DNA of 64,000 bases from Solirubrum puertoriconensis (GCF_001483135.1 NZ_LNAL01000008.1:620001-684000); one strand, 5' to 3'; numbered from the stretch's first letter, positions 1 to 64,000 are shown. Program-made: numbers and translations. The notes: a model not told the origin generated them from the sequence alone.

Positions 1-111
1 GTCTTGTCCGTTGCGCAAAGCCAGCTGGTGCACCGAGTACTCGGGTAGCTCCGAAATGGGCGTGCCATCGGCCGTGGCGGGGATGTGCGGAATGCCAGAC
101 TCCTCGGCCAT
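1..111 (-). CDS. Partial gene, probable cytochrome b5-like heme-binding protein (N-terminus only)
   Basis: A minus-strand reading frame begins with ATG at 111 and runs open through the left edge, giving 37 residues that start MAEESGIPHIPATADG. The last part (PEYSVHQLALRNGQD) resembles the start of the small cytochrome b5-like heme/steroid-binding domain found in many Bacteroidota, where a Leu-Ala-Leu-Arg-Asn-Gly-Gln-Asp stretch precedes the conserved Trp-Val-Ala core. That core and the heme-ligand histidines lie outside the window, so the family call rests on memory of the N-terminal pattern only. The frame starts 28 bases after the stop of the arginase-like gene on the same strand, so the two may be cotranscribed. 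Confidence 0.5.
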   Translation of the reverse strand, partial: MAEESGIPHIPATADGTPISELPEYSVHQLALRNGQD

Positions 112-139
112 TCTCAATTTGTTCTTCGCTTATAAATGC

Positions 140-1282
140 CTACCCCAGCAATGCTTGGGTTAAAATCCAGCGGTTGGGTAAGTCGCCTTGCGCCGCGCGC
201 AGGTAGTCTTGGTAGCTGCACGGCACAATGCGGCGCACCGAGCTGTCGGCCAAGCTTTCTACCTCCATCCACCACTTTTCGGTGCGCTTGGCTTTGTAGA
301 ACACCAGCTTGGCGGGGTTGCCGGGCAAGCCCACGGCGTAGCGGATAAAGCGGCGGCTGGTAAAATCGGTTTCGTTGCGGCGGTGGTAGTAGCCTTCCAC
401 AAAGTACCACAGCATGGTGGCTGCTGTAGCAGCACCTAGGCCCAGCAGGTCGTGGTCGGGGCGGTAACCGTAGAGGCCAATGCTGGTGAGCTGGTCGTTG
501 TGGCCGGCGTACCAGCACAACTGCGCCGCTTCCTCGGCCGTGAGGCCAAACGGCGACGCCGGTAAGTAGCCCGGAAACTCCGGCCAGCGCAGCGCGGTAA
601 GGTCAAAGCTAACCAAATCGGCCTGGCGCAGCAGCGGCTCGGCCTGGCGCACATCGGCCCTGATTTCACCTAGGCGTAAGGTTTCAAAGTGTAGCTTCTC
701 GAGGGCGGCCAGTACCGAGGTGGGTACCAAATACTGCTGATGCCCCAACTGCCCGAAGTTGAACAGGAAGTTGGGCTCGTGCATCAGAATGCGGCGCAGG
801 TGCGTGTCCTCGGCGTGGGCACCGGCTTCCTCCACCATGTCCACGCGGGCATCCACGCAGGAGAGGCTCACAGGGCGGTCGAGGGTTTCGTAGGCCAAGA
901 ACTGGCCAATGTCCAGGTCGTGCGAGCCGCCGAGCAAAATGGGCACCGTGTTGTGCTCGAGCAGGGCCGCCACAATCTCGCGCAGGCGCAGGTAGGTATC
1001 CTCCAACGTAAGGCCGTTGCGCAGGTTGCCCAGGTCGACGAGGCGGCAGGGGCCCGTGCCGCGCTGCAGTTGGTAAAAACGTTGGCGCACGGCATCGGGC
1101 GCCGAGGCAGCCGGCTGGCCGGCCGCGCTGCCGCGCCACTCGTTCAGGCCGATAATGGCTAGGTCGGCGGAGCGCCAATCGGGGAAAGTGTCAACGAAAC
1201 GGGCCGCGTGTGCGCCCAGCGTGGTGCTGCCCCATACGGACGCTTCGTCGGCGAGCGGGTCGAAAAACAGGGCCAGATTCAT
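140..1282 (-). CDS. Arginase/formimidoylglutamase-fold protein with degenerate metal site
   Basis: The 380-residue product belongs to the ureohydrolase (arginase, agmatinase, formimidoylglutamase) superfamily, whose active members hydrolyse guanidino compounds using two Mn ions. Family landmarks are visible: GGSHDLDIG at 118-126, the second motif at 144-148 (DARVD) and the third at 225-229 (SFDLT). Active enzymes use DxHxD and SxDxD, so the expected histidine is Arg146 and the second aspartate of the last motif is Thr229. Four of six usual ligands remain (His121, Asp144, Asp148, Asp227). Automatic pipelines often name such proteins formimidoylglutamase, but this one is probably not a normal binuclear Mn enzyme. 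It has no histidine-utilisation neighbours. The ATG at 1282 is divergent from the acyl-CoA ligase gene. Confidence 0.85.
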   Translation of the reverse strand: MNLALFFDPLADEASVWGSTTLGAHAARFVDTFPDWRSADLAIIGLNEWRGSAAGQPAASAPDAVRQRFYQLQRGTGPCRLVDLGNLRNGLTLEDTYLRLREIVAALLEHNTVPILLGGSHDLDIGQFLAYETLDRPVSLSCVDARVDMVEEAGAHAEDTHLRRILMHEPNFLFNFGQLGHQQYLVPTSVLAALEKLHFETLRLGEIRADVRQAEPLLRQADLVSFDLTALRWPEFPGYLPASPFGLTAEEAAQLCWYAGHNDQLTSIGLYGYRPDHDLLGLGAATAATMLWYFVEGYYHRRNETDFTSRRFIRYAVGLPGNPAKLVFYKAKRTEKWWMEVESLADSSVRRIVPCSYQDYLRAAQGDLPNRWILTQALLG

Positions 1283-1438
1283 AGCAAGAGGGCAGCCGCG
1301 CCAGCGCGCACAAGGCCGCTGGTGTCAAAGCTACTGAAAAACCTTGCCTGAAGCATTCAGATTAAGGCCTCTTAATAGGCTTTAAGCCAAAAAATGTATT
1401 TATTTCAGGTAGAATTCCCTCCCGACCTTTAACTCCTT

Positions 1439-3220
1439 ATGGACGTTCGCCGCACCTTTGATATCCTGCCCCATCAGCTAAAAAACTTTCCGAAAGCTGA
1501 TTGCCTCGCAGCCAAGCGCGACGGCAAGTGGCAGCCGTTCAGCACGCAACAAGTTCTCGACAACGCCGAGCTGGTAAGCTTTGGCTTGCGAAAACTCGGT
1601 ATCGGGAAAGACGACAAAGTCGCCATCATCTCGATGAACCGCCCCGAGTGGCTGATGACCGACTTCGGTATTTCGCAACTTGGTGCCGTAACCGTGCCTA
1701 TGTACCCCACCATTACGGTGGAGGACTACGCCTATATTTTTGCCGATGCCGGCGTGAAGGCCGTAGTGGTATCAAACCAAGAACTCTACGATAAGGTAAA
1801 GCAGGCCACTGCCGGGCTCGACATCTCCGACGACTGCATCTTCACCCTCGACCGGGTGCCCGGCGCCCGCCACTTCGACGACCTGCTGGCCATGGGCAAA
1901 GGCGGCGACAAAGCCGAGCTGGAGCGCATGAAAGCCGCCGTGCAGCCCGACGACCTGCTCACGCTCATCTACACTTCGGGCACCACGGGCAAACCCAAGG
2001 GTGTAATGCTCTCGCACGACAACATCCTGAGCAACTGCCGCAACTCGCAGGCCTCGGTGCCGGTAACCAAGGACGATAAAGCTTTGAGCTTTTTGCCGCT
2101 CTGCCACATTTTCGAGCGCATGGTTACCTACCTCTATATGATCAACGGCGTGAGTATTTACTACGCCGAGAGCATGGAAACCATTGCCGACAACCTGCGC
2201 GAAGTAAAGCCCAACATCTTTACCACGGTGCCGCGCCTGCTCGAAAAGGTGTACGACAAGATTGTGGCCAAAGGCTACGATTTGACGGGAGTGAAGAAGA
2301 ACCTGTTCTTCTGGGCGCTTAACCTGGGCTTGGATTTCGACACGCAGGAAGACAAAGGCTTCTTCTACAATACGCAGTTGAAGCTGGCGCGCAAGCTTAT
2401 CTTCTCGAAGTGGCAGGAGGCCCTAGGTGGCAACATCCGCTGCATCGTATCGGGCGGCGGGGCACTGCAGCCGCGCTTGGCGCGGGTGTTCTGGGCAGCT
2501 GGCATCCGGGTAATGGAGGGCTACGGCCTCACCGAAACTTCGCCGGTAATTGCTGTGAACGGCTTCGAGCCCGAAAACAATAAAATTGGTTGCGTAGGCC
2601 CGCTTATTGATAACACTGAAGTACGAATTGCGCCCGACGGGGAGATCTTGACCAAGTCGGCCTCGGTGATGAAGGGCTACTACAACCGGCCGGATTTGAC
2701 GGCGGAGGTGATTGACCAGGAAGGCTGGTTCCACACGGGCGACATCGGCGAGTTTGTGAACGGGCGCTTCCTCAAAATCACCGACCGCAAGAAGGAAATG
2801 TTCAAGACCTCGGGCGGCAAGTACGTGGCCCCGCAGGTCATCGAAAACAAGCTCAAGGAATCCCCGCTCATCGAGCAGGCCATGGTCGTCGGCGACGGGC
2901 AGAAGTTCCCGGCCGTACTGCTGGTGCCCTCGTTTGACGAGCTAAAGAAGTGGTGCCAGCGCCACAACGTGGACTGCAGCGGCTCGAACGAGGACATGAT
3001 CCGCAACGAGAAGGTGTGTGCCATGTACCACGAGCTCGTGGGCAAGTACAACCAAGGATTTGCGCAGTGGGAGCAGGTGAAGAAGGAAGTGCTGCTGCCC
3101 GCCCAATGGACGGTAGAAAGCGGCGAACTGACGCCCACCATGAAGGTGAAGCGGAAGATCATCAGCAACAACTACAAGGATATAATCGACAGCCTCTACC
3201 AAGTGGAGGCGGTGCGGTAA
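1439..3220 (+). CDS. fadD: Long-chain fatty acid--CoA ligase (AMP-binding)
   Basis: This 593-residue ANL-superfamily enzyme should activate long-chain fatty acids to acyl-CoA with ATP through an acyl-adenylate, the entry step to beta-oxidation or lipid synthesis. The P-loop-like motif LIYTSGTTGKPKGVML is at about 177-190, the adenylate motif GYGLTETSPV near 355-365, WFHTGDIGE near 440, and the hinge region TDRKKEMFKTSGGKYVAP follows. Length fits the bacterial FadD15/FAA1-like group, which has a long C-terminal insertion. The ATG at 1439 gives the family N-terminus. It is divergent from the arginase-like gene, ends in a strong terminator, and lies upstream of the MarR-FadN-thiolase-acyl-CoA dehydrogenase cluster, which supports a catabolic role. 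Confidence 0.93.
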   Translation: MDVRRTFDILPHQLKNFPKADCLAAKRDGKWQPFSTQQVLDNAELVSFGLRKLGIGKDDKVAIISMNRPEWLMTDFGISQLGAVTVPMYPTITVEDYAYIFADAGVKAVVVSNQELYDKVKQATAGLDISDDCIFTLDRVPGARHFDDLLAMGKGGDKAELERMKAAVQPDDLLTLIYTSGTTGKPKGVMLSHDNILSNCRNSQASVPVTKDDKALSFLPLCHIFERMVTYLYMINGVSIYYAESMETIADNLREVKPNIFTTVPRLLEKVYDKIVAKGYDLTGVKKNLFFWALNLGLDFDTQEDKGFFYNTQLKLARKLIFSKWQEALGGNIRCIVSGGGALQPRLARVFWAAGIRVMEGYGLTETSPVIAVNGFEPENNKIGCVGPLIDNTEVRIAPDGEILTKSASVMKGYYNRPDLTAEVIDQEGWFHTGDIGEFVNGRFLKITDRKKEMFKTSGGKYVAPQVIENKLKESPLIEQAMVVGDGQKFPAVLLVPSFDELKKWCQRHNVDCSGSNEDMIRNEKVCAMYHELVGKYNQGFAQWEQVKKEVLLPAQWTVESGELTPTMKVKRKIISNNYKDIIDSLYQVEAVR

Positions 3221-3227
3221 ACTAGCA

Positions 3228-3257
3228 ACGGGCAGGCTGCAAAGCCTGCCCGTTTTT
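3228..3257 (+). terminator. Intrinsic terminator after fadD
   Basis: An 11-bp perfect stem (3228-3238 with 3243-3253) closes a GCAA tetraloop and is followed by a short T run. It begins 8 bases after the fadD stop codon. Confidence 0.85.
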
Positions 3258-3259
3258 CA

Positions 3260-3590
3260 TGCATGTAGTTTAATATTCTAGCTCAATTTCGTTACAGCAA
3301 ATACTATCAATGTATTCACTATCATGTTTCAACCTATGGTTAACTCATACCGTCATCTGTTGGTCATATCCAACCCCGATACGGGTAAACGGGAATACCT
3401 GGGCTTAGGCAGGCAGTCGTCGCAAGAGTTAACGGCCGTCGTACCCTAGGTAACCAGCATGTAACGATTTGGAAGAAGGAGTGTGAGCCGCAGATCGCGC
3501 CCTTTTTTGTTGACGAAACTTCGCTGTTGGTACTGCCAACAGTGCCTACTTTTACGGTTACAATTTCACCGTACACTATTGTTTAGTTAC
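3260..3590 (+). other. 331-bp intergenic stretch with a possible broken small reading frame
   Basis: This relatively AT-rich stretch separates the fadD terminator from the lipoprotein start. One frame opens with ATG at 3324 and ends at TAG inside CCTAGG (3445-3450). A second frame reads through the same CCTAGG and on to a TAG just before 3591, giving a plausible peptide (VTIWKKECEPQIAPFF and a Thr/Val/Pro-rich end). Joined by a shift near 3445, the two would make about 80 residues. Neither half is recognised. This may be a decayed gene or chance. Confidence 0.25.
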
Positions 3591-4430
3591 ATGTCGAAGT
3601 CTTACTGGTCGCCCGTGGCTTTATTGATGGGTGGCGCCTTACTAATCACGGGTTGCGGCAAAAGCAAGCGCGAAGACCCCGCCCCGCCCGTAGCCGTTAC
3701 CACAACCACTATCTCGGGCTCGGTGCAAGTCGAAGACGAGATGCTGCAGCCGCTAAGCAAGGCGGGCGTAGCGGTGCGGCTGGAGGGTACTACAATTAGT
3801 GCCGTTACTGATGCCAATGGAGCTTACAGACTTACTAACGTTCCGGTGGGCCAGCATGTATTGAACCTTAGCCGCGTCGGTCTGGGTACCATGCGTTACG
3901 AAGCCAATATCGACGACTTAACGCCGCGCAACATTGCCCCCGTGCTGCTGAGCGAGCAAAGCTCGACACGCATTACGGACCTGAAAAGCGTGGGAAAAAG
4001 CTCAACTTCCCTGCCCGGCGAAGTAGCCGCTTTTGAGTGTACCGTGAGCTATAACGCGCAGCTATACCCGGCGCCCACGCAGTACGCCATTGCCGTTTAC
4101 GTGGGTAAAACCGCTGATGTCAGCAACACCAGCTACCTCCAATCAACGCAGCTCAGCCAAGACCAGAATATTACCTCGCCGCCTACACCTGGCACGGGGC
4201 GTTTTAAGTTGGCATTCTACAAGAACGAACTTCAACAAATGGGGTTTGCCCCCGGCGACAGGGTGTATGTAGCCGTGTATGGCCTGAACAAAGGCGCCAC
4301 CAACGGAGGCGTTGGGCGCGAGGCCACTTACTTTGTGCCATACTCGCGTAATCCTACTACCGGGCAAATTCAGCGTGTGGTTGCCAACGTCAGCCCTAAT
4401 GCTGCACGGGTAAACTTTGTACTGCCCTAG
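3591..4430 (+). CDS. Lipoprotein with carboxypeptidase-regulatory-like domain
   Basis: The 279-residue product starts at ATG 3591, chosen because it gives a classic lipoprotein signal (MSKSYWSPVALLMGGALLI followed by TGC; lipobox cysteine at residue 21). A longer frame from 3483 would put a Cys-rich non-signal stretch in front. Residues of about 35-110 (SGSVQVEDEMLQPLSKAGVA through the DANGAYRLTNVPVG turn) match a carboxypeptidase-regulatory-like beta-sandwich, a common surface domain in Bacteroidota. The rest is beta-rich and unrecognised. It is probably exported and attached to the outer membrane. The TAG stop is embedded in CCTAGG. It lies between fadD and the MarR gene with its own terminator, and no link to fatty-acid metabolism is evident. 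Confidence 0.75.
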   Translation: MSKSYWSPVALLMGGALLITGCGKSKREDPAPPVAVTTTTISGSVQVEDEMLQPLSKAGVAVRLEGTTISAVTDANGAYRLTNVPVGQHVLNLSRVGLGTMRYEANIDDLTPRNIAPVLLSEQSSTRITDLKSVGKSSTSLPGEVAAFECTVSYNAQLYPAPTQYAIAVYVGKTADVSNTSYLQSTQLSQDQNITSPPTPGTGRFKLAFYKNELQQMGFAPGDRVYVAVYGLNKGATNGGVGREATYFVPYSRNPTTGQIQRVVANVSPNAARVNFVLP

Positions 4431-4450
4431 GTAGAGCAAGCAATAACAAC

Positions 4451-4502
4451 TTTGGGCAGGCTAACTTCCGGCAAGCGGAACGTAGCCTGCCCAAACTTTT
4501 TT
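4451..4502 (+). terminator. Intrinsic terminator after lipoprotein gene
   Basis: A 13-bp outer stem (TTTGGGCAGGCTA with its complement ending at 4495) carries a shorter inner hairpin and is followed by six T residues. Confidence 0.8.
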
Positions 4503-4580
4503 ATCCAAAACTAGTATGCTTGCATAACAAAAATATTTGTACGTTTACCCAGGCTCAGGTGCTTGCCGGGCTACGCTTAC

Positions 4581-5057
4581 ATGAAACCCGAGGAAACCGT
4601 AGACTACAATATCAAGGTGGCGTGGCACGCCATTTCGCGCATGTATAATGTGCAGGCGGCCAAACACGACATCACCACGAGCATCGGCTTCGTGCTCCTG
4701 AACATCGATCAGGATCAAGGCACACCGGCCACCAAGATTGCTCCGCTGCTGGGCCTCGAAACCCGCTCGCTCACGCGCATTCTGCGCTCCATGGAGGAGA
4801 AGGGCCTCATCTACAAACAGGCCGACCAGCAGGACAAACGCTCGGTACGCATCTTCCTTACCGAAGAAGGCCTGCGCAAGAAAGAGGTGTCGCGCCAGAC
4901 GGTGCGGCAGTTCAACCTGAAGATCCGCGAGAAAGTACCGGCCGAGCAGCTGGAGGTGTTCTTCCGCGTGGTGGGCCAGATCAACGGCCTGATCGACAGC
5001 AAAAGCATTTTCGAGGGCTTTAAGGTAAAGCCCCTCAAAACGGATAAAAAAGCTTAA
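4581..5057 (+). CDS. MarR-family transcriptional regulator
   Basis: The 158-residue product has the MarR winged-helix layout: helices, then the DNA-recognition region (TKIAPLLGLETRSLTRILRS), then the wing (GLIYKQADQQDKRSVRIFLT) and C-terminal dimerisation helices. The ATG at 4581 is preferred over an in-frame TTG at 4563 because it gives MKPEETVDYN, typical of this group. It lies 65 bases upstream of the FadN start on the same strand. By position and family it probably represses the beta-oxidation genes downstream and responds to an acyl-CoA or related ligand; this is inference, since no clear operator was identified. Confidence 0.9.
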   Translation: MKPEETVDYNIKVAWHAISRMYNVQAAKHDITTSIGFVLLNIDQDQGTPATKIAPLLGLETRSLTRILRSMEEKGLIYKQADQQDKRSVRIFLTEEGLRKKEVSRQTVRQFNLKIREKVPAEQLEVFFRVVGQINGLIDSKSIFEGFKVKPLKTDKKA

Positions 5058-5122
5058 CCGCGGCGCCCAGGTGGCAGCGGATCGTGCTCAACCATTCACT
5101 CATTCACGCATTCCCTGAAAGA

Positions 5123-7528
5123 ATGAATCGTACCATTAAGAAAGTAGCCGTGCTGGGCTCCGGTGTGATGGGCTCGCGCATTGCGGCTCACTTCGCCAAC
5201 ATCGGCGTGCAAGTGCTGCTGCTCGACATTGCGCCCCGCGAGCTGACGCCCGACGAGGAGAAGAAAGGCCTAACGCTCGACTCGCCGCTGGTGCGCAACC
5301 GCATCGTGAACAGCTCGCTGGAGGCTGCCGTGAAGGCTAACCCCTCGCCGCTGTACCGCAAAGCCGACGTGAGCCGCATCAAAACCGGCAACTTCGATGA
5401 CAACCTCAAGGAAATTGCCACCTGCGACTGGACGATTGAGGTAGTAGTTGAGCGCCTCGACATCAAGAAGAGTCTGTTCGACCGCGTGGAGCAGTTCCGC
5501 AAGCCCGGCACGCTCATCACCTCGAACACCTCGGGCATTCCGATTCACTTGATGACGGAAGGTCGCTCCGACGACTTCAAGCGGCACTTCTGCGGTACGC
5601 ACTTCTTCAACCCGCCGCGCTACCTGAAGCTGCTCGAAATTATCCCGACGCCGGACACTGATCCGACCATCGTGGATTTCTTGATGCACTACGGCGACCT
5701 GTACCTCGGTAAGACGACCGTACTGGCCAAAGACACCCCGGCGTTCATCGCCAACCGCGTGGGTGTATTCGCCATTATGGACGTGCTGCAGGTAATGCAG
5801 AAGCTCGGCCTGACGGTAGAAGAGGTGGATAAGCTGACCGGCCCGGTTATCGGCCACGCCAAGTCGGCTACCTTCCGCACCTCCGACGTGGTAGGCTTGG
5901 ATACGCTCATCAACGTAGCCAACGGCCTGGCCCAAAACCTGCCCAACGACGAAGCAAAAGACGCGTTCCAGCTGCCCGACTTCCTGCGGAAGATGGGCGA
6001 GAACAAGTGGCTGGGCGACAAAACCGGCCAGGGCTTCTACAAGAAGGTAAAAGGCGAAGGCGGCAAGTCGGAAATTCAGGCCCTCGACCTAAGCACGCTG
6101 GAGTACAAGCCCAGCGCCAAGGTGAAGTTTGCCACCCTGGAAACCACCAAGGCCATTGATAAGCTAGCCGACCGCTTTAAGGTGCTGGCTGCGGGCAAAG
6201 ACAAAGCCGGCGAGTTCTACCGCCAGTCGTTTGCTGGGCGGTTCGCCTACGTGTCGAACCGCATTCCGGAAATCACCGACGCCCTGTACAAAATCGACGA
6301 CGCCCTGCGCGCCGGCTTCGGCTGGGAAATGGGCCCCTTCGAAACCTGGGATGCCCTAGGTGTGCAGGCCGGTGCAGAGCTGGTGAAGGCCAACGGCAAG
6401 CAGCTCGCCCCATGGGTAGAGGACATGCTAGCCGCCGGCAACACTACGTTCTACAAAGTAGAAGGCGGCGTGAAGCAGTACTACGATGCCGAAACGAAGG
6501 GCTACAAAGCCATTCCGGGCGTCGAGAACTTCATCATCCTCGACAACCTGCGTGCTTCGGGCAAGGTGCTGTGGAAGAACTCCGGTGCTTCAGTAATTGA
6601 CCTCGGCGACGGCATCCTGAACGTGGAGTTCCACTCCAAGATGAACACCCTCGGCACCGACGTGATTCAGGGCTTGCTGAAAGGCGTGGAACTGGCCGAA
6701 AAGAACTTTCGCGGCCTTGTAGTAGGCAACGATGCGCCCAATTTCTCGGCGGGTGCCAACCTGGGCCTGGTGTACATGTACGCCCTGGAGCAGGACTACG
6801 ACGAGATTAACATGATGATTGCCCAGTTTCAGCAGGCCATGATGCGGATGCGCTACAGCAGCATTCCGGTAGTGGGCGTGCCGCACGGCCTCACGCTGGG
6901 CGGCGGTTGCGAGCTGAACCTGCACTGCGACCGGGTAATTGCATCGGCCGAAACCTACATGGGCTTGGTGGAATTTGGCGTAGGCCTGATTCCGGCCGGC
7001 GGTGGCACCAAAGAAATGGTGCTGCGCACGGCGGCTAAGTACGAAGAGGGCGAGCCAGAACTGAACCTGCTGCGCAACACCTTCGTGACCATCTCGATGG
7101 CCAAGGTATCTACCTCGGCTCAAGAGGCATTCGACCTAGGCTTCCTGCGCCGCGGCGACGAGGTAGTGGTGAACAGCAACCGCGCCATCATGGAGGCCAA
7201 GCAGGCTGCCATCGATCTGGCCGATGCGGGCTACACCATGCCCACGCAGAAAACCAACATCAAGGTGCACGGCAAAAACGCCCTAGGTATGTTCCTCACC
7301 GGGGTATACGCCATGAAGGAGGGCAACTACATTTCGGCCCACGATCAGAAGATTGCCGAGAAACTGGCCTACGTAATGTGTGGCGGCGACCTGAGCGCCC
7401 ACACCGAAGTAAGCGAGCAGTACCTGCTGGATTTGGAGCGCGAAGCTTTCCTAAGCCTCACCGGCGAGCGGAAGACTTTGGAAAGAATTCAGTCGATTCT
7501 CACGACGGGCAAGCCGCTGCGCAACTAA
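5123..7528 (+). CDS. fadN: 3-hydroxyacyl-CoA dehydrogenase/enoyl-CoA hydratase, FadN type
   Basis: The 801-residue bifunctional beta-oxidation enzyme hydrates enoyl-CoA and oxidises 3-hydroxyacyl-CoA with NAD. The dehydrogenase half comes first: Rossmann motif GSGVMGSRIAAHFA at about 11-24, then two 3-hydroxyacyl-CoA dehydrogenase C-terminal units. The crotonase half follows (about 490-740) with the oxyanion-hole region NFSAGANLGL, then GGGCEL and GLIPAGGGTKE. This order and size match Bacillus FadN rather than E. coli FadB. The ATG at 5123 gives MNRTIKKVAVLGSGVMG and is preferred over a GTG at 5084. A long inverted repeat separates it from the thiolase gene, its natural partner. Confidence 0.93.
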   Translation: MNRTIKKVAVLGSGVMGSRIAAHFANIGVQVLLLDIAPRELTPDEEKKGLTLDSPLVRNRIVNSSLEAAVKANPSPLYRKADVSRIKTGNFDDNLKEIATCDWTIEVVVERLDIKKSLFDRVEQFRKPGTLITSNTSGIPIHLMTEGRSDDFKRHFCGTHFFNPPRYLKLLEIIPTPDTDPTIVDFLMHYGDLYLGKTTVLAKDTPAFIANRVGVFAIMDVLQVMQKLGLTVEEVDKLTGPVIGHAKSATFRTSDVVGLDTLINVANGLAQNLPNDEAKDAFQLPDFLRKMGENKWLGDKTGQGFYKKVKGEGGKSEIQALDLSTLEYKPSAKVKFATLETTKAIDKLADRFKVLAAGKDKAGEFYRQSFAGRFAYVSNRIPEITDALYKIDDALRAGFGWEMGPFETWDALGVQAGAELVKANGKQLAPWVEDMLAAGNTTFYKVEGGVKQYYDAETKGYKAIPGVENFIILDNLRASGKVLWKNSGASVIDLGDGILNVEFHSKMNTLGTDVIQGLLKGVELAEKNFRGLVVGNDAPNFSAGANLGLVYMYALEQDYDEINMMIAQFQQAMMRMRYSSIPVVGVPHGLTLGGGCELNLHCDRVIASAETYMGLVEFGVGLIPAGGGTKEMVLRTAAKYEEGEPELNLLRNTFVTISMAKVSTSAQEAFDLGFLRRGDEVVVNSNRAIMEAKQAAIDLADAGYTMPTQKTNIKVHGKNALGMFLTGVYAMKEGNYISAHDQKIAEKLAYVMCGGDLSAHTEVSEQYLLDLEREAFLSLTGERKTLERIQSILTTGKPLRN

Positions 7529-7538
7529 CGCTTAAGAA

Positions 7539-7667
7539 CTAGTTCTCCTCCTTAGATGAGGTGGGGCTAGGGGTGGTTGAAGAATTAGATCTAAAAACTA
7601 GCTCTAGTTGTTCTTCAATCAGAGGTCAACCACCCCTAACCCCTCCTCATCTGAGGAGGAGAACTAG
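7539..7667. repeat. Long imperfect inverted repeat, REP/BIME-like pair
   Basis: Two 42-base arms (7539-7580 and 7626-7667) are inverted copies with three mismatches, separated by 45 bases. Each arm contains its own short hairpin (CTCCTC...GAGGAG type) plus a GGGGTGGTTGA tail. The structure fills the gap between fadN and the thiolase gene. Dispersed palindromes of this sort (GAGGAGGGG...GGGTGGTTGA) are familiar from Bacteroidota intergenic regions; genome-wide dispersion cannot be seen here. The pair could fold into a large mRNA hairpin affecting the fadN:fadA expression ratio. Confidence 0.85.
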
Positions 7668-7713
7668 AACTAGCATTAGTCTAACCTCTACCTTCTTTCA
7701 AGACTTTATCAAC

Positions 7714-8892
7714 ATGGAAGCATATATCGTAGCTGGTTACCGCACGGCCGTGGGCAAAGCCCCCCGCGGTGGTTTCCGCTTCACCCGCCCCGACGACTTG
7801 GCCGCCGAGGTAATCAAGCACCTGATGGCCTCGGTACCGGCCCTCGACCCAACCCGCGTCGACGACGTGCTGGTGGGCAACGCCGTGCCCGAAGCCGAGC
7901 AAGGCCTACAAATGGGCCGTTTGATTTCGCTGCTGGCCCTACCGATCAACGTACCTGGCCTCATCGTGAACCGCTACTGCGGCTCGGGCGTGGAAACCAT
8001 TGCCATGGCCGTGGGCAAAATCAAGGCCGGCATGGCCGACTGCATTATTGCGGGCGGTACCGAAAGCATGAGCTTGGTGCCCACCGTGGGCTGGAAGACC
8101 GTGCCGAACTACAACCTCGCCCAAAAGCACCCCGACTACTACCTCGGCATGGGCCTCACGGCCGAAGCTGTGGCGCAGGACTATAAAATATCGCGCGAAG
8201 ATCAGGACGAGTTCAGCTACAACTCGCACCAGAAAGCCATTCGCGCCATTAAGGAAGGCCGCTTCAAGGACCAGATTGTACCAGTTACGGTAGAAGAAAC
8301 CTACCTCGACCAAGCCACCGGCAAAAAGAAGAAGCGCACCTACGTAGTAGATATCGATGAAGGCCCCCGCGCCGACACCTCGGTAGAAGCCCTAGGGCGT
8401 TTGCGGCCGGTGTTTGCTCAGAACGGCACCGTAACCGCCGGCAACTCCTCGCAGACTTCCGACGGTGCGGCTTTCGTCATCGTAATGTCAGAGCGCATGG
8501 TGAAGGAATTGAACCTGGAGCCGGTAGCTCGCCTCATCAACTACGCTGCCGAAGGCGTTGACCCGCGCATCATGGGTATGGGCCCGATCAAGGCCGTGCC
8601 GAAGGCACTGAAGCAAGCCGGCATGAAGCTCGACGATATCGACCTCATCGAGCTGAACGAGGCTTTCGCTTCGCAGTCGATTGCGGTAGTGCGCGAGCTG
8701 GGCATCAACCCCGATAAGCTGAACGTGAACGGCGGCGCCATTGCCCTAGGTCACCCGCTGGGCTGCTCGGGCGCCAAGCTCTCGATTCAGCTGTTCGACG
8801 AGCTGCGTCGCACCGGCAAGAAGTACGGCATGGTAACCGCCTGCGTAGGTGGCGGCCAGGGCGTAGCCGGTATCTATGAGCTGCTGAAGTAG
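7714..8892 (+). CDS. fadA: Acetyl-CoA C-acyltransferase (thiolase)
   Basis: The 392-residue thiolase cleaves 3-ketoacyl-CoA to acetyl-CoA and a shortened acyl-CoA, the last beta-oxidation step. The nucleophilic cysteine lies in [11 protein letters not shown] (Cys89), the catalytic histidine in [14 protein letters not shown] near 350, and the second cysteine in [10 protein letters not shown] near 380. The ATG at 7714 ([15 protein letters not shown]) is the family start; the longer frame from 7561 would translate the inverted repeat and is rejected. It sits between fadN and the acyl-CoA dehydrogenase gene, all on the + strand. Confidence 0.93.
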
Positions 8893-8900
8893 TAAGAAAT

Positions 8901-8933
8901 AACGTCCTGCTGAGCTTGCCGAAGCATGACGTT
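8901..8933. repeat. Short imperfect palindrome, possible dispersed element
   Basis: The 33 bases form a hairpin with arms AACGTC-n-TGCT and AGCA-n-GACGTT around GAGCTTGCCGA. Similar TGCTGAGCTTGCCGAAGCA palindromes are widespread dispersed elements in bacterial genomes. It begins 8 bases after the thiolase stop codon. The dispersed nature is inferred, since only one copy is in the window. Confidence 0.45.
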
Positions 8934-9011
8934 CAAAAGCAAGCATAAAAACTCGCTGAGTTTCAGAACTGAAGCATACGCGTGCCTGTTCTTAATATGA
9001 GGTAACAAACA

Positions 9012-9039
9012 GAAAACCCGGTCTTTCCGGGTTTTCTTT
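9012..9039 (+). terminator. Intrinsic terminator after fadA
   Basis: A 10-bp perfect stem (GAAAACCCGG at 9012-9021 with 9027-9036) with a TCTTT loop and a short T tail. It suggests the thiolase transcript ends here and that the acyl-CoA dehydrogenase has its own promoter. Confidence 0.75.
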
Positions 9040-9047
9040 ACCCAAAG

Positions 9048-9134
9048 TAGTCGGCACGCATAACATTTTTTATTACCTTTCGGTACAAGCACTAGCTGGC
9101 CCTTGTCGGCTCGAAATAGTCGGCAAGCCTAACA
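9048..9134 (+). repeat. Direct repeat upstream of acyl-CoA dehydrogenase
   Basis: TAGTCGGCACGCATAACA at about 9048-9065 recurs as TAGTCGGCAAGCCTAACA at about 9117-9134, with 16 of 18 bases identical. Both lie in the promoter region of the acyl-CoA dehydrogenase gene. They could be paired regulator sites or a small duplication. Confidence 0.45.
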
Positions 9135-9165
9135 GTTTAGACACCTCCTCAACATTCCCACGGCC

Positions 9166-10953
9166 ATGGAAGTAACCCAGCAAACCACCAAGGGCGGCGA
9201 GTTCATCATCAAGGAAACCGACGCTCAATCCGTTTTTACGCCTGCTGACTTCTCGGAGGAGCAGCGCATGATGTACCAGACCTGTTTGGACTTCGTGGTA
9301 AACGAAGTGCACCCGCTGCTCGACCGCCTCGACAACCACGAGGAAGGCCTGATGGCAGACCTGATGCGCAAGGCTGGCGAACTGGGCTTGTTTGGCGTAA
9401 GCATTCCAGCGGAGTACGGCGGCTACGACATGGACTTCAACACCTCGCTGCTCGTTACCGAGGGCGTAGGCGGTGGCCACTCGTTCCCGGTTGCTTTTGC
9501 GGCCCACACCGGTATCGGCATGCTGCCCATCCTGTACTTCGGTACCGAGGAGCAAAAGGCCAAATACATTCCGGACCTGACCAGCGGCGCCAAGTTCGCT
9601 GCTTACTGCCTCACCGAGCCAGGCTCGGGCTCCGACGCCCTAGGTGCTAAAACCAAGGCCGTGCTGACGGAGGATGGCAACGGCTACGTGCTGAACGGCC
9701 AGAAGATGTGGATTACCAACGCCGGCTTCGCCGACGTGTTCATCGTCTTCGCCCAGGTGGATGGCGACAAGTTCACCGGCTTCATTGTGGAGCGCGGCAC
9801 GCCCGGCCTCAGCTTCGGCAACGAAGAGCACAAGATGGGCATCAAAGGCTCGTCAACCCGTCAGGTGTTCCTTTCCGACTGCGTCGTGCCTAAGGAGAAC
9901 ATCTTGGGCGAAATCGGCAAAGGCCACCTCATCGCCTTCAACATCCTGAACATCGGCCGCATTAAGCTGGCCGCGGCTTGCCTAGGTGCTGCTAAGCGCG
10001 TGGCTGGCCTGAGCGTGAAGTACGCCAACGAGCGTCAGCAGTTTAAGCTGCCGATTGCCAAGTTCGGCGCCATCCGCCAGAAGATTGCCCAGCAAGCCAT
10101 CCGCATCTATGCTGTGGAGTCGGCTATTTACCGTGCGGGCATGGACATCTACCGCAAAGAGCAGGAGCTGCAGGCGCAAGGCCAAGGCCACAACGAAGCC
10201 CTGCTGGGCGCCGCCCGCGAGTTTGCCGTGGAGTGCGCCATCCTGAAAGTAGAAGGCTCGGAAGTACTCGACTACGTAGTGGACGAGGGCGTGCAGATCT
10301 ACGGTGGCTACGGCTTCTCGGCCGACTACCCCATGGACCGCGCTTACCGCGACTCGCGCATCAACCGCCTGTTCGAAGGAACTAACGAAATCAACCGCAT
10401 GCTTTCGGTTGACATGATTCTGAAGAAGGCCATGAAAGGCGAGCTTGACCTGATGGGCCCGGCTATGGCTGTACAGCAAGAGCTGATGGCTATTCCGGAC
10501 TTCGGCGGCGAAGAAGAAACCGGCTTGTTCAGCAAGGAATACAAAACCATCAAGAACCTGAAGAAGGCCATTCTGATGGTAGCTGGCACGGCTGTGCAGA
10601 AGTATATGAACTCGCTCGCCAAAGAGCAGGAAGTACTGATGAATATCGCCGATATGGCCATTAAGGTGTACACTGCCGAAAGCACGCTACTGCGCGTTGA
10701 GAAAGAAGTGAGCCTGAAAGGCGAAGACGCTCTAGGTCCGCAGATCGACATTGCCCGCGTGTACCTGGCCGACACCGTAGACTTAGTGAACAAGTCGGGC
10801 AAAGACGCCATTGCCGCCATGGCCGAAGGCGACGAGCAGCGCCTGCTGGCCCTAGGTCTAAAGCGCTTCACCAAAGCCGAGCTGTTCAACACCAAGGAGG
10901 CTCGTCGCCGCATTGCTGCGCCGCTGATCGAGGCCAACGACTACGTGTACTAA
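9166..10953 (+). CDS. fadE: Acyl-CoA dehydrogenase
   Basis: The 595-residue FAD enzyme introduces the trans-2 double bond into acyl-CoA. The flavin/substrate signature CLTEPGSGSDALGAKT near 148-163 and the middle-domain MWITNAGFADVF are clear. The catalytic glutamate is predicted at residue 404 in LFEGTNEINRM. Compared with the usual 380-residue family it has a C-terminal extension of about 180 residues (after MKGELDLMG), as in the very-long-chain type, suggesting a substrate preference for long chains. ATG 9166 is used. It lies downstream of fadA behind a terminator, so the two are probably separate transcripts. Electron-transfer flavoprotein genes are not in the window. Confidence 0.93.
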   Translation: MEVTQQTTKGGEFIIKETDAQSVFTPADFSEEQRMMYQTCLDFVVNEVHPLLDRLDNHEEGLMADLMRKAGELGLFGVSIPAEYGGYDMDFNTSLLVTEGVGGGHSFPVAFAAHTGIGMLPILYFGTEEQKAKYIPDLTSGAKFAAYCLTEPGSGSDALGAKTKAVLTEDGNGYVLNGQKMWITNAGFADVFIVFAQVDGDKFTGFIVERGTPGLSFGNEEHKMGIKGSSTRQVFLSDCVVPKENILGEIGKGHLIAFNILNIGRIKLAAACLGAAKRVAGLSVKYANERQQFKLPIAKFGAIRQKIAQQAIRIYAVESAIYRAGMDIYRKEQELQAQGQGHNEALLGAAREFAVECAILKVEGSEVLDYVVDEGVQIYGGYGFSADYPMDRAYRDSRINRLFEGTNEINRMLSVDMILKKAMKGELDLMGPAMAVQQELMAIPDFGGEEETGLFSKEYKTIKNLKKAILMVAGTAVQKYMNSLAKEQEVLMNIADMAIKVYTAESTLLRVEKEVSLKGEDALGPQIDIARVYLADTVDLVNKSGKDAIAAMAEGDEQRLLALGLKRFTKAELFNTKEARRRIAAPLIEANDYVY

Positions 10954-11013
10954 GCACGCAAGCATCCCTGCCGCGGGGAAACGGCAGGGGTATTTCCCGA
11001 TGGGGGAAAACTG

Positions 11014-11048
11014 AAAAACCGCCGCTCCGGCTTGGAGCGGCGGTTTTT
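11014..11048. terminator. Bidirectional terminator between fadE and a minus-strand gene
   Basis: A 15-bp perfect stem (11014-11028 with 11034-11048) with A residues on one side and T residues on the other, so it can act on both strands. A weaker CCCTGCCG/CGGCAGGG hairpin precedes it at 10967-10990. Confidence 0.85.
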
Positions 11049-11070
11049 TGTTGTGGGCGCTTCGGGTAAC

Positions 11071-11403
11071 CTAGGCGTGGTCGTCGTGCCCTATGGCCAG
11101 GAGGCCGGTGTGGGCCGCCGAGGCATTCAGCAGCAGCAGAAACAGACGTTGTGCCGGAGTATCGGCTTGCAGAGAGGCAGGCGAAAGCTGCGGGTGCCGG
11201 TGCAGCAACATTTGCAGCTTCATGTTCACGATGCCGTTGCTCCAGCGGAAATCCTGCCAGTAATCCAAGCGCTTTTCGATGATGCGCTGCTCCTGCAAGT
11301 CGGTAAAGTCCTCAGCCGACAGCTGGCCAGCCTTGGGCAACTCGGCTAAACGGGCCGGGCTAGGCCTAGGTGCGGCATCATCCAACAGGTAAAAATCGAG
11401 CAT
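11071..11403 (-). CDS. Hypothetical protein, translationally coupled
   Basis: The 110-residue product is not recognised. It is acidic at the start (MLDFYLLDDAAPRPSPARL), helical and glutamine/leucine-rich in the middle, and ends in a His/Asp-rich GHDDHA. No signal peptide or membrane segment is seen. Its ATG directly follows the TAA of the upstream secreted-protein gene with no gap (TAAATG), so it should be translationally coupled and cotranscribed. Its TAG stop lies inside a CCTAGG (11070-11075). Confidence 0.65.
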   Translation of the reverse strand: MLDFYLLDDAAPRPSPARLAELPKAGQLSAEDFTDLQEQRIIEKRLDYWQDFRWSNGIVNMKLQMLLHRHPQLSPASLQADTPAQRLFLLLLNASAAHTGLLAIGHDDHA

Positions 11404-12855
11404 TTACTTCAGCACGATTTTGTTGAGCTGAAGAGCAGCCGATTTCTTGTTGGGGCGCGTTACCACTACCATCGTCTTGTCGTCGAGCCAGGCGGTAAAG
11501 TCCTTCACGTAAGCCAGTTGCTGGTCGTTGGCTACGTTCAGGCCTAGAGCTTTCGGGGCCGATACCACGCCGGTAGCGGTGGCTACTTTGCGTCCGAACA
11601 GGTCCGACTTGTTCTGCAGCTTTTCCATCGTTACAATACTCACTTCGTTGCCAATGGTGGTGGCGCGGTAGCCAATGCCCGTGAAGCTTTCCGAAGCCGG
11701 TGCTACCTGGTGCTTGGCCACTACCTTTTGCCACGTGGGCGACTGAAACTCATTGTAACCGAACAAGTGCAGCTCGCGGGCGTGCACCGGAGCGTTTTCG
11801 CCTTCTTCGGCCTTCTTCTCAGCAACTACTACCACGTTCTGGTCGTCGGTGCGCAGCACGTCGGAGATGTACACGTCGTCGAGGCGCTTGGCCGAGCCGC
11901 CAGTAGCTTTGTTTACCTCGGTTAGGTATTCGGGTGTGAACTTAAACTCCGGCGCGAACTTCATATCGGTGTTGGCGAAGTCAAACTTCACCAGCTTCAG
12001 GCTGTAGTAGTCGCCCGAGTTGTAATCGGCGCAAATGGCGGCGCCGTACAGCGTCTTGCCATCGAGCAGGCGCCATTGGGTATCGCGCACGGTTACCTTT
12101 TTGCCGCCAAACGTGCCGCCTACCGCTACCGACATCACCTTCACGTCGGGCTCGGCATCTACGTAGCGGCGCACCGTCAGCTTTTGGTTGTTGTCGCTGA
12201 TGAGGGCCACGTACTGCGTGCCGTCGTTGGCCACATACACGGTAGGGGAGAAAAACGAACCTAGGGCCGCAAAATCGTAGCTGCGGTCTTTCAGCTTGTT
12301 CAGCTGGCGGTCGTAGTGTACGGCATTCAGGGCCTTAATTTGTTCTTCGCGCGTTACGTAGCGGAAGGCAACCACTTGCGTGCCATCGGGCGAGATGCTG
12401 ATGCCGGGGCGCCGTTCGCGCGGGCCGCCTTCGGCTACTTTCTTGGCCGTGAGCTTCTGACCCGTTTTCAAGTCGATGGGCTGCACAAGTAGGTGCTGGC
12501 CAGTTTCATCCTTGTGGTGCACCACCACCAAAGCTTGCTGATCGTTGCGGGCAAAGGCCTCAAGGCTTTCGCCAGCGGCTACCGGCACAGCAGCTGCCCA
12601 CACTTTCTTCAGGTCGGCATCGTAGCGCTCCACGGCGTACTCCGAGGCCGAGCGGTGGCTCAGGATGATAAAGTCCTTGCTACCCGCAACGGGCAGCGTT
12701 TTCACGTGCACGCGCTGGTTGTATGGGTCCTCGGTATGTTCGGGTACGTAAGCAAACGGGGTAGAACGCACGCGTTGCGCTTCGGCAGTGGGCCCGTTCA
12801 GGCAAAGGCCAGCTACCAACACAGCGGCCGAAAGGTGAAAAAAAGAAAAGCGCAC
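11404..12855 (-). CDS. Secreted protein with propeller-like repeats, function unknown
   Basis: The 483-residue product starts at a GTG at 12855, chosen because it gives a clean signal peptide (MRFSFFHLSAAVLVAGLCL, cleavage after AEA or AEAQ). The longer frame to 12942 has no signal character. The mature part is beta-rich with segments such as VERYDADLKKVW and ISPDGTQVVAFRYV, the latter typical of WD40-like/PD40 propeller blades. A role in the periplasm or at the surface is likely; the substrate is unknown. A -7 box (TACCTTTG, minus strand, 12909-12916) lies upstream. Confidence 0.75.
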   Translation of the reverse strand: MRFSFFHLSAAVLVAGLCLNGPTAEAQRVRSTPFAYVPEHTEDPYNQRVHVKTLPVAGSKDFIILSHRSASEYAVERYDADLKKVWAAAVPVAAGESLEAFARNDQQALVVVHHKDETGQHLLVQPIDLKTGQKLTAKKVAEGGPRERRPGISISPDGTQVVAFRYVTREEQIKALNAVHYDRQLNKLKDRSYDFAALGSFFSPTVYVANDGTQYVALISDNNQKLTVRRYVDAEPDVKVMSVAVGGTFGGKKVTVRDTQWRLLDGKTLYGAAICADYNSGDYYSLKLVKFDFANTDMKFAPEFKFTPEYLTEVNKATGGSAKRLDDVYISDVLRTDDQNVVVVAEKKAEEGENAPVHARELHLFGYNEFQSPTWQKVVAKHQVAPASESFTGIGYRATTIGNEVSIVTMEKLQNKSDLFGRKVATATGVVSAPKALGLNVANDQQLAYVKDFTAWLDDKTMVVVTRPNKKSAALQLNKIVLK

Positions 12856-12908
12856 GGAATTAATTGGTTTAAAGAGGCTTGTGGGTAAGACTAAAAAAAG
12901 TTCCTTCT

Positions 12909-12916
12909 CAAAGGTA
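12909..12916 (-). promoter_or_regulatory. Candidate -7 promoter box
   Basis: TACCTTTG on the minus strand matches the Bacteroidota -7 consensus TAnnTTTG and lies 53 bases upstream of the GTG start at 12855. No good -33 TTG was found at the usual spacing. Confidence 0.4.
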
Positions 12917-13209
12917 TCATTCTGCGGGCCGCTCCCGTACATGCCCCGCTACCGAACGGTAGAAATCAGTTGTTCACTTTTTCTTAACCTGCTTTTCGTT
13001 ACCTCTTACCCTCTTAAACGTTTGAGCCACCTAGGATTACCCAGATGCAAGGCTTAATTTTGCGCGGCCAATAACCAGATCAGTCTGCCAAACCGATCTG
13101 CGCTAAAAGCTTACCTCTGGGCACTCAACAGCTAAGTCAGCCGGGCTTGGCCAACTTTTGGGCCCAAATTTTGCAGAGGGCTGCTCTCCTCCACCTGTCT
13201 ATTGCTCAC

Positions 13210-13419
13210 ATGAAGTCCTTTTTACAATTCGTTGTTCTGCTAACCTTAGTTATCCTAGGGAAGCTCGTTAAAGAGCGAGCTAGCACACCCGTCGCTATTA
13301 AGCCTCCTGTTACGGAGCAAACGAGCCCGTTGCAATCGTTCTTCGCTCGCCAAGCAAGTTATACGCAAGCACAGGCGAGCAACGCTCCCGTTCGAGCGAC
13401 AACCGTCTCGATGAACTAG
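13210..13419 (+). CDS. Small hypothetical membrane-anchored or secreted protein
   Basis: The 69-residue product starts at ATG 13210 with a hydrophobic N-terminal helix (MKSFLQFVVLLTLVILGKL) and continues as a Thr/Ala/Gln-rich tail. No family is recognised. It could be a single-pass membrane peptide or have an uncleaved signal. The open frame, hydrophobic start and dedicated terminator 7 bases after the stop support a real gene. The start chosen skips an upstream in-frame codon at 13147 without signal character. Confidence 0.5.
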   Translation: MKSFLQFVVLLTLVILGKLVKERASTPVAIKPPVTEQTSPLQSFFARQASYTQAQASNAPVRATTVSMN

Positions 13420-13425
13420 CACTGC

Positions 13426-13451
13426 AAAACGGCTCTTGTAGCCGTTTTTTT
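13426..13451. terminator. Terminator shared by the small gene and recG
   Basis: A 9-bp stem (AAAACGGCT at 13426-13434 with 13440-13448), CTTGT loop and seven T residues. It lies between convergent genes; the A run gives it weaker activity on the minus strand. Confidence 0.8.
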
Positions 13452-13475
13452 ATGCCCATTCCGTGCAGCTACCCG

Positions 13476-15572
13476 TTAGCTGATGCGGCTCCAGTTCACC
13501 GCTGTAGCCGGCAACGACTCGATATGGCGGCGGATGTTCTGGTTTTCGGGTTTGGCTAAGTTGGGGTCGTCGTTCAGCAGCTCCTGCGCTGCAGCCCGCG
13601 ACTCCGTCAGTATTTTGCCATCCTTCGCTAAGTCGGCCACTAGCAAATCGAGTACACCACTTTGTTGGGTGCCCATCAGGTCGCCGGGGCCGCGCAGCTT
13701 CAGGTCGATGTCGGCAATTTCGAAACCGTTGTTGGTGCGTACCATAGTTTCGAGGCGGGTGCGCGAATCCTTGCTGAGCTTGTAGCCCGACATCAGAATG
13801 CAGTAGCTCTGATCGGCACCCCGGCCCACGCGGCCGCGCAGCTGGTGCAGTTGCGAGAGGCCAAATCGCTCAGCCGACTCAATCACCATCACCGAGGCAT
13901 TAGGCACGTTCACGCCTACCTCGATTACGGTGGTAGCCACCATTATCTGGGTTTCGTTGCGCAGGAAGCGCTGCATTTCGTAATCCTTGTCGGCAGCGCT
14001 CATGCGGCCGTGCACAATGCTCACCTTGTACTCTGGGAAAGCACGCGTAATGCTCTCGTAGCCGTCGGTCAGGTCTTTGTACTCGGCCATACTTTCGCTC
14101 TCCTCAATCAGCGGGTACACCACGTAGCACTGCCGACCCAGCCGAATTTGCTGGCGCATAAACTCAAACACCTTCAACCGGTTCGAGTCGAAGCGGTGCA
14201 CCGTAACGATGGGCTTGCGGCCGGCCGGCAGCTCGTCAATTACCGACACGTCCAGGTCGCCGTAGAGTGTCATGGCCAGCGTGCGGGGTATGGGCGTGGC
14301 CGTCATCACCAGCACGTGCGGGATTACGTGCGGGTTCTTTTGCCAGAGTTTCGAGCGTTGCGCTACGCCAAAGCGGTGCTGCTCGTCCATAATCGTGAGC
14401 CCTAGGTTCCGGAACTGCACCACGTCTTCGAGCAGGGCGTGGGTGCCCACCAGCATGTGCAGTTCGCCCGAGCGCAACTGCTCGTGCAGCACACGGCGCT
14501 CCGAGGTGCGGGTACTGCCCGTGAGCTTGCCGATCTTGATGCCGAGCATGTCGGCAAACTTTTTCAGGCCCTCGTAGTGCTGGTCGGCTAGGATTTCAGT
14601 AGGCGCCATCATGCACGACTGCGCACCGTTGTCGGCGGCAATCAGCATCGAGATGAACGCCACAATGGTTTTGCCCGAGCCCACGTCGCCCTGCAGCAGG
14701 CGGTTCATCTGCTTGCCGGCCGTGAAATCCTTGTAGATATCGTGGATAACCCGCTTCTGCGCCATCGTCAGGTCGAAGGGCAGCACGTTTTTATAGAAGT
14801 GCGTGAGCGTGGGCACCTTGTCGAAGATTTGCCCCGCCAGCTCCACTTTGCGCTCCGTTTTTTGGCGCAGCAGCTTCAGCTGAATGTAGAACAGCTCTTC
14901 AAACTTTAGCCGGAAACGGGCGGCCTGCAGCAAATCGGCGCTCTGCGGAAAGTGAATCTGCTGCATGGCCTCGGCCTTGGGCATCAGCGCGTAGCGCTGA
15001 ATCAGTTCGGTCGAAAGCGTTTCGTGGAAGTGCGGTGCCGCCAGTTTCAGCACCTGCGCCATCAGCTTGCTGAGGCCCTTGGTGTCGAGGTTGAAGTTGC
15101 GCAGCTTGTCGGTGCTGGAATACACTGGCTGCAGGAACGACGTGCCCGGCTTCACCTCCGATACTTCTTCCAACTCGGGGTGCGCCATCTGCGGCTTGCC
15201 ATTAAATAGCGTCGGCTTGCCGAAAACAATGTACTCTTGGTGGTTTTTAAGCCACTTCTCAAACCACTTCACGCCCTTAAACCACACCAGCTCCACCTCG
15301 CCGCTGGCATCCTGCGCCTTGGCCACAAGGCGCTGCTTGCGGCCTTCGCCCAGTAACTCCTTGGTGCGCACGGTAGCCTTTACCTGCACCATGGGCAGGT
15401 CGTCGTGCAGGTCGCACACGTTGTAGAACTGCGTGCGGTCGAGGTAACGGAAGGGATAATGCTGCACCAAGTCGCCGTACGTGAACAGGTTCAGCTCTTT
15501 GGCCAGCACGTCGGCCCGCCGCGTATCCATACCGCGGAGCAGGGCAATTTTGGTGTTGAAGAAGTTGCTCAT
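13476..15572 (-). CDS. recG: ATP-dependent DNA helicase RecG
   Basis: The 698-residue RecG remodels stalled replication forks and branch-migrates Holliday junctions. The N-terminal wedge/OB region covers about 60-150. The DEAD-type helicase core follows with Walker A GDVGSGKT at 295-302, DEQHRFG near 395, the TATPIPRTLAMT motif, and the C-terminal helicase with QLRGRVGRG. Length is normal. The ATG at 15572 gives MSNFFNTKIALLRG, consistent with Bacteroidota RecG. It is transcribed towards the small hypothetical gene and lies 85 bases downstream of gldD. Confidence 0.95.
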   Translation of the reverse strand: MSNFFNTKIALLRGMDTRRADVLAKELNLFTYGDLVQHYPFRYLDRTQFYNVCDLHDDLPMVQVKATVRTKELLGEGRKQRLVAKAQDASGEVELVWFKGVKWFEKWLKNHQEYIVFGKPTLFNGKPQMAHPELEEVSEVKPGTSFLQPVYSSTDKLRNFNLDTKGLSKLMAQVLKLAAPHFHETLSTELIQRYALMPKAEAMQQIHFPQSADLLQAARFRLKFEELFYIQLKLLRQKTERKVELAGQIFDKVPTLTHFYKNVLPFDLTMAQKRVIHDIYKDFTAGKQMNRLLQGDVGSGKTIVAFISMLIAADNGAQSCMMAPTEILADQHYEGLKKFADMLGIKIGKLTGSTRTSERRVLHEQLRSGELHMLVGTHALLEDVVQFRNLGLTIMDEQHRFGVAQRSKLWQKNPHVIPHVLVMTATPIPRTLAMTLYGDLDVSVIDELPAGRKPIVTVHRFDSNRLKVFEFMRQQIRLGRQCYVVYPLIEESESMAEYKDLTDGYESITRAFPEYKVSIVHGRMSAADKDYEMQRFLRNETQIMVATTVIEVGVNVPNASVMVIESAERFGLSQLHQLRGRVGRGADQSYCILMSGYKLSKDSRTRLETMVRTNNGFEIADIDLKLRGPGDLMGTQQSGVLDLLVADLAKDGKILTESRAAAQELLNDDPNLAKPENQNIRRHIESLPATAVNWSRIS

Positions 15573-15657
15573 GCAGTCATTCAGCTGCCAGCAGCAGGCG
15601 AGTGGCTATGGGCAGGGCCCTAGGTGGATAACAGTGGTTAGCAGATAGGAGGCCCGG

Positions 15658-16239
15658 CTACTGGTACTTCAGCGTATTGACGAGGTGTACGATGTCCTCT
15701 TTCACATAGTCAATAACCGGGGCCAGTGAATCGTTGGCCACGGCCGTGCGGAAATACAGCGCTCCGCGGAAAAAATGCTTCGTGGAGTCGGTGGTGTAGA
15801 ACTGAAACTGGCTTGGCACTTCGCCGCTCAGTTCGAACACGGTTACCTTCTTGCCATCCGGCGTTTGCAGCATGTTTTCCTCTATAGCCGACGCCTTAAT
15901 TTGGTGCTTGCCCGTGAGCTTGCGCGCATCCTCCAGCATCTTGTTGAAAAGCTTCGGGTTGTTCTGGATGTTGGTGTAGGTAATCTGCACATTGGCGTGC
16001 AACGCGGGATAATTCACGTTGATCCAGTGCGGCTGGGCCAAGTACGACGAATCGCGCAGAATGCGGGCGTGCTTCGAGTACTCGAACCGGTACGGATGGC
16101 CAGCCGGCAGCTGCTGGTAGGCGTGCGGCGGCAAATCGATGCGGTTGTAGCCTTTGGGCTTGGGCGTGTAATCGGGGGCAGCGTTGCAGCCCGAAAGCAG
16201 CAAACTGGCGGTTAGCAGCGCGCAGAAGGAGCGGAGCAC
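15658..16239 (-). CDS. gldD: Gliding motility lipoprotein GldD
   Basis: The 193-residue product has a lipoprotein signal ([18 protein letters not shown], lipobox LSGC, Cys18) and the GldD signature [19 protein letters not shown] right after it. In Flavobacterium, GldD is required for gliding and is linked to type IX secretion at the cell envelope. In that genus gldE normally lies next to gldD behind ssb. Here only 190 bases separate ssb from gldD and no GldE frame is present. Type IX cargo and GldB are encoded elsewhere in the window, consistent with a functional secretion system. Confidence 0.88.
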
Positions 16240-16429
16240 AGGCAGCAGGAAAGAAGGTGATAAACCAAAATTACGCGAAGTAGGGCGGAGTACGGCCTAG
16301 GTGTATAGACGCTATGCAGCCAATGGGAGCTAAACATACTTAGAGCAACGCTCTGGCCCCGCGTAGCAGAAACGCAAACCGCCCCAGCCAACGCATGACT
16401 GGGGCGGCCTATGCCACTGAACAGCAAGC
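16240..16429. other. 190-bp gap between ssb and gldD without a gene
   Basis: No conserved reading frame is present. The gap holds a CCTAGG (16296-16301) and a GC-rich stem CGCCCCAG/CTGGGGCG near 16380-16405, which may terminate the ssb transcript on the minus strand. Confidence 0.5.
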
Positions 16430-16873
16430 TTAAAACGGCAGTTCGTTCAGTTCCGGCTCTTGGCGAAAAGTATTGGGCTCGGCAGTCGCGTTGTTGGCTT
16501 GACTGGCAGCCTGGTTGCCCTGCTGCTCACCGTGGCTACGCCCGCCGCCACCCAGCATCGTGATTTCGTCGGCCACGATTTCGGTGACGTAGCGCGTCTG
16601 CTGGTCTTTGTCTTGGTACTGACGCGTGCGGATTTTGCCTTCCACGTACACCTGCTGGCCCTTCTTGATGTATTTCTCCACCGTTTCGGCCAGGCCGCGC
16701 CAGGCTACCACGTTGTGCCACTCGGTGCGCTCTACACGGTTGCCCTGCTTGTCCTTATAAAATTCGTTGGTAGCCAAGCGGAACTGCGCTACCGTGCTGC
16801 CGCCTTCGAGGTGGCGCACTTCGGGGTCGGTACCTAAGTGGCCGATCAGGATAACTTTGTTTACGCTCGACAT
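16430..16873 (-). CDS. ssb: Single-stranded DNA-binding protein
   Basis: The 147-residue SSB coats single-stranded DNA in replication and repair. The OB fold is clear (NKVILIGHLGTDPEVR, then TEWHNVVAWRGLAETVEKYI, then GQQVYVEGKIRTRQY). A Gly/Gln/Asn-rich linker leads to the C-terminal tip ELNELPF, a variant of the usual acidic DDDIPF that recruits partner proteins. The start at 16873 (MSSVNKVIL) is preferred over a codon at 16903. It follows mutY on the same strand in the order conserved in Bacteroidota. Confidence 0.95.
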   Translation of the reverse strand: MSSVNKVILIGHLGTDPEVRHLEGGSTVAQFRLATNEFYKDKQGNRVERTEWHNVVAWRGLAETVEKYIKKGQQVYVEGKIRTRQYQDKDQQTRYVTEIVADEITMLGGGGRSHGEQQGNQAASQANNATAEPNTFRQEPELNELPF

Positions 16874-16937
16874 AATCTTCTGTGTGTCTTGTTGAAAGAG
16901 CAATCAGCAAGTGCTAATTGTATTACAATATCTAAAA

Positions 16938-16972
16938 TTATTAGCTAAAAAGCAAATGGTTTTAGCTAATAA
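16938..16972. repeat. AT-rich inverted repeat at the mutY stop/ssb leader
   Basis: Perfect 13-base arms (TTATTAGCTAAAA at 16938-16950 and its complement at 16960-16972) flank a 9-base spacer. It overlaps the mutY stop codon (16962-16964) and lies 65 bases before the ssb start. It may be a terminator without a T run, an operator for ssb, or an mRNA structure. Confidence 0.7.
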
Positions 16973-18062
16973 GAATGCCTTTCTGGCTTAAGTAATTGGA
17001 AATAATCACCGGTTTGGGCAGCTCGTTCATTTCAGCAGCCATATAAGCCGCTAAGCCCGTCTGCTTCATTACTTCATCGGAGAGCGGAGCATCCAGCCAC
17101 AGCTCATGAAAGCGCGCTTCAACTTTCTGGTGGCTGAGTGCGTGCCGCAATGCGGCAGCCGGTTCGCTTACCCGATCGGTGGCCATTTGGGCACCTAGGG
17201 CTTCGAGTTCGGCAAGTAAGGCTTGCGGCGGCAAAGCGGCCTCAGGTGTTTCGGTCAGGTAGAAATCGTACAGGCTGTGCCAAATGTCCTTGCCCGTGCG
17301 CTTGCGCAGGTACACCCGCTCACCGTGGCGCAGCACTAGGTAATGGAAGTAGCGCGTGCGGCCTGCCTTGGCTTTGCTCTTCACGGGCAGCTGCTGCACC
17401 ATGCCGTGCTGAAACGCAAAGCACTGCTCACGCACGGGACAGAAAAGACAATCGGGATTAACTGGCGTACACTGTATGGCGCCAAACTCCATAATGGCTT
17501 GGTTATAGTCGCCAGGCTCTTCCACGGAAATCAGCTGATCGGCCAAGTGCTGAAACTCCTTGCGAGCCGATGGCTGGGCAATGTCGGTAGTGAGGCCAAA
17601 AACCCGCGCTAACACGCGGTACACGTTGCCGTCGAGCACGGCCACCCGCTCGCCGAAAGCAAACGAGGCAATTGCCGCTGCCGTGTAGGGGCCAATACCG
17701 CGCAGTTTCACTAACTCGGCGTAGCGCGAAGGAAACTGCCCGCCATACTCATTTACGACCTGCTGAGCTGTGGTGCGCATATTACGAGCACGGGAGTAAT
17801 ATCCAAGCCCTTGCCACAGCCGCAGCACTTCCTGCTCGGGAGCGGCGGCCAAGTCGTGCACGGTGGGGTATGCAGCCAAGAAACGCTCGTAATACGGAAG
17901 CCCTTGCTGCACACGGGTTTGCTGCAAGATTATCTCCGACAGCCATATAGCATACGGATCTTGGGTGTGGCGCCAGGGTAAGTCGCGGCGGTGGCGCGGG
18001 TACCAGTCCAATAATGCCTGCGCAAAAAACGGATGAGCTTGATGCGGCGAAATGTTGATCAA
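16962..18062 (-). CDS. mutY: A/G-specific adenine DNA glycosylase
   Basis: The 366-residue MutY removes adenine mispaired with 8-oxoguanine. It has the catalytic glutamate in SEIILQQTRV near residue 43, the helix-hairpin-helix LRGIGPYTAAAIASFAFG, the catalytic aspartate in VAVLDGNVYRV near 143, and an iron-sulfur cluster motif with four cysteines (CTPVNPDCLFCPVREQCF). The C-terminal NUDIX-like domain (from about 240) recognises 8-oxoG. It is divergent from the HU gene, with a shared regulatory region between 18063 and 18241. Confidence 0.95.
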   Translation of the reverse strand: MINISPHQAHPFFAQALLDWYPRHRRDLPWRHTQDPYAIWLSEIILQQTRVQQGLPYYERFLAAYPTVHDLAAAPEQEVLRLWQGLGYYSRARNMRTTAQQVVNEYGGQFPSRYAELVKLRGIGPYTAAAIASFAFGERVAVLDGNVYRVLARVFGLTTDIAQPSARKEFQHLADQLISVEEPGDYNQAIMEFGAIQCTPVNPDCLFCPVREQCFAFQHGMVQQLPVKSKAKAGRTRYFHYLVLRHGERVYLRKRTGKDIWHSLYDFYLTETPEAALPPQALLAELEALGAQMATDRVSEPAAALRHALSHQKVEARFHELWLDAPLSDEVMKQTGLAAYMAAEMNELPKPVIISNYLSQKGILIS

Positions 18063-18080
18063 CGTGCTGATTATTAATAT

Positions 18081-18118
18081 ATTGCCAATAATTACCAGTA
18101 TTCACGGTATTTGGCAAT
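18081..18118. repeat. Inverted repeat in the mutY-HU divergent region
   Basis: ATTGCCAA at 18081-18088 and TTGGCAAT at 18111-18118 are perfect inverted 8-mers 22 bases apart. The right arm ends 4 bases before the -33 element of the HU promoter and the left arm is 18 bases before the mutY start. Its position suits a regulator site for either gene. Confidence 0.5.
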
Positions 18119-18122
18119 TGCA

Positions 18123-18153
18123 TTTGTAAAACCAAAAAACGGGACTACCTTTG
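18123..18153 (+). promoter_or_regulatory. Bacteroidota-type promoter for the HU gene
   Basis: TTTG at 18123-18126, a 19-base spacer and TACCTTTG at 18146-18153 fit the Bacteroidota primary-sigma consensus (TTTG, 19-21 bases, TAnnTTTG). The GTG start of HU lies 88 bases downstream, leaving a leader of about 80 bases. Confidence 0.7.
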
Positions 18154-18241
18154 TGGCCCGAAATGCCTACCGGGCAAGGGCTTACGGGTTTTTAACAGCT
18201 TTTTGCCTATTCTTTTTTTCACTTTTCAGGTTCCTAATACA

Positions 18242-18550
18242 GTGACCAAAGCAGAAGTAATTGCCGAGATTGCCGAGAAGACCGGCATTGAGAAAACCGA
18301 CGTGTCTGCAACCGTTGAGGCTTTCTTCAAAGTGGTGAAGGATTCGATGGCCAACGGCAACAACATCTACGTGCGTGGCTTCGGTAGCTTCGTAAACAAG
18401 AAGCGGGCCCGGAAAGTAGCCCGTAACATTTCGAAAAATACTTCGATCATCATCGACGAGCACTTCATCCCAAGCTTCAAGCCGTCGAAGACCTTCATCA
18501 GCAAAATCAAAAACAGCAAGAAGGTAAAAGAGCAGCCGGTACAGGCCTAA
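18242..18550 (+). CDS. HU/IHF-family nucleoid DNA-binding protein
   Basis: The 102-residue product is a histone-like dimer that bends and compacts DNA. The family signature is GFGSFVNKKRARKVARNISK, with the proline-containing arm further on (IPSFKPSKTF). It starts at GTG 18242 (MTKAEVIAEIAEKTGIEKTD); the frame upstream has no family character. A strong promoter lies upstream. The order mutY-HU-(TPR)-rng is conserved in the phylum. Confidence 0.92.
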   Translation: MTKAEVIAEIAEKTGIEKTDVSATVEAFFKVVKDSMANGNNIYVRGFGSFVNKKRARKVARNISKNTSIIIDEHFIPSFKPSKTFISKIKNSKKVKEQPVQA

Positions 18551-18646
18551 GGCTTAAAACCGCTCGGTTCTTCGTAAACTTGCCGGCGCCGCCGAGCTGG
18601 TCTGCCCCGAAAGCAGCAGCCCGGCGGCCGCCTTTTTCTTCTGCTT

Positions 18647-19555
18647 ATGGCTAACGGCCGCTCTTCTTTTTCGCCCCAACTGCTCATTCTCATCCTGGCT
18701 GCCGCAGTGGTAGTAGGGTTGTTTTTGCTGCCCAAAGGTGTGGTGAAGCCCAAGGAGGGCAAAGGCGAAGCTGCCCGCGATGCGGCGGCCACCAGCGCCC
18801 CCAATGGCGGTGGCCCCAATACCAACGGATCCAAAACCGAGGCTTCCTCGGGGCCCGTGCCAGCCAGCCAAGGTGTTACGGCTCAACAGCCGCATACCAT
18901 GGCTTCGGCCGAGCAGCGTAAGGGCCTGAACACGCTTGTTGCTCGTTATCGTACGGCACAAGGCGCTGCTAAGCTTACAGTAGCAACCGATCTGGCCAAG
19001 CAGTACCAATCGGTACAGCGCTTCGACAGTGCCGGTTACTACTACGAGCAGGTTGCCCAAGCTAAGCCCGGCGAGCAAGCCTGGAAGCGCGCTGCCGATC
19101 AGTACTTCGAAGCGTACAGCTTTGCTGCTACCGAAGAGCGCGCCAAAATGCTAGGTGGAAAAGCCCGCGAGCTCTACGAGAAGGTCCTGAAGCAGAACCC
19201 TCAGAACTTAGACGCCAAGACAAACCTAGGGATGGCACTGATGGCTAGCGAAAACCCCGTGCAGGGCATCATGATGCTGCGCGAGGTGCTAGCGGCCGAC
19301 CCGAAGAACGAAAAGGCACTTTACAACCTGGGTATTCTGTCGCTGCAAAGCAACCAGCCCGAAAAGGCGGTAGAGCGATTCCAAGAGCTGGTGAAGGTAA
19401 ACCCCAAGAATGTGAACGGTTTGTTCTACTTGGGCGTATCCTTGGCACAATCCGGTAAAAAGGAGGCGGCCCGGCAAGCATTTCTGAAGGCAAAAAGTAT
19501 CAGCAATGATCCTGGTTTGCTGACTTCAGTGAACGAAGAACTACAGAAATTGTAG
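18647..19555 (+). CDS. Membrane-anchored tetratricopeptide-repeat protein
   Basis: The 302-residue product has a single membrane helix near the N-terminus (LLILILAAAVVVGLFLL, about 12-28), a low-complexity Gly/Asn/Ala linker, and TPR units in the last 150 residues, for example NPQNLDAKTNLGMALMASEN and DPKNEKALYNLGILSLQSNQ, ending with VNGLFYLGVSLAQSGK. The repeats probably face the periplasm and bind a partner protein; the partner is not known. It sits between HU and the small ribosomal protein gene. Confidence 0.88.
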   Translation: MANGRSSFSPQLLILILAAAVVVGLFLLPKGVVKPKEGKGEAARDAAATSAPNGGGPNTNGSKTEASSGPVPASQGVTAQQPHTMASAEQRKGLNTLVARYRTAQGAAKLTVATDLAKQYQSVQRFDSAGYYYEQVAQAKPGEQAWKRAADQYFEAYSFAATEERAKMLGGKARELYEKVLKQNPQNLDAKTNLGMALMASENPVQGIMMLREVLAADPKNEKALYNLGILSLQSNQPEKAVERFQELVKVNPKNVNGLFYLGVSLAQSGKKEAARQAFLKAKSISNDPGLLTSVNEELQKL

Positions 19556-19603
19556 TGCAAACTACTTTCGAAATCAACCACTTAACCTTAAACCATAAAT
19601 CTC

Positions 19604-19693
19604 ATGCCCTGCGGTAAAAAGAGAAAGCGTCACAAGATTGCCACCCACAAGCGGAAGAAGCGCCTGCGCAAGAACCGTCATAAGAAGAAGTAA
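19604..19693 (+). CDS. 29-residue AURKAIP1/COX24-domain small ribosomal protein
   Basis: A 90-base gene encodes MPCGKKRKRHK followed by an almost purely Lys/Arg/His tail ending KNRHKKK. It matches the tiny AURKAIP1/COX24-domain proteins of Bacteroidota, relatives of mitochondrial mS38 and, as I recall, mycobacterial bS22, which sit in the small ribosomal subunit. Sixteen or more of 29 residues are basic, fitting an rRNA-embedded peptide. It lies between the TPR gene and rng, a position typical of the phylum. Its size means automatic callers often miss it. Confidence 0.85.
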   Translation: MPCGKKRKRHKIATHKRKKRLRKNRHKKK

Positions 19694-19910
19694 GCCCGCG
19701 GGGGTTTGCTGGGCGCCTGCGCGGCCGTAAGGCCACGCCGCGCCCTATGTTTCACCCCGCCGACTCCCGGGCGTGGCTTTGTGGTTACGTTCTCCCCGTG
19801 GAACTAGATAAGGGGGAAGCTGGTGCTCGTGCGCTGGCTTCCCTTCTTGGCTTATGCACGGTGCAACGCTACTGCAAGCACTCCGGACAGCCGGCTAACC
19901 CCGAACTCCA

Positions 19911-21518
19911 TTGAGTAACGAGTTAATCATTAATTCGACTCAGGAAGGCGAGCGGATTGCCCTGCTTCAGGACAAGCGGCTGATCGAGTATCACTTCGAC
20001 CGCAACGACACCAACTACGCGGTAGGCGACATCTTTCTGGGCACCGTCAAGAAAGTAATGCCCGGCCTGAACGCCGCGTTTATTGATATCGGGTATCAGA
20101 AGGACGCCTTTCTGCATTACGGCGACCTAGGCGAGCAATTCCAAACCCTGGCCAAGTGGACGCGCTTGGTGCACTCCGGCAAAGCGCCGGTGGCGCACCT
20201 CAAGGGCTTCCCACGCGATGCTGCCCTCGAGAAAGTCGGCAAGATGGCCGACATCGTCAAGAAGGGCCAGCAGCTGCTGGTTCAGATTGTGAAGGAGCCG
20301 ATTTCGACGAAGGGTCCGCGCCTTTCCTCCGACTTATCCATGGCCGGGCGCTACCTCGTGCTCATGCCCTTCTCCGACACCATCTCGGTTTCGAAGAAGA
20401 TTGTGAGCCGGGCCGAGCGCGAACGGCTTAAACGCCTTATTGCTTCCATTAAGCCCGATGGCTTCGGCGTGATTATACGCACCGTTGCCGAAGGCCGCGA
20501 CGTGGCCGAGCTCGACCGCGACATGACCAACATGGTGGCCATGTGGGAGCAGCTCTACCAAAATTTGCGCAACGCCAAACCCAACGACAAGGTGCTCGGC
20601 GAGCTGGGCCGTACGTCGTCGATGCTGCGCGACATGCTCAGCGACTCGTTCGACGCTATTCACGTCGATTCGCAGGAACTGTTCGACGAGTTGCGCAACT
20701 ACCTGCAGCAAATTGCCCCCGACAAGGTAGATCTGCTGAAGCTGTACTCGGGCAAGACGAAGATTTTTGAGCAATTCGACATCGAAAAGCAGCTCAAAAC
20801 CCTCTTCGGCAAAACCGTTACGGTACCGGGCGGGGGCTATCTCGTTATCGAGCATACCGAGGCACTGCACGTTATCGACGTGAACTCGGGCAACAAGAGC
20901 AACCAGCAAAGCGACCAGGAGGCTACTGCCCTGATGGTAAACCTAGCTGCTGCCAAGGAAGTAGCCCGCCAGCTGCGTTTGCGCGACATGGGAGGCATTG
21001 TAGTGGTCGACTTCATCGATATGCGCTCCGGCGAGAGCCGCAAAAAGGTGGAGGACACTGTGCAGCAAATCATGGCGCGCGACCGGGCCAAATTCACCAT
21101 TCTGCCCATCACCAAGTTTGGGCTGATGCAGATTACGCGGCAACGCGTGCGGCCCGAGCAAAACATTATTACCACCGAAGTGTGCCCCACCTGCGGCGGT
21201 ACGGGTAAGATTACCGCCTCTATTCTGGTTACCGACGAAATCGACCTCAGCATCGATGAGCTGCTGGTGAACCAGAACCACGCCGGACTTACCTTGTACG
21301 TGCACCCCTTCTTGCACGCTTACTACACCAAAGGGTTGGTAAGCAAGCAAATGAAGTGGTATCTGAAATACTACAAGTGGGTGAAGGTGGTAAAAGACAC
21401 CAGTCTTGGCCTCACCGACTACCGTATTCAGGACGAGCGCGGCGAGGACATTGAGCTGCACAGCCGCGCAGCCGAGCTGAACAGCCTGCAAGACCGCGAT
21501 GACGAAACCGATGACTAA
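19911..21518 (+). CDS. rng: Ribonuclease E/G family protein
   Basis: The 535-residue product is an RNase G-type endoribonuclease that processes rRNA and decays mRNA. The N-terminal S1-like domain (NYAVGDIFLGTVKKVMPGLN AAFIDIGY) is followed by the catalytic region with HVIDVNSGN and GGIVVVDFIDM, the DNase I-like metal site (Asp in VDFIDM and in IDVNSGN), and the Zn-link CPTCGGTG. The start is TTG at 19911 (MSNELIINSTQEGERIALL), the family N-terminus; no ATG or GTG fits. It ends 25 bases before a very strong terminator. Confidence 0.93.
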   Translation: MSNELIINSTQEGERIALLQDKRLIEYHFDRNDTNYAVGDIFLGTVKKVMPGLNAAFIDIGYQKDAFLHYGDLGEQFQTLAKWTRLVHSGKAPVAHLKGFPRDAALEKVGKMADIVKKGQQLLVQIVKEPISTKGPRLSSDLSMAGRYLVLMPFSDTISVSKKIVSRAERERLKRLIASIKPDGFGVIIRTVAEGRDVAELDRDMTNMVAMWEQLYQNLRNAKPNDKVLGELGRTSSMLRDMLSDSFDAIHVDSQELFDELRNYLQQIAPDKVDLLKLYSGKTKIFEQFDIEKQLKTLFGKTVTVPGGGYLVIEHTEALHVIDVNSGNKSNQQSDQEATALMVNLAAAKEVARQLRLRDMGGIVVVDFIDMRSGESRKKVEDTVQQIMARDRAKFTILPITKFGLMQITRQRVRPEQNIITTEVCPTCGGTGKITASILVTDEIDLSIDELLVNQNHAGLTLYVHPFLHAYYTKGLVSKQMKWYLKYYKWVKVVKDTSLGLTDYRIQDERGEDIELHSRAAELNSLQDRDDETDD

Positions 21519-21543
21519 GGCCTAGGTCCTTGTTCCTAAGCCT

Positions 21544-21596
21544 AAAACACCAACGCCCGCCGTTCTTGAGTGCAGAACGGCGGGCGTTGGTGTTTT
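21544..21596. terminator. Very long bidirectional terminator
   Basis: A 23-bp perfect stem (21544-21566 with 21574-21596) with a 7-base loop lies between rng and the convergent outer-membrane barrel gene. It has A and T runs on the two sides. Confidence 0.9.
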
Positions 21597-21611
21597 CCGT
21601 GGCAGCTATAC

Positions 21612-22301
21612 CTAGAACTTCAAACCTAGGTCGAGAGCAACTTCGTTGTTCTTGAAGCTAACGTCCTTGAGTTTGCGGGTGTTATCGAAATACCGCTCGA
21701 TGTTGAACAAGCCCCGGTGGTACGACACCCCGGCGAAGACCTTGGTGCTCTGGCCCACCTGGTACTCCACACCTAGGCCGCCAAGCAGCGCAGCATCGGG
21801 CACAATAAAGTGGCTCGATGCTTTGGTCTCGTTACCAGTAGAGGGGTCGGTGTAGAACTTGTTGCCGTTGATGCGAGACGCTACGCGGGCATTGGCCGTG
21901 CCGCCTACCTGGAAGTAGAGCTTGGTATCGGTGGCAATTTCGTTGGTGAACAGCTTCAGCGTAAGCGGAATTTCGAGGTACTGCAGACCGATCTTTTGCT
22001 TTTGCGTAGAGAGGCCGTTGTCGGAGGGCGAGTTTTCGGTTAGGTAGCGTACGTTGCCACCCTTAAACGTGAGATTCAGTCCGGTACTGAAGGCGTAGTT
22101 TTCGCCGAAAAAGTAATCGACAATTATTCCGCCGCCGATACCTGCCCGGCTACCGTCGCTCTGAAAATTGCGCTCCGCTGGCGAGCTAACGCGCAGGCTG
22201 GTGATGGAGGGAGATACTTTCAGACCAATTTCTACTTGGGCTGAGGCTTTAGTAGCTACGCCGCCCAAAAGCAGGGCCAGCGCCAACATCGTTTTTTTCA
22301 T
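21612..22301 (-). CDS. PorT-family outer-membrane beta-barrel protein
   Basis: The 229-residue product starts at 22301 (MKKTMLALALLLGGVATKASA, signal peptide) and then shows alternating beta strands ending in LDLGLKF with a terminal phenylalanine, as expected for an outer-membrane barrel. Segments such as GLQYLEIPLTLKLF and VGGTANARV match the Bacteroidota outer-membrane barrel/PorT-like domain. It is a distant relative of the five tandem barrels at 58.6-62.6 kb. The function is unknown. Confidence 0.85.
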   Translation of the reverse strand: MKKTMLALALLLGGVATKASAQVEIGLKVSPSITSLRVSSPAERNFQSDGSRAGIGGGIIVDYFFGENYAFSTGLNLTFKGGNVRYLTENSPSDNGLSTQKQKIGLQYLEIPLTLKLFTNEIATDTKLYFQVGGTANARVASRINGNKFYTDPSTGNETKASSHFIVPDAALLGGLGVEYQVGQSTKVFAGVSYHRGLFNIERYFDNTRKLKDVSFKNNEVALDLGLKF

Positions 22302-22412
22302 AGAAGATGACACGCTTAGCAGCCATAGCGCGTTGCTACAGCCAACCGGGCGCGTTGGCCCGGCGTTTTGTCTAATTTCGCCCTAAATATATCAGTCCCC
22401 CTGCTACCCATC

Positions 22413-23435
22413 ATGCCCTTTCCGCGTTTGCGCCTTTGGCTGAGCACCTCGGTGTTGGCTACCACGCTGCTGTTTTCGGTTGGTTGTAACCGGGATGAAA
22501 AGTGCGAGATGTCGCCGGAAGTGGCCCGCGTAGCCGCCCCAGTGCAACTCGATCGGCTCGAAAAACAGTTTTTTCAAGTTCGGACGCCTGCCGACGCCAA
22601 GCAGTTTTTGGACCGCAACCCGGTTTTTGCGCGTCACTTTTTGCAGCGGCGACAATACCCGTCAGATGCTATTCTGCAGCAAGCCTTGGTGCGCCTCGCC
22701 ACCAACCCTGGGTTGCAGAAGCTAGGGCAACAGGCCGACACTACTTTCCGGAACACCGAACAGTGGCAGGGCAATTTGCAGCGCATGTTTCAGCATGTGC
22801 GCTATTACTTTCCCGATTTCAAGGTGCCGCAGGCTAAGACATTCGTGAGTGGCCTCAGCCAAGACGTTTTTGCCAACGACAGCTTGTTGGTTATCAGCAC
22901 CGATTTCTTTGTAGGGCCGAAGGCGGTGTACCGGCCCAACGTGCCCAACTACATCCTGCGCCGCTACCGCTCCGAGTACGTAATGCCCACCGTAGCCCTG
23001 GCTATTTCGAGCAAGTACAATAAGAAGGAGCTTACCAACAACACCATGCTTGGCGAGATGATACAGGGCGGAAAGGCGCTCTACTTCGCCGAAAAAGTGC
23101 TGCCCTGCACCGACGATTCGTTGCTGATTGGCTTCCCGGGCAAAGACCTGCAGAACGTAAACTTCAACGAGGCTAAAATCTGGGGACACTTCTTGCAGAA
23201 GAATTTGCTCTATAACACTTCGCCTTTCCAGATTCAGAAGTACGTAGGCGAGCGGCCCAATATTCCGGAAATCGACAAAACATGCCCGGGCCGTGTGGGC
23301 TTGTGGGTGGGGTGGCAAATTGTGCGCAAGTACATGGCCGAGCACCCCAACGTTACGTTGCCGCAGCTAATGGCCATGAAAGATCCGCAGCGTATTCTTA
23401 CGGAGTCGCGCTACCGGCCCAAGCCCAAGAGTTAG
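22413..23435 (+). CDS. gldB: Gliding motility lipoprotein GldB
   Basis: The 340-residue product starts at ATG 22413 (MPFPRLRLWLSTSVLATTLL) with a lipobox leading to Cys in FSVGC near residue 25. The body carries GldB features: DRLEKQFFQVRTPADAKQFL, then IKQ-less middle with VISTDFFVGPKAVY, and the C-terminal GRVGLWVGWQIVRKYMAEHP. In Flavobacterium, GldB is essential for gliding and type IX secretion. It is not next to gldD, so the gld genes are scattered here as elsewhere in the phylum. It is divergent from the barrel gene and 33 bases from the glycosyltransferase start. Confidence 0.87.
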   Translation: MPFPRLRLWLSTSVLATTLLFSVGCNRDEKCEMSPEVARVAAPVQLDRLEKQFFQVRTPADAKQFLDRNPVFARHFLQRRQYPSDAILQQALVRLATNPGLQKLGQQADTTFRNTEQWQGNLQRMFQHVRYYFPDFKVPQAKTFVSGLSQDVFANDSLLVISTDFFVGPKAVYRPNVPNYILRRYRSEYVMPTVALAISSKYNKKELTNNTMLGEMIQGGKALYFAEKVLPCTDDSLLIGFPGKDLQNVNFNEAKIWGHFLQKNLLYNTSPFQIQKYVGERPNIPEIDKTCPGRVGLWVGWQIVRKYMAEHPNVTLPQLMAMKDPQRILTESRYRPKPKS

Positions 23436-23468
23436 CCTAAATATTCTGGAGCTCGGAGCGCCCGCACA

Positions 23469-24668
23469 GTGCACATCGCCGTTTTTAGCCAGTACCACAC
23501 CAACCCCGACTGCCCGGCTACCAGCCGGCATTACTCGTTGCTGGCGCACATTGCCCGGCAGCACCGCGTCACGCTCATCACCACCAACACCTGGGAGCCG
23601 CAGCGCTTGACGCACGAGTACCCGTGGCTGCCCGAGGGCGTAGAGATGCTGGCCGCCGACATACCCTACCACAACCGCATGGGCGTAGCGGCACGCGGGT
23701 GGGCTTTTGTGCAGTACATGGCTTATGCGTGGCGGCAAGGCCGGCGCATACCTAGGCCCGATGTAATCTGGGGTATTTCGACGCCGCTGTCGGCCGCTTG
23801 GGTAGCCGGCAAAGTAGCACAGCAGCGCCGGGTGCCGTGGGTGTTTGAGGTGCAAGACTTGTGGCCCACATTCCCGATTGAAATGGGCGCAGTGCGCAAC
23901 CGTTTGGCTCAGCGCCAGCTCTACGCCGCCGAGCGTCGCCTCTACGAGCACGCGCAGCACATCATCACCCTCTCGCCGGGCATGACGGACTACGTGCGCC
24001 GCCTAGGGCTAGGGGAGGAGAAGCTGAGCACTATTCTCAACGGGACCGACCTCGACCAAGTAGCGCGAGCTACGCCTGAGGCAGTAGCAAGCCTTCGCCA
24101 ACAACATGGCTTAGCTGGCCGGCCGGTGGTGCTGTATGCCGGCACGTTCGGCCGAGCCAACGACATACCCACGCTGGTACAAACCGCCGAAGCCCTACAT
24201 CGGCTGCAACCCGATGTAGTGTGGCTGTTTATGGGCCATGGCTATTACGAGCCACTAATTCGGGAGGCAGCGGCGCGCTGTCCTGCTATCCGGCTGGTGC
24301 CGCCGCAACCTAGGCACCAAGTTTTCACATGGCTGGCTGCCGCCGATGTGTCGGTGGTTTCCTTTGTGCATCTGCCGGTACTCGACACCAACTCGCCAGC
24401 CAAGTTTTACGACAGCCTCGCTGTAGGTACGCCTGTAGTCGTAACCAACCCGGGCTGGACCAAACAGTTCGTGGAAGAGCACCGCTGCGGCTGGTACGTG
24501 CCCGCCGAGCAACCTAGGGCTTTGGCCGAGCACTTACACCGTGCCCTAAGTGCCAAAGCTGAGCTACGTGCGGCGGGGCAACGGGGGCAGCAGGTAGCGC
24601 AGCAACTGTTCGACCGCCAGCAGCTAGCTGCCGAAGTGCAGCGCGTACTGGAGCGGGCAGCGGGTTAA
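23469..24668 (+). CDS. Glycosyltransferase, GT4/WbuB type
   Basis: The 399-residue GT-B enzyme should transfer a sugar from a nucleotide donor to a surface-polysaccharide acceptor. The N-terminal domain starts MHIAVFSQYHTNPDCPATSR at GTG 23469. The donor-binding half begins near GRPVVLYAGTFGRANDIPTL, contains the VVSFVHLPVLDTNSPAKFYD segment with the conserved acidic residue region, and GTPVVVTNPGW. WbuB-like L-fucosamine transferases share the FSQYF...N..R start and the LDTNSPAKF pattern. No other polysaccharide genes are adjacent. Its TAA overlaps the convergent nth stop in TTAA. Confidence 0.85.
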   Translation: MHIAVFSQYHTNPDCPATSRHYSLLAHIARQHRVTLITTNTWEPQRLTHEYPWLPEGVEMLAADIPYHNRMGVAARGWAFVQYMAYAWRQGRRIPRPDVIWGISTPLSAAWVAGKVAQQRRVPWVFEVQDLWPTFPIEMGAVRNRLAQRQLYAAERRLYEHAQHIITLSPGMTDYVRRLGLGEEKLSTILNGTDLDQVARATPEAVASLRQQHGLAGRPVVLYAGTFGRANDIPTLVQTAEALHRLQPDVVWLFMGHGYYEPLIREAAARCPAIRLVPPQPRHQVFTWLAAADVSVVSFVHLPVLDTNSPAKFYDSLAVGTPVVVTNPGWTKQFVEEHRCGWYVPAEQPRALAEHLHRALSAKAELRAAGQRGQQVAQQLFDRQQLAAEVQRVLERAAG

Positions 24669-25339
24669 ACCGGCGCTACAATCGGCTCCAAGGAAGGCTT
24701 CACCTTGTCATTGTAGTACTTGCAGAAATCGGTGAGCGGGCACTGCATGCACTTAGGGCTGCGCGCCACGCAGATGTAGCGGCCGTGCAGAATCAGCCAA
24801 TGGTGCGCCTTCGGGATGAGTTCCTCGGGCGTGTGCTTTACCAACGCCTTCTCTACTGCCAGCGGGGTAGTGGCCGTGCGGGGTACCAGACCTAGGCGGT
24901 GCGCCACCCGAAACACGTGGGTATCCACGGCCATGGCGGGCTGGTTATAAATAACCGACACGATTACGTTGGCCGTTTTGCGCCCTACGCCCGGCAGCAG
25001 CTGCAAATCTTCGAGCCGATCAGGTACTTCGCCGCTAAACTTTTCTACCAGCATCTTACCTAGGCCGGCTAGGTGCTTGGCTTTGTTGTTGGGGTACGAA
25101 ACGCTGCGGATAAACGGAAACACCTCCTCGGCCGAGGCAGCAGCCAAGTGCTGCGGCGTTGGGAACTGCTCGAACAGCGGGGGCGTAACCAAGTTCACAC
25201 GCTTGTCGGTGCATTGCGCGCTAAGCACCACGGCTACCAGCAACTCGTAGGGGTTGCGGTAGTGCAGCTCGGTTTCGGGCTCCGGAAAGTGATTGGTGAA
25301 ATAGGCCAGAAAGCGGCGAAACCGCTCGGCCCGGGGCAT
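24665..25339 (-). CDS. nth: Endonuclease III
   Basis: The 224-residue DNA glycosylase/AP lyase removes oxidised pyrimidines. The helix-hairpin-helix with the catalytic lysine is LPGVGRKTANVI; the catalytic aspartate lies in MAVDTHVFRV; the iron-sulfur cluster cysteines are in CVARSPKCMQCPLTDFC. The ATG at 25339 (MPRAERFRRFLAYFTNHFP) was chosen since the upstream extension runs through another gene. The stop shares the palindrome TTAA with the glycosyltransferase stop: the two genes overlap tail to tail by 4 bases. Confidence 0.95.
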   Translation of the reverse strand: MPRAERFRRFLAYFTNHFPEPETELHYRNPYELLVAVVLSAQCTDKRVNLVTPPLFEQFPTPQHLAAASAEEVFPFIRSVSYPNNKAKHLAGLGKMLVEKFSGEVPDRLEDLQLLPGVGRKTANVIVSVIYNQPAMAVDTHVFRVAHRLGLVPRTATTPLAVEKALVKHTPEELIPKAHHWLILHGRYICVARSPKCMQCPLTDFCKYYNDKVKPSLEPIVAPV

Positions 25340-25361
25340 AGTTGCTCTGGGCACAGGCGGT

Positions 25362-25592
25362 TTAGCTCGAGCGCATAAAAGTGCGCGAATACTGCAAAAT
25401 GTTCTCGACAGCGCGGTCCGACGGCCCGTGTTGCAGGGCATCGAGGTAGCGCTGGGCTTGGAGCAGGTCGGCGCAACGAGCGGCTAGGTCGGCGTCGTGC
25501 AGCAGAGCTTGCTCTATACTTTGGGTCTCCTTAGCCGGCAATTCGTTGTACACATACCGGAGCAGGGTCTCGTGGGTAAAGGTTTTGATCAT
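25362..25592 (-). CDS. Small protein overlapping an ECF sigma gene, possible regulator
   Basis: The 76-residue product (MIKTFTHETLLRYVYNEL start) is helical and soluble. The pattern, with a Tyr-Asn-Glu-Leu stretch near the N-terminus followed by a Glu/Gln-rich helix, recalls the N-terminal cap of short anti-sigma factors, but no zinc-binding His/Cys pair is seen. It begins inside the 3' end of the sigma gene (62-base overlap), so the two should be translated together. Being encoded with a sigma factor suggests a regulator of it; this is inference. Confidence 0.6.
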   Translation of the reverse strand: MIKTFTHETLLRYVYNELPAKETQSIEQALLHDADLAARCADLLQAQRYLDALQHGPSDRAVENILQYSRTFMRSS

Positions 25593-26166
25593 AGAAGACG
25601 GGTTGCGCGGCCATTTTCTTCCGCAGGTTGATGAGCGCGTAGCGCATACGACCTAGCGCCGTGTTGATGCTCACCCCCGTTGCATCGGCAATTTCCTGGA
25701 AGCTCATGTCGCCGTAGTGGCGCATGATGAGCACTTCCTTCTGCGCGGCCGGCAGCTCTTGTATCAACTCCCGAAGATGGCTATAGGTTTCCTCGCGGGT
25801 CATGGAGGCGTCTACACCTTCTTCGGCCAACGACAACGAGTTGAACGCGTGGCCGGTGGCATCGAGGTTGAGCTGCGGATTACGCTTCTGGCGACGGAAA
25901 AAGTCGATGGCCAGGTTGTGAGCAATGCGGCAGATCCACGACGAAAATTTCCCCTCTTCATTGTACCGACCGCTCTTCATCGTGTGCACCGCTTTAATGA
26001 ACGAATCCTGCACCAAGTCTTCGGCAATCACGGGGTCTTTCACGATCAGCATGATCGTGGTGAAGACGCGGCGCTTGTGCCTGTCCAAGAGCAGGGCGAA
26101 GGCTTCTTCCTTGCCGGCAATGTAGAGCGAAATCAACGCGGAATCGCTCGGCTGCATAGTTTCCAT
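25531..26166 (-). CDS. ECF RNA polymerase sigma factor
   Basis: The 211-residue sigma factor has region 2 (RVFTTIMLIVKDPVIAEDL, VQDSFIKAV) and region 4 (LPAAQKEVLIMRHYGDMSFQ, then EIADATGVSINTALGRMRYA). The start at 26166 (METMQPSDSALISLYIAG) gives the usual ECF length; an in-frame ATG at 26157 is an alternative. It lacks a fecR-like neighbour, having instead the overlapping 76-residue gene. Proteins of this type are common in Hymenobacter and are often housekeeping-like ECF factors. A candidate promoter (TTG, 20 bases, TACATTTG) lies about 100 bases upstream. Confidence 0.9.
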   Translation of the reverse strand: METMQPSDSALISLYIAGKEEAFALLLDRHKRRVFTTIMLIVKDPVIAEDLVQDSFIKAVHTMKSGRYNEEGKFSSWICRIAHNLAIDFFRRQKRNPQLNLDATGHAFNSLSLAEEGVDASMTREETYSHLRELIQELPAAQKEVLIMRHYGDMSFQEIADATGVSINTALGRMRYALINLRKKMAAQPVFYDQNLYPRDPAPVCVQRIAG

Positions 26167-26261
26167 AAAGGCTACGGTTAGGGGAACGTAGAGCTTTAGG
26201 CCATATTGTGCAGGTTGCCGTGAAAAGTTAAATGAAGAGCCTGTGAGGAAAGCGTGTTGAT

Positions 26262-26292
26262 CAAATGTAGAGTTCTGCTGCCTCCAATGCAA
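26262..26292 (-). promoter_or_regulatory. Candidate promoter for the ECF sigma gene
   Basis: On the minus strand TTG (26292-26290), a 20-base spacer and TACATTTG (26269-26262) match the Bacteroidota consensus. It leaves a leader of about 90 bases before the start at 26166. Confidence 0.5.
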
Positions 26293-26347
26293 CGCGTATT
26301 GTGCCCGACAGTAAATTATTTTTTTGGTTCCTAAGCTCGACAATAAA

Positions 26348-26372
26348 AAAGCCTGCTTAAGGAGCAGGCTTT
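26348..26372 (-). terminator. Intrinsic terminator of the DUF6799-like gene
   Basis: A 10-bp stem (AAAGCCTGCT with its complement) and TAAGG loop; read on the minus strand it is followed by a T run. It lies 22 bases after the stop at 26395. Confidence 0.85.
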
Positions 26373-26394
26373 GAGGTCGGCAAAAATCGTGCAG

Positions 26395-26931
26395 TTACTG
26401 TTTCAGCTGGGCATCGAGGGTGCGGAGCTGTTGGTCGTAGCGGGTGCCGTTGGGCACGGCCGCGGCACCTAGGGCGGTGCGCTCGGCGAGCTTATCGGTG
26501 GCTTGCTGCAATAGCGCCACGCGCTGTTCAAGCTGCTTGAGTTGGCGGGCGGTGCTAGCTGGTATGGGGGTGCCGGGTACCATCACGCGGGTTTCGCCGG
26601 TGCTGCCGGTTACCTGCACGCTTTGCTTTTCGATTGCCTGCGGCGTGCGCATGTCGTCGCGGAAGTTCACTACCACGCCCTGCATGTTCACGGCCTGGCC
26701 CTCGGGCAATTGCTGGCGCGTGCCGTCTTTGCGAACCAACGTGCCCGAGGGGTTGACAACAGAGCCGTCGGAAAGCGTAAGGGGGGCTTGCAGGCGCGTG
26801 GCCTTTCCCGCTTTCAGGCGCATAACCACGCCGTTGCGGCGATAGGCACCATCTTTTAGAGTAGCAGAAGACTGGGCTACCGAAACCAGGGCAGCGCAGC
26901 ATAACAAGAGTAGTAGCAACAGGCGTTTCAT
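26395..26931 (-). CDS. Secreted DUF6799-like protein
   Basis: The 178-residue product starts at 26931 (MKRLLLLLLLCCAALVSVAQ) with a clear signal peptide. The mature part has two short repeated units of the kind KDGAYRRNGVVMRLKAGKA and LSDGSVVNPSGTLVRKDGT, which resemble the DUF6799 repeat seen in Bacteroidota exported proteins. The C-terminal part is a coiled-coil-like helix (TARQLKQLEQRVALLQQ). The function is unknown. Confidence 0.75.
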   Translation of the reverse strand: MKRLLLLLLLCCAALVSVAQSSATLKDGAYRRNGVVMRLKAGKATRLQAPLTLSDGSVVNPSGTLVRKDGTRQQLPEGQAVNMQGVVVNFRDDMRTPQAIEKQSVQVTGSTGETRVMVPGTPIPASTARQLKQLEQRVALLQQATDKLAERTALGAAAVPNGTRYDQQLRTLDAQLKQ

Positions 26932-26988
26932 GGGGCTAAATGCGCGCGGCAAAAGGTGGGTGCCCGCGCGCAGCCTGCTCTACGCGCC

Positions 26989-27438
26989 CTAGGTGCTCGT
27001 TGTTGTTGCGGCCGGCTGGGCGTGCGGAATGTTCAGCTGGCGGCTTTGCTCGAGCCACTGCATGGCCGAGCACTCATCGGTAAATACCTGCACCCGGCAG
27101 CGGTCATCAACGGGGCGGGCGTTGCTGGTTAGGCTGGGCAGTTCACTTTGGTGGGCGGGCGAAATCAAGTAGGCCAGATACACTTGCCCGCCTAGGGTAG
27201 TTACCAGCCGGGGTAAAAAGGCCTCCATAACCCAACGCGTGGCGGTGGTGCTTACCATGCCGCGGCGGCGCATATCGAGCAGCCAGTAGCGGGCCCGCCG
27301 GGGCGCGGCCAGCGCCAAAGCGGCCTCGTAACCTTGGCGCACCTCGGCATCATCTACCCCCCGCAGCCAGCGGCTAAAAAGCAAATCAAGGTCGTCGCGG
27401 AAGCTCAGATCAACAATATCCTGAAGGGCAGCGCTCAT
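26989..27438 (-). CDS. Hypothetical protein of about 150 residues
   Basis: The 149-residue product (MSAALQDIVDLSFRDDLDLL) has no signal peptide. The alternation of strands and helices, with YWLLDMRRRGMVSTTATRWV in the middle, recalls the SpoIIAA/STAS-like fold proteins that are multiplied in Hymenobacter genomes, but no defined family was recognised. ATG 27438 is preferred over an in-frame codon at 27444. It lies upstream of the DUF6799-like gene on the same strand. Confidence 0.65.
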   Translation of the reverse strand: MSAALQDIVDLSFRDDLDLLFSRWLRGVDDAEVRQGYEAALALAAPRRARYWLLDMRRRGMVSTTATRWVMEAFLPRLVTTLGGQVYLAYLISPAHQSELPSLTSNARPVDDRCRVQVFTDECSAMQWLEQSRQLNIPHAQPAATTTST

Positions 27439-27776
27439 CGTCAACAGAGAAAAAGAATACTACAGCGCGGCAAAAGGCGCAACACAACAGCAACAGGAAC
27501 ACAGCCCAGCACGCAGGGCTGCCCAATCAGAAAGGCCGGGAACGTAAGCGGGAATGGGCACCTAATCGAAACCAACCCCGAGCAGAGTTGGCAAGCCAAG
27601 CAAAGTAGGTGCGTGCAGTGGGCGCAGATGGAGGCGCTGGAGAAGGAGGCTGCGAGCGAATAGGCGCAGCACGGGGCGTTGTACACAACGGTACAAAAAT
27701 TGGCGACCTTATCCAAGTCGGCAGAAGCAATTATGTGCAGCCTACCTTTGCCCGCTTTTCCCGTTAGAGGCTTCCT
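27439..27776. other. 338-bp divergent intergenic region
   Basis: No supported gene is present. TACCTTTG at 27743-27750 fits the Bacteroidota -7 box and lies 26 bases before the MFS start at 27777; no -33 TTG sits at the usual distance. Nothing else was recognised. Confidence 0.5.
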
Positions 27777-29072
27777 ATGAGTACTGCCGATTCGGCCGCG
27801 CCCCAGCGGCCCCACGACCCCTACGCCGCGTTGCGCATTCCGGAGTTTCGCCGCCTGATTTCGGCGCGCGTGTGTTTGGTGCTGGCCACGCAAATGCAGG
27901 CGGTGGTGGTAGGCTGGCAGATGTACCAGCTGACCAAAGATCCCCTGGCCCTAGGTCTGATTGGCTTGGCCGAGGCCATACCCAGCATCACGGTATCGTT
28001 GTACGCGGGGCACGTGGCCGATTCAGTGCGGCGCAAAAACATCATTGTGTCGGCCGTAACGGTGTTTATGCTGTGCTCGTTGGTGCTGTACCTATTTACC
28101 AGGCCCACGGGTGCGTGGGTGATTGAGCACTACAAAACCCTGCCCATCTACGCCGTCATTTTTGTAAGCGGTATAGCCCGGGGTTTCTTGGGGCCGGCGC
28201 TGTTTTCGTTTATGCCGCAGCTACTGCCCAACCGCCAACTGCTGCCCAACGCCATTACCTGGAACAGCTCCACCTGGCAGTTCTCGGCCGTGATGGGGCC
28301 TGCCATTGGCGGCTTGCTTTACGCCCACCTAGGCATATCGGCGGCCTACGGCATCGATTTGCTGCTGACGATTATGGCCCTGCTGCTGTTTAGCAGCATA
28401 GCCGGGCGGCCATTGCCACCGCGCGAGGGCGAGCAACTAAGCCTGCAGGAAAGCATTTTGTCGGGCGTGCGCTTCATTTTTCAAAACCAGATTGTGCTGG
28501 CCGCTTTGTCGCTCGATTTGTTTGCGGTGCTGTTTGGCGGGGCTGTGGCCCTGCTGCCCATCTTCGCCGACGACATCCTGAAGATTGGTGCCGACGGCCT
28601 AGGTTATCTGCGTGCTGCGCCAGCCGTGGGCTCGGTGCTGATGGCCGTTACGCTCACTTATTTTCCGCTGCACCGCCACATGGGGCGCAAGCTGCTGTGG
28701 GCGGTGGCGGGCTTTGGCTTGGCTACAGTGGGGTTTGCCTTATCTACCAACTTCTGGCTGTCGTTGTTCTTGCTGTTTCTTACCGGCGTATTCGACTCGG
28801 TTTCGGTTATCGTGCGCTCTACGCTCATCCACACCTTCACGCCCGAGTACATGAAAGGCCGCGTGGCCGCCGTCAACAACATCTTTATTGGCTCTTCCAA
28901 CGAAATCGGCGCCTTCGAATCGGGCACGGTGGCGAGGCTGATGGGCGTGGTGCCTTCGGTGGTATTTGGCGGCATGATGACGATGGTGGTGGTGGGCTTT
29001 ACGGCCTTGCTGGCGCCCCGCCTGCGGAAATTGCAAAATGTAAAAGAGGCCACACCCGCTGCCGCAGCCTAG
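27777..29072 (+). CDS. MFS transporter, EntS/MFS_3-like exporter
   Basis: The 431-residue inner-membrane protein has about 12 hydrophobic segments and the MFS_3 pattern: FRRLISARVCLVLATQMQAV at the start, WQMYQLTKDPLALGLIGLAE, then the loop-2 region GHVADSVRRKNII. Relatives include the enterobactin exporter EntS and macrolide-efflux-type proteins, so small-molecule export is likely; the substrate cannot be inferred. The TAG stop lies in CCTAGG at 29068-29073. Confidence 0.88.
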   Translation: MSTADSAAPQRPHDPYAALRIPEFRRLISARVCLVLATQMQAVVVGWQMYQLTKDPLALGLIGLAEAIPSITVSLYAGHVADSVRRKNIIVSAVTVFMLCSLVLYLFTRPTGAWVIEHYKTLPIYAVIFVSGIARGFLGPALFSFMPQLLPNRQLLPNAITWNSSTWQFSAVMGPAIGGLLYAHLGISAAYGIDLLLTIMALLLFSSIAGRPLPPREGEQLSLQESILSGVRFIFQNQIVLAALSLDLFAVLFGGAVALLPIFADDILKIGADGLGYLRAAPAVGSVLMAVTLTYFPLHRHMGRKLLWAVAGFGLATVGFALSTNFWLSLFLLFLTGVFDSVSVIVRSTLIHTFTPEYMKGRVAAVNNIFIGSSNEIGAFESGTVARLMGVVPSVVFGGMMTMVVVGFTALLAPRLRKLQNVKEATPAAAA

Positions 29073-29411
29073 GTTGTGCTGTTGGTAGCTGAGCACTATT
29101 GCCCGGAAACGGACGCCCGCGAGGCACAATGGGGCGTGGTTGTTTTTTTGAGTAACCACATTATTATGTGTTTACTGGCGTGGCATTGATTTGGTAATTC
29201 GTACTGGGGTTTCCTTCGGCCTTGTACGATTATGGACAGTTGCGCTTCTCTTTCTTTGGGTTCTTTCCCGCTGCTGGTTCACCGGTTTGCCGTTTGGGCT
29301 GAGTATGCAATTGAGCCTTCGATAAAGCATAGCACAAAGCATATCTTCCGTAGTTTTGCGCCGCGCCAGTCGAGAGGCCCGCGTGCTACCCGCGAGGATA
29401 TTGCTCCTGTT
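29073..29411. other. 339-bp intergenic region upstream of the second ECF sigma gene
   Basis: No gene is supported. A frame from 29232 continues into the sigma gene but lacks family character before residue 61. TAGTTTTG at 29351-29358 fits the -7 consensus and lies 53 bases before the sigma ATG. No terminator for the MFS gene was recognised. Confidence 0.45.
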
Positions 29412-29990
29412 ATGCCCGAAGTTGAAACCGTAGATGCTCTTGAAGCCCGCCTTGCCGAGCTGCAGCGCACCAACGGCGAAGCTTTTATGCAAGAGCTGTT
29501 TCGGGCATTTTACCGTCCGCTGGGCAACGTGGTGTTTCGGGTGGTGCAAGACCGCGCCGTGGCCGAGGACCTGCTGCAGGATGTGTTCATGCGCATCTGG
29601 AACGGGCGCGATTCGCTCACCATCAGCAGCACCTACAAAGCCTACTTCTACCGCGCCGCTATGAACGCGGCCCTGCGCCATGTGGAGCAGCAAAAACGCC
29701 AAGTAAGCTGGGACGATGCCAACCTGGCCGAACCCGGCCGCGACACCACCGCCGAGCACCTAGAGGGCCAAGAGGCCGAGCAGCTGGTGGCCACGGCCCT
29801 CGAGGCCTTACCGCCGCAGTGCCGCGCCGTGTTTCTGATGAGCCGGCAAGAAGGCATGAGCTATCAGCAGATTGCCGAAGCCTTAGAGGTAGCGCCCAAA
29901 ACCGTAGAAAACCAGATGGGGAAGGCCTTGCGCATCATGCGCGAAAAGCTCAGTGGCTTTTTTTCGGGCCTGAATTCGTGGCTGTTATAG
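29412..29990 (+). CDS. ECF RNA polymerase sigma factor, FecI type
   Basis: The 192-residue product has region 2 (FRVVQDRAVAEDLLQDVFMR) and region 4 (LPPQCRAVFLMSRQEGMSYQ, then QIAEALEVAPKTVENQMGKA), the pattern of Bacteroidota sigma factors paired with FecR anti-sigma proteins. The ATG at 29412 gives MPEVETVDALEARLAELQ. Downstream on the same strand are a GIN-domain lipoprotein, a TonB receptor, a DUF4249 lipoprotein, FecR and an STN-domain protein. Usually fecR follows the sigma gene directly; here 4.4 kb lie between them. The factor probably directs transcription of this surface module. Confidence 0.93.
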   Translation: MPEVETVDALEARLAELQRTNGEAFMQELFRAFYRPLGNVVFRVVQDRAVAEDLLQDVFMRIWNGRDSLTISSTYKAYFYRAAMNAALRHVEQQKRQVSWDDANLAEPGRDTTAEHLEGQEAEQLVATALEALPPQCRAVFLMSRQEGMSYQQIAEALEVAPKTVENQMGKALRIMREKLSGFFSGLNSWLL

Positions 29991-30087
29991 CGTGGTTAAA
30001 AATTTTTTTTGGGGTGGCGTAGGGGTAAGGCCTGGGTTGTGGCTCTTACTACTGAAAACCCTGATAAACCAACCTCTCTCAACCGCT

Positions 30088-30822
30088 ATGAAAACCAACT
30101 GGCTCATTGCTCCTCTTTTCTCGGTACTGCTACTCTCTGCCGGCTGCTCGCACGAAGGCGACGCCTTCGGCCCGCGTGTGCGGGGCACTGGCCCTACCGT
30201 TACGGAAACCCGCTCGCTCAACAGCTTCAGCCGTGTGGAGCTCAAGATTGATGCGGAAGTAATTCTCACGCAGGGCAGCCGGCAGGAAGTACGCATCGAA
30301 GGGCAGCGCAACATCCTCGATGTGCTCGAAACCGAAATCAACGGCGACGAGCTGCAGATTGAGTACGGCCATGTGCGCGTGCGCAGCCACGATCCTATCC
30401 GTGTGTACATCACGGTGCCTTCGCTGTCGGAGGTGCAGGTATCGGGCTCGGGTAAGGTGCGCAGCACCTCGCCGTGGTCGGCTAGCTCCTTCCAAGTAGA
30501 GGTGTCGGGCTCTGGCGAAGCCACCCTGGACCTCGACCAAGTACAAAGCCTGCGCACCCTCATTTCGGGCTCGGGGGAGGCCCGCCTGAGCGGTGAGGCA
30601 GCTAGCCACACCGTCAACATCAGCGGCTCGGGCCAGGTAAGCTCCTACGAGCTGGCCACGCAGGATACCTACGCTTCCATCAGCGGCTCGGGCAAAGCCT
30701 ACGTGCAGGCTGACCGCACGCTCAATGCCGAAATCAGCGGCAGCGGCACCATTTACTACCGCGGCAACCCCACCGTTACCACGCGCATCTCGGGCTCGGG
30801 TAAAGTGCTTAGCGGAAACTAG
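30088..30822 (+). CDS. Lipoprotein with head GIN domain (DUF2807)
   Basis: The 244-residue product starts at ATG 30088 with a lipoprotein signal (MKTNWLIAPLFSVLLLSAGC). The mature part is a DUF2807 beta-helix: SGSG-turn units recur seven times (SGSGKVRS, SGSGEATL, SGSGEARL, SGSGQVSS, SGSGKAYV, SGSGTIYY, SGSGKVLS), each about 20-25 residues after the last, stacking in parallel beta coils. It is likely surface- or periplasm-exposed and possibly a carbohydrate/adhesin-type domain; the function is unproven. It directly follows the FecI-type sigma gene, which suggests it belongs to that regulon. Confidence 0.87.
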   Translation: MKTNWLIAPLFSVLLLSAGCSHEGDAFGPRVRGTGPTVTETRSLNSFSRVELKIDAEVILTQGSRQEVRIEGQRNILDVLETEINGDELQIEYGHVRVRSHDPIRVYITVPSLSEVQVSGSGKVRSTSPWSASSFQVEVSGSGEATLDLDQVQSLRTLISGSGEARLSGEAASHTVNISGSGQVSSYELATQDTYASISGSGKAYVQADRTLNAEISGSGTIYYRGNPTVTTRISGSGKVLSGN

Positions 30823-30965
30823 TCTCAGTTAGTGAGTTTAGGAATAGATGAGTTTACGAGTTAGGCATCTGTGTTCGGCCTGCAAACCGCGCAAGCAAAA
30901 CTTGCCCTCTCATTAACCCACAAACTCTCTAACTCTTAAACTCTCCCTTCTCTCAACAACCGCAA

Positions 30966-31001
30966 CTACTCCGGCCAGCCCCTGCTGGTTGGCCGGAGTA
31001 G
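30966..31001 (+). promoter_or_regulatory. Strong hairpin in the TonB-receptor leader
   Basis: A 12-bp perfect stem (CTACTCCGGCCA with TGGCCGGAGTAG) encloses a smaller GC-rich hairpin and ends 20 bases before the receptor ATG. No T run follows. It may attenuate translation or stabilise the mRNA, or be a terminator for the GIN gene. Confidence 0.5.
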
Positions 31002-31021
31002 CTGCCGCTCCGAAAACAAAC

Positions 31022-33397
31022 ATGAAACCATCAATCCACTGGGGGCTGACTGCTGGGCTGCTACTGACGGCTGCCCCCTCCTGGAGCCAAACCTTGCCCG
31101 AGGCCAGCCAGCGCGCAACCCTGAGCGGCTACCTCCGCGACGGTGCCACCGGCGAGGCTTTGGTGGGCGCCAGCGTATTCGTGAAAGCGCTGGGCCTAGG
31201 TACCAACACCGACGAAAACGGCTACTACCAGCTGCAACTGCCCAAAGGCACGCACACGATTACCTACCTAATTATCGGCTACGAGCCGCAGGAGGTGAAA
31301 ATCAACCTAGGGGCCGATGCCACGCGCTCGGTAAAGCTATCGGCCACGCGGGTGCAAACGCAGGAGGTAGTGGTGCAGGGCCAACGCGCGGAGGACAACG
31401 TGCGCAAGCCCGAAATGAGCGTGAACAAGCTCGACATGAAAACCGTGAAGCTGATGCCCGCGCTCCTAGGTGAGGTAGACGTGGTGCGCAGCATTCAGCT
31501 GTTGCCCGGCGTAACCACGGTGGGCGAGGGGGCATCGGGCTTCAACGTGCGCGGCGGCGGTGTCGATCAGAACCTGATCTTGATGGACGAGATGCCCGTG
31601 TACAACGTGTCGCACTTGTTCGGTTTGTTCTCGGCCTTCAACCCCGACGCCGTGCAGGACATGAAGCTGTACAAGGGCGGCATTCCGGCCCAGTACGGCG
31701 GGCGGTTGTCGTCGCTGCTTGATGTGCGCCTGCGCGATGGGCACACCGCCGAGCGCGCCAGCGTAAACGGCGGCATTGGCCTGATTTCGAGCCGACTGGC
31801 TGTGGAGGCGCCGCTGATTAAGGACCGCACCTCGGTGGTGCTGGCCGGCCGCCGCTCCTACGGCGACTTGTTCCTGAAGCTGGTGCCCGATCAGAAAGAC
31901 AACCAGGCGTACTTCTACGACCTGAGCGTGAAGGTGAATCACAAGTTCAGCTCGCGCGACCAGCTGCAACTCACCGGCTACCGCGGCCGCGACGTGTTCA
32001 ACTTCAGCAACGTGTTCAAAAACAATTGGGGCAACACCGGCGGCACCGCCCGCTGGACGCACCAGTTCTCGCCGCGCCTGTTCGGCAACTTTACCGGCGT
32101 GGCCGCGCAGTACGACTACGCCCTAGGTGTGCCCAACGGTACGCAAGCATTCGAGTGGACCTCGAGCGTGCGAAACTACACCGGCAAGGCCGATTTGAAC
32201 TTCCAGCTGAACGCGAACAACACCATCAGCGGGGGCGTGAGCGGCACGCGCTACCGGTTTAACCCTGCCACGGTAAAGCCGCTAAGCGCCGAGTCGATTT
32301 TTGTGGAGCTGAAGGTGGACGATCAGCAAGCCGGCGAGTACGCTGCGTACATCGATAACGAGCAAACCCTTTCGCCGCGCCTGCAGGTGCAGTATGGCCT
32401 GCGCCTATCGGTGTTCGATTTCCTGGGTACCGGCAAAACCATTTACGACTACCAGGGCGAAACCGGCCAGCGCAAAGACCCGCTGAACCCGCGCACGCCC
32501 AAGGACGGCGAGGTGGTGAAGCGCTACGCCAACCTGGAGCCCCGCGCCTCAATGCGCTTCACGCTCGACGAGAACAGCTCGCTGAAAGCCAGCTACAACC
32601 GCACGGCGCAGTACATCCACCTGATATCGAACACCACGGCCGCCTCGCCCTTGGATGTGTGGAGCCCCAGCACGAACAACATCCGGCCGGAGCGCGCCGA
32701 CCAAGTGGCCCTAGGTTACTTCCGCAACTTCCTCGACAATGGCTACGAGGCCTCGGTGGAAGTATTCGGCAAAACCATGGACAACCAGATTGATTACGTG
32801 AACGGGGCCAACACCCTGCTCAACAAAAATCTGGAAGGCGAGCTGCTTTACGGCCAGGGCCGCGCTTATGGCGCCGAGTTCTTCGTGAAGAAAAACCAAG
32901 GCCCGCTGACGGGTTGGGTAAGCTACACCTTGTCGCGCTCGGAGCGGCAGATTGATGGCATCAACCGCGGCGAATGGTACGCCAACAAGTACGACAAAAC
33001 GCATAACCTCTCGGTGGTGAGCATGTACCAGGTGGGCAAGCGCCTCACGGTGTCGGGCAACTTCTCTTACAGCACCGGCGTGGCTACCACTTTCCCCAAC
33101 GCCCGCTTTAGCTACGAGGGCCTGGTGGTGCCGGTGGTAAGCGGCGATGCCCGCAACAACTACCGCGTGCCTGCCTACCACCGCCTCGACCTAGGGGCCA
33201 CGCTCAAGAACCGCACGGTAGAGGGCCGCCGCTGGCAAAGCGAGTGGGTGTTTTCGGTGTACAACGTGTACAGCCGCCGCAACGCCTACGGTATCTACTT
33301 CCGCCAAAACGAAGACGACCCGCGCAAAACCGAGGCCGTGCGCCTGTCGGTGTTCGGCTCGATGCTGCCTTCGGTGTCTTACAACTTCAACTTCTAA
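31022..33397 (+). CDS. TonB-dependent receptor
   Basis: The 791-residue outer-membrane receptor has a signal peptide (MKPSIHWGLTAGLLLTAAPS), a carboxypeptidase-regulatory-like domain (about 35-115: SGYLRDGATGEALVGASVFV, DENGYYQLQL), the plug (LPGVTTVGEGASGFNVRGGG and DQNLILMDEMPVYN), and a 22-strand barrel ending SYNFNF with terminal Phe. It imports an unidentified ligand using TonB energy. It has no N-terminal STN signalling domain, though it lies in a FecI/FecR locus. The DUF4249 lipoprotein follows 21 bases later, a common pairing in which the lipoprotein acts as a surface partner. Confidence 0.93.
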   Translation: MKPSIHWGLTAGLLLTAAPSWSQTLPEASQRATLSGYLRDGATGEALVGASVFVKALGLGTNTDENGYYQLQLPKGTHTITYLIIGYEPQEVKINLGADATRSVKLSATRVQTQEVVVQGQRAEDNVRKPEMSVNKLDMKTVKLMPALLGEVDVVRSIQLLPGVTTVGEGASGFNVRGGGVDQNLILMDEMPVYNVSHLFGLFSAFNPDAVQDMKLYKGGIPAQYGGRLSSLLDVRLRDGHTAERASVNGGIGLISSRLAVEAPLIKDRTSVVLAGRRSYGDLFLKLVPDQKDNQAYFYDLSVKVNHKFSSRDQLQLTGYRGRDVFNFSNVFKNNWGNTGGTARWTHQFSPRLFGNFTGVAAQYDYALGVPNGTQAFEWTSSVRNYTGKADLNFQLNANNTISGGVSGTRYRFNPATVKPLSAESIFVELKVDDQQAGEYAAYIDNEQTLSPRLQVQYGLRLSVFDFLGTGKTIYDYQGETGQRKDPLNPRTPKDGEVVKRYANLEPRASMRFTLDENSSLKASYNRTAQYIHLISNTTAASPLDVWSPSTNNIRPERADQVALGYFRNFLDNGYEASVEVFGKTMDNQIDYVNGANTLLNKNLEGELLYGQGRAYGAEFFVKKNQGPLTGWVSYTLSRSERQIDGINRGEWYANKYDKTHNLSVVSMYQVGKRLTVSGNFSYSTGVATTFPNARFSYEGLVVPVVSGDARNNYRVPAYHRLDLGATLKNRTVEGRRWQSEWVFSVYNVYSRRNAYGIYFRQNEDDPRKTEAVRLSVFGSMLPSVSYNFNF

Positions 33398-33418
33398 CGG
33401 CTGCGGCCGCCTAGCAAT

Positions 33419-34249
33419 ATGCTCGCCCGTTTCTTTTCTCTTGCCGCTTTAGTCCTAACCCTAGGTACGCTGGCCAGCTGCACCGATGTGGTGCAAGTTG
33501 AGTTGCCCGAGCCGGAGTCACAGTTGGCCGTGGAAGGCAACATCACCGACCAACCCGGCCCTTACGAAATTCGCCTGACGCGCACCGGCGCTTACTTCGA
33601 CGACAAAACGCCGCTGGCCGTGCGCGGCGCCGAACTCACCATTTCGGATAGCCAGGGCGCTACCGAAATCCTGCGCGAAACCGCCCCCGGCGTGTACCAA
33701 ACCAGCAGCCTGCGCGGCCGCATCGGCAACCAGTACACGCTTACCATCAAGGCCGATGGGCAGGAGTACCGCGCCGCTACCGAAATCAAGCGCGTGCCCG
33801 AAATCGACCGCTTCGAGCAGCAGCACAAGGTAAACGAGCCCGGCTGGCGCGACGGCTACTACGTGCTCTACAACGGCCCCGAGCTGCCCGGCGTGGGCGA
33901 CTACTACCGCTTTAAGCTGTACCAAAACGACACGCTGCGCAACAACCCCGACGAGCTGATCGTGCGCGACGATGCTCTGGTCGACGGCAAGTACATCGGC
34001 GACGTGGAGCTATCCGACCGGCCCTTTCGTATCGGCGACCGGGCGCGGGTAGAAATTTTGTCGCTGCCGAAAGATTACTTCTTCTTCCTGAACGAGATGT
34101 TCACGCAGATCAACAACGTAGGCATGTTCTCGTCGCCGCCCGCCAACGTACGTACCAACATCGTCAACGTAAACCCCAACGGTCCCAAAGCCGTGGGCTA
34201 CTTCGCCGGCACGGCCGTGCGCTCGGCTACGGTTACCATTACGCCATAG
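33419..34249 (+). CDS. DUF4249 lipoprotein
   Basis: The 276-residue product has a lipoprotein signal (MLARFFSLAALVLTLGTLAS, then Cys21) followed by DUF4249 features: VQVELPEPESQLAVEGNITD, then PYEIRLTRTGAYF, and RIGDRARVEILSLPKDYFFF. DUF4249 proteins usually follow a TonB receptor and are thought to work with it at the cell surface. Here it is 21 bases behind the receptor stop, so the two are an operon. A REP-like pair separates it from fecR. Confidence 0.88.
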   Translation: MLARFFSLAALVLTLGTLASCTDVVQVELPEPESQLAVEGNITDQPGPYEIRLTRTGAYFDDKTPLAVRGAELTISDSQGATEILRETAPGVYQTSSLRGRIGNQYTLTIKADGQEYRAATEIKRVPEIDRFEQQHKVNEPGWRDGYYVLYNGPELPGVGDYYRFKLYQNDTLRNNPDELIVRDDALVDGKYIGDVELSDRPFRIGDRARVEILSLPKDYFFFLNEMFTQINNVGMFSSPPANVRTNIVNVNPNGPKAVGYFAGTAVRSATVTITP

Positions 34250-34254
34250 CCGCC

Positions 34255-34364
34255 GTAGCGCGGACTTCAGTCCGCGTTCTTTGGATAGTAATTTTAAGTC
34301 GTTAGCACCTAGGGCGAGGATTAGAAATTGCTACCTAGAGGACGCGGGCTGAAGCCCGCGCTAC
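34255..34364. repeat. Pair of inverted REP-like palindromes
   Basis: GTAGCGCGGACTTCAGTCCG (34255 onward, 23 bases) and an inverted near-copy (34342-34364) flank 64 bases. The two arms differ at two positions that keep each arm self-complementary (A/T against G/C). Each arm is itself a palindrome around CTTCAG or CTGAAG. Such GTAGCGCGG-CTTCAG palindromes are dispersed in many genomes; only this pair is seen here. Confidence 0.85.
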
Positions 34365-34413
34365 ATGCAGTTTGGTCGAAAATCACCAACTTAATACCCG
34401 ATTCTCCGCCACC

Positions 34414-35487
34414 ATGCCCGAGCTTTACCCCGATACGGAAGCCCCCTGGGAGCTACTCGCCAAACATTTGGCGGGCGAAGCCTCCGTGTCGGAGCAGGAG
34501 GAGCTGCACCGCTGGCTAACGGCGCGCCCGAGCCGCTTGCGTGTGCTTACCGACGCCACCCGGGCGTGGGAGCGGGGCGGCACCACGGCAGAAGTTTTCA
34601 CCGAAGCCGATGTGGATAAAGCCTGGCAGCGCTTCAGCGCGGCAGCGGGCATAAAGACCACTGGCGGCAGCACGGTAGCACCGCCCGCATCGGCCGAAGA
34701 AGCTCGGGTAGTTTCGATGTGGGGCAGCAGCCAAACCTGGATGCGCGTAGCCGCGGCCGTGTTGCTGCTGGTAGGCGCCTGGGCGGTGGCCCGCACCTTC
34801 TTGCTCAGCCGAGGCTCGGCCGAAACGGTAACCGTAGCTGCCGGCCCCGAGCGCAAACTGAGCACCTTGCCCGATGGCAGCCGCGTGTGGGTAAACCGCA
34901 ACTCCACGCTTAGCTACGCGGCCGATTTCAACGAAAGTAGCCGCGTGGTGCAGCTGAAAGGGGAGGCGTTTTTCGAAGTAAAAAAGGACAACGGCCGACC
35001 CTTTACGGTGCTGGCCAACGACACCCGCACCCGCGTGCTGGGCACCTCCTTTAACGTGCGCGCCTACTCGGCCGAAGATTCGGTGGAGGTTTCGGTAGTA
35101 ACGGGCCGCGTGGCGTTCAGCCCCGATCGGCAGCGCGTAACGGTGCAGGATTCGGTGGTGCTTACGCCGGGGCTGCGCGGCGTTATCCGGCGCTCGGCAC
35201 CAGCAGTTGCCTTGCAAAAACCCATCGTCGACCCCAACTTCCGGGCGTGGCAGCAGGATGAGCTGGTGTTTGATAACCAGAGCCTCGGGCAAGTAGCCCA
35301 AACTCTTACCCGCTTCTACGGCACTCCCGTGGAGCTAAGCCGGCCGGAGCTGGCGAACTGCCGCTTTACGGGCAACTTTAAACAGGCCCAACTGCCGCAA
35401 GTGCTGCGCGTCGTCAGCCTGTCGGCTAACCTGTCGGTTTCGCAAACCGCCGACGGCTATATTCTTGACGGACCGGGCTGCCAGTAG
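34414..35487 (+). CDS. FecR-family anti-sigma/signal-transducing protein
   Basis: The 357-residue product starts at ATG 34414. The N-terminal cytoplasmic part (PWELLAKHLAGEASVSEQEE) binds the sigma factor; a single membrane helix lies near 115-132 (WMRVAAAVLLLVGAWAVART); the periplasmic FecR domain follows (ERKLSTLPDGSRVWVNRNST, GEAFFEVKKDNGRPFTVLAN) and the C-terminal DUF4974 part (FDNQSLGQVAQTLTRFYGTP). In FecR systems this last part contacts an STN domain of an outer-membrane partner. That partner is probably the STN protein encoded 36 bases downstream, not the TonB receptor. Confidence 0.92.
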   Translation: MPELYPDTEAPWELLAKHLAGEASVSEQEELHRWLTARPSRLRVLTDATRAWERGGTTAEVFTEADVDKAWQRFSAAAGIKTTGGSTVAPPASAEEARVVSMWGSSQTWMRVAAAVLLLVGAWAVARTFLLSRGSAETVTVAAGPERKLSTLPDGSRVWVNRNSTLSYAADFNESSRVVQLKGEAFFEVKKDNGRPFTVLANDTRTRVLGTSFNVRAYSAEDSVEVSVVTGRVAFSPDRQRVTVQDSVVLTPGLRGVIRRSAPAVALQKPIVDPNFRAWQQDELVFDNQSLGQVAQTLTRFYGTPVELSRPELANCRFTGNFKQAQLPQVLRVVSLSANLSVSQTADGYILDGPGCQ

Positions 35488-35523
35488 CCCTATCTTCACC
35501 CTCCAACAGACTTCCTGATCCCC

Positions 35524-37470
35524 ATGTCTGCTATGCGAAATCGCATATGCCTGGCGGCTGCCATGCTGTGCGCCCTGGCCGCTGAGCCCGTTGTGGCCCA
35601 AGTTCGTAGTGGCTCGGTGCTCGAGCGCAAAGTTACGGTTACGTTCAACGACGCGCCGCTCGAATCGGTGCTGCGCACCTTGCGGCGCCAGTACGGCGTG
35701 CGCATCTCCTACAGCAACACGGCGTTAAACCTGAAGCAGCCCGTAACGGTGTCGGCCAACAACCAGCCGCTGCGTGCGGTGCTTAGCGAAGTGTTGCGCG
35801 ATAAGAACATTGGCTACGAGCTGGTGGGCGACCAGGTGGTGCTGCACCCCGCGGTACCCAAATCTGCCGCGACCAAACCAGCTTCGGCACCCGCCCCGGC
35901 CACTACGACTACCACCGTCAGCAAAGCCGTACTCGACCGCACGCCTAACGAGGCAGCGCCTAGGCTGGAGCCGAGCAAAACGGCCGATAAGCCCGGCGCC
36001 GCACCGGCCGCAAAGCCGGCAACCCCAGCCAAAGCTGCACCCACGAAGAAAGAGCCAGCTAAGGCTACCAAGAGCCAATCGGCCACGTCTAAGGCTAGCA
36101 ACACGGGTGGCGGCAAAGTACCGGCCAAGGCAGCACCAAGCAAGAAGGAAAGTGCAACGCCCGCGCAAGCCGCTACCGCTGATAAACCTAGCGGCCAGGG
36201 CTCAGCGGCTAGTGGCGTAGGAGGCACCGACCCGGAAGTAGCGCCAGCTACCACCACTGCATCAACCAGCACACCGGTAGCTGCTACACCGCCCGCCGCA
36301 GCTGATACTAAACCCACAACCAAGCAAGATTCGGCTGCCGTAACTGCTGCAGTACCCCCCGAGACTAACGAAAATGAGGCACCCGCACGCCCGACCTACC
36401 GAGAGCCAGCGCAGATTTCCTTCCTAGGTCCGCTGGGCTCCAATGGGCTGCGCAGTAGCCAAACGGTGAATAACCTGTCCATCAACGTGCTAGGAGGTTA
36501 TTCGGCCGGGGTAGAGGGCTTCGAGGCAGCCGGCTTGTTCAACATCGACCGCGACACCGTAGATGGCGCGCAGGTGGCCGGCCTAGCCAATATTGTGGGC
36601 AAGCACTTGGATGGCGTGCAAGGAGCGGGCCTGATGAACGTGCTGGGCGGTGGTGGCCGTGGCTGGCAGGCCGCGGGCTTGCTGAACGTGGCCGCGCGAC
36701 CCATTGCCGGCGCTCAAACGGCGGGTTTGTTCAACTACGTGGGCCCGACCAAGAAGCTGCCCGTGGTAGCCGATGCAGCACCCGCCACGGAAGCCGCGCC
36801 AACCCGCAAGCCCACTGTGCAGGCGGCAGGCTTGTTCAACGTGGCCCTAGGTGAGGTGCGCGGCGGGCAGGCAGCAGGGCTGCTAAACGTAGCGGGTACC
36901 GTGCACGGCGTGCAACTTGCCGGCCTGCTGAACGTGGCCGACTCGGTAGATGGCGTGAGTATTGCGCCCATCAACTTTGTGCGCCACGGCTACCACCGTT
37001 TCGAGGTGACTAACTCCGAGGTATGGCCCGTAAGCGCCAGCCTCAAACTAGGCGGCTCGGCGGCATTCTATACGTTCTTCACCGGGGCCTATGCCGGCTT
37101 CGGCAACAAGCCCCGGCGGTGGGCGGTAGGCTACGGGCTAGGCTCCGAAGTGTGGGCGCGGCGCCGCCTGAGCGTAGCGCTAGATGCCGTAGCCATGCAC
37201 GTAAACGAAGAACAACGCGGCTGGACGCGCGACCTGAACCTCGACAGCCAGCTGCGTCTGCTCCTAGGTGTGGCACCCTTCAAAAAAGACGGGCACCTGC
37301 GCATTGTGTTTGGCCCCACGGTGAGCGTGCTCGTGACGCAACGCTACGACACTACCGAGCAGCAAGTGTACTCCAACCTGGCCGAAGGCCGCAAACTGTG
37401 GCTCGACGAAGGCAACTCTGCCACCCGCGTGCTCGGTTGGGTGGGCTACACGGCCGGCATCCGCTTCTGA
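35524..37470 (+). CDS. STN-domain protein with surface repeats and predicted outer-membrane barrel
   Basis: The 648-residue product has four visible parts: a signal peptide (to about 26); an STN domain (34-109; VTFNDAPLESVLRTLRRQYG and NQPLRAVLSEVLRDKNIGYE); a low-complexity Ala/Pro/Thr/Lys linker (111-295); then about seven Gly-Leu-Phe/Leu-Asn-Val units (315-485), like the LA_2272-type surface repeat; and a C-terminal beta region ending VGYTAGIRF with terminal Phe, as in outer-membrane barrels. STN is normally the N-terminal signalling domain of TonB transducers. ATG 35524 is used (35533 is an alternative). It is 36 bases after fecR. Confidence 0.85.
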   Translation: MSAMRNRICLAAAMLCALAAEPVVAQVRSGSVLERKVTVTFNDAPLESVLRTLRRQYGVRISYSNTALNLKQPVTVSANNQPLRAVLSEVLRDKNIGYELVGDQVVLHPAVPKSAATKPASAPAPATTTTTVSKAVLDRTPNEAAPRLEPSKTADKPGAAPAAKPATPAKAAPTKKEPAKATKSQSATSKASNTGGGKVPAKAAPSKKESATPAQAATADKPSGQGSAASGVGGTDPEVAPATTTASTSTPVAATPPAAADTKPTTKQDSAAVTAAVPPETNENEAPARPTYREPAQISFLGPLGSNGLRSSQTVNNLSINVLGGYSAGVEGFEAAGLFNIDRDTVDGAQVAGLANIVGKHLDGVQGAGLMNVLGGGGRGWQAAGLLNVAARPIAGAQTAGLFNYVGPTKKLPVVADAAPATEAAPTRKPTVQAAGLFNVALGEVRGGQAAGLLNVAGTVHGVQLAGLLNVADSVDGVSIAPINFVRHGYHRFEVTNSEVWPVSASLKLGGSAAFYTFFTGAYAGFGNKPRRWAVGYGLGSEVWARRRLSVALDAVAMHVNEEQRGWTRDLNLDSQLRLLLGVAPFKKDGHLRIVFGPTVSVLVTQRYDTTEQQVYSNLAEGRKLWLDEGNSATRVLGWVGYTAGIRF

Positions 37471-37536
37471 GTTCCTAGGTAACCGCGGCCCGGGCACCCG
37501 CAAGCAGCGACTTGTCTGGCACTCATGGATAAGAAA

Positions 37537-37563
37537 AAAGAGCCGCCTAATTGGCGGCTCTTT
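37537..37563 (-). terminator. Terminator built into the end of the hydrolase gene
   Basis: An 11-bp perfect stem (37537-37547 with 37553-37563) and TAATT loop. The hydrolase stop codon (37547-37549) lies at the stem-loop junction, so the last coding bases form one arm. On the minus strand a T run follows. Confidence 0.85.
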
Positions 37564-39061
37564 GTGTTGCGGTGCTGGCTTGCGCGGCTTTTGCTTTGCT
37601 CTTGAGGCCCAATTTGGTTTTGGCTACCTGTGGTTGCGCCGAGGCGGGTCGTTCTACGGGCTTGGCGCTGTGCTTGGCAATCCAACCGTGAATGAGCACC
37701 AGCGCGCGAGGCGAGAAGGTGGGCTGAATTTCACCGTTCACGAGGGGCCACTGCGAGCGGTCCGACTGAAACCAGTGGTTAACGCCGGTTAGTTTATACA
37801 CCTCCACCTTTTTGTTGCCCTTGGCGCGCAGGCCTTTTTGCAGCAGCGGCAAGTTGCGGTTAGCCGATACCATCAGGTCGGCGGTGCCGTTGAGGGCCAA
37901 CACCGGGCATTTCACGCCCGAAAAGCGTGTTTTGGGGTCGAAATCGATGAAGAAGCGGTACCAGGGCGAGGTAAGCTGCGTGGCGCGGGCCTGCACCATG
38001 GTAAAGTCGATGTCGGCGTTGCTCATGCGCAACATGGCGGCCACCTTGGCACGGGCTAGGTCGTTATTGGGCGTTTCGCGGATGATGTTCAGCATCCGCT
38101 CGTGCAGCTGCAGCGCGGCGCTTACCTGGGCCGGCGTCGAGCCAATCAGGCGCATGATTTCGGTTTGCTGCCGACGCAGTAACTCCGAACCCGATTGCCC
38201 ACTGCCTGCCAACGACACCACATAGCTGGGCGCTCCAATAGGTTGAGCAGCGGCCAGTAAGGCAATGTTGGCACCTTCGCCGTGGCCAATCATGCCCACT
38301 TGGGTTTTGTTTACCTTGTAGTGGGCGCGCAAAAAGCCCATGGCTGCCTGCGCATCCGACACCAAATCGGCGGTGTTGGCCTGTTGGTAGCTGCCCGTCG
38401 ATTTGCCCACGCCGCGGTCGTCGTAGCGCAGCACGGCTACGCCCCGGCGCGTGAGGTAATCGGCCAAGATGTTGAACATGCGGTAGTTATCCACGGCCGC
38501 GTTGCGGTCTTGCGGGCCCGAGTCCGAAATGAGTACTACGCCAGGAAATGGGCCACGGCCTTGCGGCATGGTAAGTGTACCAACCAGGCGAAGCTTATCT
38601 ACTTTGTTAGGCACTACCACTTCTTCTTCGCGGTAGGGAGCAGTGGGCTTAAAAGTAGCTGCGTTCAGCACCGATCCGGCCGAGCGCTCGAGCACCAAGG
38701 CCGAGGTAAGGCCCGGTTGCGACCACATGCCTTTCATGCTTTTTTGGTCGCCGGAAAGGCGGCCCGTAAACCGGCTGCCCGCTTCCTCGATGCGCATGGA
38801 TACATCGGAGCCTTTTACCGTCACCTTCACGGGCATGCGGCTGATCTTCTGCTTCGGCACATCGAGGGTGGCGTAAAGCGTGCCGTTGCTCAGCGGAATG
38901 ATGGTGATTACCAACTCCGATGTGCTACCCGATGCCTTAAGCTCGCCGCGCCATTGCCCGCCCAAGGGCGAATCGGCCGGGTTGTAGGCAACAGCTGTGC
39001 ACAACAGCGGAAACAGCAGGAAGAGCCACAAAAGCGACTGAAGGCGTAAAAAATTCCTCAT
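37547..39061 (-). CDS. Secreted alpha/beta-hydrolase-fold protein lacking the catalytic serine
   Basis: The 504-residue product starts at 39061 (MRNFLRLQSLLWLFLLFPLL, signal peptide). An N-terminal beta domain (about 30-140) precedes the hydrolase fold, as in Bacteroidota serine aminopeptidase/dienelactone-type proteins. The nucleophile elbow reads MIGHGEGANIALL, so the usual GHSEG serine is glycine (GGC codon). The acid and histidine positions look intact (NGTADLMVSANR and GVNHWFQSD). It may be a binding or scaffold protein, or use another nucleophile. A C-terminal Ala/Lys/Gln tail follows. A -7-like TAATTTTG is at 39121-39128 on the minus strand. Confidence 0.88.
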   Translation of the reverse strand: MRNFLRLQSLLWLFLLFPLLCTAVAYNPADSPLGGQWRGELKASGSTSELVITIIPLSNGTLYATLDVPKQKISRMPVKVTVKGSDVSMRIEEAGSRFTGRLSGDQKSMKGMWSQPGLTSALVLERSAGSVLNAATFKPTAPYREEEVVVPNKVDKLRLVGTLTMPQGRGPFPGVVLISDSGPQDRNAAVDNYRMFNILADYLTRRGVAVLRYDDRGVGKSTGSYQQANTADLVSDAQAAMGFLRAHYKVNKTQVGMIGHGEGANIALLAAAQPIGAPSYVVSLAGSGQSGSELLRRQQTEIMRLIGSTPAQVSAALQLHERMLNIIRETPNNDLARAKVAAMLRMSNADIDFTMVQARATQLTSPWYRFFIDFDPKTRFSGVKCPVLALNGTADLMVSANRNLPLLQKGLRAKGNKKVEVYKLTGVNHWFQSDRSQWPLVNGEIQPTFSPRALVLIHGWIAKHSAKPVERPASAQPQVAKTKLGLKSKAKAAQASTATQRAAN

Positions 39062-39238
39062 ATAGTTCAATAAAGAGGCTGGCAGAGCGAACCTAAGCAC
39101 GCTTTATTCTTGGAGAATACCAAAATTAAGCATTCTTGGCGAAGCCCCATACGCAAGAATACTGCCGAGGTTGGTTGAACTCAGAAGAAATTTGCACGAA
39201 ATAAACAGCCGTGTTAGCCTAGCATGCAGGTTTTCAGC

Positions 39239-39685
39239 CTAGGTGGTACTTGAGCCGAGCCACTCGTCGCGGCGCATTTCAAACTTTATTTCGCCTTTGC
39301 CGTGCAGGCCCACCTCGTGCCAGCCATTGCGTCGATAAAAATGCTCAGCGCGGGTATTGGGCGCCGTGCCCAGCCATACGGTGTTCTGGTTTTGCGCGAA
39401 GTACCAGTCGAGCATGCGGTTGTGCAGCTGTTTGCCAATGCCACGGCCCTCAAACGCCGGATGCACAAACAAGGCCCAGATATTTTGGTCCTGTAAATCG
39501 GCAATGGCAAAACCCACTACCTGATCGTCGACCAGGCAAACCCAGCCTTTGCCGCGGTGATTAATATATTCCTCGTAATCCTGCTCGGTAACACGGCTGG
39601 GGTCCGACAGCACATTTTCTTTTACCGAATTCCGGACCACTTGCATTTGCTTGATGTCGGCGGTTCGCGCTTCTCTGATGAGCAT
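39239..39685 (-). CDS. GNAT-family N-acetyltransferase
   Basis: The 148-residue enzyme should transfer an acetyl group from acetyl-CoA to an amine. The acetyl-CoA loop is HPAFEGRGIGKQLHNRMLDW near residues 75-94 (Q/RxxGxG/A motif), with the C-terminal NTRAEHFYRRNGWHEVGL strand pair typical of the family. The substrate is unknown. It is alone on the minus strand between the hydrolase and uvrA. A CCTAGG lies at its 3' end (39238-39243). Confidence 0.9.
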   Translation of the reverse strand: MLIREARTADIKQMQVVRNSVKENVLSDPSRVTEQDYEEYINHRGKGWVCLVDDQVVGFAIADLQDQNIWALFVHPAFEGRGIGKQLHNRMLDWYFAQNQNTVWLGTAPNTRAEHFYRRNGWHEVGLHGKGEIKFEMRRDEWLGSSTT

Positions 39686-39887
39686 ATTGGTACGGATTGC
39701 TGAAGAGGTATTTGCTCTCGATTGCTGGGCACGTTATTCCTGTTGTTTGCCAGTCGAGGTTGGGTAACAAGTACCAATCTATCAGCTTCGCACCAAACGC
39801 ATTCGGCCCCGTTGTACCTTCGCTGTCCCAACTCACTAACCGCATTAGCCGAAACCTAAGAGGTAGGGTTGGGTGTTAGAGGAATCT

Positions 39888-42722
39888 ATGGCCCAGGACA
39901 ACCTGCAGGTAGCCGCACCGGCTGCCGATCCGATTGATCAGCTCGATCCGCGCGAGTTCATCATTATTAAGAACGCGCGCGTTCATAACCTCAAAAACCT
40001 GAGCGTGGCTTTCCCACGCAACAAGTTCATTGTTGTCACGGGCCTGTCGGGCTCGGGCAAGTCGTCGTTGGCATTCGATACGCTGTATGCCGAGGGCCAG
40101 CGTATGTACGTGGAGAGCCTAAGCTCCTATGCGCGCCAGTTTTTGGGCCGTATGGACAAGCCCGACGTCGACTACATCCGCGGAATCTCGCCGGCCATTG
40201 CCATCGAGCAGAAGGTTACGGTGCGCAACAACCGCTCGACGGTGGGCACCAGCACCGAGATTTACGACTACCTCAAGCTGTTCTTCGCCCGCGTGGGGCG
40301 CACGTACTCGCCCATTTCGGGCCGCGAAGTGCGCAAGGATCAGGTGTCCGACGTAGTCGACTACCTCTTCACCTTGCCCGAAGGCACGCGTGTGATGGTG
40401 CTGGCGCCGCTGGTGCCCTCCGAGGAAGGCCGCTCGTTGCGCAAGGAACTCGATTTGCTGCTGCAGAAAGGCTACGCCCGCGTGGTGATCAACGGTGAAA
40501 TGGCCTTCATTGAAGACCTGCTGGCCGAGGGGCAGCCGGAGCCCGAAGGCGAGGTGCAGATTATGATTGACCGGGCCGTGATTCAGCCCGGCGACGAGGA
40601 TCTGCAGTTCCGCCTGAGCGACTCGGTGCAAACCGCCTTTTTCGAGGGGCACGGCACCTGCGTGGTGAAGATGCCCGAGGAGTCGCGCATGTTCTCCGAC
40701 CGCTTCGAGCTCGATGGCATTGTGTTCGAGGAGCCGAATGTCAACTTCTTCACCTTCAACAACCCGTACGGCGCGTGCCCGCGCTGCGAGGGTTTCGGTT
40801 CGGTGCTGGGCATCGACCCCGATCTGGTAATTCCGGACAAAACCCTGACGGTGTACGAAGGCGCCATTGCCCCGTGGCGCACCGAAAAGCAAAGCGAGTG
40901 GCTGAAGCCGCTGCTTAAAAACGGCATCCGCTTCGATTTTCCCATTCATCGCCCCTACAACGAGCTGACCGAGGCCGAGCAGCGTTTGCTTTGGGAAGGC
41001 AACAAGCACTTCCAGGGCCTGAACGACTACTTCGAGTGGGTACAAACGCAGACGCACAAGATTCAGTACCGCGTGCTGCTCTCGCGCTACCGCGGCCGCA
41101 CCGTGTGCCCCGATTGCCGCGGCACGCGCCTGCGCAAAGACGCCCAATACGTAAAGGTAGACGGCAAGAACATTGCCGACCTAGTGCTGCTGCCTATCCG
41201 CGACGCCCTAGGTTTCTTCGAGAACCTCTCGCTGACGGAGCACGAAAAGGCCGTTTCGGACCGCTTGGTAACGGAGGTGCACAACCGCCTAAGCTACCTC
41301 GTGCGCGTGGGCCTAGGTTACCTCACGCTAAACCGCCTCTCCAACACCTTGTCGGGTGGCGAGTCGCAGCGCATTCAGCTGGCTACATCGCTAGGTTCGG
41401 CGCTGGTGGGCTCGATGTACGTGCTCGATGAGCCCAGCATTGGCCTGCACCCCAAAGATGCCGAGCAGCTGATTGGCGTACTGCGCTCGTTGCAGCAACT
41501 GGGCAACACCGTGGTGGTGGTAGAGCACGAGGAGAAAATGATGGAGGTGGCCGACCAGATCATCGACATCGGGCCCGAAGCCGGCTCGGGCGGCGGTAAT
41601 CTGGTGTTTCAGGGCACGTACCCCGAAATCCTGCAGGACGAAAACACCTACACCGGCCAGTACCTCAGCGGTAAAATGGAGGTGCCGGTGCCCAAGGTGC
41701 GCCGCCCCTGGCGCAACGCGCTGGAGGTAATCGGCGCCCGCGAAAACAACCTGAAAAACCTCACGGTGAAGTTTCCGCTGGGCGTGATGACGGTGGTTAC
41801 GGGCGTATCGGGCTCGGGCAAGTCTACGCTCATCAAGCGCATTTTATACCCGGCGCTGGCGCGCCACCTAGGCGGTACTTCGTCGGAAAGCATCGGCAAG
41901 TTCGATAAGCTCGGCGGCGACCTAGGTGCCGTGTCGCACGTGGAGTTTGTCGATCAGAACCCCATCGGCAAGAGCAGCCGCTCGAACCCGGTAACCTATG
42001 TGAAGGCCTACGACGCCATTCGCACCTTGTTTGCCGATCAGCAGCTGGCCAAGGCCCGCGGGCTGAAGCCTTCGCATTTCTCCTTCAACATTGAAGGCGG
42101 CCGCTGCGAGGTGTGCCAGGGCGAAGGCCAAGTGAAGATCGAGATGCAGTTTATGGCCGACATCTACCTGACCTGTGAAGCCTGCGGCGGCCGCAAGTTC
42201 AAGCAGGACATCTTGGAGGTGAAGTACAAGGACAAGAGCATCGACGAGGTGCTGGAACTGACCGTGGAAGATTCGCTCGATTTCTTCGCCGATCAGCCCA
42301 AGGTGGCAGAGCGCCTGCGGCCGCTATTCGATGTGGGCTTGGGCTACATTCGCCTAGGTCAGTCGGCCAACACGTTGTCGGGCGGCGAGGCGCAGCGCGT
42401 AAAGCTGGCGTCGTTTCTCACCAAAGGTGCCACGTTGCAGTCCGATAAAATCCTGTTTGTGTTCGACGAACCGAGCACTGGCCTGCACTTCCACGACATC
42501 AACAAGCTGCTCACCGCCCTGAACGCCTTGGTCGAACAAGGCAATTCGGTGCTCATTATCGAGCACAACATGGATATTGTGAAGGCGGCCGACTGGGTGA
42601 TTGACCTAGGGCCCGAGGGCGGTACCGGCGGCGGGCACCTGCTATTCGAGGGCACGCCCGAGGAGTTTGCCAAGCTGAAGGATGAAAACCACACGGCTCG
42701 TTTCTTGGCCGAGAAGCTGTAG
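39888..42722 (+). CDS. uvrA: Excinuclease ABC subunit A
   Basis: The 944-residue damage-recognition ATPase of nucleotide excision repair carries two ABC modules. Walker A motifs are [14 protein letters not shown] and [14 protein letters not shown]; signatures are [12 protein letters not shown] and [12 protein letters not shown]. Zinc sites are CPRCEGFG...[14 protein letters not shown] and CEVCQGEGQ...CEACGGRKF. The ATG at 39888 ([19 protein letters not shown]) has an AGAGGA Shine-Dalgarno-like stretch just before it and is preferred over a GTG at 39873. Length is normal. It ends in a terminator 33 bases after the stop. Confidence 0.95.
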
Positions 42723-42755
42723 CGCTGGCGCAGTTGAGCTTGATGCCGTATAATC

Positions 42756-42785
42756 AGGAGCCGCATGGTTGCGGCTCCTTTTTTT
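42756..42785 (+). terminator. Intrinsic terminator after uvrA
   Basis: A 10-bp perfect stem (AGGAGCCGCA with its complement), TGGT loop and a T run of at least seven residues. Confidence 0.88.
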
Positions 42786-42797
42786 ATACCCTTGCCC

Positions 42798-43211
42798 ATG
42801 ATAGTAGGAGCAGAAGAGCAATTCCGGATAGGCCAACCCGACGCGGGCGCCGACAATTGGTTGCTGGCCAGCAAGGCTTCGCATCAGGAGTTTGAAGTGA
42901 TGTTTGAGGACGACGGCACCACGGGCTACTTCTACGCCATCCGGAGCAAGCCCGAGCCTGAGATTTTGGATGCGCTGCACGTGTACAACGTAGCCGACGT
43001 AGCCGACCGGAACGTGCCGGTTACGGCGCAAGTCCTGTGGGACGAAACCGAGGGTGCCGCCGCGCTAGTGCTCAACGGCTACTGCCACGCCCTGTTCGAT
43101 TTTCGGCAGCTGGCCGGCTTTTGCCGCAACGCCTTTCCGCCGCCCATGCAGGCCCAATCCGCACCTAGGGAGCTAACCGACGACTTGGTCGATCAATACT
43201 TTTCGGCTTGA
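42798..43211 (+). CDS. DUF2251-like small protein
   Basis: The 137-residue soluble protein starts at ATG 42798 (MIVGAEEQFRIGQPDAGADN), beyond the uvrA terminator; the longer frame from 42765 would begin inside the terminator stem. Segments FEVMFEDDGTTGYFYAIRS, ILDALHVYNVADVADR and NGYCHALFDFRQLAGFCRN resemble DUF2251, a family of unknown role. No catalytic motif was recognised. Confidence 0.75.
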   Translation: MIVGAEEQFRIGQPDAGADNWLLASKASHQEFEVMFEDDGTTGYFYAIRSKPEPEILDALHVYNVADVADRNVPVTAQVLWDETEGAAALVLNGYCHALFDFRQLAGFCRNAFPPPMQAQSAPRELTDDLVDQYFSA

Positions 43212-43276
43212 CATTCGTCGTCAGCGCTCAAAGCAGTAGCTTAAACAGAACCCCCCGGCAAACTTGTTCTTGAGCC

Positions 43277-44083
43277 ATGGAAACAACTCTCGCCCCCGAT
43301 TCGCAAGTTCACTCCAGGTCGGCGTCGCAGGCGTGGCGCTGGGTGGCGGCTGCGGCCATTTTCGGCTGCATCGGGCTAAACTATTGGTGGAATACCAACC
43401 CGGCCAATGGCCAAAACATGGGGCAGGTATCGGCGCAGTACCCCACGCCACTTACGCCATCGGGCTGGGCGTTTAGCATCTGGGGGCTGATCTTTTTGTC
43501 GGAAGCTATTTACGCCGTGTGGCAGCTACTGCCCGCCCAGCGCTCCAACCCATTGCCCAATGCTGTGGCGCGGCCACTTACCGTTGCCAACCTAGCCGCC
43601 GCGGCCTGGGTGGTGTGCTTCAGCTACGAGCTAATTGCCGTTTGCACCGCGCTTATGCTGCTAACCCTAGGTGCCTTGGTGCTGGCTTATGGCCGGGCAA
43701 GGCGGCTGGTATTGGCTGGCGAAACCGCCAAGCTCTCGAGCTGGCCCGTGTCGTTGTTTATGGGCTGGATATCCGTGGCTACCGTGGTAAACCTCACGCT
43801 GGCGCTGCGCGATTTTGGCTGGGAAACCCCCATGAACGTGACGGTGGTGCTGTGTGTGGCGCTACTGGCTGTGGTAGTGGCATTGGGTCTGATCATCAGC
43901 AGCTCGTTCCGTGATGCCGTGTACCCGCTAGTGCTGGCTTGGGGCCTGATAGGAATTTGGGCTGCCCGCCGCGCCGATTTAGTAGAGCTGGCTTGGGTAG
44001 CTTTGGCCGGGGCTGTGGTAGTAGGCTTGCTGGGCGTGCTGCTGGCCAACCGCCGGCGCAGCACCAGCAGGGTCGGCGCATAG
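43277..44083 (+). CDS. TspO/MBR-like multi-pass membrane protein
   Basis: The 268-residue product has about seven membrane segments. YPTPLTPSGWAFSIWGLIFL resembles the tryptophan-rich TspO/MBR signature (PxGxAFSIWGxIF), but the protein is longer than classic TspO (about 160 residues), so it belongs to the extended tryptophan-rich sensory group. Those proteins bind hydrophobic ligands such as porphyrins; a role here is not shown. It ends 78 bases before a terminator and the tpiA leader. Confidence 0.8.
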   Translation: METTLAPDSQVHSRSASQAWRWVAAAAIFGCIGLNYWWNTNPANGQNMGQVSAQYPTPLTPSGWAFSIWGLIFLSEAIYAVWQLLPAQRSNPLPNAVARPLTVANLAAAAWVVCFSYELIAVCTALMLLTLGALVLAYGRARRLVLAGETAKLSSWPVSLFMGWISVATVVNLTLALRDFGWETPMNVTVVLCVALLAVVVALGLIISSSFRDAVYPLVLAWGLIGIWAARRADLVELAWVALAGAVVVGLLGVLLANRRRSTSRVGA

Positions 44084-44160
44084 GGGAGGGCTAAGCCCAG
44101 ACTATGTGCCCCAATACTCACCCGGGCCTCCATCATTCGGTTTTGTTTGCCCCAATAGTT

Positions 44161-44192
44161 GCAACCCCGCCCACCAGCGGGGTTGCTCTTTT
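44161..44192 (+). terminator. Intrinsic terminator upstream of tpiA
   Basis: A 9-bp perfect stem (GCAACCCCG with CGGGGTTGC) with an 8-base loop and a T-rich tail (TCTTTTT). Confidence 0.8.
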
Positions 44193-44274
44193 TCGGCCAC
44201 CTAGGGCCGTGGCGCCGATGGGTGCAGCCCAAATGCTTTTCTTTGCACCACGTCAGATATTTCCCTCCCACTCT

Positions 44275-45039
44275 ATGCGTAAGAACATCGTTGCCGGCAA
44301 CTGGAAGATGAACATGACTCTTCAGGACGGCCAGGCCCTCGTTTCGGAAATCGTGAACATGGTGCAGGACGAAGTAACCGGCTCCGAGGTGGAGGTGGTT
44401 ATTGCGCCGCCCTTCCCGCTGCTGCCCGTTATCGGCCGCATGCTGCCCGAGGGTGGCCGCATTCACCTAGGTGCCCAAAACTGCCACCAAAAGGAGAGCG
44501 GCGCGTTCACCGGCGAGGTATCGGCTAAGCTGCTGGCTTCGGTAGGCACGGAGTACGTTATCCTAGGTCACTCGGAGCGCCGCCAGTACTTCGGCGAAGA
44601 CGACGAACTGCTGAGCCAGAAGCTGAAGGCTGCCCTAGCTGCCGGCCTGCGCCCCATCTTCTGCGTGGGCGAGTCGCTCGAAACCCGCGAGCGGGAAGAA
44701 ACCTTCGCGTTCATTGCCAGCCAGCTGAAAAACGGCTTGTTCCACCTCTCCAACGAGGAGTTTGAGCGCGTGGTAATTGCTTACGAACCCATTTGGGCCA
44801 TTGGCACCGGCAAAACGGCTACCAGCCAGCAAGCACAGGAGGTACATGCGTTCATCCGCGAGCAAATTGCCCGCGCCTACGACGCCCAAGCGGCTTTGAA
44901 CACCACCATCCTGTACGGCGGCTCGGCCAATGCCCAGAACGCCCGCGAGCTGTTTTCGCAGCCCGATGTTGATGGCGGCCTGATCGGCGGTGCTTCGCTG
45001 AAATCGCGCGACTTCACCGAAATCATCAAGTCATTTTAA
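44275..45039 (+). CDS. tpiA: Triose-phosphate isomerase
   Basis: The 254-residue glycolytic enzyme interconverts glyceraldehyde-3-phosphate and dihydroxyacetone phosphate. The N-terminus RKNIVAGNWKMNMTLQDG carries the substrate lysine; the catalytic histidine is in LGHSERRQYF; the catalytic glutamate is in AYEPIWAIGTGKTA; the phosphate-binding loops are ILYGGSANAQN and VDGGLIGGASLK. ATG 44275 is the family start. It has its own promoter region behind a terminator, so it is probably a single-gene transcript. Confidence 0.95.
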   Translation: MRKNIVAGNWKMNMTLQDGQALVSEIVNMVQDEVTGSEVEVVIAPPFPLLPVIGRMLPEGGRIHLGAQNCHQKESGAFTGEVSAKLLASVGTEYVILGHSERRQYFGEDDELLSQKLKAALAAGLRPIFCVGESLETREREETFAFIASQLKNGLFHLSNEEFERVVIAYEPIWAIGTGKTATSQQAQEVHAFIREQIARAYDAQAALNTTILYGGSANAQNARELFSQPDVDGGLIGGASLKSRDFTEIIKSF

Positions 45040-45221
45040 GACTGATATTCAGGTTGTAGCTGTTGCATAAACTTATTGTAAGTGGGTTTACTGACTAAAA
45101 ATAATGGTCTGGTAAACGCACTTACAATGCTTTTCGCGCTTATCCAACCGTTGCTCGCACAGCTACCTAGGCCCGAATCAAAATGGCGCGGTACTTGTCG
45201 GTACCGACAGAAATCTGCTCT

Positions 45222-45602
45222 ATGCTCTTAGCTACTCTCGTTTCGACATTGCTCTGGCTGCAGCCCGCCAGCGCGCCCAAAGTACCCTTTGCGGTGCAGC
45301 AACAGCGCGGTGGCTACGTCGATCCGTGCAAAATTTACGGTAGCATTTACTTGGAGCGTGACCCGCGCCGCCGGGCGTACTGTTCGGCCACCGTGTTCGT
45401 GGAGCAGCAAGATGCCTTTGCCAGTCTCGTGGTGTATCAGGAGGCCAACAAGCTCTTTGCCGATAAGCCGGGCATGTGGTACATCACCGACGCACGCGAC
45501 TTTGCCGACTACACCGTGCTCGTAACCGACAACCGTGCCTTCGCCGATTTTGGCATCTTCTACACCAAAGTGCGCTCGTTTGCAGGCTGCCGCCAAAACT
45601 AG
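45222..45602 (+). CDS. Secreted DUF6150-family protein
   Basis: The 126-residue product starts at ATG 45222 (MLLATLVSTLLWLQPASA signal peptide); an in-frame ATG at 45183 would add 13 residues and cannot be ruled out. The mature part KIYGSIYLERDPRRRAYCSA, ATVFVEQQDAFASLVV, then LFADKPGMWYITDARDFADY and NRAFADFGIFYTKVRSFAGC matches DUF6150, small exported proteins of unknown function. Paired cysteines suggest a disulfide. It ends 22 bases before a strong terminator. Confidence 0.85.
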   Translation: MLLATLVSTLLWLQPASAPKVPFAVQQQRGGYVDPCKIYGSIYLERDPRRRAYCSATVFVEQQDAFASLVVYQEANKLFADKPGMWYITDARDFADYTVLVTDNRAFADFGIFYTKVRSFAGCRQN

Positions 45603-45624
45603 GGCGCCGCTCGCTACCAGCTAC

Positions 45625-45670
45625 AAGGCCCGGCCGCAACGGTACCACGTTGCGGCCGGGCCTTTGTTTT
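45625..45670. terminator. Bidirectional terminator
   Basis: A 17-bp perfect stem (45625-45641 with 45648-45664) around a GTACCA loop, followed by a T-rich tail. It separates the DUF6150 gene from the convergent OmpA-type gene. Confidence 0.88.
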
Positions 45671-45683
45671 AAGAGGCTTGCTG

Positions 45684-46004
45684 CTACAGCTTCACGAGCT
45701 CCACGCGCCGGTTTTGGGCTTTGTGGGGCTCCGTATCGTTAGCCACCAGCGGCTTATCGGAGCCAAAGCCAGCGGCTCGCAACCGCTCGGTTGCAATGCC
45801 GGCTTGCGTAAGCTTCGCTACCACGGCCTGCGCCCGGCCCTGCGATAATTGCCGGTTGTGGGCTGGGCTGCCGGTGTTGTCGGTATGGCCCTCCACACCT
45901 AAGCGCAGCTGCGGATGCTGGCGCAGCAGGGTTACTACCTCGGCAACCGTGGGCTCCGATTCGGGCCGGATAGTGGTCTGGTCCGTGTCGAAGTTCACGT
46001 ACAA
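45684..46004 (-). pseudogene. C-terminal OmpA domain of a frameshifted lipoprotein
   Basis: These 106 residues (YVNFDTDQTTIRPESEPTV through GVEGHTDNTGS and NRRVELVKL) form a nearly complete OmpA-like peptidoglycan-binding domain, with the Asp and Arg expected to hold diaminopimelate (NTG...NRQLSQGRA and PHKAQNRRVEL). It has no start codon of its own in a good context and lies in the -1/+2 frame relative to the lipoprotein upstream. One extra A in the A9 run at about 46028-46036 would join them as KKKLDAEGHATLYVNFD. It is thus the detached 3' part of one gene. Confidence 0.8.
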
Positions 46005-46024
46005 GGTAGCGTGCCCTTCAGCAT

Positions 46025-46732
46025 CTAGTTTTTTTTTATTTCAGCGGCTGGTACCACCGAAATCTGCTGAGGCATGGCGGCTTTCTCGGCTACGTTCAGG
46101 TAGTAGTTATCGTTCTGCTTTTGCACGTGCATCCAGATTTCTTTGTCTTTCTGGCGAATCACGTACACGTCGTATTCGGCTGAATAGCCGGAGATGCCGC
46201 CTTTTTTGGCGACGTCGCTGCCGCCTACTTTCTCCACGGCTTCGTCAGGTATGGCGCCCGAAAACACCTTCACGCCGCCTACGCTGTTGATAAAGTTCTC
46301 GTAGTTGCGGCGCACCATCAGATCCGATGCTTGCTTTTTGTCATCAACCGGGAGGAAGCGGCGGCGCAGCACATGGCCTTCCACGGCCACCAGGTTTTTA
46401 CCGTCGTAGAAGTAAGAGCGGTCGAACTCGTAGTCTACGCTGTCGCTGTTGTACGGAATGCGGTAGCCTTTCATGGCGCCCACGTAAGGGAACCTGCCCA
46501 GGTTGGCCGTCGAAACGGGTACGCTGTTGATGTCGAAGGTAGCAGCAGCCTGGGGCGTGGTAGCCGGTGTCGTAGCGGCTGCGGTTTCAGCGGCAGGGGC
46601 TGCTGGGGTGGTAGCGGCAGTAGCTTCGGGAGTGGTGGTTTCGGCCGCCGTTTCTTTCGATTCTTTGGAGCCGCAAGAGCCCGCCAGGGTCAAGAGGGTG
46701 CAGCTGGCAGCTAAGCGCAAGGCTTGTTTCAT
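46025..46732 (-). CDS. N-terminal part of a frameshifted OmpA-family lipoprotein
   Basis: The 235-residue frame starts at 46732 (MKQALRLAASCTLLTLAGSC, lipobox) and has an Ala/Thr linker, then a beta-rich domain (VDYEFDRSYFYDGKNLVAV, RNYENFINSVGGVKVFSGAI, EIWMHVQKQNDNYYLNVAEK). It stops at EIKKN* right after a run of nine A. One more A would continue into the OmpA domain just downstream. The whole would be about 340 residues: surface lipoprotein domain plus peptidoglycan anchor. The break may be a genuine mutation, a phase-variable tract or a homopolymer sequencing error. Confidence 0.85.
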   Translation of the reverse strand: MKQALRLAASCTLLTLAGSCGSKESKETAAETTTPEATAATTPAAPAAETAAATTPATTPQAAATFDINSVPVSTANLGRFPYVGAMKGYRIPYNSDSVDYEFDRSYFYDGKNLVAVEGHVLRRRFLPVDDKKQASDLMVRRNYENFINSVGGVKVFSGAIPDEAVEKVGGSDVAKKGGISGYSAEYDVYVIRQKDKEIWMHVQKQNDNYYLNVAEKAAMPQQISVVPAAEIKKN

Positions 46733-46918
46733 GGGATGGTGAACGGTAGGATAGAATGGGTGTAGTTGAGCCACAAAGCAAATAATATTTTAATACTTCT
46801 ATGTTTTGTGCAGCCGAAGTGACGCTGGGGAAGCCAGCATCGGGCAGTTTTTTCTCCGACCTTTGCTTCTGCAACGCGCTGCTACTTATGCCGGCGCTTT
46901 CATCTCCTTAAGTTGCTC

Positions 46919-47761
46919 ATGGATTTTATTGAACTCCGCGTAACGGCTCCGGCCGACCTCACCGATATACTGGTTGCCGAGCTGGGCGAAGTCGGCTTTG
47001 ATACCTTCGAAGACAACGACGAAGGTTTTTGCGCCTACACCACCGAAGACGCCTTCAATCAGGATGCCGTGTCGGAGGTGCTGGCCAAGTACGCCACCTG
47101 GCCCAGCGGCCACCCCACCGCCGACAGCCGCGTGATTACGCGTCAGAACTGGAATACGGAGTGGGAGAAAAACTTTGAGCCGCTGGTAATCGGCGAACAG
47201 GTATCGGTGCGCGCACCTTTCCACCCCGAGCGGCCCGACTTGCCCTACGATATCGTGATTATGCCGCGCATGTCGTTTGGTACCGGCCACCACAACACCA
47301 CGGCCCTGATGATTGAGAACCAGCTTACCGTGGACCACCAGGGCAAGCGCGTGCTCGATATGGGCTGCGGCACGGGCATCCTGGCCATTATGGCGGTGCA
47401 CCTGGGCGCCAACTACGTGCTGGCCGTGGATGTGGAGCCCTGGACGGCCGAAAACGCCGCCGACAACGCCCTGGAAAACAACGTGCAGGACAAAGTAGAA
47501 GCGCGCCTAGGTGACATTTCGGCCCTCGACGGCGAAGAGCCCTTCGATATCATCCTGGCCAACATCAACCGCAACGTATTGCTCGAAGATATGGGCGCCT
47601 ACTACCGCTACCTGCGGCCCGGCGGCCCCATTTTGTTCTCGGGCTTCTACGAAGAGGATATGCACCTCATCCGCGATGCGGCCGAGAAGGAAGGCTTCCG
47701 CTACCAGTCGATGCGCACCCGCAACGATTGGGTATCAGCCATTTTCATCAATCCCCAATAA
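46919..47761 (+). CDS. prmA: Ribosomal protein L11 methyltransferase
   Basis: The 280-residue enzyme trimethylates ribosomal protein L11 using S-adenosylmethionine. The SAM site is VLDMGCGTGILAIMAVHLG, followed by AVDVEPWTAENAADNALENN and DIILANINRNVLLEDM, where NPPY-like LANINRN binds the substrate amine. The N-terminal domain (ELRVTAPADLTDILVAELGE) contacts L11. ATG 46919 is used. A GACCTTTG box (46857-46864, one mismatch to the -7 consensus) lies about 55 bases upstream. A strong terminator follows. Confidence 0.93.
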   Translation: MDFIELRVTAPADLTDILVAELGEVGFDTFEDNDEGFCAYTTEDAFNQDAVSEVLAKYATWPSGHPTADSRVITRQNWNTEWEKNFEPLVIGEQVSVRAPFHPERPDLPYDIVIMPRMSFGTGHHNTTALMIENQLTVDHQGKRVLDMGCGTGILAIMAVHLGANYVLAVDVEPWTAENAADNALENNVQDKVEARLGDISALDGEEPFDIILANINRNVLLEDMGAYYRYLRPGGPILFSGFYEEDMHLIRDAAEKEGFRYQSMRTRNDWVSAIFINPQ

Positions 47762-47781
47762 GCTAGTTGTAGCTTCATCAG

Positions 47782-47823
47782 CAAGCGCCCGCAGCCGTAA
47801 TACGGCTGCGGGCGCTTGGCTTT
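47782..47823 (+). terminator. Intrinsic terminator after prmA
   Basis: An 18-bp perfect stem (47782-47799 with 47801-47818) with a minimal loop, followed by GCTTTT. Confidence 0.85.
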
Positions 47824-48043
47824 TGTACTATTCAGAACCAATAGAAAACAGAATAGATTTGAAATAGATGAGCTAAATAGATTATATTTAATATTTGTAA
47901 AAGTATATTTTTTACCCGTTTTTCGTGCCGCTAGCTAGTGACTTATTCGGGGCAAAGCTGATCAGTAGGCAGGGCTTTGCGCGGTGCCAATCGTGGCATC
48001 GGGTGGCTGATGAAGGAATCGATTTATCTACTCCGAGTATGCA

Positions 48044-49636
48044 ATGAAACAAGTACGACTTTTATTACTCGCCTTATTCTATTGGCTGGCTGCGTTGCCA
48101 GCCCTCGCCCAGGTTGAATGGGAATGGGCCGAGGCCCAGCCGTTCAGAGTAAACGCCGTAGCCACCGATGCCGTGGGCCGCGTGTACGTGACGGGCAGCT
48201 TCAGCGGCACCATTACGCTGGGTCAACAACAACTCACGGCCCAAAGCACCGGCACCGATTTGCTCGTGGCCCGCTTCAGCCCCGAGGGCAAAGTGGATTG
48301 GGCTAACTCCCTAGGTGCCGCGCCTATCTTTAACGGCGGCAACAGCAGTGCCAGCGGCACCGACATCAGCGTGAACCCGCAGACGGGGGAGGCCTCCGTG
48401 GTGGGCAGCTACGGTGGCAATCTAATTGGAGTACCTGGCTCCGAGCCCGGCGACCCGGCCGTAAGCCGCATGGTGGTTCTTAAGCTGGCCAACAGTGGCC
48501 GCATTCAGTGGGTAGTGCGCGCTGGCACCTTTAACCCGGCTACAATTGGCAATGCCATTGCCTCCGATTTGTTGGGCAACACCCACGTATCGGGCAGCAC
48601 CAATGGCGGGTTTAATCTGAGCAACGGCAGCACGTTCGGCACGGGTAGCCGCAGCATGTTCGTATTGTCGCTGGGCCCAACTGGCCAAACTCGCTGGATA
48701 GTGGGCGGACAAAGCACCCTCGGTGCCAACGCCGACGACATTGCTACCGATGCCCAGAACAACGTGTACGTGCTCGGCCGTTACTTTGGCCCGTTCCAGT
48801 TTGGCAACGCCTCTTTTAACGGCGACGGCAACACCTTTTTGGCTAAGCTAGCTAACCAAACGGGTACTCCACTTTGGGTACGCAGTGGCGTAAGCGCTGG
48901 CGCCGGCTCGCTGGCCGTAGATGCGGCGGGCAGCAGCTACATCGGGGGCCGTGCGGGCAGCAGCGTGAGTTTTGGAGGCGTTTCGCTCAACATCAGTTCC
49001 GGTTCAGTGGGCTTCGTCATTCACGTCGGGCAGAACAGCAATACCGAGTGGATCCGTTCGGTGGGCGACGCGGCCTCAAATGCGCCGGTTGAAGTGGCTA
49101 CGGTACCTGCCTCGAACGGTGGAGCCGCGCGGGTAGTAGTGGGGCTTACGCGGCCCAACAATGCGGCTACGGTTCTGGCTTTGCGTGCCAATGGCACCAT
49201 TATTTGGCAGGAGCAAGCCAGCGGCGGCCAGAGCAACATCCGCGACGTGGCCGTGGCGCCCGGGCTGCGCATTTACCTAGGCGGCACGCTTTCGGGGCAG
49301 GTGCAGTTTGGGGCCGACGCAGTTGGCGCCAACGGCCCTACCGATTACCTGGCTGCCTTGGCGCCGCGGGCCAATCCCTTACGCTTCAACTGGGATGCGT
49401 TGAGCGTATTCCCGAATCCGGCCACAGTGCAGCTCTCGGTGCAAGTGCCGCCCCTGCCGGCCGTGCACATTCAACTGGTCAACCTGAACGGCCGCGTGGT
49501 GCGCGAGGTGCGCCTGCCTGCCAGCCGCCAGCCTCAAACTGCCACGCTCGATGTGCGTGAGCTGCCCGGCGGCTTGTACAACCTGCGCCTCACCGCAGGC
49601 GGCGAAACCATTAGCCGCCTGGTGCAAATTCGCTAG
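48044..49636 (+). CDS. Type IX secreted protein with SBBP-like repeats
   Basis: The 530-residue product has a signal peptide (MKQVRLLLLALFYWLAALPA), then beta-propeller-like units of the SBBP type (VNAVATDAVGRVYVTGSFSG, DIATDAQNNVYVLGRYFGPF, LAVDAAGSSYIGGRAGSSVS). From about 450 a type A sorting domain follows: LSVFPNPATVQLSVQVP, HIQLVNLNGRVVREV, ELPGGLYNLRLTAGGE and the basic end SRLVQIR. Such proteins are exported by the type IX (Por/gliding) system and anchored at the surface. GldB and GldD encoded here are parts of that machinery. Confidence 0.9.
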   Translation: MKQVRLLLLALFYWLAALPALAQVEWEWAEAQPFRVNAVATDAVGRVYVTGSFSGTITLGQQQLTAQSTGTDLLVARFSPEGKVDWANSLGAAPIFNGGNSSASGTDISVNPQTGEASVVGSYGGNLIGVPGSEPGDPAVSRMVVLKLANSGRIQWVVRAGTFNPATIGNAIASDLLGNTHVSGSTNGGFNLSNGSTFGTGSRSMFVLSLGPTGQTRWIVGGQSTLGANADDIATDAQNNVYVLGRYFGPFQFGNASFNGDGNTFLAKLANQTGTPLWVRSGVSAGAGSLAVDAAGSSYIGGRAGSSVSFGGVSLNISSGSVGFVIHVGQNSNTEWIRSVGDAASNAPVEVATVPASNGGAARVVVGLTRPNNAATVLALRANGTIIWQEQASGGQSNIRDVAVAPGLRIYLGGTLSGQVQFGADAVGANGPTDYLAALAPRANPLRFNWDALSVFPNPATVQLSVQVPPLPAVHIQLVNLNGRVVREVRLPASRQPQTATLDVRELPGGLYNLRLTAGGETISRLVQIR

Positions 49637-49661
49637 CGCAGAAGCCTGCTAACATGACTCG

Positions 49662-49695
49662 GCCCCACCAGCCATTAAAACGGCTGGTGGGGCTT
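49662..49695 (+). terminator. Terminator-like hairpin after the type IX cargo gene
   Basis: A 12-bp perfect stem (GCCCCACCAGCC with its complement) and 8-base loop, 26 bases after the stop. The T run is short (TTGG), so it is weak. Confidence 0.65.
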
Positions 49696-49739
49696 GGTGC
49701 AGGGTGCCTACCGGCAATGCAACAGCTAACGGCCGATGC

Positions 49740-49823
49740 TGCCTACAGCTGCCCGCCGCACTGCCGAGCGGCGTGTACCTGGTGCGCAGCGGACCGCAGG
49801 CTCAGCGCCTCATAATTGAATAA
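49740..49823 (+). pseudogene. Remnant of a type IX sorting-domain C-terminus
   Basis: One frame reads LQLPAALPSGVYLVRSGPQA then QRLIIE and a TAA at 49821-49823. This is the last strand pair of a type A sorting domain (LP.GVYLVR...RLIIE), with no matching upstream domain in the same frame. It lies right after an intact cargo gene. It is likely the leftover of a deleted neighbouring cargo gene or of a tandem duplication. Confidence 0.55.
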
Positions 49824-49868
49824 GCTGGCAGGTGCAAATAGGCTAACTCATCTACTGTCTACTTAATA

Positions 49869-49910
49869 CGCCCGGCTGGTGGCTTCGTGCCGCCAGCCGG
49901 GCGTGTGCTT
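49869..49910 (+). terminator. Second terminator-like hairpin
   Basis: A 15-bp stem (CGCCCGGCTGGTGGC with its partner; one G-T pair) around TTCGT, followed by TGTGCTTTT. It may have ended the vanished cargo gene's transcript. Confidence 0.6.
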
Positions 49911-50143
49911 TTGCCCTAGGTGCCATAGAGTTGCTTTACATTGAGGCAAAGCAAAATACCTAGGACGAGTTAACTAATAAAATACTTCGAAGAGCGTTGT
50001 AGTCCTTCGAATATTCCACATTTACTACTTGGATGCATTCAATGTAAAATGTGGATTTTCAATTGGTTGACTACTGAGTTCCAATGAATGCGCCAAATTT
50101 TACCGAAATTGTAGGCGACTCATTTTGCCTTGAGGGCATTTGT

Positions 50144-53100
50144 ATGAAGCACTTCGCCACATGGGGGCTTTGCGCGTTGTTGGCGTGGGGTTCGGCTGCC
50201 ACCAGCCGGGCCCAAACTACCAAGCCACAACAGCCAGCCACAAATCCTACTCCATCTATTTCGCCTGTAGTACGCTACAGCACCACACCCTTTAGTACCG
50301 ATGCCGAGCAGTTTATCGGGGAGGTAGTAGCCCTTATGGCTACCACCAAAAACGCCCCAGCTATTGCGCTTACCGAGCAACTTCGGCAACTCTGGGCTAG
50401 CAATAAGCTAACCACTACGCAGCAAGGGAAAATCATTGAGCTGGCGCGCAAGATGCAGGCCCGCCGCTTAAAGCCACGTCCACACCTAGAGGCCTTTATC
50501 GGCCTGGTTGTAGCGGCCAAGCAGGGGCAACTGGCGCTCAATGACCTGCAAACCGATCAGCTGCTGGAGGTGACGGGCAAAGCGCTGGCACAACAGGACT
50601 TGCAAGAGCTGGAAAAGTTTGTGAACTCCAGCACGCAGTTCCTGAAAACCCGCGAGCTGTATACCTCGCGCTACAACCGGCTTAAGCTAAGCAGCAACAC
50701 CTTGGTGACGTTTGCCTACAACGACACCGACTACCCCACGCCGCCCGCGCCCAAGCCCGCCGACGTACCGGCCCCTATTACCCCCGAGCCACTCAAGCCC
50801 GCTGCTACGCCGCCCAAAGCTGCAACCAAGCCCGCTGCGAAACCGGCCGCCAAGCCTGCTGCTAAGAAGAAAAGCAGCGGCTGGGATGGTTGGGACACGG
50901 GCGGTTGGGACACCGGTGGTGGCTGGGGCTCCGACGATGGTTGGGGTACGCCCGTGAAGAAAAAAGCCGCGCCCGCCAAAAAAATCACTGCTGCCACGCC
51001 AGCCAAAACCGCTACGCAGCCTGCTGCCGAGGTAAAGGAACCCGAGCCAGAGCCCGAACCGCAGGCCCCGGCTTACAGCAGTTACTACGCGCCGCCCAGC
51101 ACCAAAGGCCCCGTGGTGGTGCTGAAGGATGCCGACTTGCTCATTGCCACCGCCTACGATTCGGTGGTGATTCAGAAAACCAGCGGCTCGCTCGTAACCA
51201 CTACGGGCAAGTACGTGGGGCAGGGCGGTACTTTCAACTGGCAACTCAACGGCAACCCGCTCTCGGCTGAGCTGGGCCCGTTTGATATGGACGTGAATAA
51301 GCCGCAGTTTAAAGCCGAGCCGGTTACGCTTACCTATGCAGCTGTGCTGGAGGCGCCCGTAAAAGGTGCTATGGCTTACAAAAGCGTGCAGAAGAAAAAC
51401 GGCGCCGACACGGGTTTCCCTAGGTTCGTGTCGCTCACCAACGATGCCCGCATCAAGAACATCGGCGAGAACATTAAGTACCAGGGTGGCTTCTCGCTGA
51501 ACGGCAAGCAGATGTACAGCTCCACGCTCGATGGTTCGCTGTCGCGCATCACCGTGGAGCTCGATGGCAAGCCGCGCTTCCGGGCAGCCTCGCGCAGCTA
51601 CATGCTCGGCGATACGCTGATTACTGCCGACCGTGCTGCCATCACCATCTTCGAGGATAAAGTAGACTCGCTCACCCACCCCGGCGTGAAGCTGAAGTAC
51701 TCGAAGCCCCGCCGCGTACTGGTAATGGCCCGCGAAGAAGGCCTGTATAAAACCACGCCCTATTACGACTCATACCACCAAATGGAAATAGCGGCGGAGC
51801 AGGCCAAATGGAACCTCGCCACGCCTAACATCGATTTCCAGACCCTCACGGCCAAAAACCAGGTTACCGCCGATTTTGAGTCGAAGGAATTCTACACCAA
51901 CACGCGCTACCAGCAGATTAAGGGCATCAACAAGATGCACCCGCTGCAAATGGTGGTGGGCTACAGCCAGTCGCACGGCAATGCCAAGCGCTTTGCGGTG
52001 CAGGACTTAGCTAAGTCGCTTAACCTCAAAGAAGCCAACGTGCGCTCGGCGGTAGCCGGCCTCGCGCGCGACGGTTACGTGTCCATCAGTCCCGTGAACA
52101 GCGACATCACGTTGCTGCCCAAGGCAATGCACTACGTTAACTCGTCGCGGGGTAAAAAAGACTACGACCACATTGCCATCAAATCGTTGGCGCCGAACGG
52201 GCGTAACGCCTCACTGAACCTGAACAGCAACGTGCTCACGGTGCGGGGCGTCGACAAGTTTAACTTCTCCGACGACTCAATTGCCGTGTTTGTAAAGCCC
52301 GACTCGGCCATTGTGCGCGTGCAGAAGAACCGCAACATCGAGTTTAACGGTACGGTAGTGGCCTCGGCCTTCGTGTTCAAGGGCAAGGAGTTCAAGTTTG
52401 ATTACGACGGCTTCTACATCGACATGTTCAAGATCGACTCCATCATTGTGAAGGGGAAGAACTCGAAAGGTTCGGTGATGCGGGCACGTAAGGAAACCGA
52501 CTTCACGCTGACGAACAAAGACCGCCACTCGGCCGGCCGACTCTACATCAACGCGCCCAACAACAAATCGGGCCGCAAAAAGCTAGGTGCTTATCCCACC
52601 TTCGATGCTACCACGGGTGCATACGTGTTCTTCAACAAGCCCGAGGTATTGGGCGGCGCCTACGACACCACAATCTACTTTGATATTCCGCCCTTTAAGC
52701 TCGACTCGCTGAACAACGCCAACCGAACGGCGGTGGGCTTTAAGGGAACGTTTGTGTCGGGCGGTATCCTGCCGGATATCAAAACGAAGCTCTCGATGCA
52801 GGACGACGGCTCCCTAGGTTTCACCTACGCCGTGCCGAAGGATGGCTTCCCGGTGTACGGGGGCAAAGGCCGCCTGTTCAACCAAGTGCGCATGAGTAAC
52901 CGCGGTATCCAGGGCGTGGGCGAAATGACCTACCTCTCGAGCACCCTGCAAAGCGACCAGTTCATCTTCTATAAGGACTCGGTAGTGACGGTGGGCAAGA
53001 CGGCCCAAATCAAGGAGGGGCCGCTGAACGGGGCCGAGTACCCAAAGGTGGCCTTGCTGCCCGGCTACCAGATGAAATGGGTGGTAAAAGCCGACTCAAT

Positions 53101-55525
53101 GTACCTATCGACGCCGCCCGGCGGCGAGTCTATGCGCTTTTACGACGGTACTTACCAATACAAAGGAGTAGCTACGCTTACCCCCAAAGGCCTGTATGGC
53201 ACGGGCCGGATGGAAAGCCAGCAGTCGGTTATTCGTTCGCCTTCGTTTACTTTCTTACCCACGCAGTACAAAGGCAACAACTCGGTAGTAAGCGTTAAGT
53301 CGTCGGAGCCGAACAAGCCTGCCCTTACCGCGCCCGACGTGGCCTTTACCTACGACATCAAGCGCGGGTACGCCGATTTCACGCGCGAGCAGAACGCCAA
53401 AACCACCATCGAGCTACCGTACTCGCAATACCGCACTTCGCTGAGCGGTGGCCGCTGGGATTTCAAGAAAAAGTCGGTACAGCTGCGTGTTGCCCCAGGC
53501 CAGGACTCGACCACAGCTTACTTCTACTCGGTTAAGCCCGAGCAGAAGGGCCTGCGCTTCCGGGCTGCCACCGGTGTGTACGACCTGAACAAGTACCGCC
53601 TGGTAGCCTACGGTGTGCCTTACATTGCCGCCGCCGATGCCTGGATTCAGCCTGACTCGAACAAGGTATATGTGCTGCCCAATGCCGAGATGCGCGCCTT
53701 CCAGAACGCGGGCATCACGCTGGATACGCTGCAGCGCCCTCACCAGCTCTACAAAGGCGAAATCAAGGTGCTGTCGCGCTTGGCCTTCACCGGTAATGCG
53801 CTCTACCGCTACAAAACACCTACTGACTCGTTTGCTATCAAGTTCAGCAACTTCCGCACCGACTCGACCAGTATAGCTGGCGTGAAAGGGGAAGGCAAGA
53901 AGCGCAGCGGCTTGCTAAGCCGCGGCAACGACGAAGGCCCAGAGCGCCTGCCCACCTTGGCACAGGCCGACATCAAGGCTGCCGACAAATTCCGGATTGC
54001 ACCTCGCATCCAGTACCGCGGCGCCATGACGATGAACTCGCAGCGCAAAGGTTTTGCCTTCGACGGACAGGCCCGCCTCGAGTTCAGCAAGCAGCAGGCG
54101 CAGGCCGGGTGGTTCCCGGTGCAGGATAGTATCGACCCGCAGTTCGTCAAGATTCACTTAAAGGAAACCAAGGCCGAAGACGGGACACCCATGCTCACGG
54201 GCTTGTTTGCCAACGAAGGCACCGGCAAGCCGTATCCGCTGTTTGTAGCCGCCAAGCCCAACGTTACCGATGGCAACTTCTTCGAGGTAGGCGGCACGCT
54301 CACCTACGACCCCAAGAAGCGCGTGTACACCATCAGCCAGCACGATGCGCTGAACACCGAAATCTACGAGGGCTCGGTGCTGACGCTGAACGACACGACC
54401 GGGCTGCTGGGCTTCCGTGGTAAGCTGAACCTGATCAACTCAAACAAGGACTACAGCATCATTGCCTCGGGCATCGGCAAAGCCAACACCGACTCGAGCC
54501 GCTACAACATCGATGCGATGATGGCCTTCAACCTGAACTTCCCCGACAAAGCTTTTGAGGCCATGGCGGCCGATATGGCCAAGTACTCGAAGGGCTTGCC
54601 CGAGGCGCTAACTAGCACCCAGGACGAGTACTACAAGCTGGGCGAGTTTGCCGGGTCAAAAACCATCAACGAGTACGCCAACCGTAAAGGCGGCAGCTAC
54701 ATGCCGCTGCAGAAGGTGTCGAGCAAGTTCCTGCACGACATTGTGCTGAACAAAGTGAACCTGAAGTGGTCGAACAAGCACAACTCGTGGTACTCGGTAG
54801 GCAAAATTGGCTTGGTGAGCATCGGTAAAAAGGACATCAATGCCTTGGTCGATGGTTACATCGAAATCAAGAAAGAAAGCACCGGCGACGCCGTGGAGCT
54901 GTACCTCGAAGCCGACCCCGAAACCTGGTACTACTTTAAGTACTCCGAGAACAAGCTGCTGGCCAAAGCCCAGCACGGCGAGTTCGACGAAATCCTAGGT
55001 CGGGCGGCCAAGGGCGACTACAACACGGCCACCAACTTTGGCTTCTTCCTGGGTGATGAGCAAGAAAAGATTCTCTTTGTAAACCACTTCCGCAAAGACT
55101 ACCTAGGCGAAACCAAGCCGCAAAAGCAAGTAAGCCGTCCGCAGAGCACGGGCAACTTCGACTTCATGGAGGAGCCTGGCAAGAAGAAAAAGAAGAAGGA
55201 AGAAGCTGCTCCGGCCGCCGATGAAGGCCCGATTGACTACGCGGAACCCGCCAGCAAAAAGAAAAAGAAGAAAGACGAGGCGGCTGCAACCGATGGCTTC
55301 GGCGACACCAACGCTGCACCGGCCGAAGAGCCAGCCAAGAAAGACAAGAAGAAAAAGGACGAAGCCCCGGCCGCAGCCGATGAGCCGGTAGCCGAGCCCA
55401 GCAAGAAGGATAAGAAGAAGAAAGAAGAAGCCGCCCCGACCGAAGAGCCGAAGCAAGAGGAGGCTCCGAAGAAGGACAAGAAGTCGAAGAAGAAGGCGGA
55501 AGACGACCCCTTCGGCGACACCTGA
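50144..55525 (+). CDS. Very large secreted protein of unknown function with charged tail
   Basis: The 1793-residue product starts at ATG 50144 (MKHFATWGLCALLAWGSAAT, signal peptide). Visible parts: a helical region (about 35-190); an Ala/Pro/Lys linker with a Trp-Gly-Asp repeat (GWDGWDTGGWDTGGGWGSDD); a long beta-rich body (from about 310) in which strands of the kind VFVKPDSAIVRVQKNRNIEF and GTFVSGGILPDIKTKLSMQD recur; and a C-terminal tail (from about 1680) of Lys/Glu/Ala/Pro repeats with KKDKKKKDEAP units. One body segment (AVQDLAKSLNLKEANVRSAV) reads like a winged-helix motif. No family was recognised. An exported scaffold or envelope protein is the best guess. Confidence 0.85.
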   Translation: MKHFATWGLCALLAWGSAATSRAQTTKPQQPATNPTPSISPVVRYSTTPFSTDAEQFIGEVVALMATTKNAPAIALTEQLRQLWASNKLTTTQQGKIIELARKMQARRLKPRPHLEAFIGLVVAAKQGQLALNDLQTDQLLEVTGKALAQQDLQELEKFVNSSTQFLKTRELYTSRYNRLKLSSNTLVTFAYNDTDYPTPPAPKPADVPAPITPEPLKPAATPPKAATKPAAKPAAKPAAKKKSSGWDGWDTGGWDTGGGWGSDDGWGTPVKKKAAPAKKITAATPAKTATQPAAEVKEPEPEPEPQAPAYSSYYAPPSTKGPVVVLKDADLLIATAYDSVVIQKTSGSLVTTTGKYVGQGGTFNWQLNGNPLSAELGPFDMDVNKPQFKAEPVTLTYAAVLEAPVKGAMAYKSVQKKNGADTGFPRFVSLTNDARIKNIGENIKYQGGFSLNGKQMYSSTLDGSLSRITVELDGKPRFRAASRSYMLGDTLITADRAAITIFEDKVDSLTHPGVKLKYSKPRRVLVMAREEGLYKTTPYYDSYHQMEIAAEQAKWNLATPNIDFQTLTAKNQVTADFESKEFYTNTRYQQIKGINKMHPLQMVVGYSQSHGNAKRFAVQDLAKSLNLKEANVRSAVAGLARDGYVSISPVNSDITLLPKAMHYVNSSRGKKDYDHIAIKSLAPNGRNASLNLNSNVLTVRGVDKFNFSDDSIAVFVKPDSAIVRVQKNRNIEFNGTVVASAFVFKGKEFKFDYDGFYIDMFKIDSIIVKGKNSKGSVMRARKETDFTLTNKDRHSAGRLYINAPNNKSGRKKLGAYPTFDATTGAYVFFNKPEVLGGAYDTTIYFDIPPFKLDSLNNANRTAVGFKGTFVSGGILPDIKTKLSMQDDGSLGFTYAVPKDGFPVYGGKGRLFNQVRMSNRGIQGVGEMTYLSSTLQSDQFIFYKDSVVTVGKTAQIKEGPLNGAEYPKVALLPGYQMKWVVKADSMYLSTPPGGESMRFYDGTYQYKGVATLTPKGLYGTGRMESQQSVIRSPSFTFLPTQYKGNNSVVSVKSSEPNKPALTAPDVAFTYDIKRGYADFTREQNAKTTIELPYSQYRTSLSGGRWDFKKKSVQLRVAPGQDSTTAYFYSVKPEQKGLRFRAATGVYDLNKYRLVAYGVPYIAAADAWIQPDSNKVYVLPNAEMRAFQNAGITLDTLQRPHQLYKGEIKVLSRLAFTGNALYRYKTPTDSFAIKFSNFRTDSTSIAGVKGEGKKRSGLLSRGNDEGPERLPTLAQADIKAADKFRIAPRIQYRGAMTMNSQRKGFAFDGQARLEFSKQQAQAGWFPVQDSIDPQFVKIHLKETKAEDGTPMLTGLFANEGTGKPYPLFVAAKPNVTDGNFFEVGGTLTYDPKKRVYTISQHDALNTEIYEGSVLTLNDTTGLLGFRGKLNLINSNKDYSIIASGIGKANTDSSRYNIDAMMAFNLNFPDKAFEAMAADMAKYSKGLPEALTSTQDEYYKLGEFAGSKTINEYANRKGGSYMPLQKVSSKFLHDIVLNKVNLKWSNKHNSWYSVGKIGLVSIGKKDINALVDGYIEIKKESTGDAVELYLEADPETWYYFKYSENKLLAKAQHGEFDEILGRAAKGDYNTATNFGFFLGDEQEKILFVNHFRKDYLGETKPQKQVSRPQSTGNFDFMEEPGKKKKKKEEAAPAADEGPIDYAEPASKKKKKKDEAAATDGFGDTNAAPAEEPAKKDKKKKDEAPAAADEPVAEPSKKDKKKKEEAAPTEEPKQEEAPKKDKKSKKKAEDDPFGDT

Positions 55526-55546
55526 TCCGAGCTGCCTAACCACGCA

Positions 55547-55584
55547 ACAGCCACGCCCACCTAGGGTGTGGCTGTTTTGCTTTT
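55547..55584 (+). terminator. Terminator after the large gene, CCTAGG in the loop
   Basis: A stem of about 12 bp (ACAGCCACGCCC with GGGTGTGGCTGT; one G-T pair) encloses ACCTA; the CCTAGG at 55560-55565 spans the loop. A T-rich tail follows (TTTTGCTTTT). Confidence 0.75.
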
Positions 55585-55648
55585 GGGCGCAGAGTGTTGG
55601 TTTTGCCGAAAACCGCCATCCTGCACGGCCGAGCCTGCGTTAGCTAGC

Positions 55649-55656
55649 TATATTTG
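55649..55656 (+). promoter_or_regulatory. Candidate -7 box for plsY
   Basis: TATATTTG matches TAnnTTTG and lies 22 bases before the plsY ATG. No -33 TTG at the usual distance was seen. Confidence 0.4.
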
Positions 55657-55678
55657 ACTGTTTCCATCTTTCCCCGCT

Positions 55679-56320
55679 ATGAATTTGGCTGTAGTTCTAC
55701 CCTTGCTTGTGCTGGCGTACCTGCTCGGCTCCATCCCAACTGCCCTGTGGGTAGGCCGCCGCTTCTACGGCATTGATGTGCGGGAGCACGGCTCGGGCAA
55801 CGCCGGCGCCACCAACACCTTTCGCGTGTTGGGCAAAAAGCCAGGTTCGTTTGTGCTCTTCGTCGACGCCTTGAAAGGCTTTGTGGCAGCTTACTTCCTG
55901 CCCATGCTCATGGTAAACCTAGGTGCCATCAACCCCGAGCACGAGGTGTACTACCGCTTGGCTTGCGGGGTGCTGGCCATTGTTGGGCACATTTACCCGG
56001 TGTTTGCGCAATTTCGGGGCGGTAAGGGCGTGGCTACTGTGCTGGGTATGATGCTGGGCGTTGCGCCGGCCACCGTGGGTGTGTGCCTGCTCATATTTAT
56101 CATCATGCTGCTGCTCACGCGCTACGTGTCGCTCAGCAGCATGACGGCCGGCATGGCTTTCGCGCTGTTGCAACTGTTGCCCGCATTCCGGCCGCCGCAA
56201 GACTTCCTAATTTATGTAGGCTTTGTGCTGGCTGCGCTGCTGGTTTACACACACCGCGCTAATATTGGCCGCCTGCGGGCCGGTACCGAAAGCCGTGTGC
56301 CGTTGTTTGGTCGGAAGTAA
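55679..56320 (+). CDS. plsY: Glycerol-3-phosphate acyltransferase PlsY
   Basis: The 213-residue inner-membrane enzyme transfers an acyl group from acyl-phosphate to glycerol-3-phosphate, the first step of phospholipid synthesis. Family motifs: GSIPTALWVGRRFYGIDVRE, GSGNAGATNTFRVLGKKPG, and GHIYPVFAQFRGGKGVAT. Several hydrophobic segments fit the 7-helix topology. ATG 55679 is used. It is followed 71 bases later by the M20 dipeptidase gene on the same strand; an operon is possible. Confidence 0.93.
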   Translation: MNLAVVLPLLVLAYLLGSIPTALWVGRRFYGIDVREHGSGNAGATNTFRVLGKKPGSFVLFVDALKGFVAAYFLPMLMVNLGAINPEHEVYYRLACGVLAIVGHIYPVFAQFRGGKGVATVLGMMLGVAPATVGVCLLIFIIMLLLTRYVSLSSMTAGMAFALLQLLPAFRPPQDFLIYVGFVLAALLVYTHRANIGRLRAGTESRVPLFGRK

Positions 56321-56391
56321 ACCTGATTCTTCAAACCCGCCCGGCTGTTACCTTTACAGCCCTCTGCATTCCTGTTATTTCCCATCTGCTG

Positions 56392-57768
56392 ATGACCTCG
56401 AACTTCCTCACCGAAAACCAAGATCGTTTCCTGAGCGAGCTGCTCGATTGGCTCCGCATTCCGTCGGTTTCGGCCGATCCTAAGTTTCACGGCGATGTGC
56501 TGCGTGCCGCCGAGTACCTCAAAACGCGCCTCGAAGAAGTAGGCCTCGACAACGTGGAGCTGTGCCCCACGGCTGGTAACCCTATTGTCTACGGCGAAAA
56601 GCTGATCGATCCTGCGCTGCCTACGGTGCTGGTGTACGGCCACTACGACGTGCAGCCCGCCGACCCGTACGAGCTCTGGACCTCGGGCCCATTCGATCCG
56701 GTTATCAAGGACGGCAACATCTACGCCCGCGGCGCCTGCGACGACAAAGGCCAGGTGTACATGCACGTAAAAGCCTTCGAGGTGCTCAACCAGAACGGCG
56801 GCGTGCCCTGCAACGTGAAGGTGATGATTGAGGGCGAGGAAGAAGTAGGCTCCGAGAACCTAGGCATCTTCGTGCGCTCGAACAGAGAGAAGCTGCGCGC
56901 CGACGTGGTGCTGCTTTCCGATACGGGCATCATCAACAACGAAACGCCCAGCATTGAGGTGGGCTTGCGCGGCCTGAGCTACCACGAAGTAGAGGTAACC
57001 GGCCCCAACCGCGACCTGCACTCGGGCCTGTACGGCGGTGCCGTGCACAACCCCATCAACGCGCTGTGCAAGATGATTGCCTCTTTGCACGACGAGAACG
57101 GCCATATCACCATTCCCGGCTTCTACGATAACGTGCAAGTGCTGTCGGAAGCGGAGCGTGCCGAGCTGAACAAGGCGCCCTACAACGAAGAGGAGTACAA
57201 AGAGAGCATCGGCCTGCCCGCTACCTACGGCGAGAAGGGTTACACCACCCTTGAGCGCACCAGCATCCGGCCCACGCTCGACGTGAACGGCATTTGGGGT
57301 GGCTACACCGGCGAGGGCGCCAAAACGGTAATTGCCTCGAAGGCCTACGCCAAAATTTCGATGCGCTTGGTGCCTAACCAAACCTCGGAGGAAATCAGCC
57401 AGAAATTTCAGCAACACTTCTTGAGCATCGCGCCCGAGGGCGTGACGGTAGTAGTAAAGCCCCACCACGGTGGCGAACCCGTGGTTACGCCCACCGACTC
57501 GGTAGCGTATCGCGCCGCCAGCATGGCCATGGAAGATACCTTCGGCAAGAAGCCCATCCCCACGCGCGGCGGCGGCTCTATCCCGATCGTGGCCATGTTC
57601 AAGGGCGAGCTAGGCGTTGATTCGGTACTGCTCGGTTTCGGCCTCGACTCCGACGCCATTCACTCGCCCAACGAGAAGTATGGCGTATTCAACTTCATGA
57701 AAGGCATCGAGACGATTCCGCTGTTCTACCAGCACTACGCCCGCCTCATGCAAGAGCAACAAGCCTAA
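56392..57768 (+). CDS. M20-family dipeptidase
   Basis: The 458-residue zinc metallopeptidase of the M20/CNDP type hydrolyses dipeptides. The metal site motifs are VLVYGHYDVQPADPYELW (His and Asp), RGACDDKGQVYMHVKAFE (bridging Asp), and IEGEEEVGSENL (catalytic and metal Glu residues), with a later His in FGLDSDAIHSPNEKYG. The dimerisation domain lies in between (about 185-340). No signal peptide is seen, so it is probably cytoplasmic. It ends 22 bases before a strong hairpin. Confidence 0.92.
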   Translation: MTSNFLTENQDRFLSELLDWLRIPSVSADPKFHGDVLRAAEYLKTRLEEVGLDNVELCPTAGNPIVYGEKLIDPALPTVLVYGHYDVQPADPYELWTSGPFDPVIKDGNIYARGACDDKGQVYMHVKAFEVLNQNGGVPCNVKVMIEGEEEVGSENLGIFVRSNREKLRADVVLLSDTGIINNETPSIEVGLRGLSYHEVEVTGPNRDLHSGLYGGAVHNPINALCKMIASLHDENGHITIPGFYDNVQVLSEAERAELNKAPYNEEEYKESIGLPATYGEKGYTTLERTSIRPTLDVNGIWGGYTGEGAKTVIASKAYAKISMRLVPNQTSEEISQKFQQHFLSIAPEGVTVVVKPHHGGEPVVTPTDSVAYRAASMAMEDTFGKKPIPTRGGGSIPIVAMFKGELGVDSVLLGFGLDSDAIHSPNEKYGVFNFMKGIETIPLFYQHYARLMQEQQA

Positions 57769-57790
57769 GCGGGCTTAGCTCTTCGGCCTA

Positions 57791-57842
57791 CACGCAAAGC
57801 GGCCCGGCTTTCCCTAGGCGGAAAGCCGGACCGCTTTGCGTG
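57791..57842. terminator. Long hairpin with CCTAGG at the loop
   Basis: A 23-bp stem with one mismatch (57791-57813 with 57820-57842) closes a CTAGGC loop, so CCTAGG (57813-57818) sits at the apex. It lies between convergent genes. T runs are absent, so termination efficiency is uncertain. Confidence 0.7.
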
Positions 57843-57851
57843 TTAGCGCAG

Positions 57852-58424
57852 TTAGTTGCTGCCGAAAGTATAGCCCACAAACAGCTGAAACACTGAATTG
57901 CGCGCTGTGCCCGTAGCCCGCGTAATACCACTGTTATTGCGTACGCCCAAAGTGGGGCCGCTGCTCAGTTGATAACCCACACCGGCAACGTAGCCCACAT
58001 CAAAACGGTCGTAGCCATCGGTACCGTTGAACTGTGCCTTGGTTGGCGGTTTGCTGTTCGCAGTTGGCACCGGCGAGGTAGCCAAACTGCGGTCCAGCCT
58101 CGAACACATACCCATCGGCGTTGATGCGGGCCAACACGGGAACATCAACGTAATGCACATGGTCGAAGCGCTTCAGATTTCCGGCTTTCCACTTTTAGCC
58201 TTTCAGTACATAAAGCACCTCGGGCTGCACCGAGAAAAAGCCGTCGGAGCTAACGGGAATGTTGTATCAGATACCGCCCATAGCCCCAAGCTTGCTGCTA
58301 GTACCCGTCGTAATGTTGGTATTGGCGAAGGTGGCCAGGATGGCGCCGCCCTTCACGCCATTTTGAGCTTGCGCGGCGGTGGTTAAACCTTAAGCGGCGG
58401 CCAAGAAAAATAATGTGTCTTCAT
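57852..58424 (-). pseudogene. Decayed outer-membrane beta-barrel paralog
   Basis: Read from an ATG at 58424, the sequence encodes a recognisable paralog of the barrel genes upstream (LFFLAAA then GLTTAAQAQNGVKGGAI, SSDGFFSVQPEVLYVLKG, HYVDVPVLARINADGYVFE, and GYVAGVGYQLSSGPTLGV to the end VGYTFGSN), but with at least three in-frame stops (after LAAA, before YNIPVSS, and after VLKG) and at least two frameshifts. The last 309 bases remain open. It is a dead copy next to five live ones. Confidence 0.85.
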
Positions 58425-58599
58425 AGGTTGTTGAGAGAGAAAGCTGAGCTGTGGCAACCTAGGAGCGAGCTTACTCTTGGTTGAATGCCGAACGTTGTTG
58501 AGCTTTTCTTCAAAACTTGGCCAAAAATTCATTTTATCCTATATATCGAGCAGCTGCGGGCCGTAACTTATCTGGCACGCTGATTTAAATATTTGTCAA

Positions 58600-59298
58600 T
58601 TAAGAAGTAGCGTCGGTATTTCTCTTAGCTCGCCGTTTAAAAGGGTTAAGCCTGATTTTCTTCAGCCCCGAAAAATCGTTGAAGCGGTACCCCAGCGTGA
58701 ACTGCACTACGCTGTTGCGCAGGCGCACTCGCTCACCAGGATTGACGAACCCCTTAGGGTACACATCAGCTAAGCCAGCCACGTAGCGCCAGCTCAGGCT
58801 GAAGCCGCCAGGGTCTTGGTAGCCGATGCCCAACACGGCGCCGTAATCAAGCTTCTCGTAGGTGGGTGCTGTACCTAGGGCTACCGTCATCAACGTATCG
58901 TTTTGACGGGTTCGCAGCAGATAAGCAGCATAGGGGCCAACCTCAATAAAGGCGTCGTCGCGGGTGTAGCGGACAAGCAGCGGAGCCTCGAGGTACGAAA
59001 GCTCGGCACCAATGCTCGGGCCGTATTGCAAGGTATTGTCGCCCTTTACCGAGTATAGCACCTCGGGCCCCACCGACCAATATTTACCCAGCAGCAACTG
59101 CGTGGTAATACCGCCGTGGTAGGCCAAGCGTACTTTGCGCTTAGCAGCATCGGGCCCGGCAGCATTAGCAAAGCTGCCACCGCCCCGGAGGCCCACTTTA
59201 AAGTTTAATTGTGCTTGCGCAGGGGCAATTGGTGGCAGCACAAGCAGCAGCAAGCCGGCCCCTAGGTATTTGAGCGAACGTAACCCTTGGTAGGGCAA
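58600..59298 (-). CDS. Outer-membrane beta-barrel protein (tandem copy 1)
   Basis: The product (about 230 residues) has a signal-like segment (SLKYLGAGLLLLVLPPIAPA, then QAQ) and beta strands LNFKVGLRGGGSFANAAG, YWSVGPEVLYSVKGDNTL, YLEAPLLVRYTRDDAFIEVG and FSLSWRYVAG. No ATG is in a good place; a TTG at 59298 is taken, so the start is uncertain. It is the most divergent of the tandem set and has a basic C-terminal tail (NPFKRRAKRN) after the barrel, which is unusual, because barrels normally end on an aromatic residue. Confidence 0.75.
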   Translation of the reverse strand: MPYQGLRSLKYLGAGLLLLVLPPIAPAQAQLNFKVGLRGGGSFANAAGPDAAKRKVRLAYHGGITTQLLLGKYWSVGPEVLYSVKGDNTLQYGPSIGAELSYLEAPLLVRYTRDDAFIEVGPYAAYLLRTRQNDTLMTVALGTAPTYEKLDYGAVLGIGYQDPGGFSLSWRYVAGLADVYPKGFVNPGERVRLRNSVVQFTLGYRFNDFSGLKKIRLNPFKRRAKRNTDATS

Positions 59299-59397
59299 AA
59301 CCGGACAGGGCCCGGTACCGGGAGCGAAGAAGTAGCGCAACAGAATGCGGGTAAATAGAGCTTGGCCATGCCAGCCAACAACCAAAACTATAAAAAG

Positions 59398-59435
59398 AAA
59401 CCGGGCGGCTCCGTTACTACGGAGCCGCCCGGTTT
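59398..59435 (-). terminator. Intrinsic terminator for tandem copy 2
   Basis: A 17-bp perfect stem (AAACCGGGCGGCTCCGT with its complement) and TACT loop; on the minus strand a T-rich stretch follows. Confidence 0.85.
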
Positions 59436-59454
59436 TGTTGCGGAAGGCAAAATG

Positions 59455-60066
59455 CTATTCGCCAAAGAAGTACCCCAACGACAACATGAATGTGGAGTTG
59501 AAGCCCTTCGAACGGTCGCCGTTAGCTGCTTTGCGCACCGGAACCAAGCTGCCATTATAGCGAAGCCCGATGCTGGGGCCGGACTCGAACTGCCAGCCAA
59601 GGCCAGCAACGTATCCCACGTCCACGGTGTTGAAATCGTCTTTGTTCTTGTCCTTGAGCGTGGAGCTAACGCCACCAGAAGTAACCGTGCTTTCGCGGTT
59701 CACTGCTGCTAGAAAGCCTACCTGAGGTCCTAATTCGAAGAACGGACCATCGGCATTGATTTTAAGCAGCAGCGGCACGTCTATGTAGTGCAGCGTTTCT
59801 TTGTATTTTATGTTTTGCCCCGCGGGCTCGTACTCAGCCCCCTTCATCGAGTACAACAATTCGGGCTGAAACGAGAGCAGATCAGAAAAGCCAAAGTTGA
59901 AGGCTACGCCTGCGTGCGCTCCTGTATTGTACTTCTGATTGTTGACGTCTTCGCCAGAGTACGTTGCAAGGTTAACCCCAGCTTTCAGTCCGAGCTTTAC
60001 ATCCTGAGCTGAAGCGCTAGCAGCCACGGCAAGGAGGGTGGCTGCGGAGAATATCAATTTTTTCAT
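59455..60066 (-). CDS. Outer-membrane beta-barrel protein (tandem copy 2)
   Basis: The 203-residue product starts at 60066 (MKKLIFSAATLLAVAASASA). Strands include VKLGLKAGVNLATYSGED, SFQPELLYSMKGAEYEPAG, HYIDVPLLLKINADGPFFEL, GYVAGLGWQFESGPSIGLRY and the end FMLSLGYFFGE. It shares the PorT-like outer-membrane barrel pattern with the neighbours, about 98 bases apart from the next. The function is not known. Confidence 0.88.
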   Translation of the reverse strand: MKKLIFSAATLLAVAASASAQDVKLGLKAGVNLATYSGEDVNNQKYNTGAHAGVAFNFGFSDLLSFQPELLYSMKGAEYEPAGQNIKYKETLHYIDVPLLLKINADGPFFELGPQVGFLAAVNRESTVTSGGVSSTLKDKNKDDFNTVDVGYVAGLGWQFESGPSIGLRYNGSLVPVRKAANGDRSKGFNSTFMLSLGYFFGE

Positions 60067-60164
60067 GGCTACTGGTAAAAGTACTGCGCGAAAGTAGGCA
60101 GCCAGGGGCAAAGCGGCCCCGGCTGCTTGTAGGCGCTATACGTTGCCAGCAGCACCTAGGCTGC

Positions 60165-60824
60165 CTAATCGCCGCCAAACATAAAGCCTACCGATAACAG
60201 GAACACCGAGTTACGTGCGTTGCGAAATTCGTCGCCTTGGTAGCCGTCGTCGGCAAAATCGGTGAACGAGCCGTTGTAGCGTAGGCCAATCATGGGGCCG
60301 CTTTTGGCCTGAAAGCCCAACCCGGCGGCGTAGCCTACTTCGGTACGCTTCACGTCGTCGAGGTCGGAGTAGTTTTGCGACGAGGTTTGGGTTTGGCCGT
60401 TGCGGGTTACCTCAATATCGTCGCTGGCACTGAGCAGGTACCCAAACTGCGGACCGGCTTCGAAGAACAAACCGCCGGCGTTGATCTTTAGCAGTACCGG
60501 CACATCAAGGTAGTTGTAAGTGAGCTTGCCAGTGAAGCGAAGCCGGTCGTTGCCAATGGTCACGTCGCGGTCGGCGTATTTGAAGCCCTTCTGCGAAAAC
60601 AAGATTTCGGGTTGCAGCGAAAGAAAACCGTCATCAACCAGGCCCACGTTCAGCATTAGGCCGCCGTGCACACCAAACTTGCTTTCGTAGCGGTCTTCAT
60701 CCACTACGTCGCCGGCCAGGTTGGAGTAATTAGCCCCGGCTTTCACCCCAAAGCGAATGCCTTGTGCTTGGGCGCTCAGCGTAGCGAGGGCAAGGAATGT
60801 CAGAACAAAGACAAAGTGTTTCAT
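60165..60824 (-). CDS. Outer-membrane beta-barrel protein (tandem copy 3)
   Basis: The 219-residue product starts at 60824 (MKHFVFVLTFLALATLSAQA). Landmarks: GIRFGVKAGANYSNLAGDVV, GFLSLQPEILFSQKGFKYAD, YNYLDVPVLLKINAGGLFFE, GYLLSASDDIEVTRNGQTQ and the end FLLSVGFMFGGD. Relative to copy 4 it is closest in sequence (ANYSNLAG and YNYLDVPVL shared). Confidence 0.88.
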   Translation of the reverse strand: MKHFVFVLTFLALATLSAQAQGIRFGVKAGANYSNLAGDVVDEDRYESKFGVHGGLMLNVGLVDDGFLSLQPEILFSQKGFKYADRDVTIGNDRLRFTGKLTYNYLDVPVLLKINAGGLFFEAGPQFGYLLSASDDIEVTRNGQTQTSSQNYSDLDDVKRTEVGYAAGLGFQAKSGPMIGLRYNGSFTDFADDGYQGDEFRNARNSVFLLSVGFMFGGD

Positions 60825-60935
60825 AGCGGTAAAATGGTTAGAAGTAAAAGAGCGTAGATGGCTCACGCCACAACTACAAGAACCATTACGCAAACCACAT
60901 GTTGCATCAAAACGCTTATAAATCAAGAACTAAAG

Positions 60936-60965
60936 CGCCCGGCCTCCTTGCGGAAGCCGGGCGCG
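60936..60965 (-). terminator. Terminator-like hairpin after tandem copy 4
   Basis: A 9-bp GC-rich stem (GCGCCCGGC with its complement) with a structured loop; a T-rich stretch follows on the minus strand. Confidence 0.65.
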
Positions 60966-60997
60966 TTTCATAGCTCAGAAGAGGGGCAGGCGACGGG

Positions 60998-61705
60998 TTA
61001 CTTACCAAGGAACAGGTAGTTCACCGAAAGCTGGAAGGCCGAGTGGCGTGCGTTCTTTAGGTCGCCCTGGAAGTAGGTGCCGTTTTCCGGCTTCACGAAG
61101 TCGCTGAAAGCACCCGTGTAGCGCAGGCCAAAGCCCAAACCGCTCTCGGTTTGGTAGCCTACACCGGCCACGTAGCCCAACTCGCTGCGCTTCAGGCCGC
61201 TTACGTCGTTTTGGTCTTCGCTCTCACGTACTTCCTGAAAGGTGCCGTTGGGCAGCGTACGGCGCGAAAGTTTGCTTTCGTTGCTCGAGCTGAGCAAGTA
61301 GGAGTACTGCGGGCCGGCCTCAAACACAAAACCATCGGCGTTAAACTTGGCCAGCACCGGCACGTCGAGGTAGTTGTAATTTACCTTACCCTCGCGCTTT
61401 TCTTCAAAACCGGCTCCTAGCAGCGTGCTGGAGTAGGTAGTGGGCTTGTTTTCGAAGCCTTTCTGCGAGTATAGTATTTCGGGCTGCACCGAGAAGAATC
61501 CGTCGCCGGTGAGGTCGGCGTTGAGGATTACGCCGCCCATAAAACCGATTTTGTTATTGTAGATGCTCTCGTTCTGAACCTCGCCAGCGAGGTTGGAATA
61601 GTTGGCACCAGCCCGGAAACCGAGGCGTACGCCCTGAGCGTGGGCGGCCGGAGCGGCCAGTGCAGCAATAGCGAGAGCGGAGAAAGCAAAAACAGCTTTT
61701 TTCAT
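60998..61705 (-). CDS. Outer-membrane beta-barrel protein (tandem copy 4)
   Basis: The 235-residue product starts at 61705 (MKKAVFAFSALAIAALAAPA). Landmarks: GVRLGFRAGANYSNLAGEVQ, DGFFSVQPEILYSQKGFENK, YNYLDVPVLAKFNADGFVFE, GPQYSYLLSSSNESKLSRRT, GYVAGVGYQTESGLGFGLRY and the end AFQLSVNYLFLGK. The shared set of strands shows recent duplication with copy 3. Confidence 0.9.
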   Translation of the reverse strand: MKKAVFAFSALAIAALAAPAAHAQGVRLGFRAGANYSNLAGEVQNESIYNNKIGFMGGVILNADLTGDGFFSVQPEILYSQKGFENKPTTYSSTLLGAGFEEKREGKVNYNYLDVPVLAKFNADGFVFEAGPQYSYLLSSSNESKLSRRTLPNGTFQEVRESEDQNDVSGLKRSELGYVAGVGYQTESGLGFGLRYTGAFSDFVKPENGTYFQGDLKNARHSAFQLSVNYLFLGK

Positions 61706-61841
61706 GGTGAAAAGGCAGTTTTAGGTGGAGAAAAAGGAACTGCGTGTGGCAGTTTGAAGGCCATAAACGTGCCAACCCGCCCCTGCAGATTTGAAATAGC
61801 CTCCGTTGTTGAGCTAACTCGCAGAAAATCTGATAAAAAAA

Positions 61842-61869
61842 ATGAGCCGCCTCAACCGAGGCGGTTCAT
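61842..61869 (-). terminator. Intrinsic terminator after tandem copy 5
   Basis: A 12-bp stem (ATGAGCCGCCTC with its partner; one G-T pair) and AACC loop, followed on the minus strand by a run of T. Confidence 0.8.
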
Positions 61870-61898
61870 GGCAATAGGTGTTGCGGAGGTTAGTGAGC

Positions 61899-62645
61899 TT
61901 AGCGACCTAGGGGCAGCAAGTAGCCCAACTGCAGCGTAAAGGCGTTGTTGAAGGCTTTGGGCTCGTTGTCGGCGTCTTTGCTGTCGATCAGCGAGTTGAA
62001 GCCGCGGGCATAGCGCAGGTTCAGGCTAATGCCCGCGTCCGGAATCATGTAGCCTACGCCGGCTACACCGCTGATGTCGAACTGGGACAAGTCGGATTTG
62101 TAAGCCTCGTCGCGCGAAATGCCGGTGTAGTCGCGGAAGCCGTTGTTCTCTTCCACTTTATCCTTGGTGCCATCCCGGTACTTGGTGGTCGTTTCCGATT
62201 TGTTTTTCGAGCCGAACAGGTAGCTCACCTGTGGGCCTACCTCGAAGAAGAGGCCACCCGCATTGATGCGCGCCATTACCGGCACGTCAATGTAGTGTAG
62301 CACGCGCTGCTGCTCAATCTCAACCTTCGATACGTTGCTGGCCAGCCCCGTAGTCTGTTCCGACTGAATCTCGTAGCCCTTGCGGTTGTACAGGATTTCC
62401 GGTGCGATAGAGAAGAAGCCGTCGCTGCTCACGGGCAGGTTAAACGTCAGACCGGCGTTGTAGCCCAGCTTGTAGTCGCCTAAGTCCGAGCTGTAGCCGG
62501 GGCCTGTAAGCTGCTGCACGTTGTCGCCCGATACGTTGGAATACGTACCGCCTACTTTAACACCGATGCCAAGGCTGGTTTGGCCTTGAGCAAAGGCAGC
62601 GGTAGTACCGGCTAGTGCAAACGCGAGGGCAAAAACCTTTTTCAT
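61899..62645 (-). CDS. Outer-membrane beta-barrel protein (tandem copy 5)
   Basis: The 248-residue product starts at 62645 (MKKVFALAFALAGTTAAFAQ); the longer frame to 62837 is non-coding in character. Landmarks: LGIGVKVGGTYSNVSGDNVQ, GFFSIAPEILYNRKGYEIQS, HYIDVPVMARINAGGLFFEV, GPQVSYLFGSKNKSETTTKY, GVAGVGYMIPDAGISLNLRY and the end FTLQLGYLLPLGR. It is the first gene of the array in transcriptional order. Confidence 0.9.
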   Translation of the reverse strand: MKKVFALAFALAGTTAAFAQGQTSLGIGVKVGGTYSNVSGDNVQQLTGPGYSSDLGDYKLGYNAGLTFNLPVSSDGFFSIAPEILYNRKGYEIQSEQTTGLASNVSKVEIEQQRVLHYIDVPVMARINAGGLFFEVGPQVSYLFGSKNKSETTTKYRDGTKDKVEENNGFRDYTGISRDEAYKSDLSQFDISGVAGVGYMIPDAGISLNLRYARGFNSLIDSKDADNEPKAFNNAFTLQLGYLLPLGR

Positions 62646-62906
62646 AGTCGTGGAATGTTGTTGCGTGTTTGGAAATGGGAGGCAGTTACTGCACTGGATT
62701 CGCTGTCGATGACCGAATACTGCCAACTGATTACAGCGCCTCTTACGCAGATGCACTTGCACAATGTTGCGGATCAGTTGTATTATTAATTTCTTATTAA
62801 CTATATCCAAGCTCGAGGGCGCATGCACAAGGCTCATTCATAAGCATTAACCTGCTGCGTAAACGGCGGCTATTTATTTTTGTAGCTGATCTAGTTTACT
62901 CTGCTT
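62646..62906. other. 261-bp divergent intergenic region
   Basis: No gene is supported. TATTTTTG at 62875-62882 fits the -7 consensus for the + strand gene at 62907. The region is AT-rich and likely carries promoters for both directions. Confidence 0.45.
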
Positions 62907-64000
62907 ATGCCTGCTGCTCTTCGGCGCCTTGTTGTATTGTTGTTGGTGTTGCCGGGGTGGGGCAGTGCGTGGGCGCAGGCACCTAGGGCAGTGCAGCCGG
63001 TGGTGGTAGGTTTGTATGCACAAGGCGGCTTCATCATTGCGCACTCGCCTAGGGTTAAGCACCTCGTAACGGCCCATCCCACGGGCCTCGAACTTAACCT
63101 GCAACGCCAGCTAACCGGCACGCAGCCGTGGCACGCATGGTACCGCTACCCCAAAGTGGGCGTAGCGCTGGTGTACTACGATTACCACAACTCGGCAATG
63201 GGAAAATCGTACGCCGGCACGGTGTACCTGAGCAAGGCCGTGTGGCGCACCCCGCGGCAGGAGCTAAGCTTCCGACTAGGAACCGGCATTGGGTATTTCC
63301 CAAAGGCATTCGACCGCGAAACCAACCACAAAAACCTATTCGTTAGCTCGCGGCTGAACGCCACCTTGCAAGCCCGCGCCGAGTACGACGTGGCCCTCAC
63401 GCCCAAGCTTGGCCTGATGGTGGGCGTGGCGCTCAACCACTACTCGAACGGCGCTACAGCCAAGCCCAACCTAGGGGTGAATATCCCAACGGTTGTGCTG
63501 GGGCTCAATTACCACCGGCAGCGCCAATTTGTGCCGCTGCCCGCCAACCCCGCCGACGAGCCTACCGACTTAGGACGCAACTTCGTCAACCTGAGTACCA
63601 GCGTAGGCTTTAAACAGCGCAACGAGTCGGACCGGCGCCGTTACTGGGTGAACTCCGTAACCGTGGCCGGCGGCCGCCGCCTCAACCGCAAAAGCAATTT
63701 GCTGGTTGGGCTCGAAGGCTTCTACGACCGTTCGTTACTGGCCGAGCAGCGCGATACGGCCCGCAATGCCGATAAGCTGCAAGACGTGAAAAAGGCCGGC
63801 GCGTTCGTCGGCCACGAGTTGCTGCTAGGCCGTTTGGCTTTTGGTACCCACCTAGGGTTTTACTTCTACAACCCCTACAAATCCAACAACTTCTACTACG
63901 AGCGGCTTAGTTTGAAATACCACTTTACCGACCGTTTGTTCGGCGCCCTCGACCTGAAAGTACACCGCGGCGCCGCCGATATAATTGAGTGGCGGGCGGG
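62907..64000 (+). CDS. Acyloxyacyl hydrolase / PagL-like lipid A deacylase (partial, 3' cut)
   Basis: A + strand frame opens with ATG 62907 and runs open to the right edge (364 residues seen). It has a signal peptide (MPAALRRLVVLLLVLPGWGS), then GFIIAHSPRVKHLVTAHPTG, the Trp/Tyr-rich WHAWYRYPKVGVALVYYDYH, and the catalytic motif LNHYSNGATAKPNLGVN. The His-x-Ser-Asn pattern is the PagL active site (His and Ser of the triad). Such outer-membrane barrels remove the 3-O acyl chain of lipid A. The family usually ends near 370 residues, so little is missing. Confidence 0.8.
   Translation, partial: MPAALRRLVVLLLVLPGWGSAWAQAPRAVQPVVVGLYAQGGFIIAHSPRVKHLVTAHPTGLELNLQRQLTGTQPWHAWYRYPKVGVALVYYDYHNSAMGKSYAGTVYLSKAVWRTPRQELSFRLGTGIGYFPKAFDRETNHKNLFVSSRLNATLQARAEYDVALTPKLGLMVGVALNHYSNGATAKPNLGVNIPTVVLGLNYHRQRQFVPLPANPADEPTDLGRNFVNLSTSVGFKQRNESDRRRYWVNSVTVAGGRRLNRKSNLLVGLEGFYDRSLLAEQRDTARNADKLQDVKKAGAFVGHELLLGRLAFGTHLGFYFYNPYKSNNFYYERLSLKYHFTDRLFGALDLKVHRGAADIIEWRA

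Follow-up and report, generated by a model that had tools for sequence, protein, structure and literature searches.

Cell-surface signalling in its textbook form couples gene control to TonB-powered import, with one receptor carrying both the ligand and the signal. The classical systems need the ligand, movement of the receptor and TonB energy (PMC9249621). In work on FoxA/FoxR, the anti-sigma factor is bound and protected by the STN domain before the signal comes, and it is stated as an open problem how such a domain, anchored in the outer membrane, can get to FecR on the other side of the periplasm (PMC11637429). The complex of the PupR CCSSD with the PupB signalling domain has been solved as 6OVK (PMC7186176).

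The window analysed here is a stretch of 64,000 nucleotides from Solirubrum puertoriconensis (GCF_001483135.1 NZ_LNAL01000008.1:620001-684000). One of its loci is probably a cell-surface-signalling system whose transducer, an STN/barrel protein, is not a TonB receptor. In the literature searched, with most subscription journals outside the search, no published description of this arrangement was found. The arrangement is broader than first noted and is mechanistically coherent.

Genes of the locus and the STN/barrel protein

The order on the plus strand is sigma factor, DUF2807 lipoprotein, TonB receptor, DUF4249 lipoprotein, REP-like pair, FecR and STN protein, and all features given below except the REP-like pair are assigned to that strand. 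The FecI-type ECF sigma factor (29412..29990) scores 141.7 bits against TIGR02985, above the cut-off. It is followed by the DUF2807 (head GIN/Toastrack) lipoprotein (30088..30822; E=6.7e-45; lipobox SAGC), the TonB-dependent receptor (31022..33397) and the DUF4249 lipoprotein (33419..34249; E=1.7e-30; lipobox LASC). The domain search found CarbopepD_reg_2 and Plug in the receptor and no STN domain, even at E<=1. The FecR anti-sigma/sigma regulator (34414..35487; PF04773 and PF16344) lies 4.4 kb from the sigma gene, behind a 164-bp gap that holds the REP-like inverted pair (34255..34364). The position of this pair is not conserved in the other aligned Hymenobacter loci, and it was rejected as a functional element. 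Only 36 bases separate the end of fecR from the last gene (35524..37470), whose 648-aa product has a PF07660 match (E=1e-10, 41.6 bits). The gene order, coordinates and domains of the initial annotation thus all hold, including its receptor with a carboxypeptidase-regulatory-like N-terminus in place of an STN domain and its STN domain on the gene behind fecR.

An AlphaFold model of the 648-aa protein, built on 45 homologues, divides it into four parts. The STN signalling domain (residues 36-109; 35629..35850) is modelled with a pLDDT of about 90-97 and pairs in VIA-align with chain B of 6ovk (Z 10.2 over 80 residues). Behind it lies a disordered linker of about 170 residues, rich in Ala, Thr, Pro and Lys (residues 117-285; 35872..36378; pLDDT mostly <50), followed by a beta-solenoid of AGLxN repeats (residues 292-486; 36397..36981), which is of the LA_2272 type by its homologues. 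The structure paired with the solenoid, 3p4g, is a bacterial beta-helical antifreeze protein (Z 16.1), a match that may reflect only a common repeat arrangement. The C-terminal part is an outer-membrane barrel (residues 490-648; 36991..37467) with eight antiparallel strands at residues 490-647 and a terminal aromatic residue, F648. Aligned as a separate domain in VIA-align, it pairs with OprF (4rlc, Z 13.2), NspA (12.5), OmpA (11.6) and OmpW (11.1). A Foldseek search with the whole 648-residue model gave no match at E<=0.001, and neither Plug nor TonB_dep_Rec was matched in the protein at E<=1.

The model agrees with the initial annotation on a linker, there put at about 185 residues, and on a barrel. 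The Gly-Leu-Asn repeats reported there are present, but the model places them in a separate solenoid before the barrel. The LA_2272 repeat (NF047436) scores above cut-off in four homologues (L022, L029, L040 and L019) but was not detected in the window protein itself (0 families). A linker spanning the periplasm is only plausible, since the stretch from the STN domain to the start of the barrel model varies between 80 and 254 residues among homologues (median 138) and the solenoid fills part of it; in several taxa a CarbopepD domain lies within this stretch. A barrel that has an even number of strands and ends in an aromatic residue has its N-terminus in the periplasm, and the topology of the model therefore suggests that the solenoid, linker and STN domain are periplasmic.

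The FecR partner and the distribution of the module

The model of FecR comprises cytoplasmic helices, a TM helix at residues 107-132, a periplasmic FecR domain and a C-terminal STN-like domain. Its periplasmic part matches Parabacteroides BDI_1681 (Z 22.6) and the PupR CCSSD, chain R of 6ovk (Z 21.5 over 207 residues). With the STN domain matching chain B and FecR matching chain R, the two adjacent genes match both halves of the solved PupR:PupB complex, and by this analogy the STN domain would bind FecR. Covariation between the STN and FecR domains exceeded that of permuted pairings, a result that shared ancestry alone can give.

The partnership of this FecR with the STN/barrel protein appears to be a dedicated one. 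The genome, which is 99.92% complete, holds a single FecR and a single STN domain above cut-off, and the next best match of the window sigma factor within it is only 27% identical. In a tree of 114 FecRs, the barrel-linked and receptor-linked proteins cluster apart, with 7 label changes vs 31.5 in shuffles. Among the 28 FecRs of the genome G352, the barrel-linked one scores best by far against a profile that was itself built from barrel-linked FecRs. An orphan TonB receptor of 936 aa in the window's own genome (L115; G000:C8:1503038) has a weak STN-like N-terminus that falls short of the Pfam STN cut-off. This receptor could act on FecR as well; neither a FecR nor a sigma gene was found beside it.

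Homologues were collected by a genome scan and genome sampling, which gave 94 distinct STN/barrel proteins in Hymenobacter, Cyclobacteriaceae, Spirosoma, Sphingobacteriaceae, Chitinophagaceae, Saprospiraceae and other taxa. In our own count, matches spanning STN and barrel occur in 19 of 392 sampled Bacteroidota genomes. A comparison of neighbourhoods places FecR immediately ahead of the STN/barrel gene in 76 of the 77 loci for which the sequence extends far enough. Of 68 loci, 55 have a sigma gene upstream; in the other 13, some of which are short pieces, none was found near the module. Outside Hymenobacter, the sigma gene immediately precedes fecR in most loci, and in more than 30 of them the two genes either overlap or are at most about 50 bases apart. 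Sigma-FecR-STN/barrel is a conserved module of the Bacteroidota. Each exception was seen in one genome: at L127 no FecR or sigma gene lies within 7 kb of the STN/barrel gene, and L121 has lost the barrel and kept the sigma, DUF2807, FecR and STN genes.

The locus had been described as split, with an unusual distance between fecR and its sigma gene. The first description does not stand, because the widespread arrangement is sigma-FecR-STN/barrel, to which one lineage has added the receptor/DUF4249 pair. The base form in Hymenobacter is sigma, DUF2807, FecR and STN/barrel (L006, L007, L009-L012 and L014), and a subclade (the window, L002-L005 and L008) carries the receptor and DUF4249 genes as an insertion in front of FecR. 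The distance of 4.4 kb is correct but results from this insertion; the gap is mostly about 0.8-1.1 kb in Hymenobacter loci without the pair, where the larger values for L009 and L013 arise from a second sigma gene or a different order of the genes. A meaning of the 4.4 kb gap in itself was accordingly ruled out. A split of the STN domain from the neighbouring receptor was ruled out as well, the module being found without a receptor throughout the phylum. In G098, the closest homologue of the window receptor (64%) lies on another contig, and in strain CRA2 (L004/G007) the sigma gene is about 43 kb away from the remaining genes. At another locus (L168), an STN domain is carried behind a FecR by a CarbopepD protein that also matches DUF5686 weakly; the STN domain may thus serve a third kind of outer-membrane protein.

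A candidate promoter and the predicted regulon

Aligned upstream regions of the DUF2807 gene in Hymenobacter share a conserved block, consisting of an A/T tract, GTRGGGGTA, 16 bases and TCNTA. In the window it is found at 30019..30048 as GTAGGGGTAAGGCCTGGGTTGTGGCTCTTA, with the A/T tract before it, and this is the sole exact match to GTRGGGGTA-N16-TCNTA in the 4.8 Mb genome. We take its layout to resemble that of ECF promoters with a GTC-type -10. The site is a putative ECF promoter, a sequence motif that other factors could also bind. When one mismatch was allowed, the genome gave 9 sites vs 6 in the reversed-pattern control, and only the exact site was therefore used.

Within the loci, the exact matches stand directly before DUF2807 genes, sigma genes and, in one case, a TonB receptor. 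L002 and L005 have two DUF2807 genes each and two copies of the motif, and in CRA2 the motif stays with the DUF2807 gene although the sigma gene is distant. A matrix trained on Hymenobacter only was then applied to the other loci; of the 57 remaining barrel-type loci, 40 have a match before one of the module genes. The sites precede the sigma gene (26), an STN-less receptor (16), a barrel paralogue (10), fecR (5), DUF2807 (2) and STN/barrel (1), whereas only 3 of 36 classical STN-receptor loci have a match, all at fecR. Raw totals are about twofold those in shuffles (101 vs 45.8) and the barrel-type loci are longer, so the evidence of the motif lies in its placement and not in its count. With a stricter pattern, 23 whole genomes gave 20 matches vs 4 in the reversed-pattern control; those outside the loci precede one DUF2807 lipoprotein, one DUF4097 lipoprotein and two STN-less CarbopepD receptors, apart from a few unassigned sites. 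By this shared placement, the receptor and lipoproteins look like the output of the system, and the barrel protein looks like a TonB-independent transducer.

The DUF2807 and DUF4097 domains have been unified as the Toastrack domain, which is tied to envelope-stress systems and for which an intracellular role is predicted in those systems (PMC11237479). The link to envelope stress gives a hint that the present system may respond to the state of the envelope, a hint made weak by the predicted intracellular role.

Proposed signalling route and comparison with known systems

In the route proposed here, the STN/solenoid/barrel protein would be exported and its C-terminal eight-stranded barrel placed in the outer membrane. 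By homology with PupB:PupR, its STN domain would dock on the STN-like C-terminal domain of the inner-membrane FecR, and docking may stabilise FecR and keep the sigma factor in check, as in FoxA/FoxR. A change at the barrel or in the outer membrane would then alter docking, so that FecR is cut and the sigma factor is released to read the GTRGGGGTA-N16-TCNTA promoter. In the window this promoter would drive the DUF2807 lipoprotein gene and probably also the downstream receptor and DUF4249 genes; in relatives it would also drive the sigma gene, barrel paralogues and STN-less TonB receptors. The barrel lacks a plug, which rules out ligand-driven movement of such a domain as the trigger. A plausible input is either the state of the outer membrane or the occupancy of a partner surface complex. 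The interface between STN and FecR and the direction of signalling are thus predicted from the homologous systems. The initial annotation had suggested an independent outer-membrane sensor with the receptor and lipoproteins as output, and this suggestion is supported by the STN-less receptor, the adjacency of FecR and STN/barrel across Bacteroidota, the single FecR and single above-cut-off STN of the genome and the shared motif.

Other readings assign the parts differently. The STN/barrel protein might be an output only, with FecR served by the orphan STN-bearing TonB receptor or by another receptor. The weak STN-like N-terminus of the orphan gives this some substance, as do the barrel-only paralogues that carry the motif in several genomes, by which LA_2272 barrels can be outputs. 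The domain of the orphan is below cut-off, however, with neither a FecR nor a sigma gene adjoining; throughout the phylum FecR is linked with the STN/barrel gene, FecRs group by type of partner in the tree, and the barrel-only outputs lack an STN domain, which together make this reading unlikely. A similarly low probability is given to a two-part transducer in which the receptor is the source of a signal relayed through the barrel protein and its STN domain, with TonB dependence upstream. STN-less receptor and DUF4249 genes do lie inside the Hymenobacter operon and adjoin the module in other taxa (L040), but the module has no adjoining receptor in several Hymenobacter and many other loci, and a common motif indicates co-regulation, not sensing.

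It is less probable still that fecR and the STN gene form a unit that is transcribed and regulated independently and adjoins the sigma gene by chance. The 164-bp gap with its REP-like pair and the distant sigma gene of CRA2 would fit such a unit, but the close or overlapping sigma and fecR genes of more than 30 loci outside Hymenobacter stand against it, as does a genome with only one FecR and no close paralogue of the sigma factor. A plug-less STN/barrel transducer, the reading preferred here, would separate import from signalling and predicts signalling that is independent of TonB. Its long disordered linker and solenoid would offer a natural answer to the problem of crossing the periplasm. 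With the promoter motif, the regulon can be predicted in many Bacteroidota, and the single-FecR genome is a clean test bed.

The locus resembles FecIRA, PupIRB and FoxIRA of E. coli and Pseudomonas in its FecI-type ECF sigma factor, in a FecR with one TM helix and an STN-like C-terminal domain, in an outer-membrane protein with an N-terminal STN domain and in uptake genes as the probable output. It differs in that its proposed transducer is a plug-less eight-stranded barrel with a solenoid and a long linker, which TonB energy cannot trigger in the same way, and in that the co-regulated TonB receptors have no STN domain. Bacteroidota loci with STN-SusC/TonB receptors (L136-L175) have the same sigma and FecR families, usually in the order sigma-FecR-STN. 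There, however, the partner is a TonB receptor, mostly of 850-1220 aa, the FecRs belong mostly to other lineages and the motif is absent upstream of the receptors.

The barrel itself is like those of the OmpA/OmpW type, with eight antiparallel strands and a C-terminal aromatic residue. The AGLxN repeats resemble those of LA_2272 surface-repeat proteins (NF047436), whose model scores above cut-off in homologues and was not detected in the window protein itself. The known family covers no more than the repeat, whereas in the window protein and in its homologues an STN domain and a linker are added and the gene lies behind fecR. Spirochaete operons (L054, L056, L061 and L066) likewise combine an ECF sigma factor, a single-TM regulator and an LA_2272-type barrel that carries an extracytoplasmic domain at its N-terminus, but this domain is a caspase fold instead of STN, and the regulator is not FecR (weak DUF4384). 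A tentative and rather doubtful generalization is that LA_2272 solenoid-barrels form a general class of TonB-free sensors in the outer membrane that control ECF sigma factors through an interchangeable domain in the periplasm. In Bacteroidota this domain would be STN, with FecR as its target, and in Spirochaetota a caspase directed at a different anti-sigma protein; Toastrack lipoproteins and barrel paralogues in the Bacteroidota regulon would then mark a response to the state of the envelope. If the spirochaete parallel is real, LA_2272 barrels would be sensors with exchangeable output domains.

Intergenic repeats and departures from the module

The DUF4249-fecR intergenic region of the window carries a REP-like inverted pair (34255-34364), and an additional copy of the REP-like core is positioned near 5623 on the minus strand. 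Among the compared loci, the operon L121:4433-7932 (genome G020) has the order sigma-DUF2807-FecR-STN and retains the ECF-like promoter motif; its STN protein has lost the barrel and is only 246 aa long. The STN/barrel gene of L127:7112-8875 (G413) has neither FecR nor sigma within 7 kb.

STN and STN-like domains on other proteins

In Hymenobacter, the neighbour of FecR in L156:1885-6772 and L157:616-5190 is a TonB receptor that carries an STN domain and is akin to the family of the window's receptor; these FecRs score unusually near the barrel-linked FecR group. The window's own genome encodes an orphan TonB receptor with a weakly STN-like N-terminus together with a DUF4249 gene (L115:4539-8508, from G000:C8:1503038), and both sigma and FecR genes are missing alongside. 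Behind FecR in L168:958-4918 (G063) lies the gene of a protein that combines STN and CarbopepD domains with a weak match to DUF5686 and may represent a third class of outer-membrane partner.

LA_2272-type barrels without STN

In the same phylum, genomes of family f43 (L116-L118) encode STN-less LA_2272-type barrel proteins with neither sigma nor FecR in the neighbourhood. Spirochaete operons encode an ECF sigma, a single-TM anti-sigma-like protein weakly matching DUF4384, and a fusion protein that joins a caspase domain (PF00656) to a solenoid barrel of LA_2272 type (L054:7367-11041, L056:7468-10924, L059:7158-10912, L061:7412-11095, L066:7350-10870 and L067:7433-10966).
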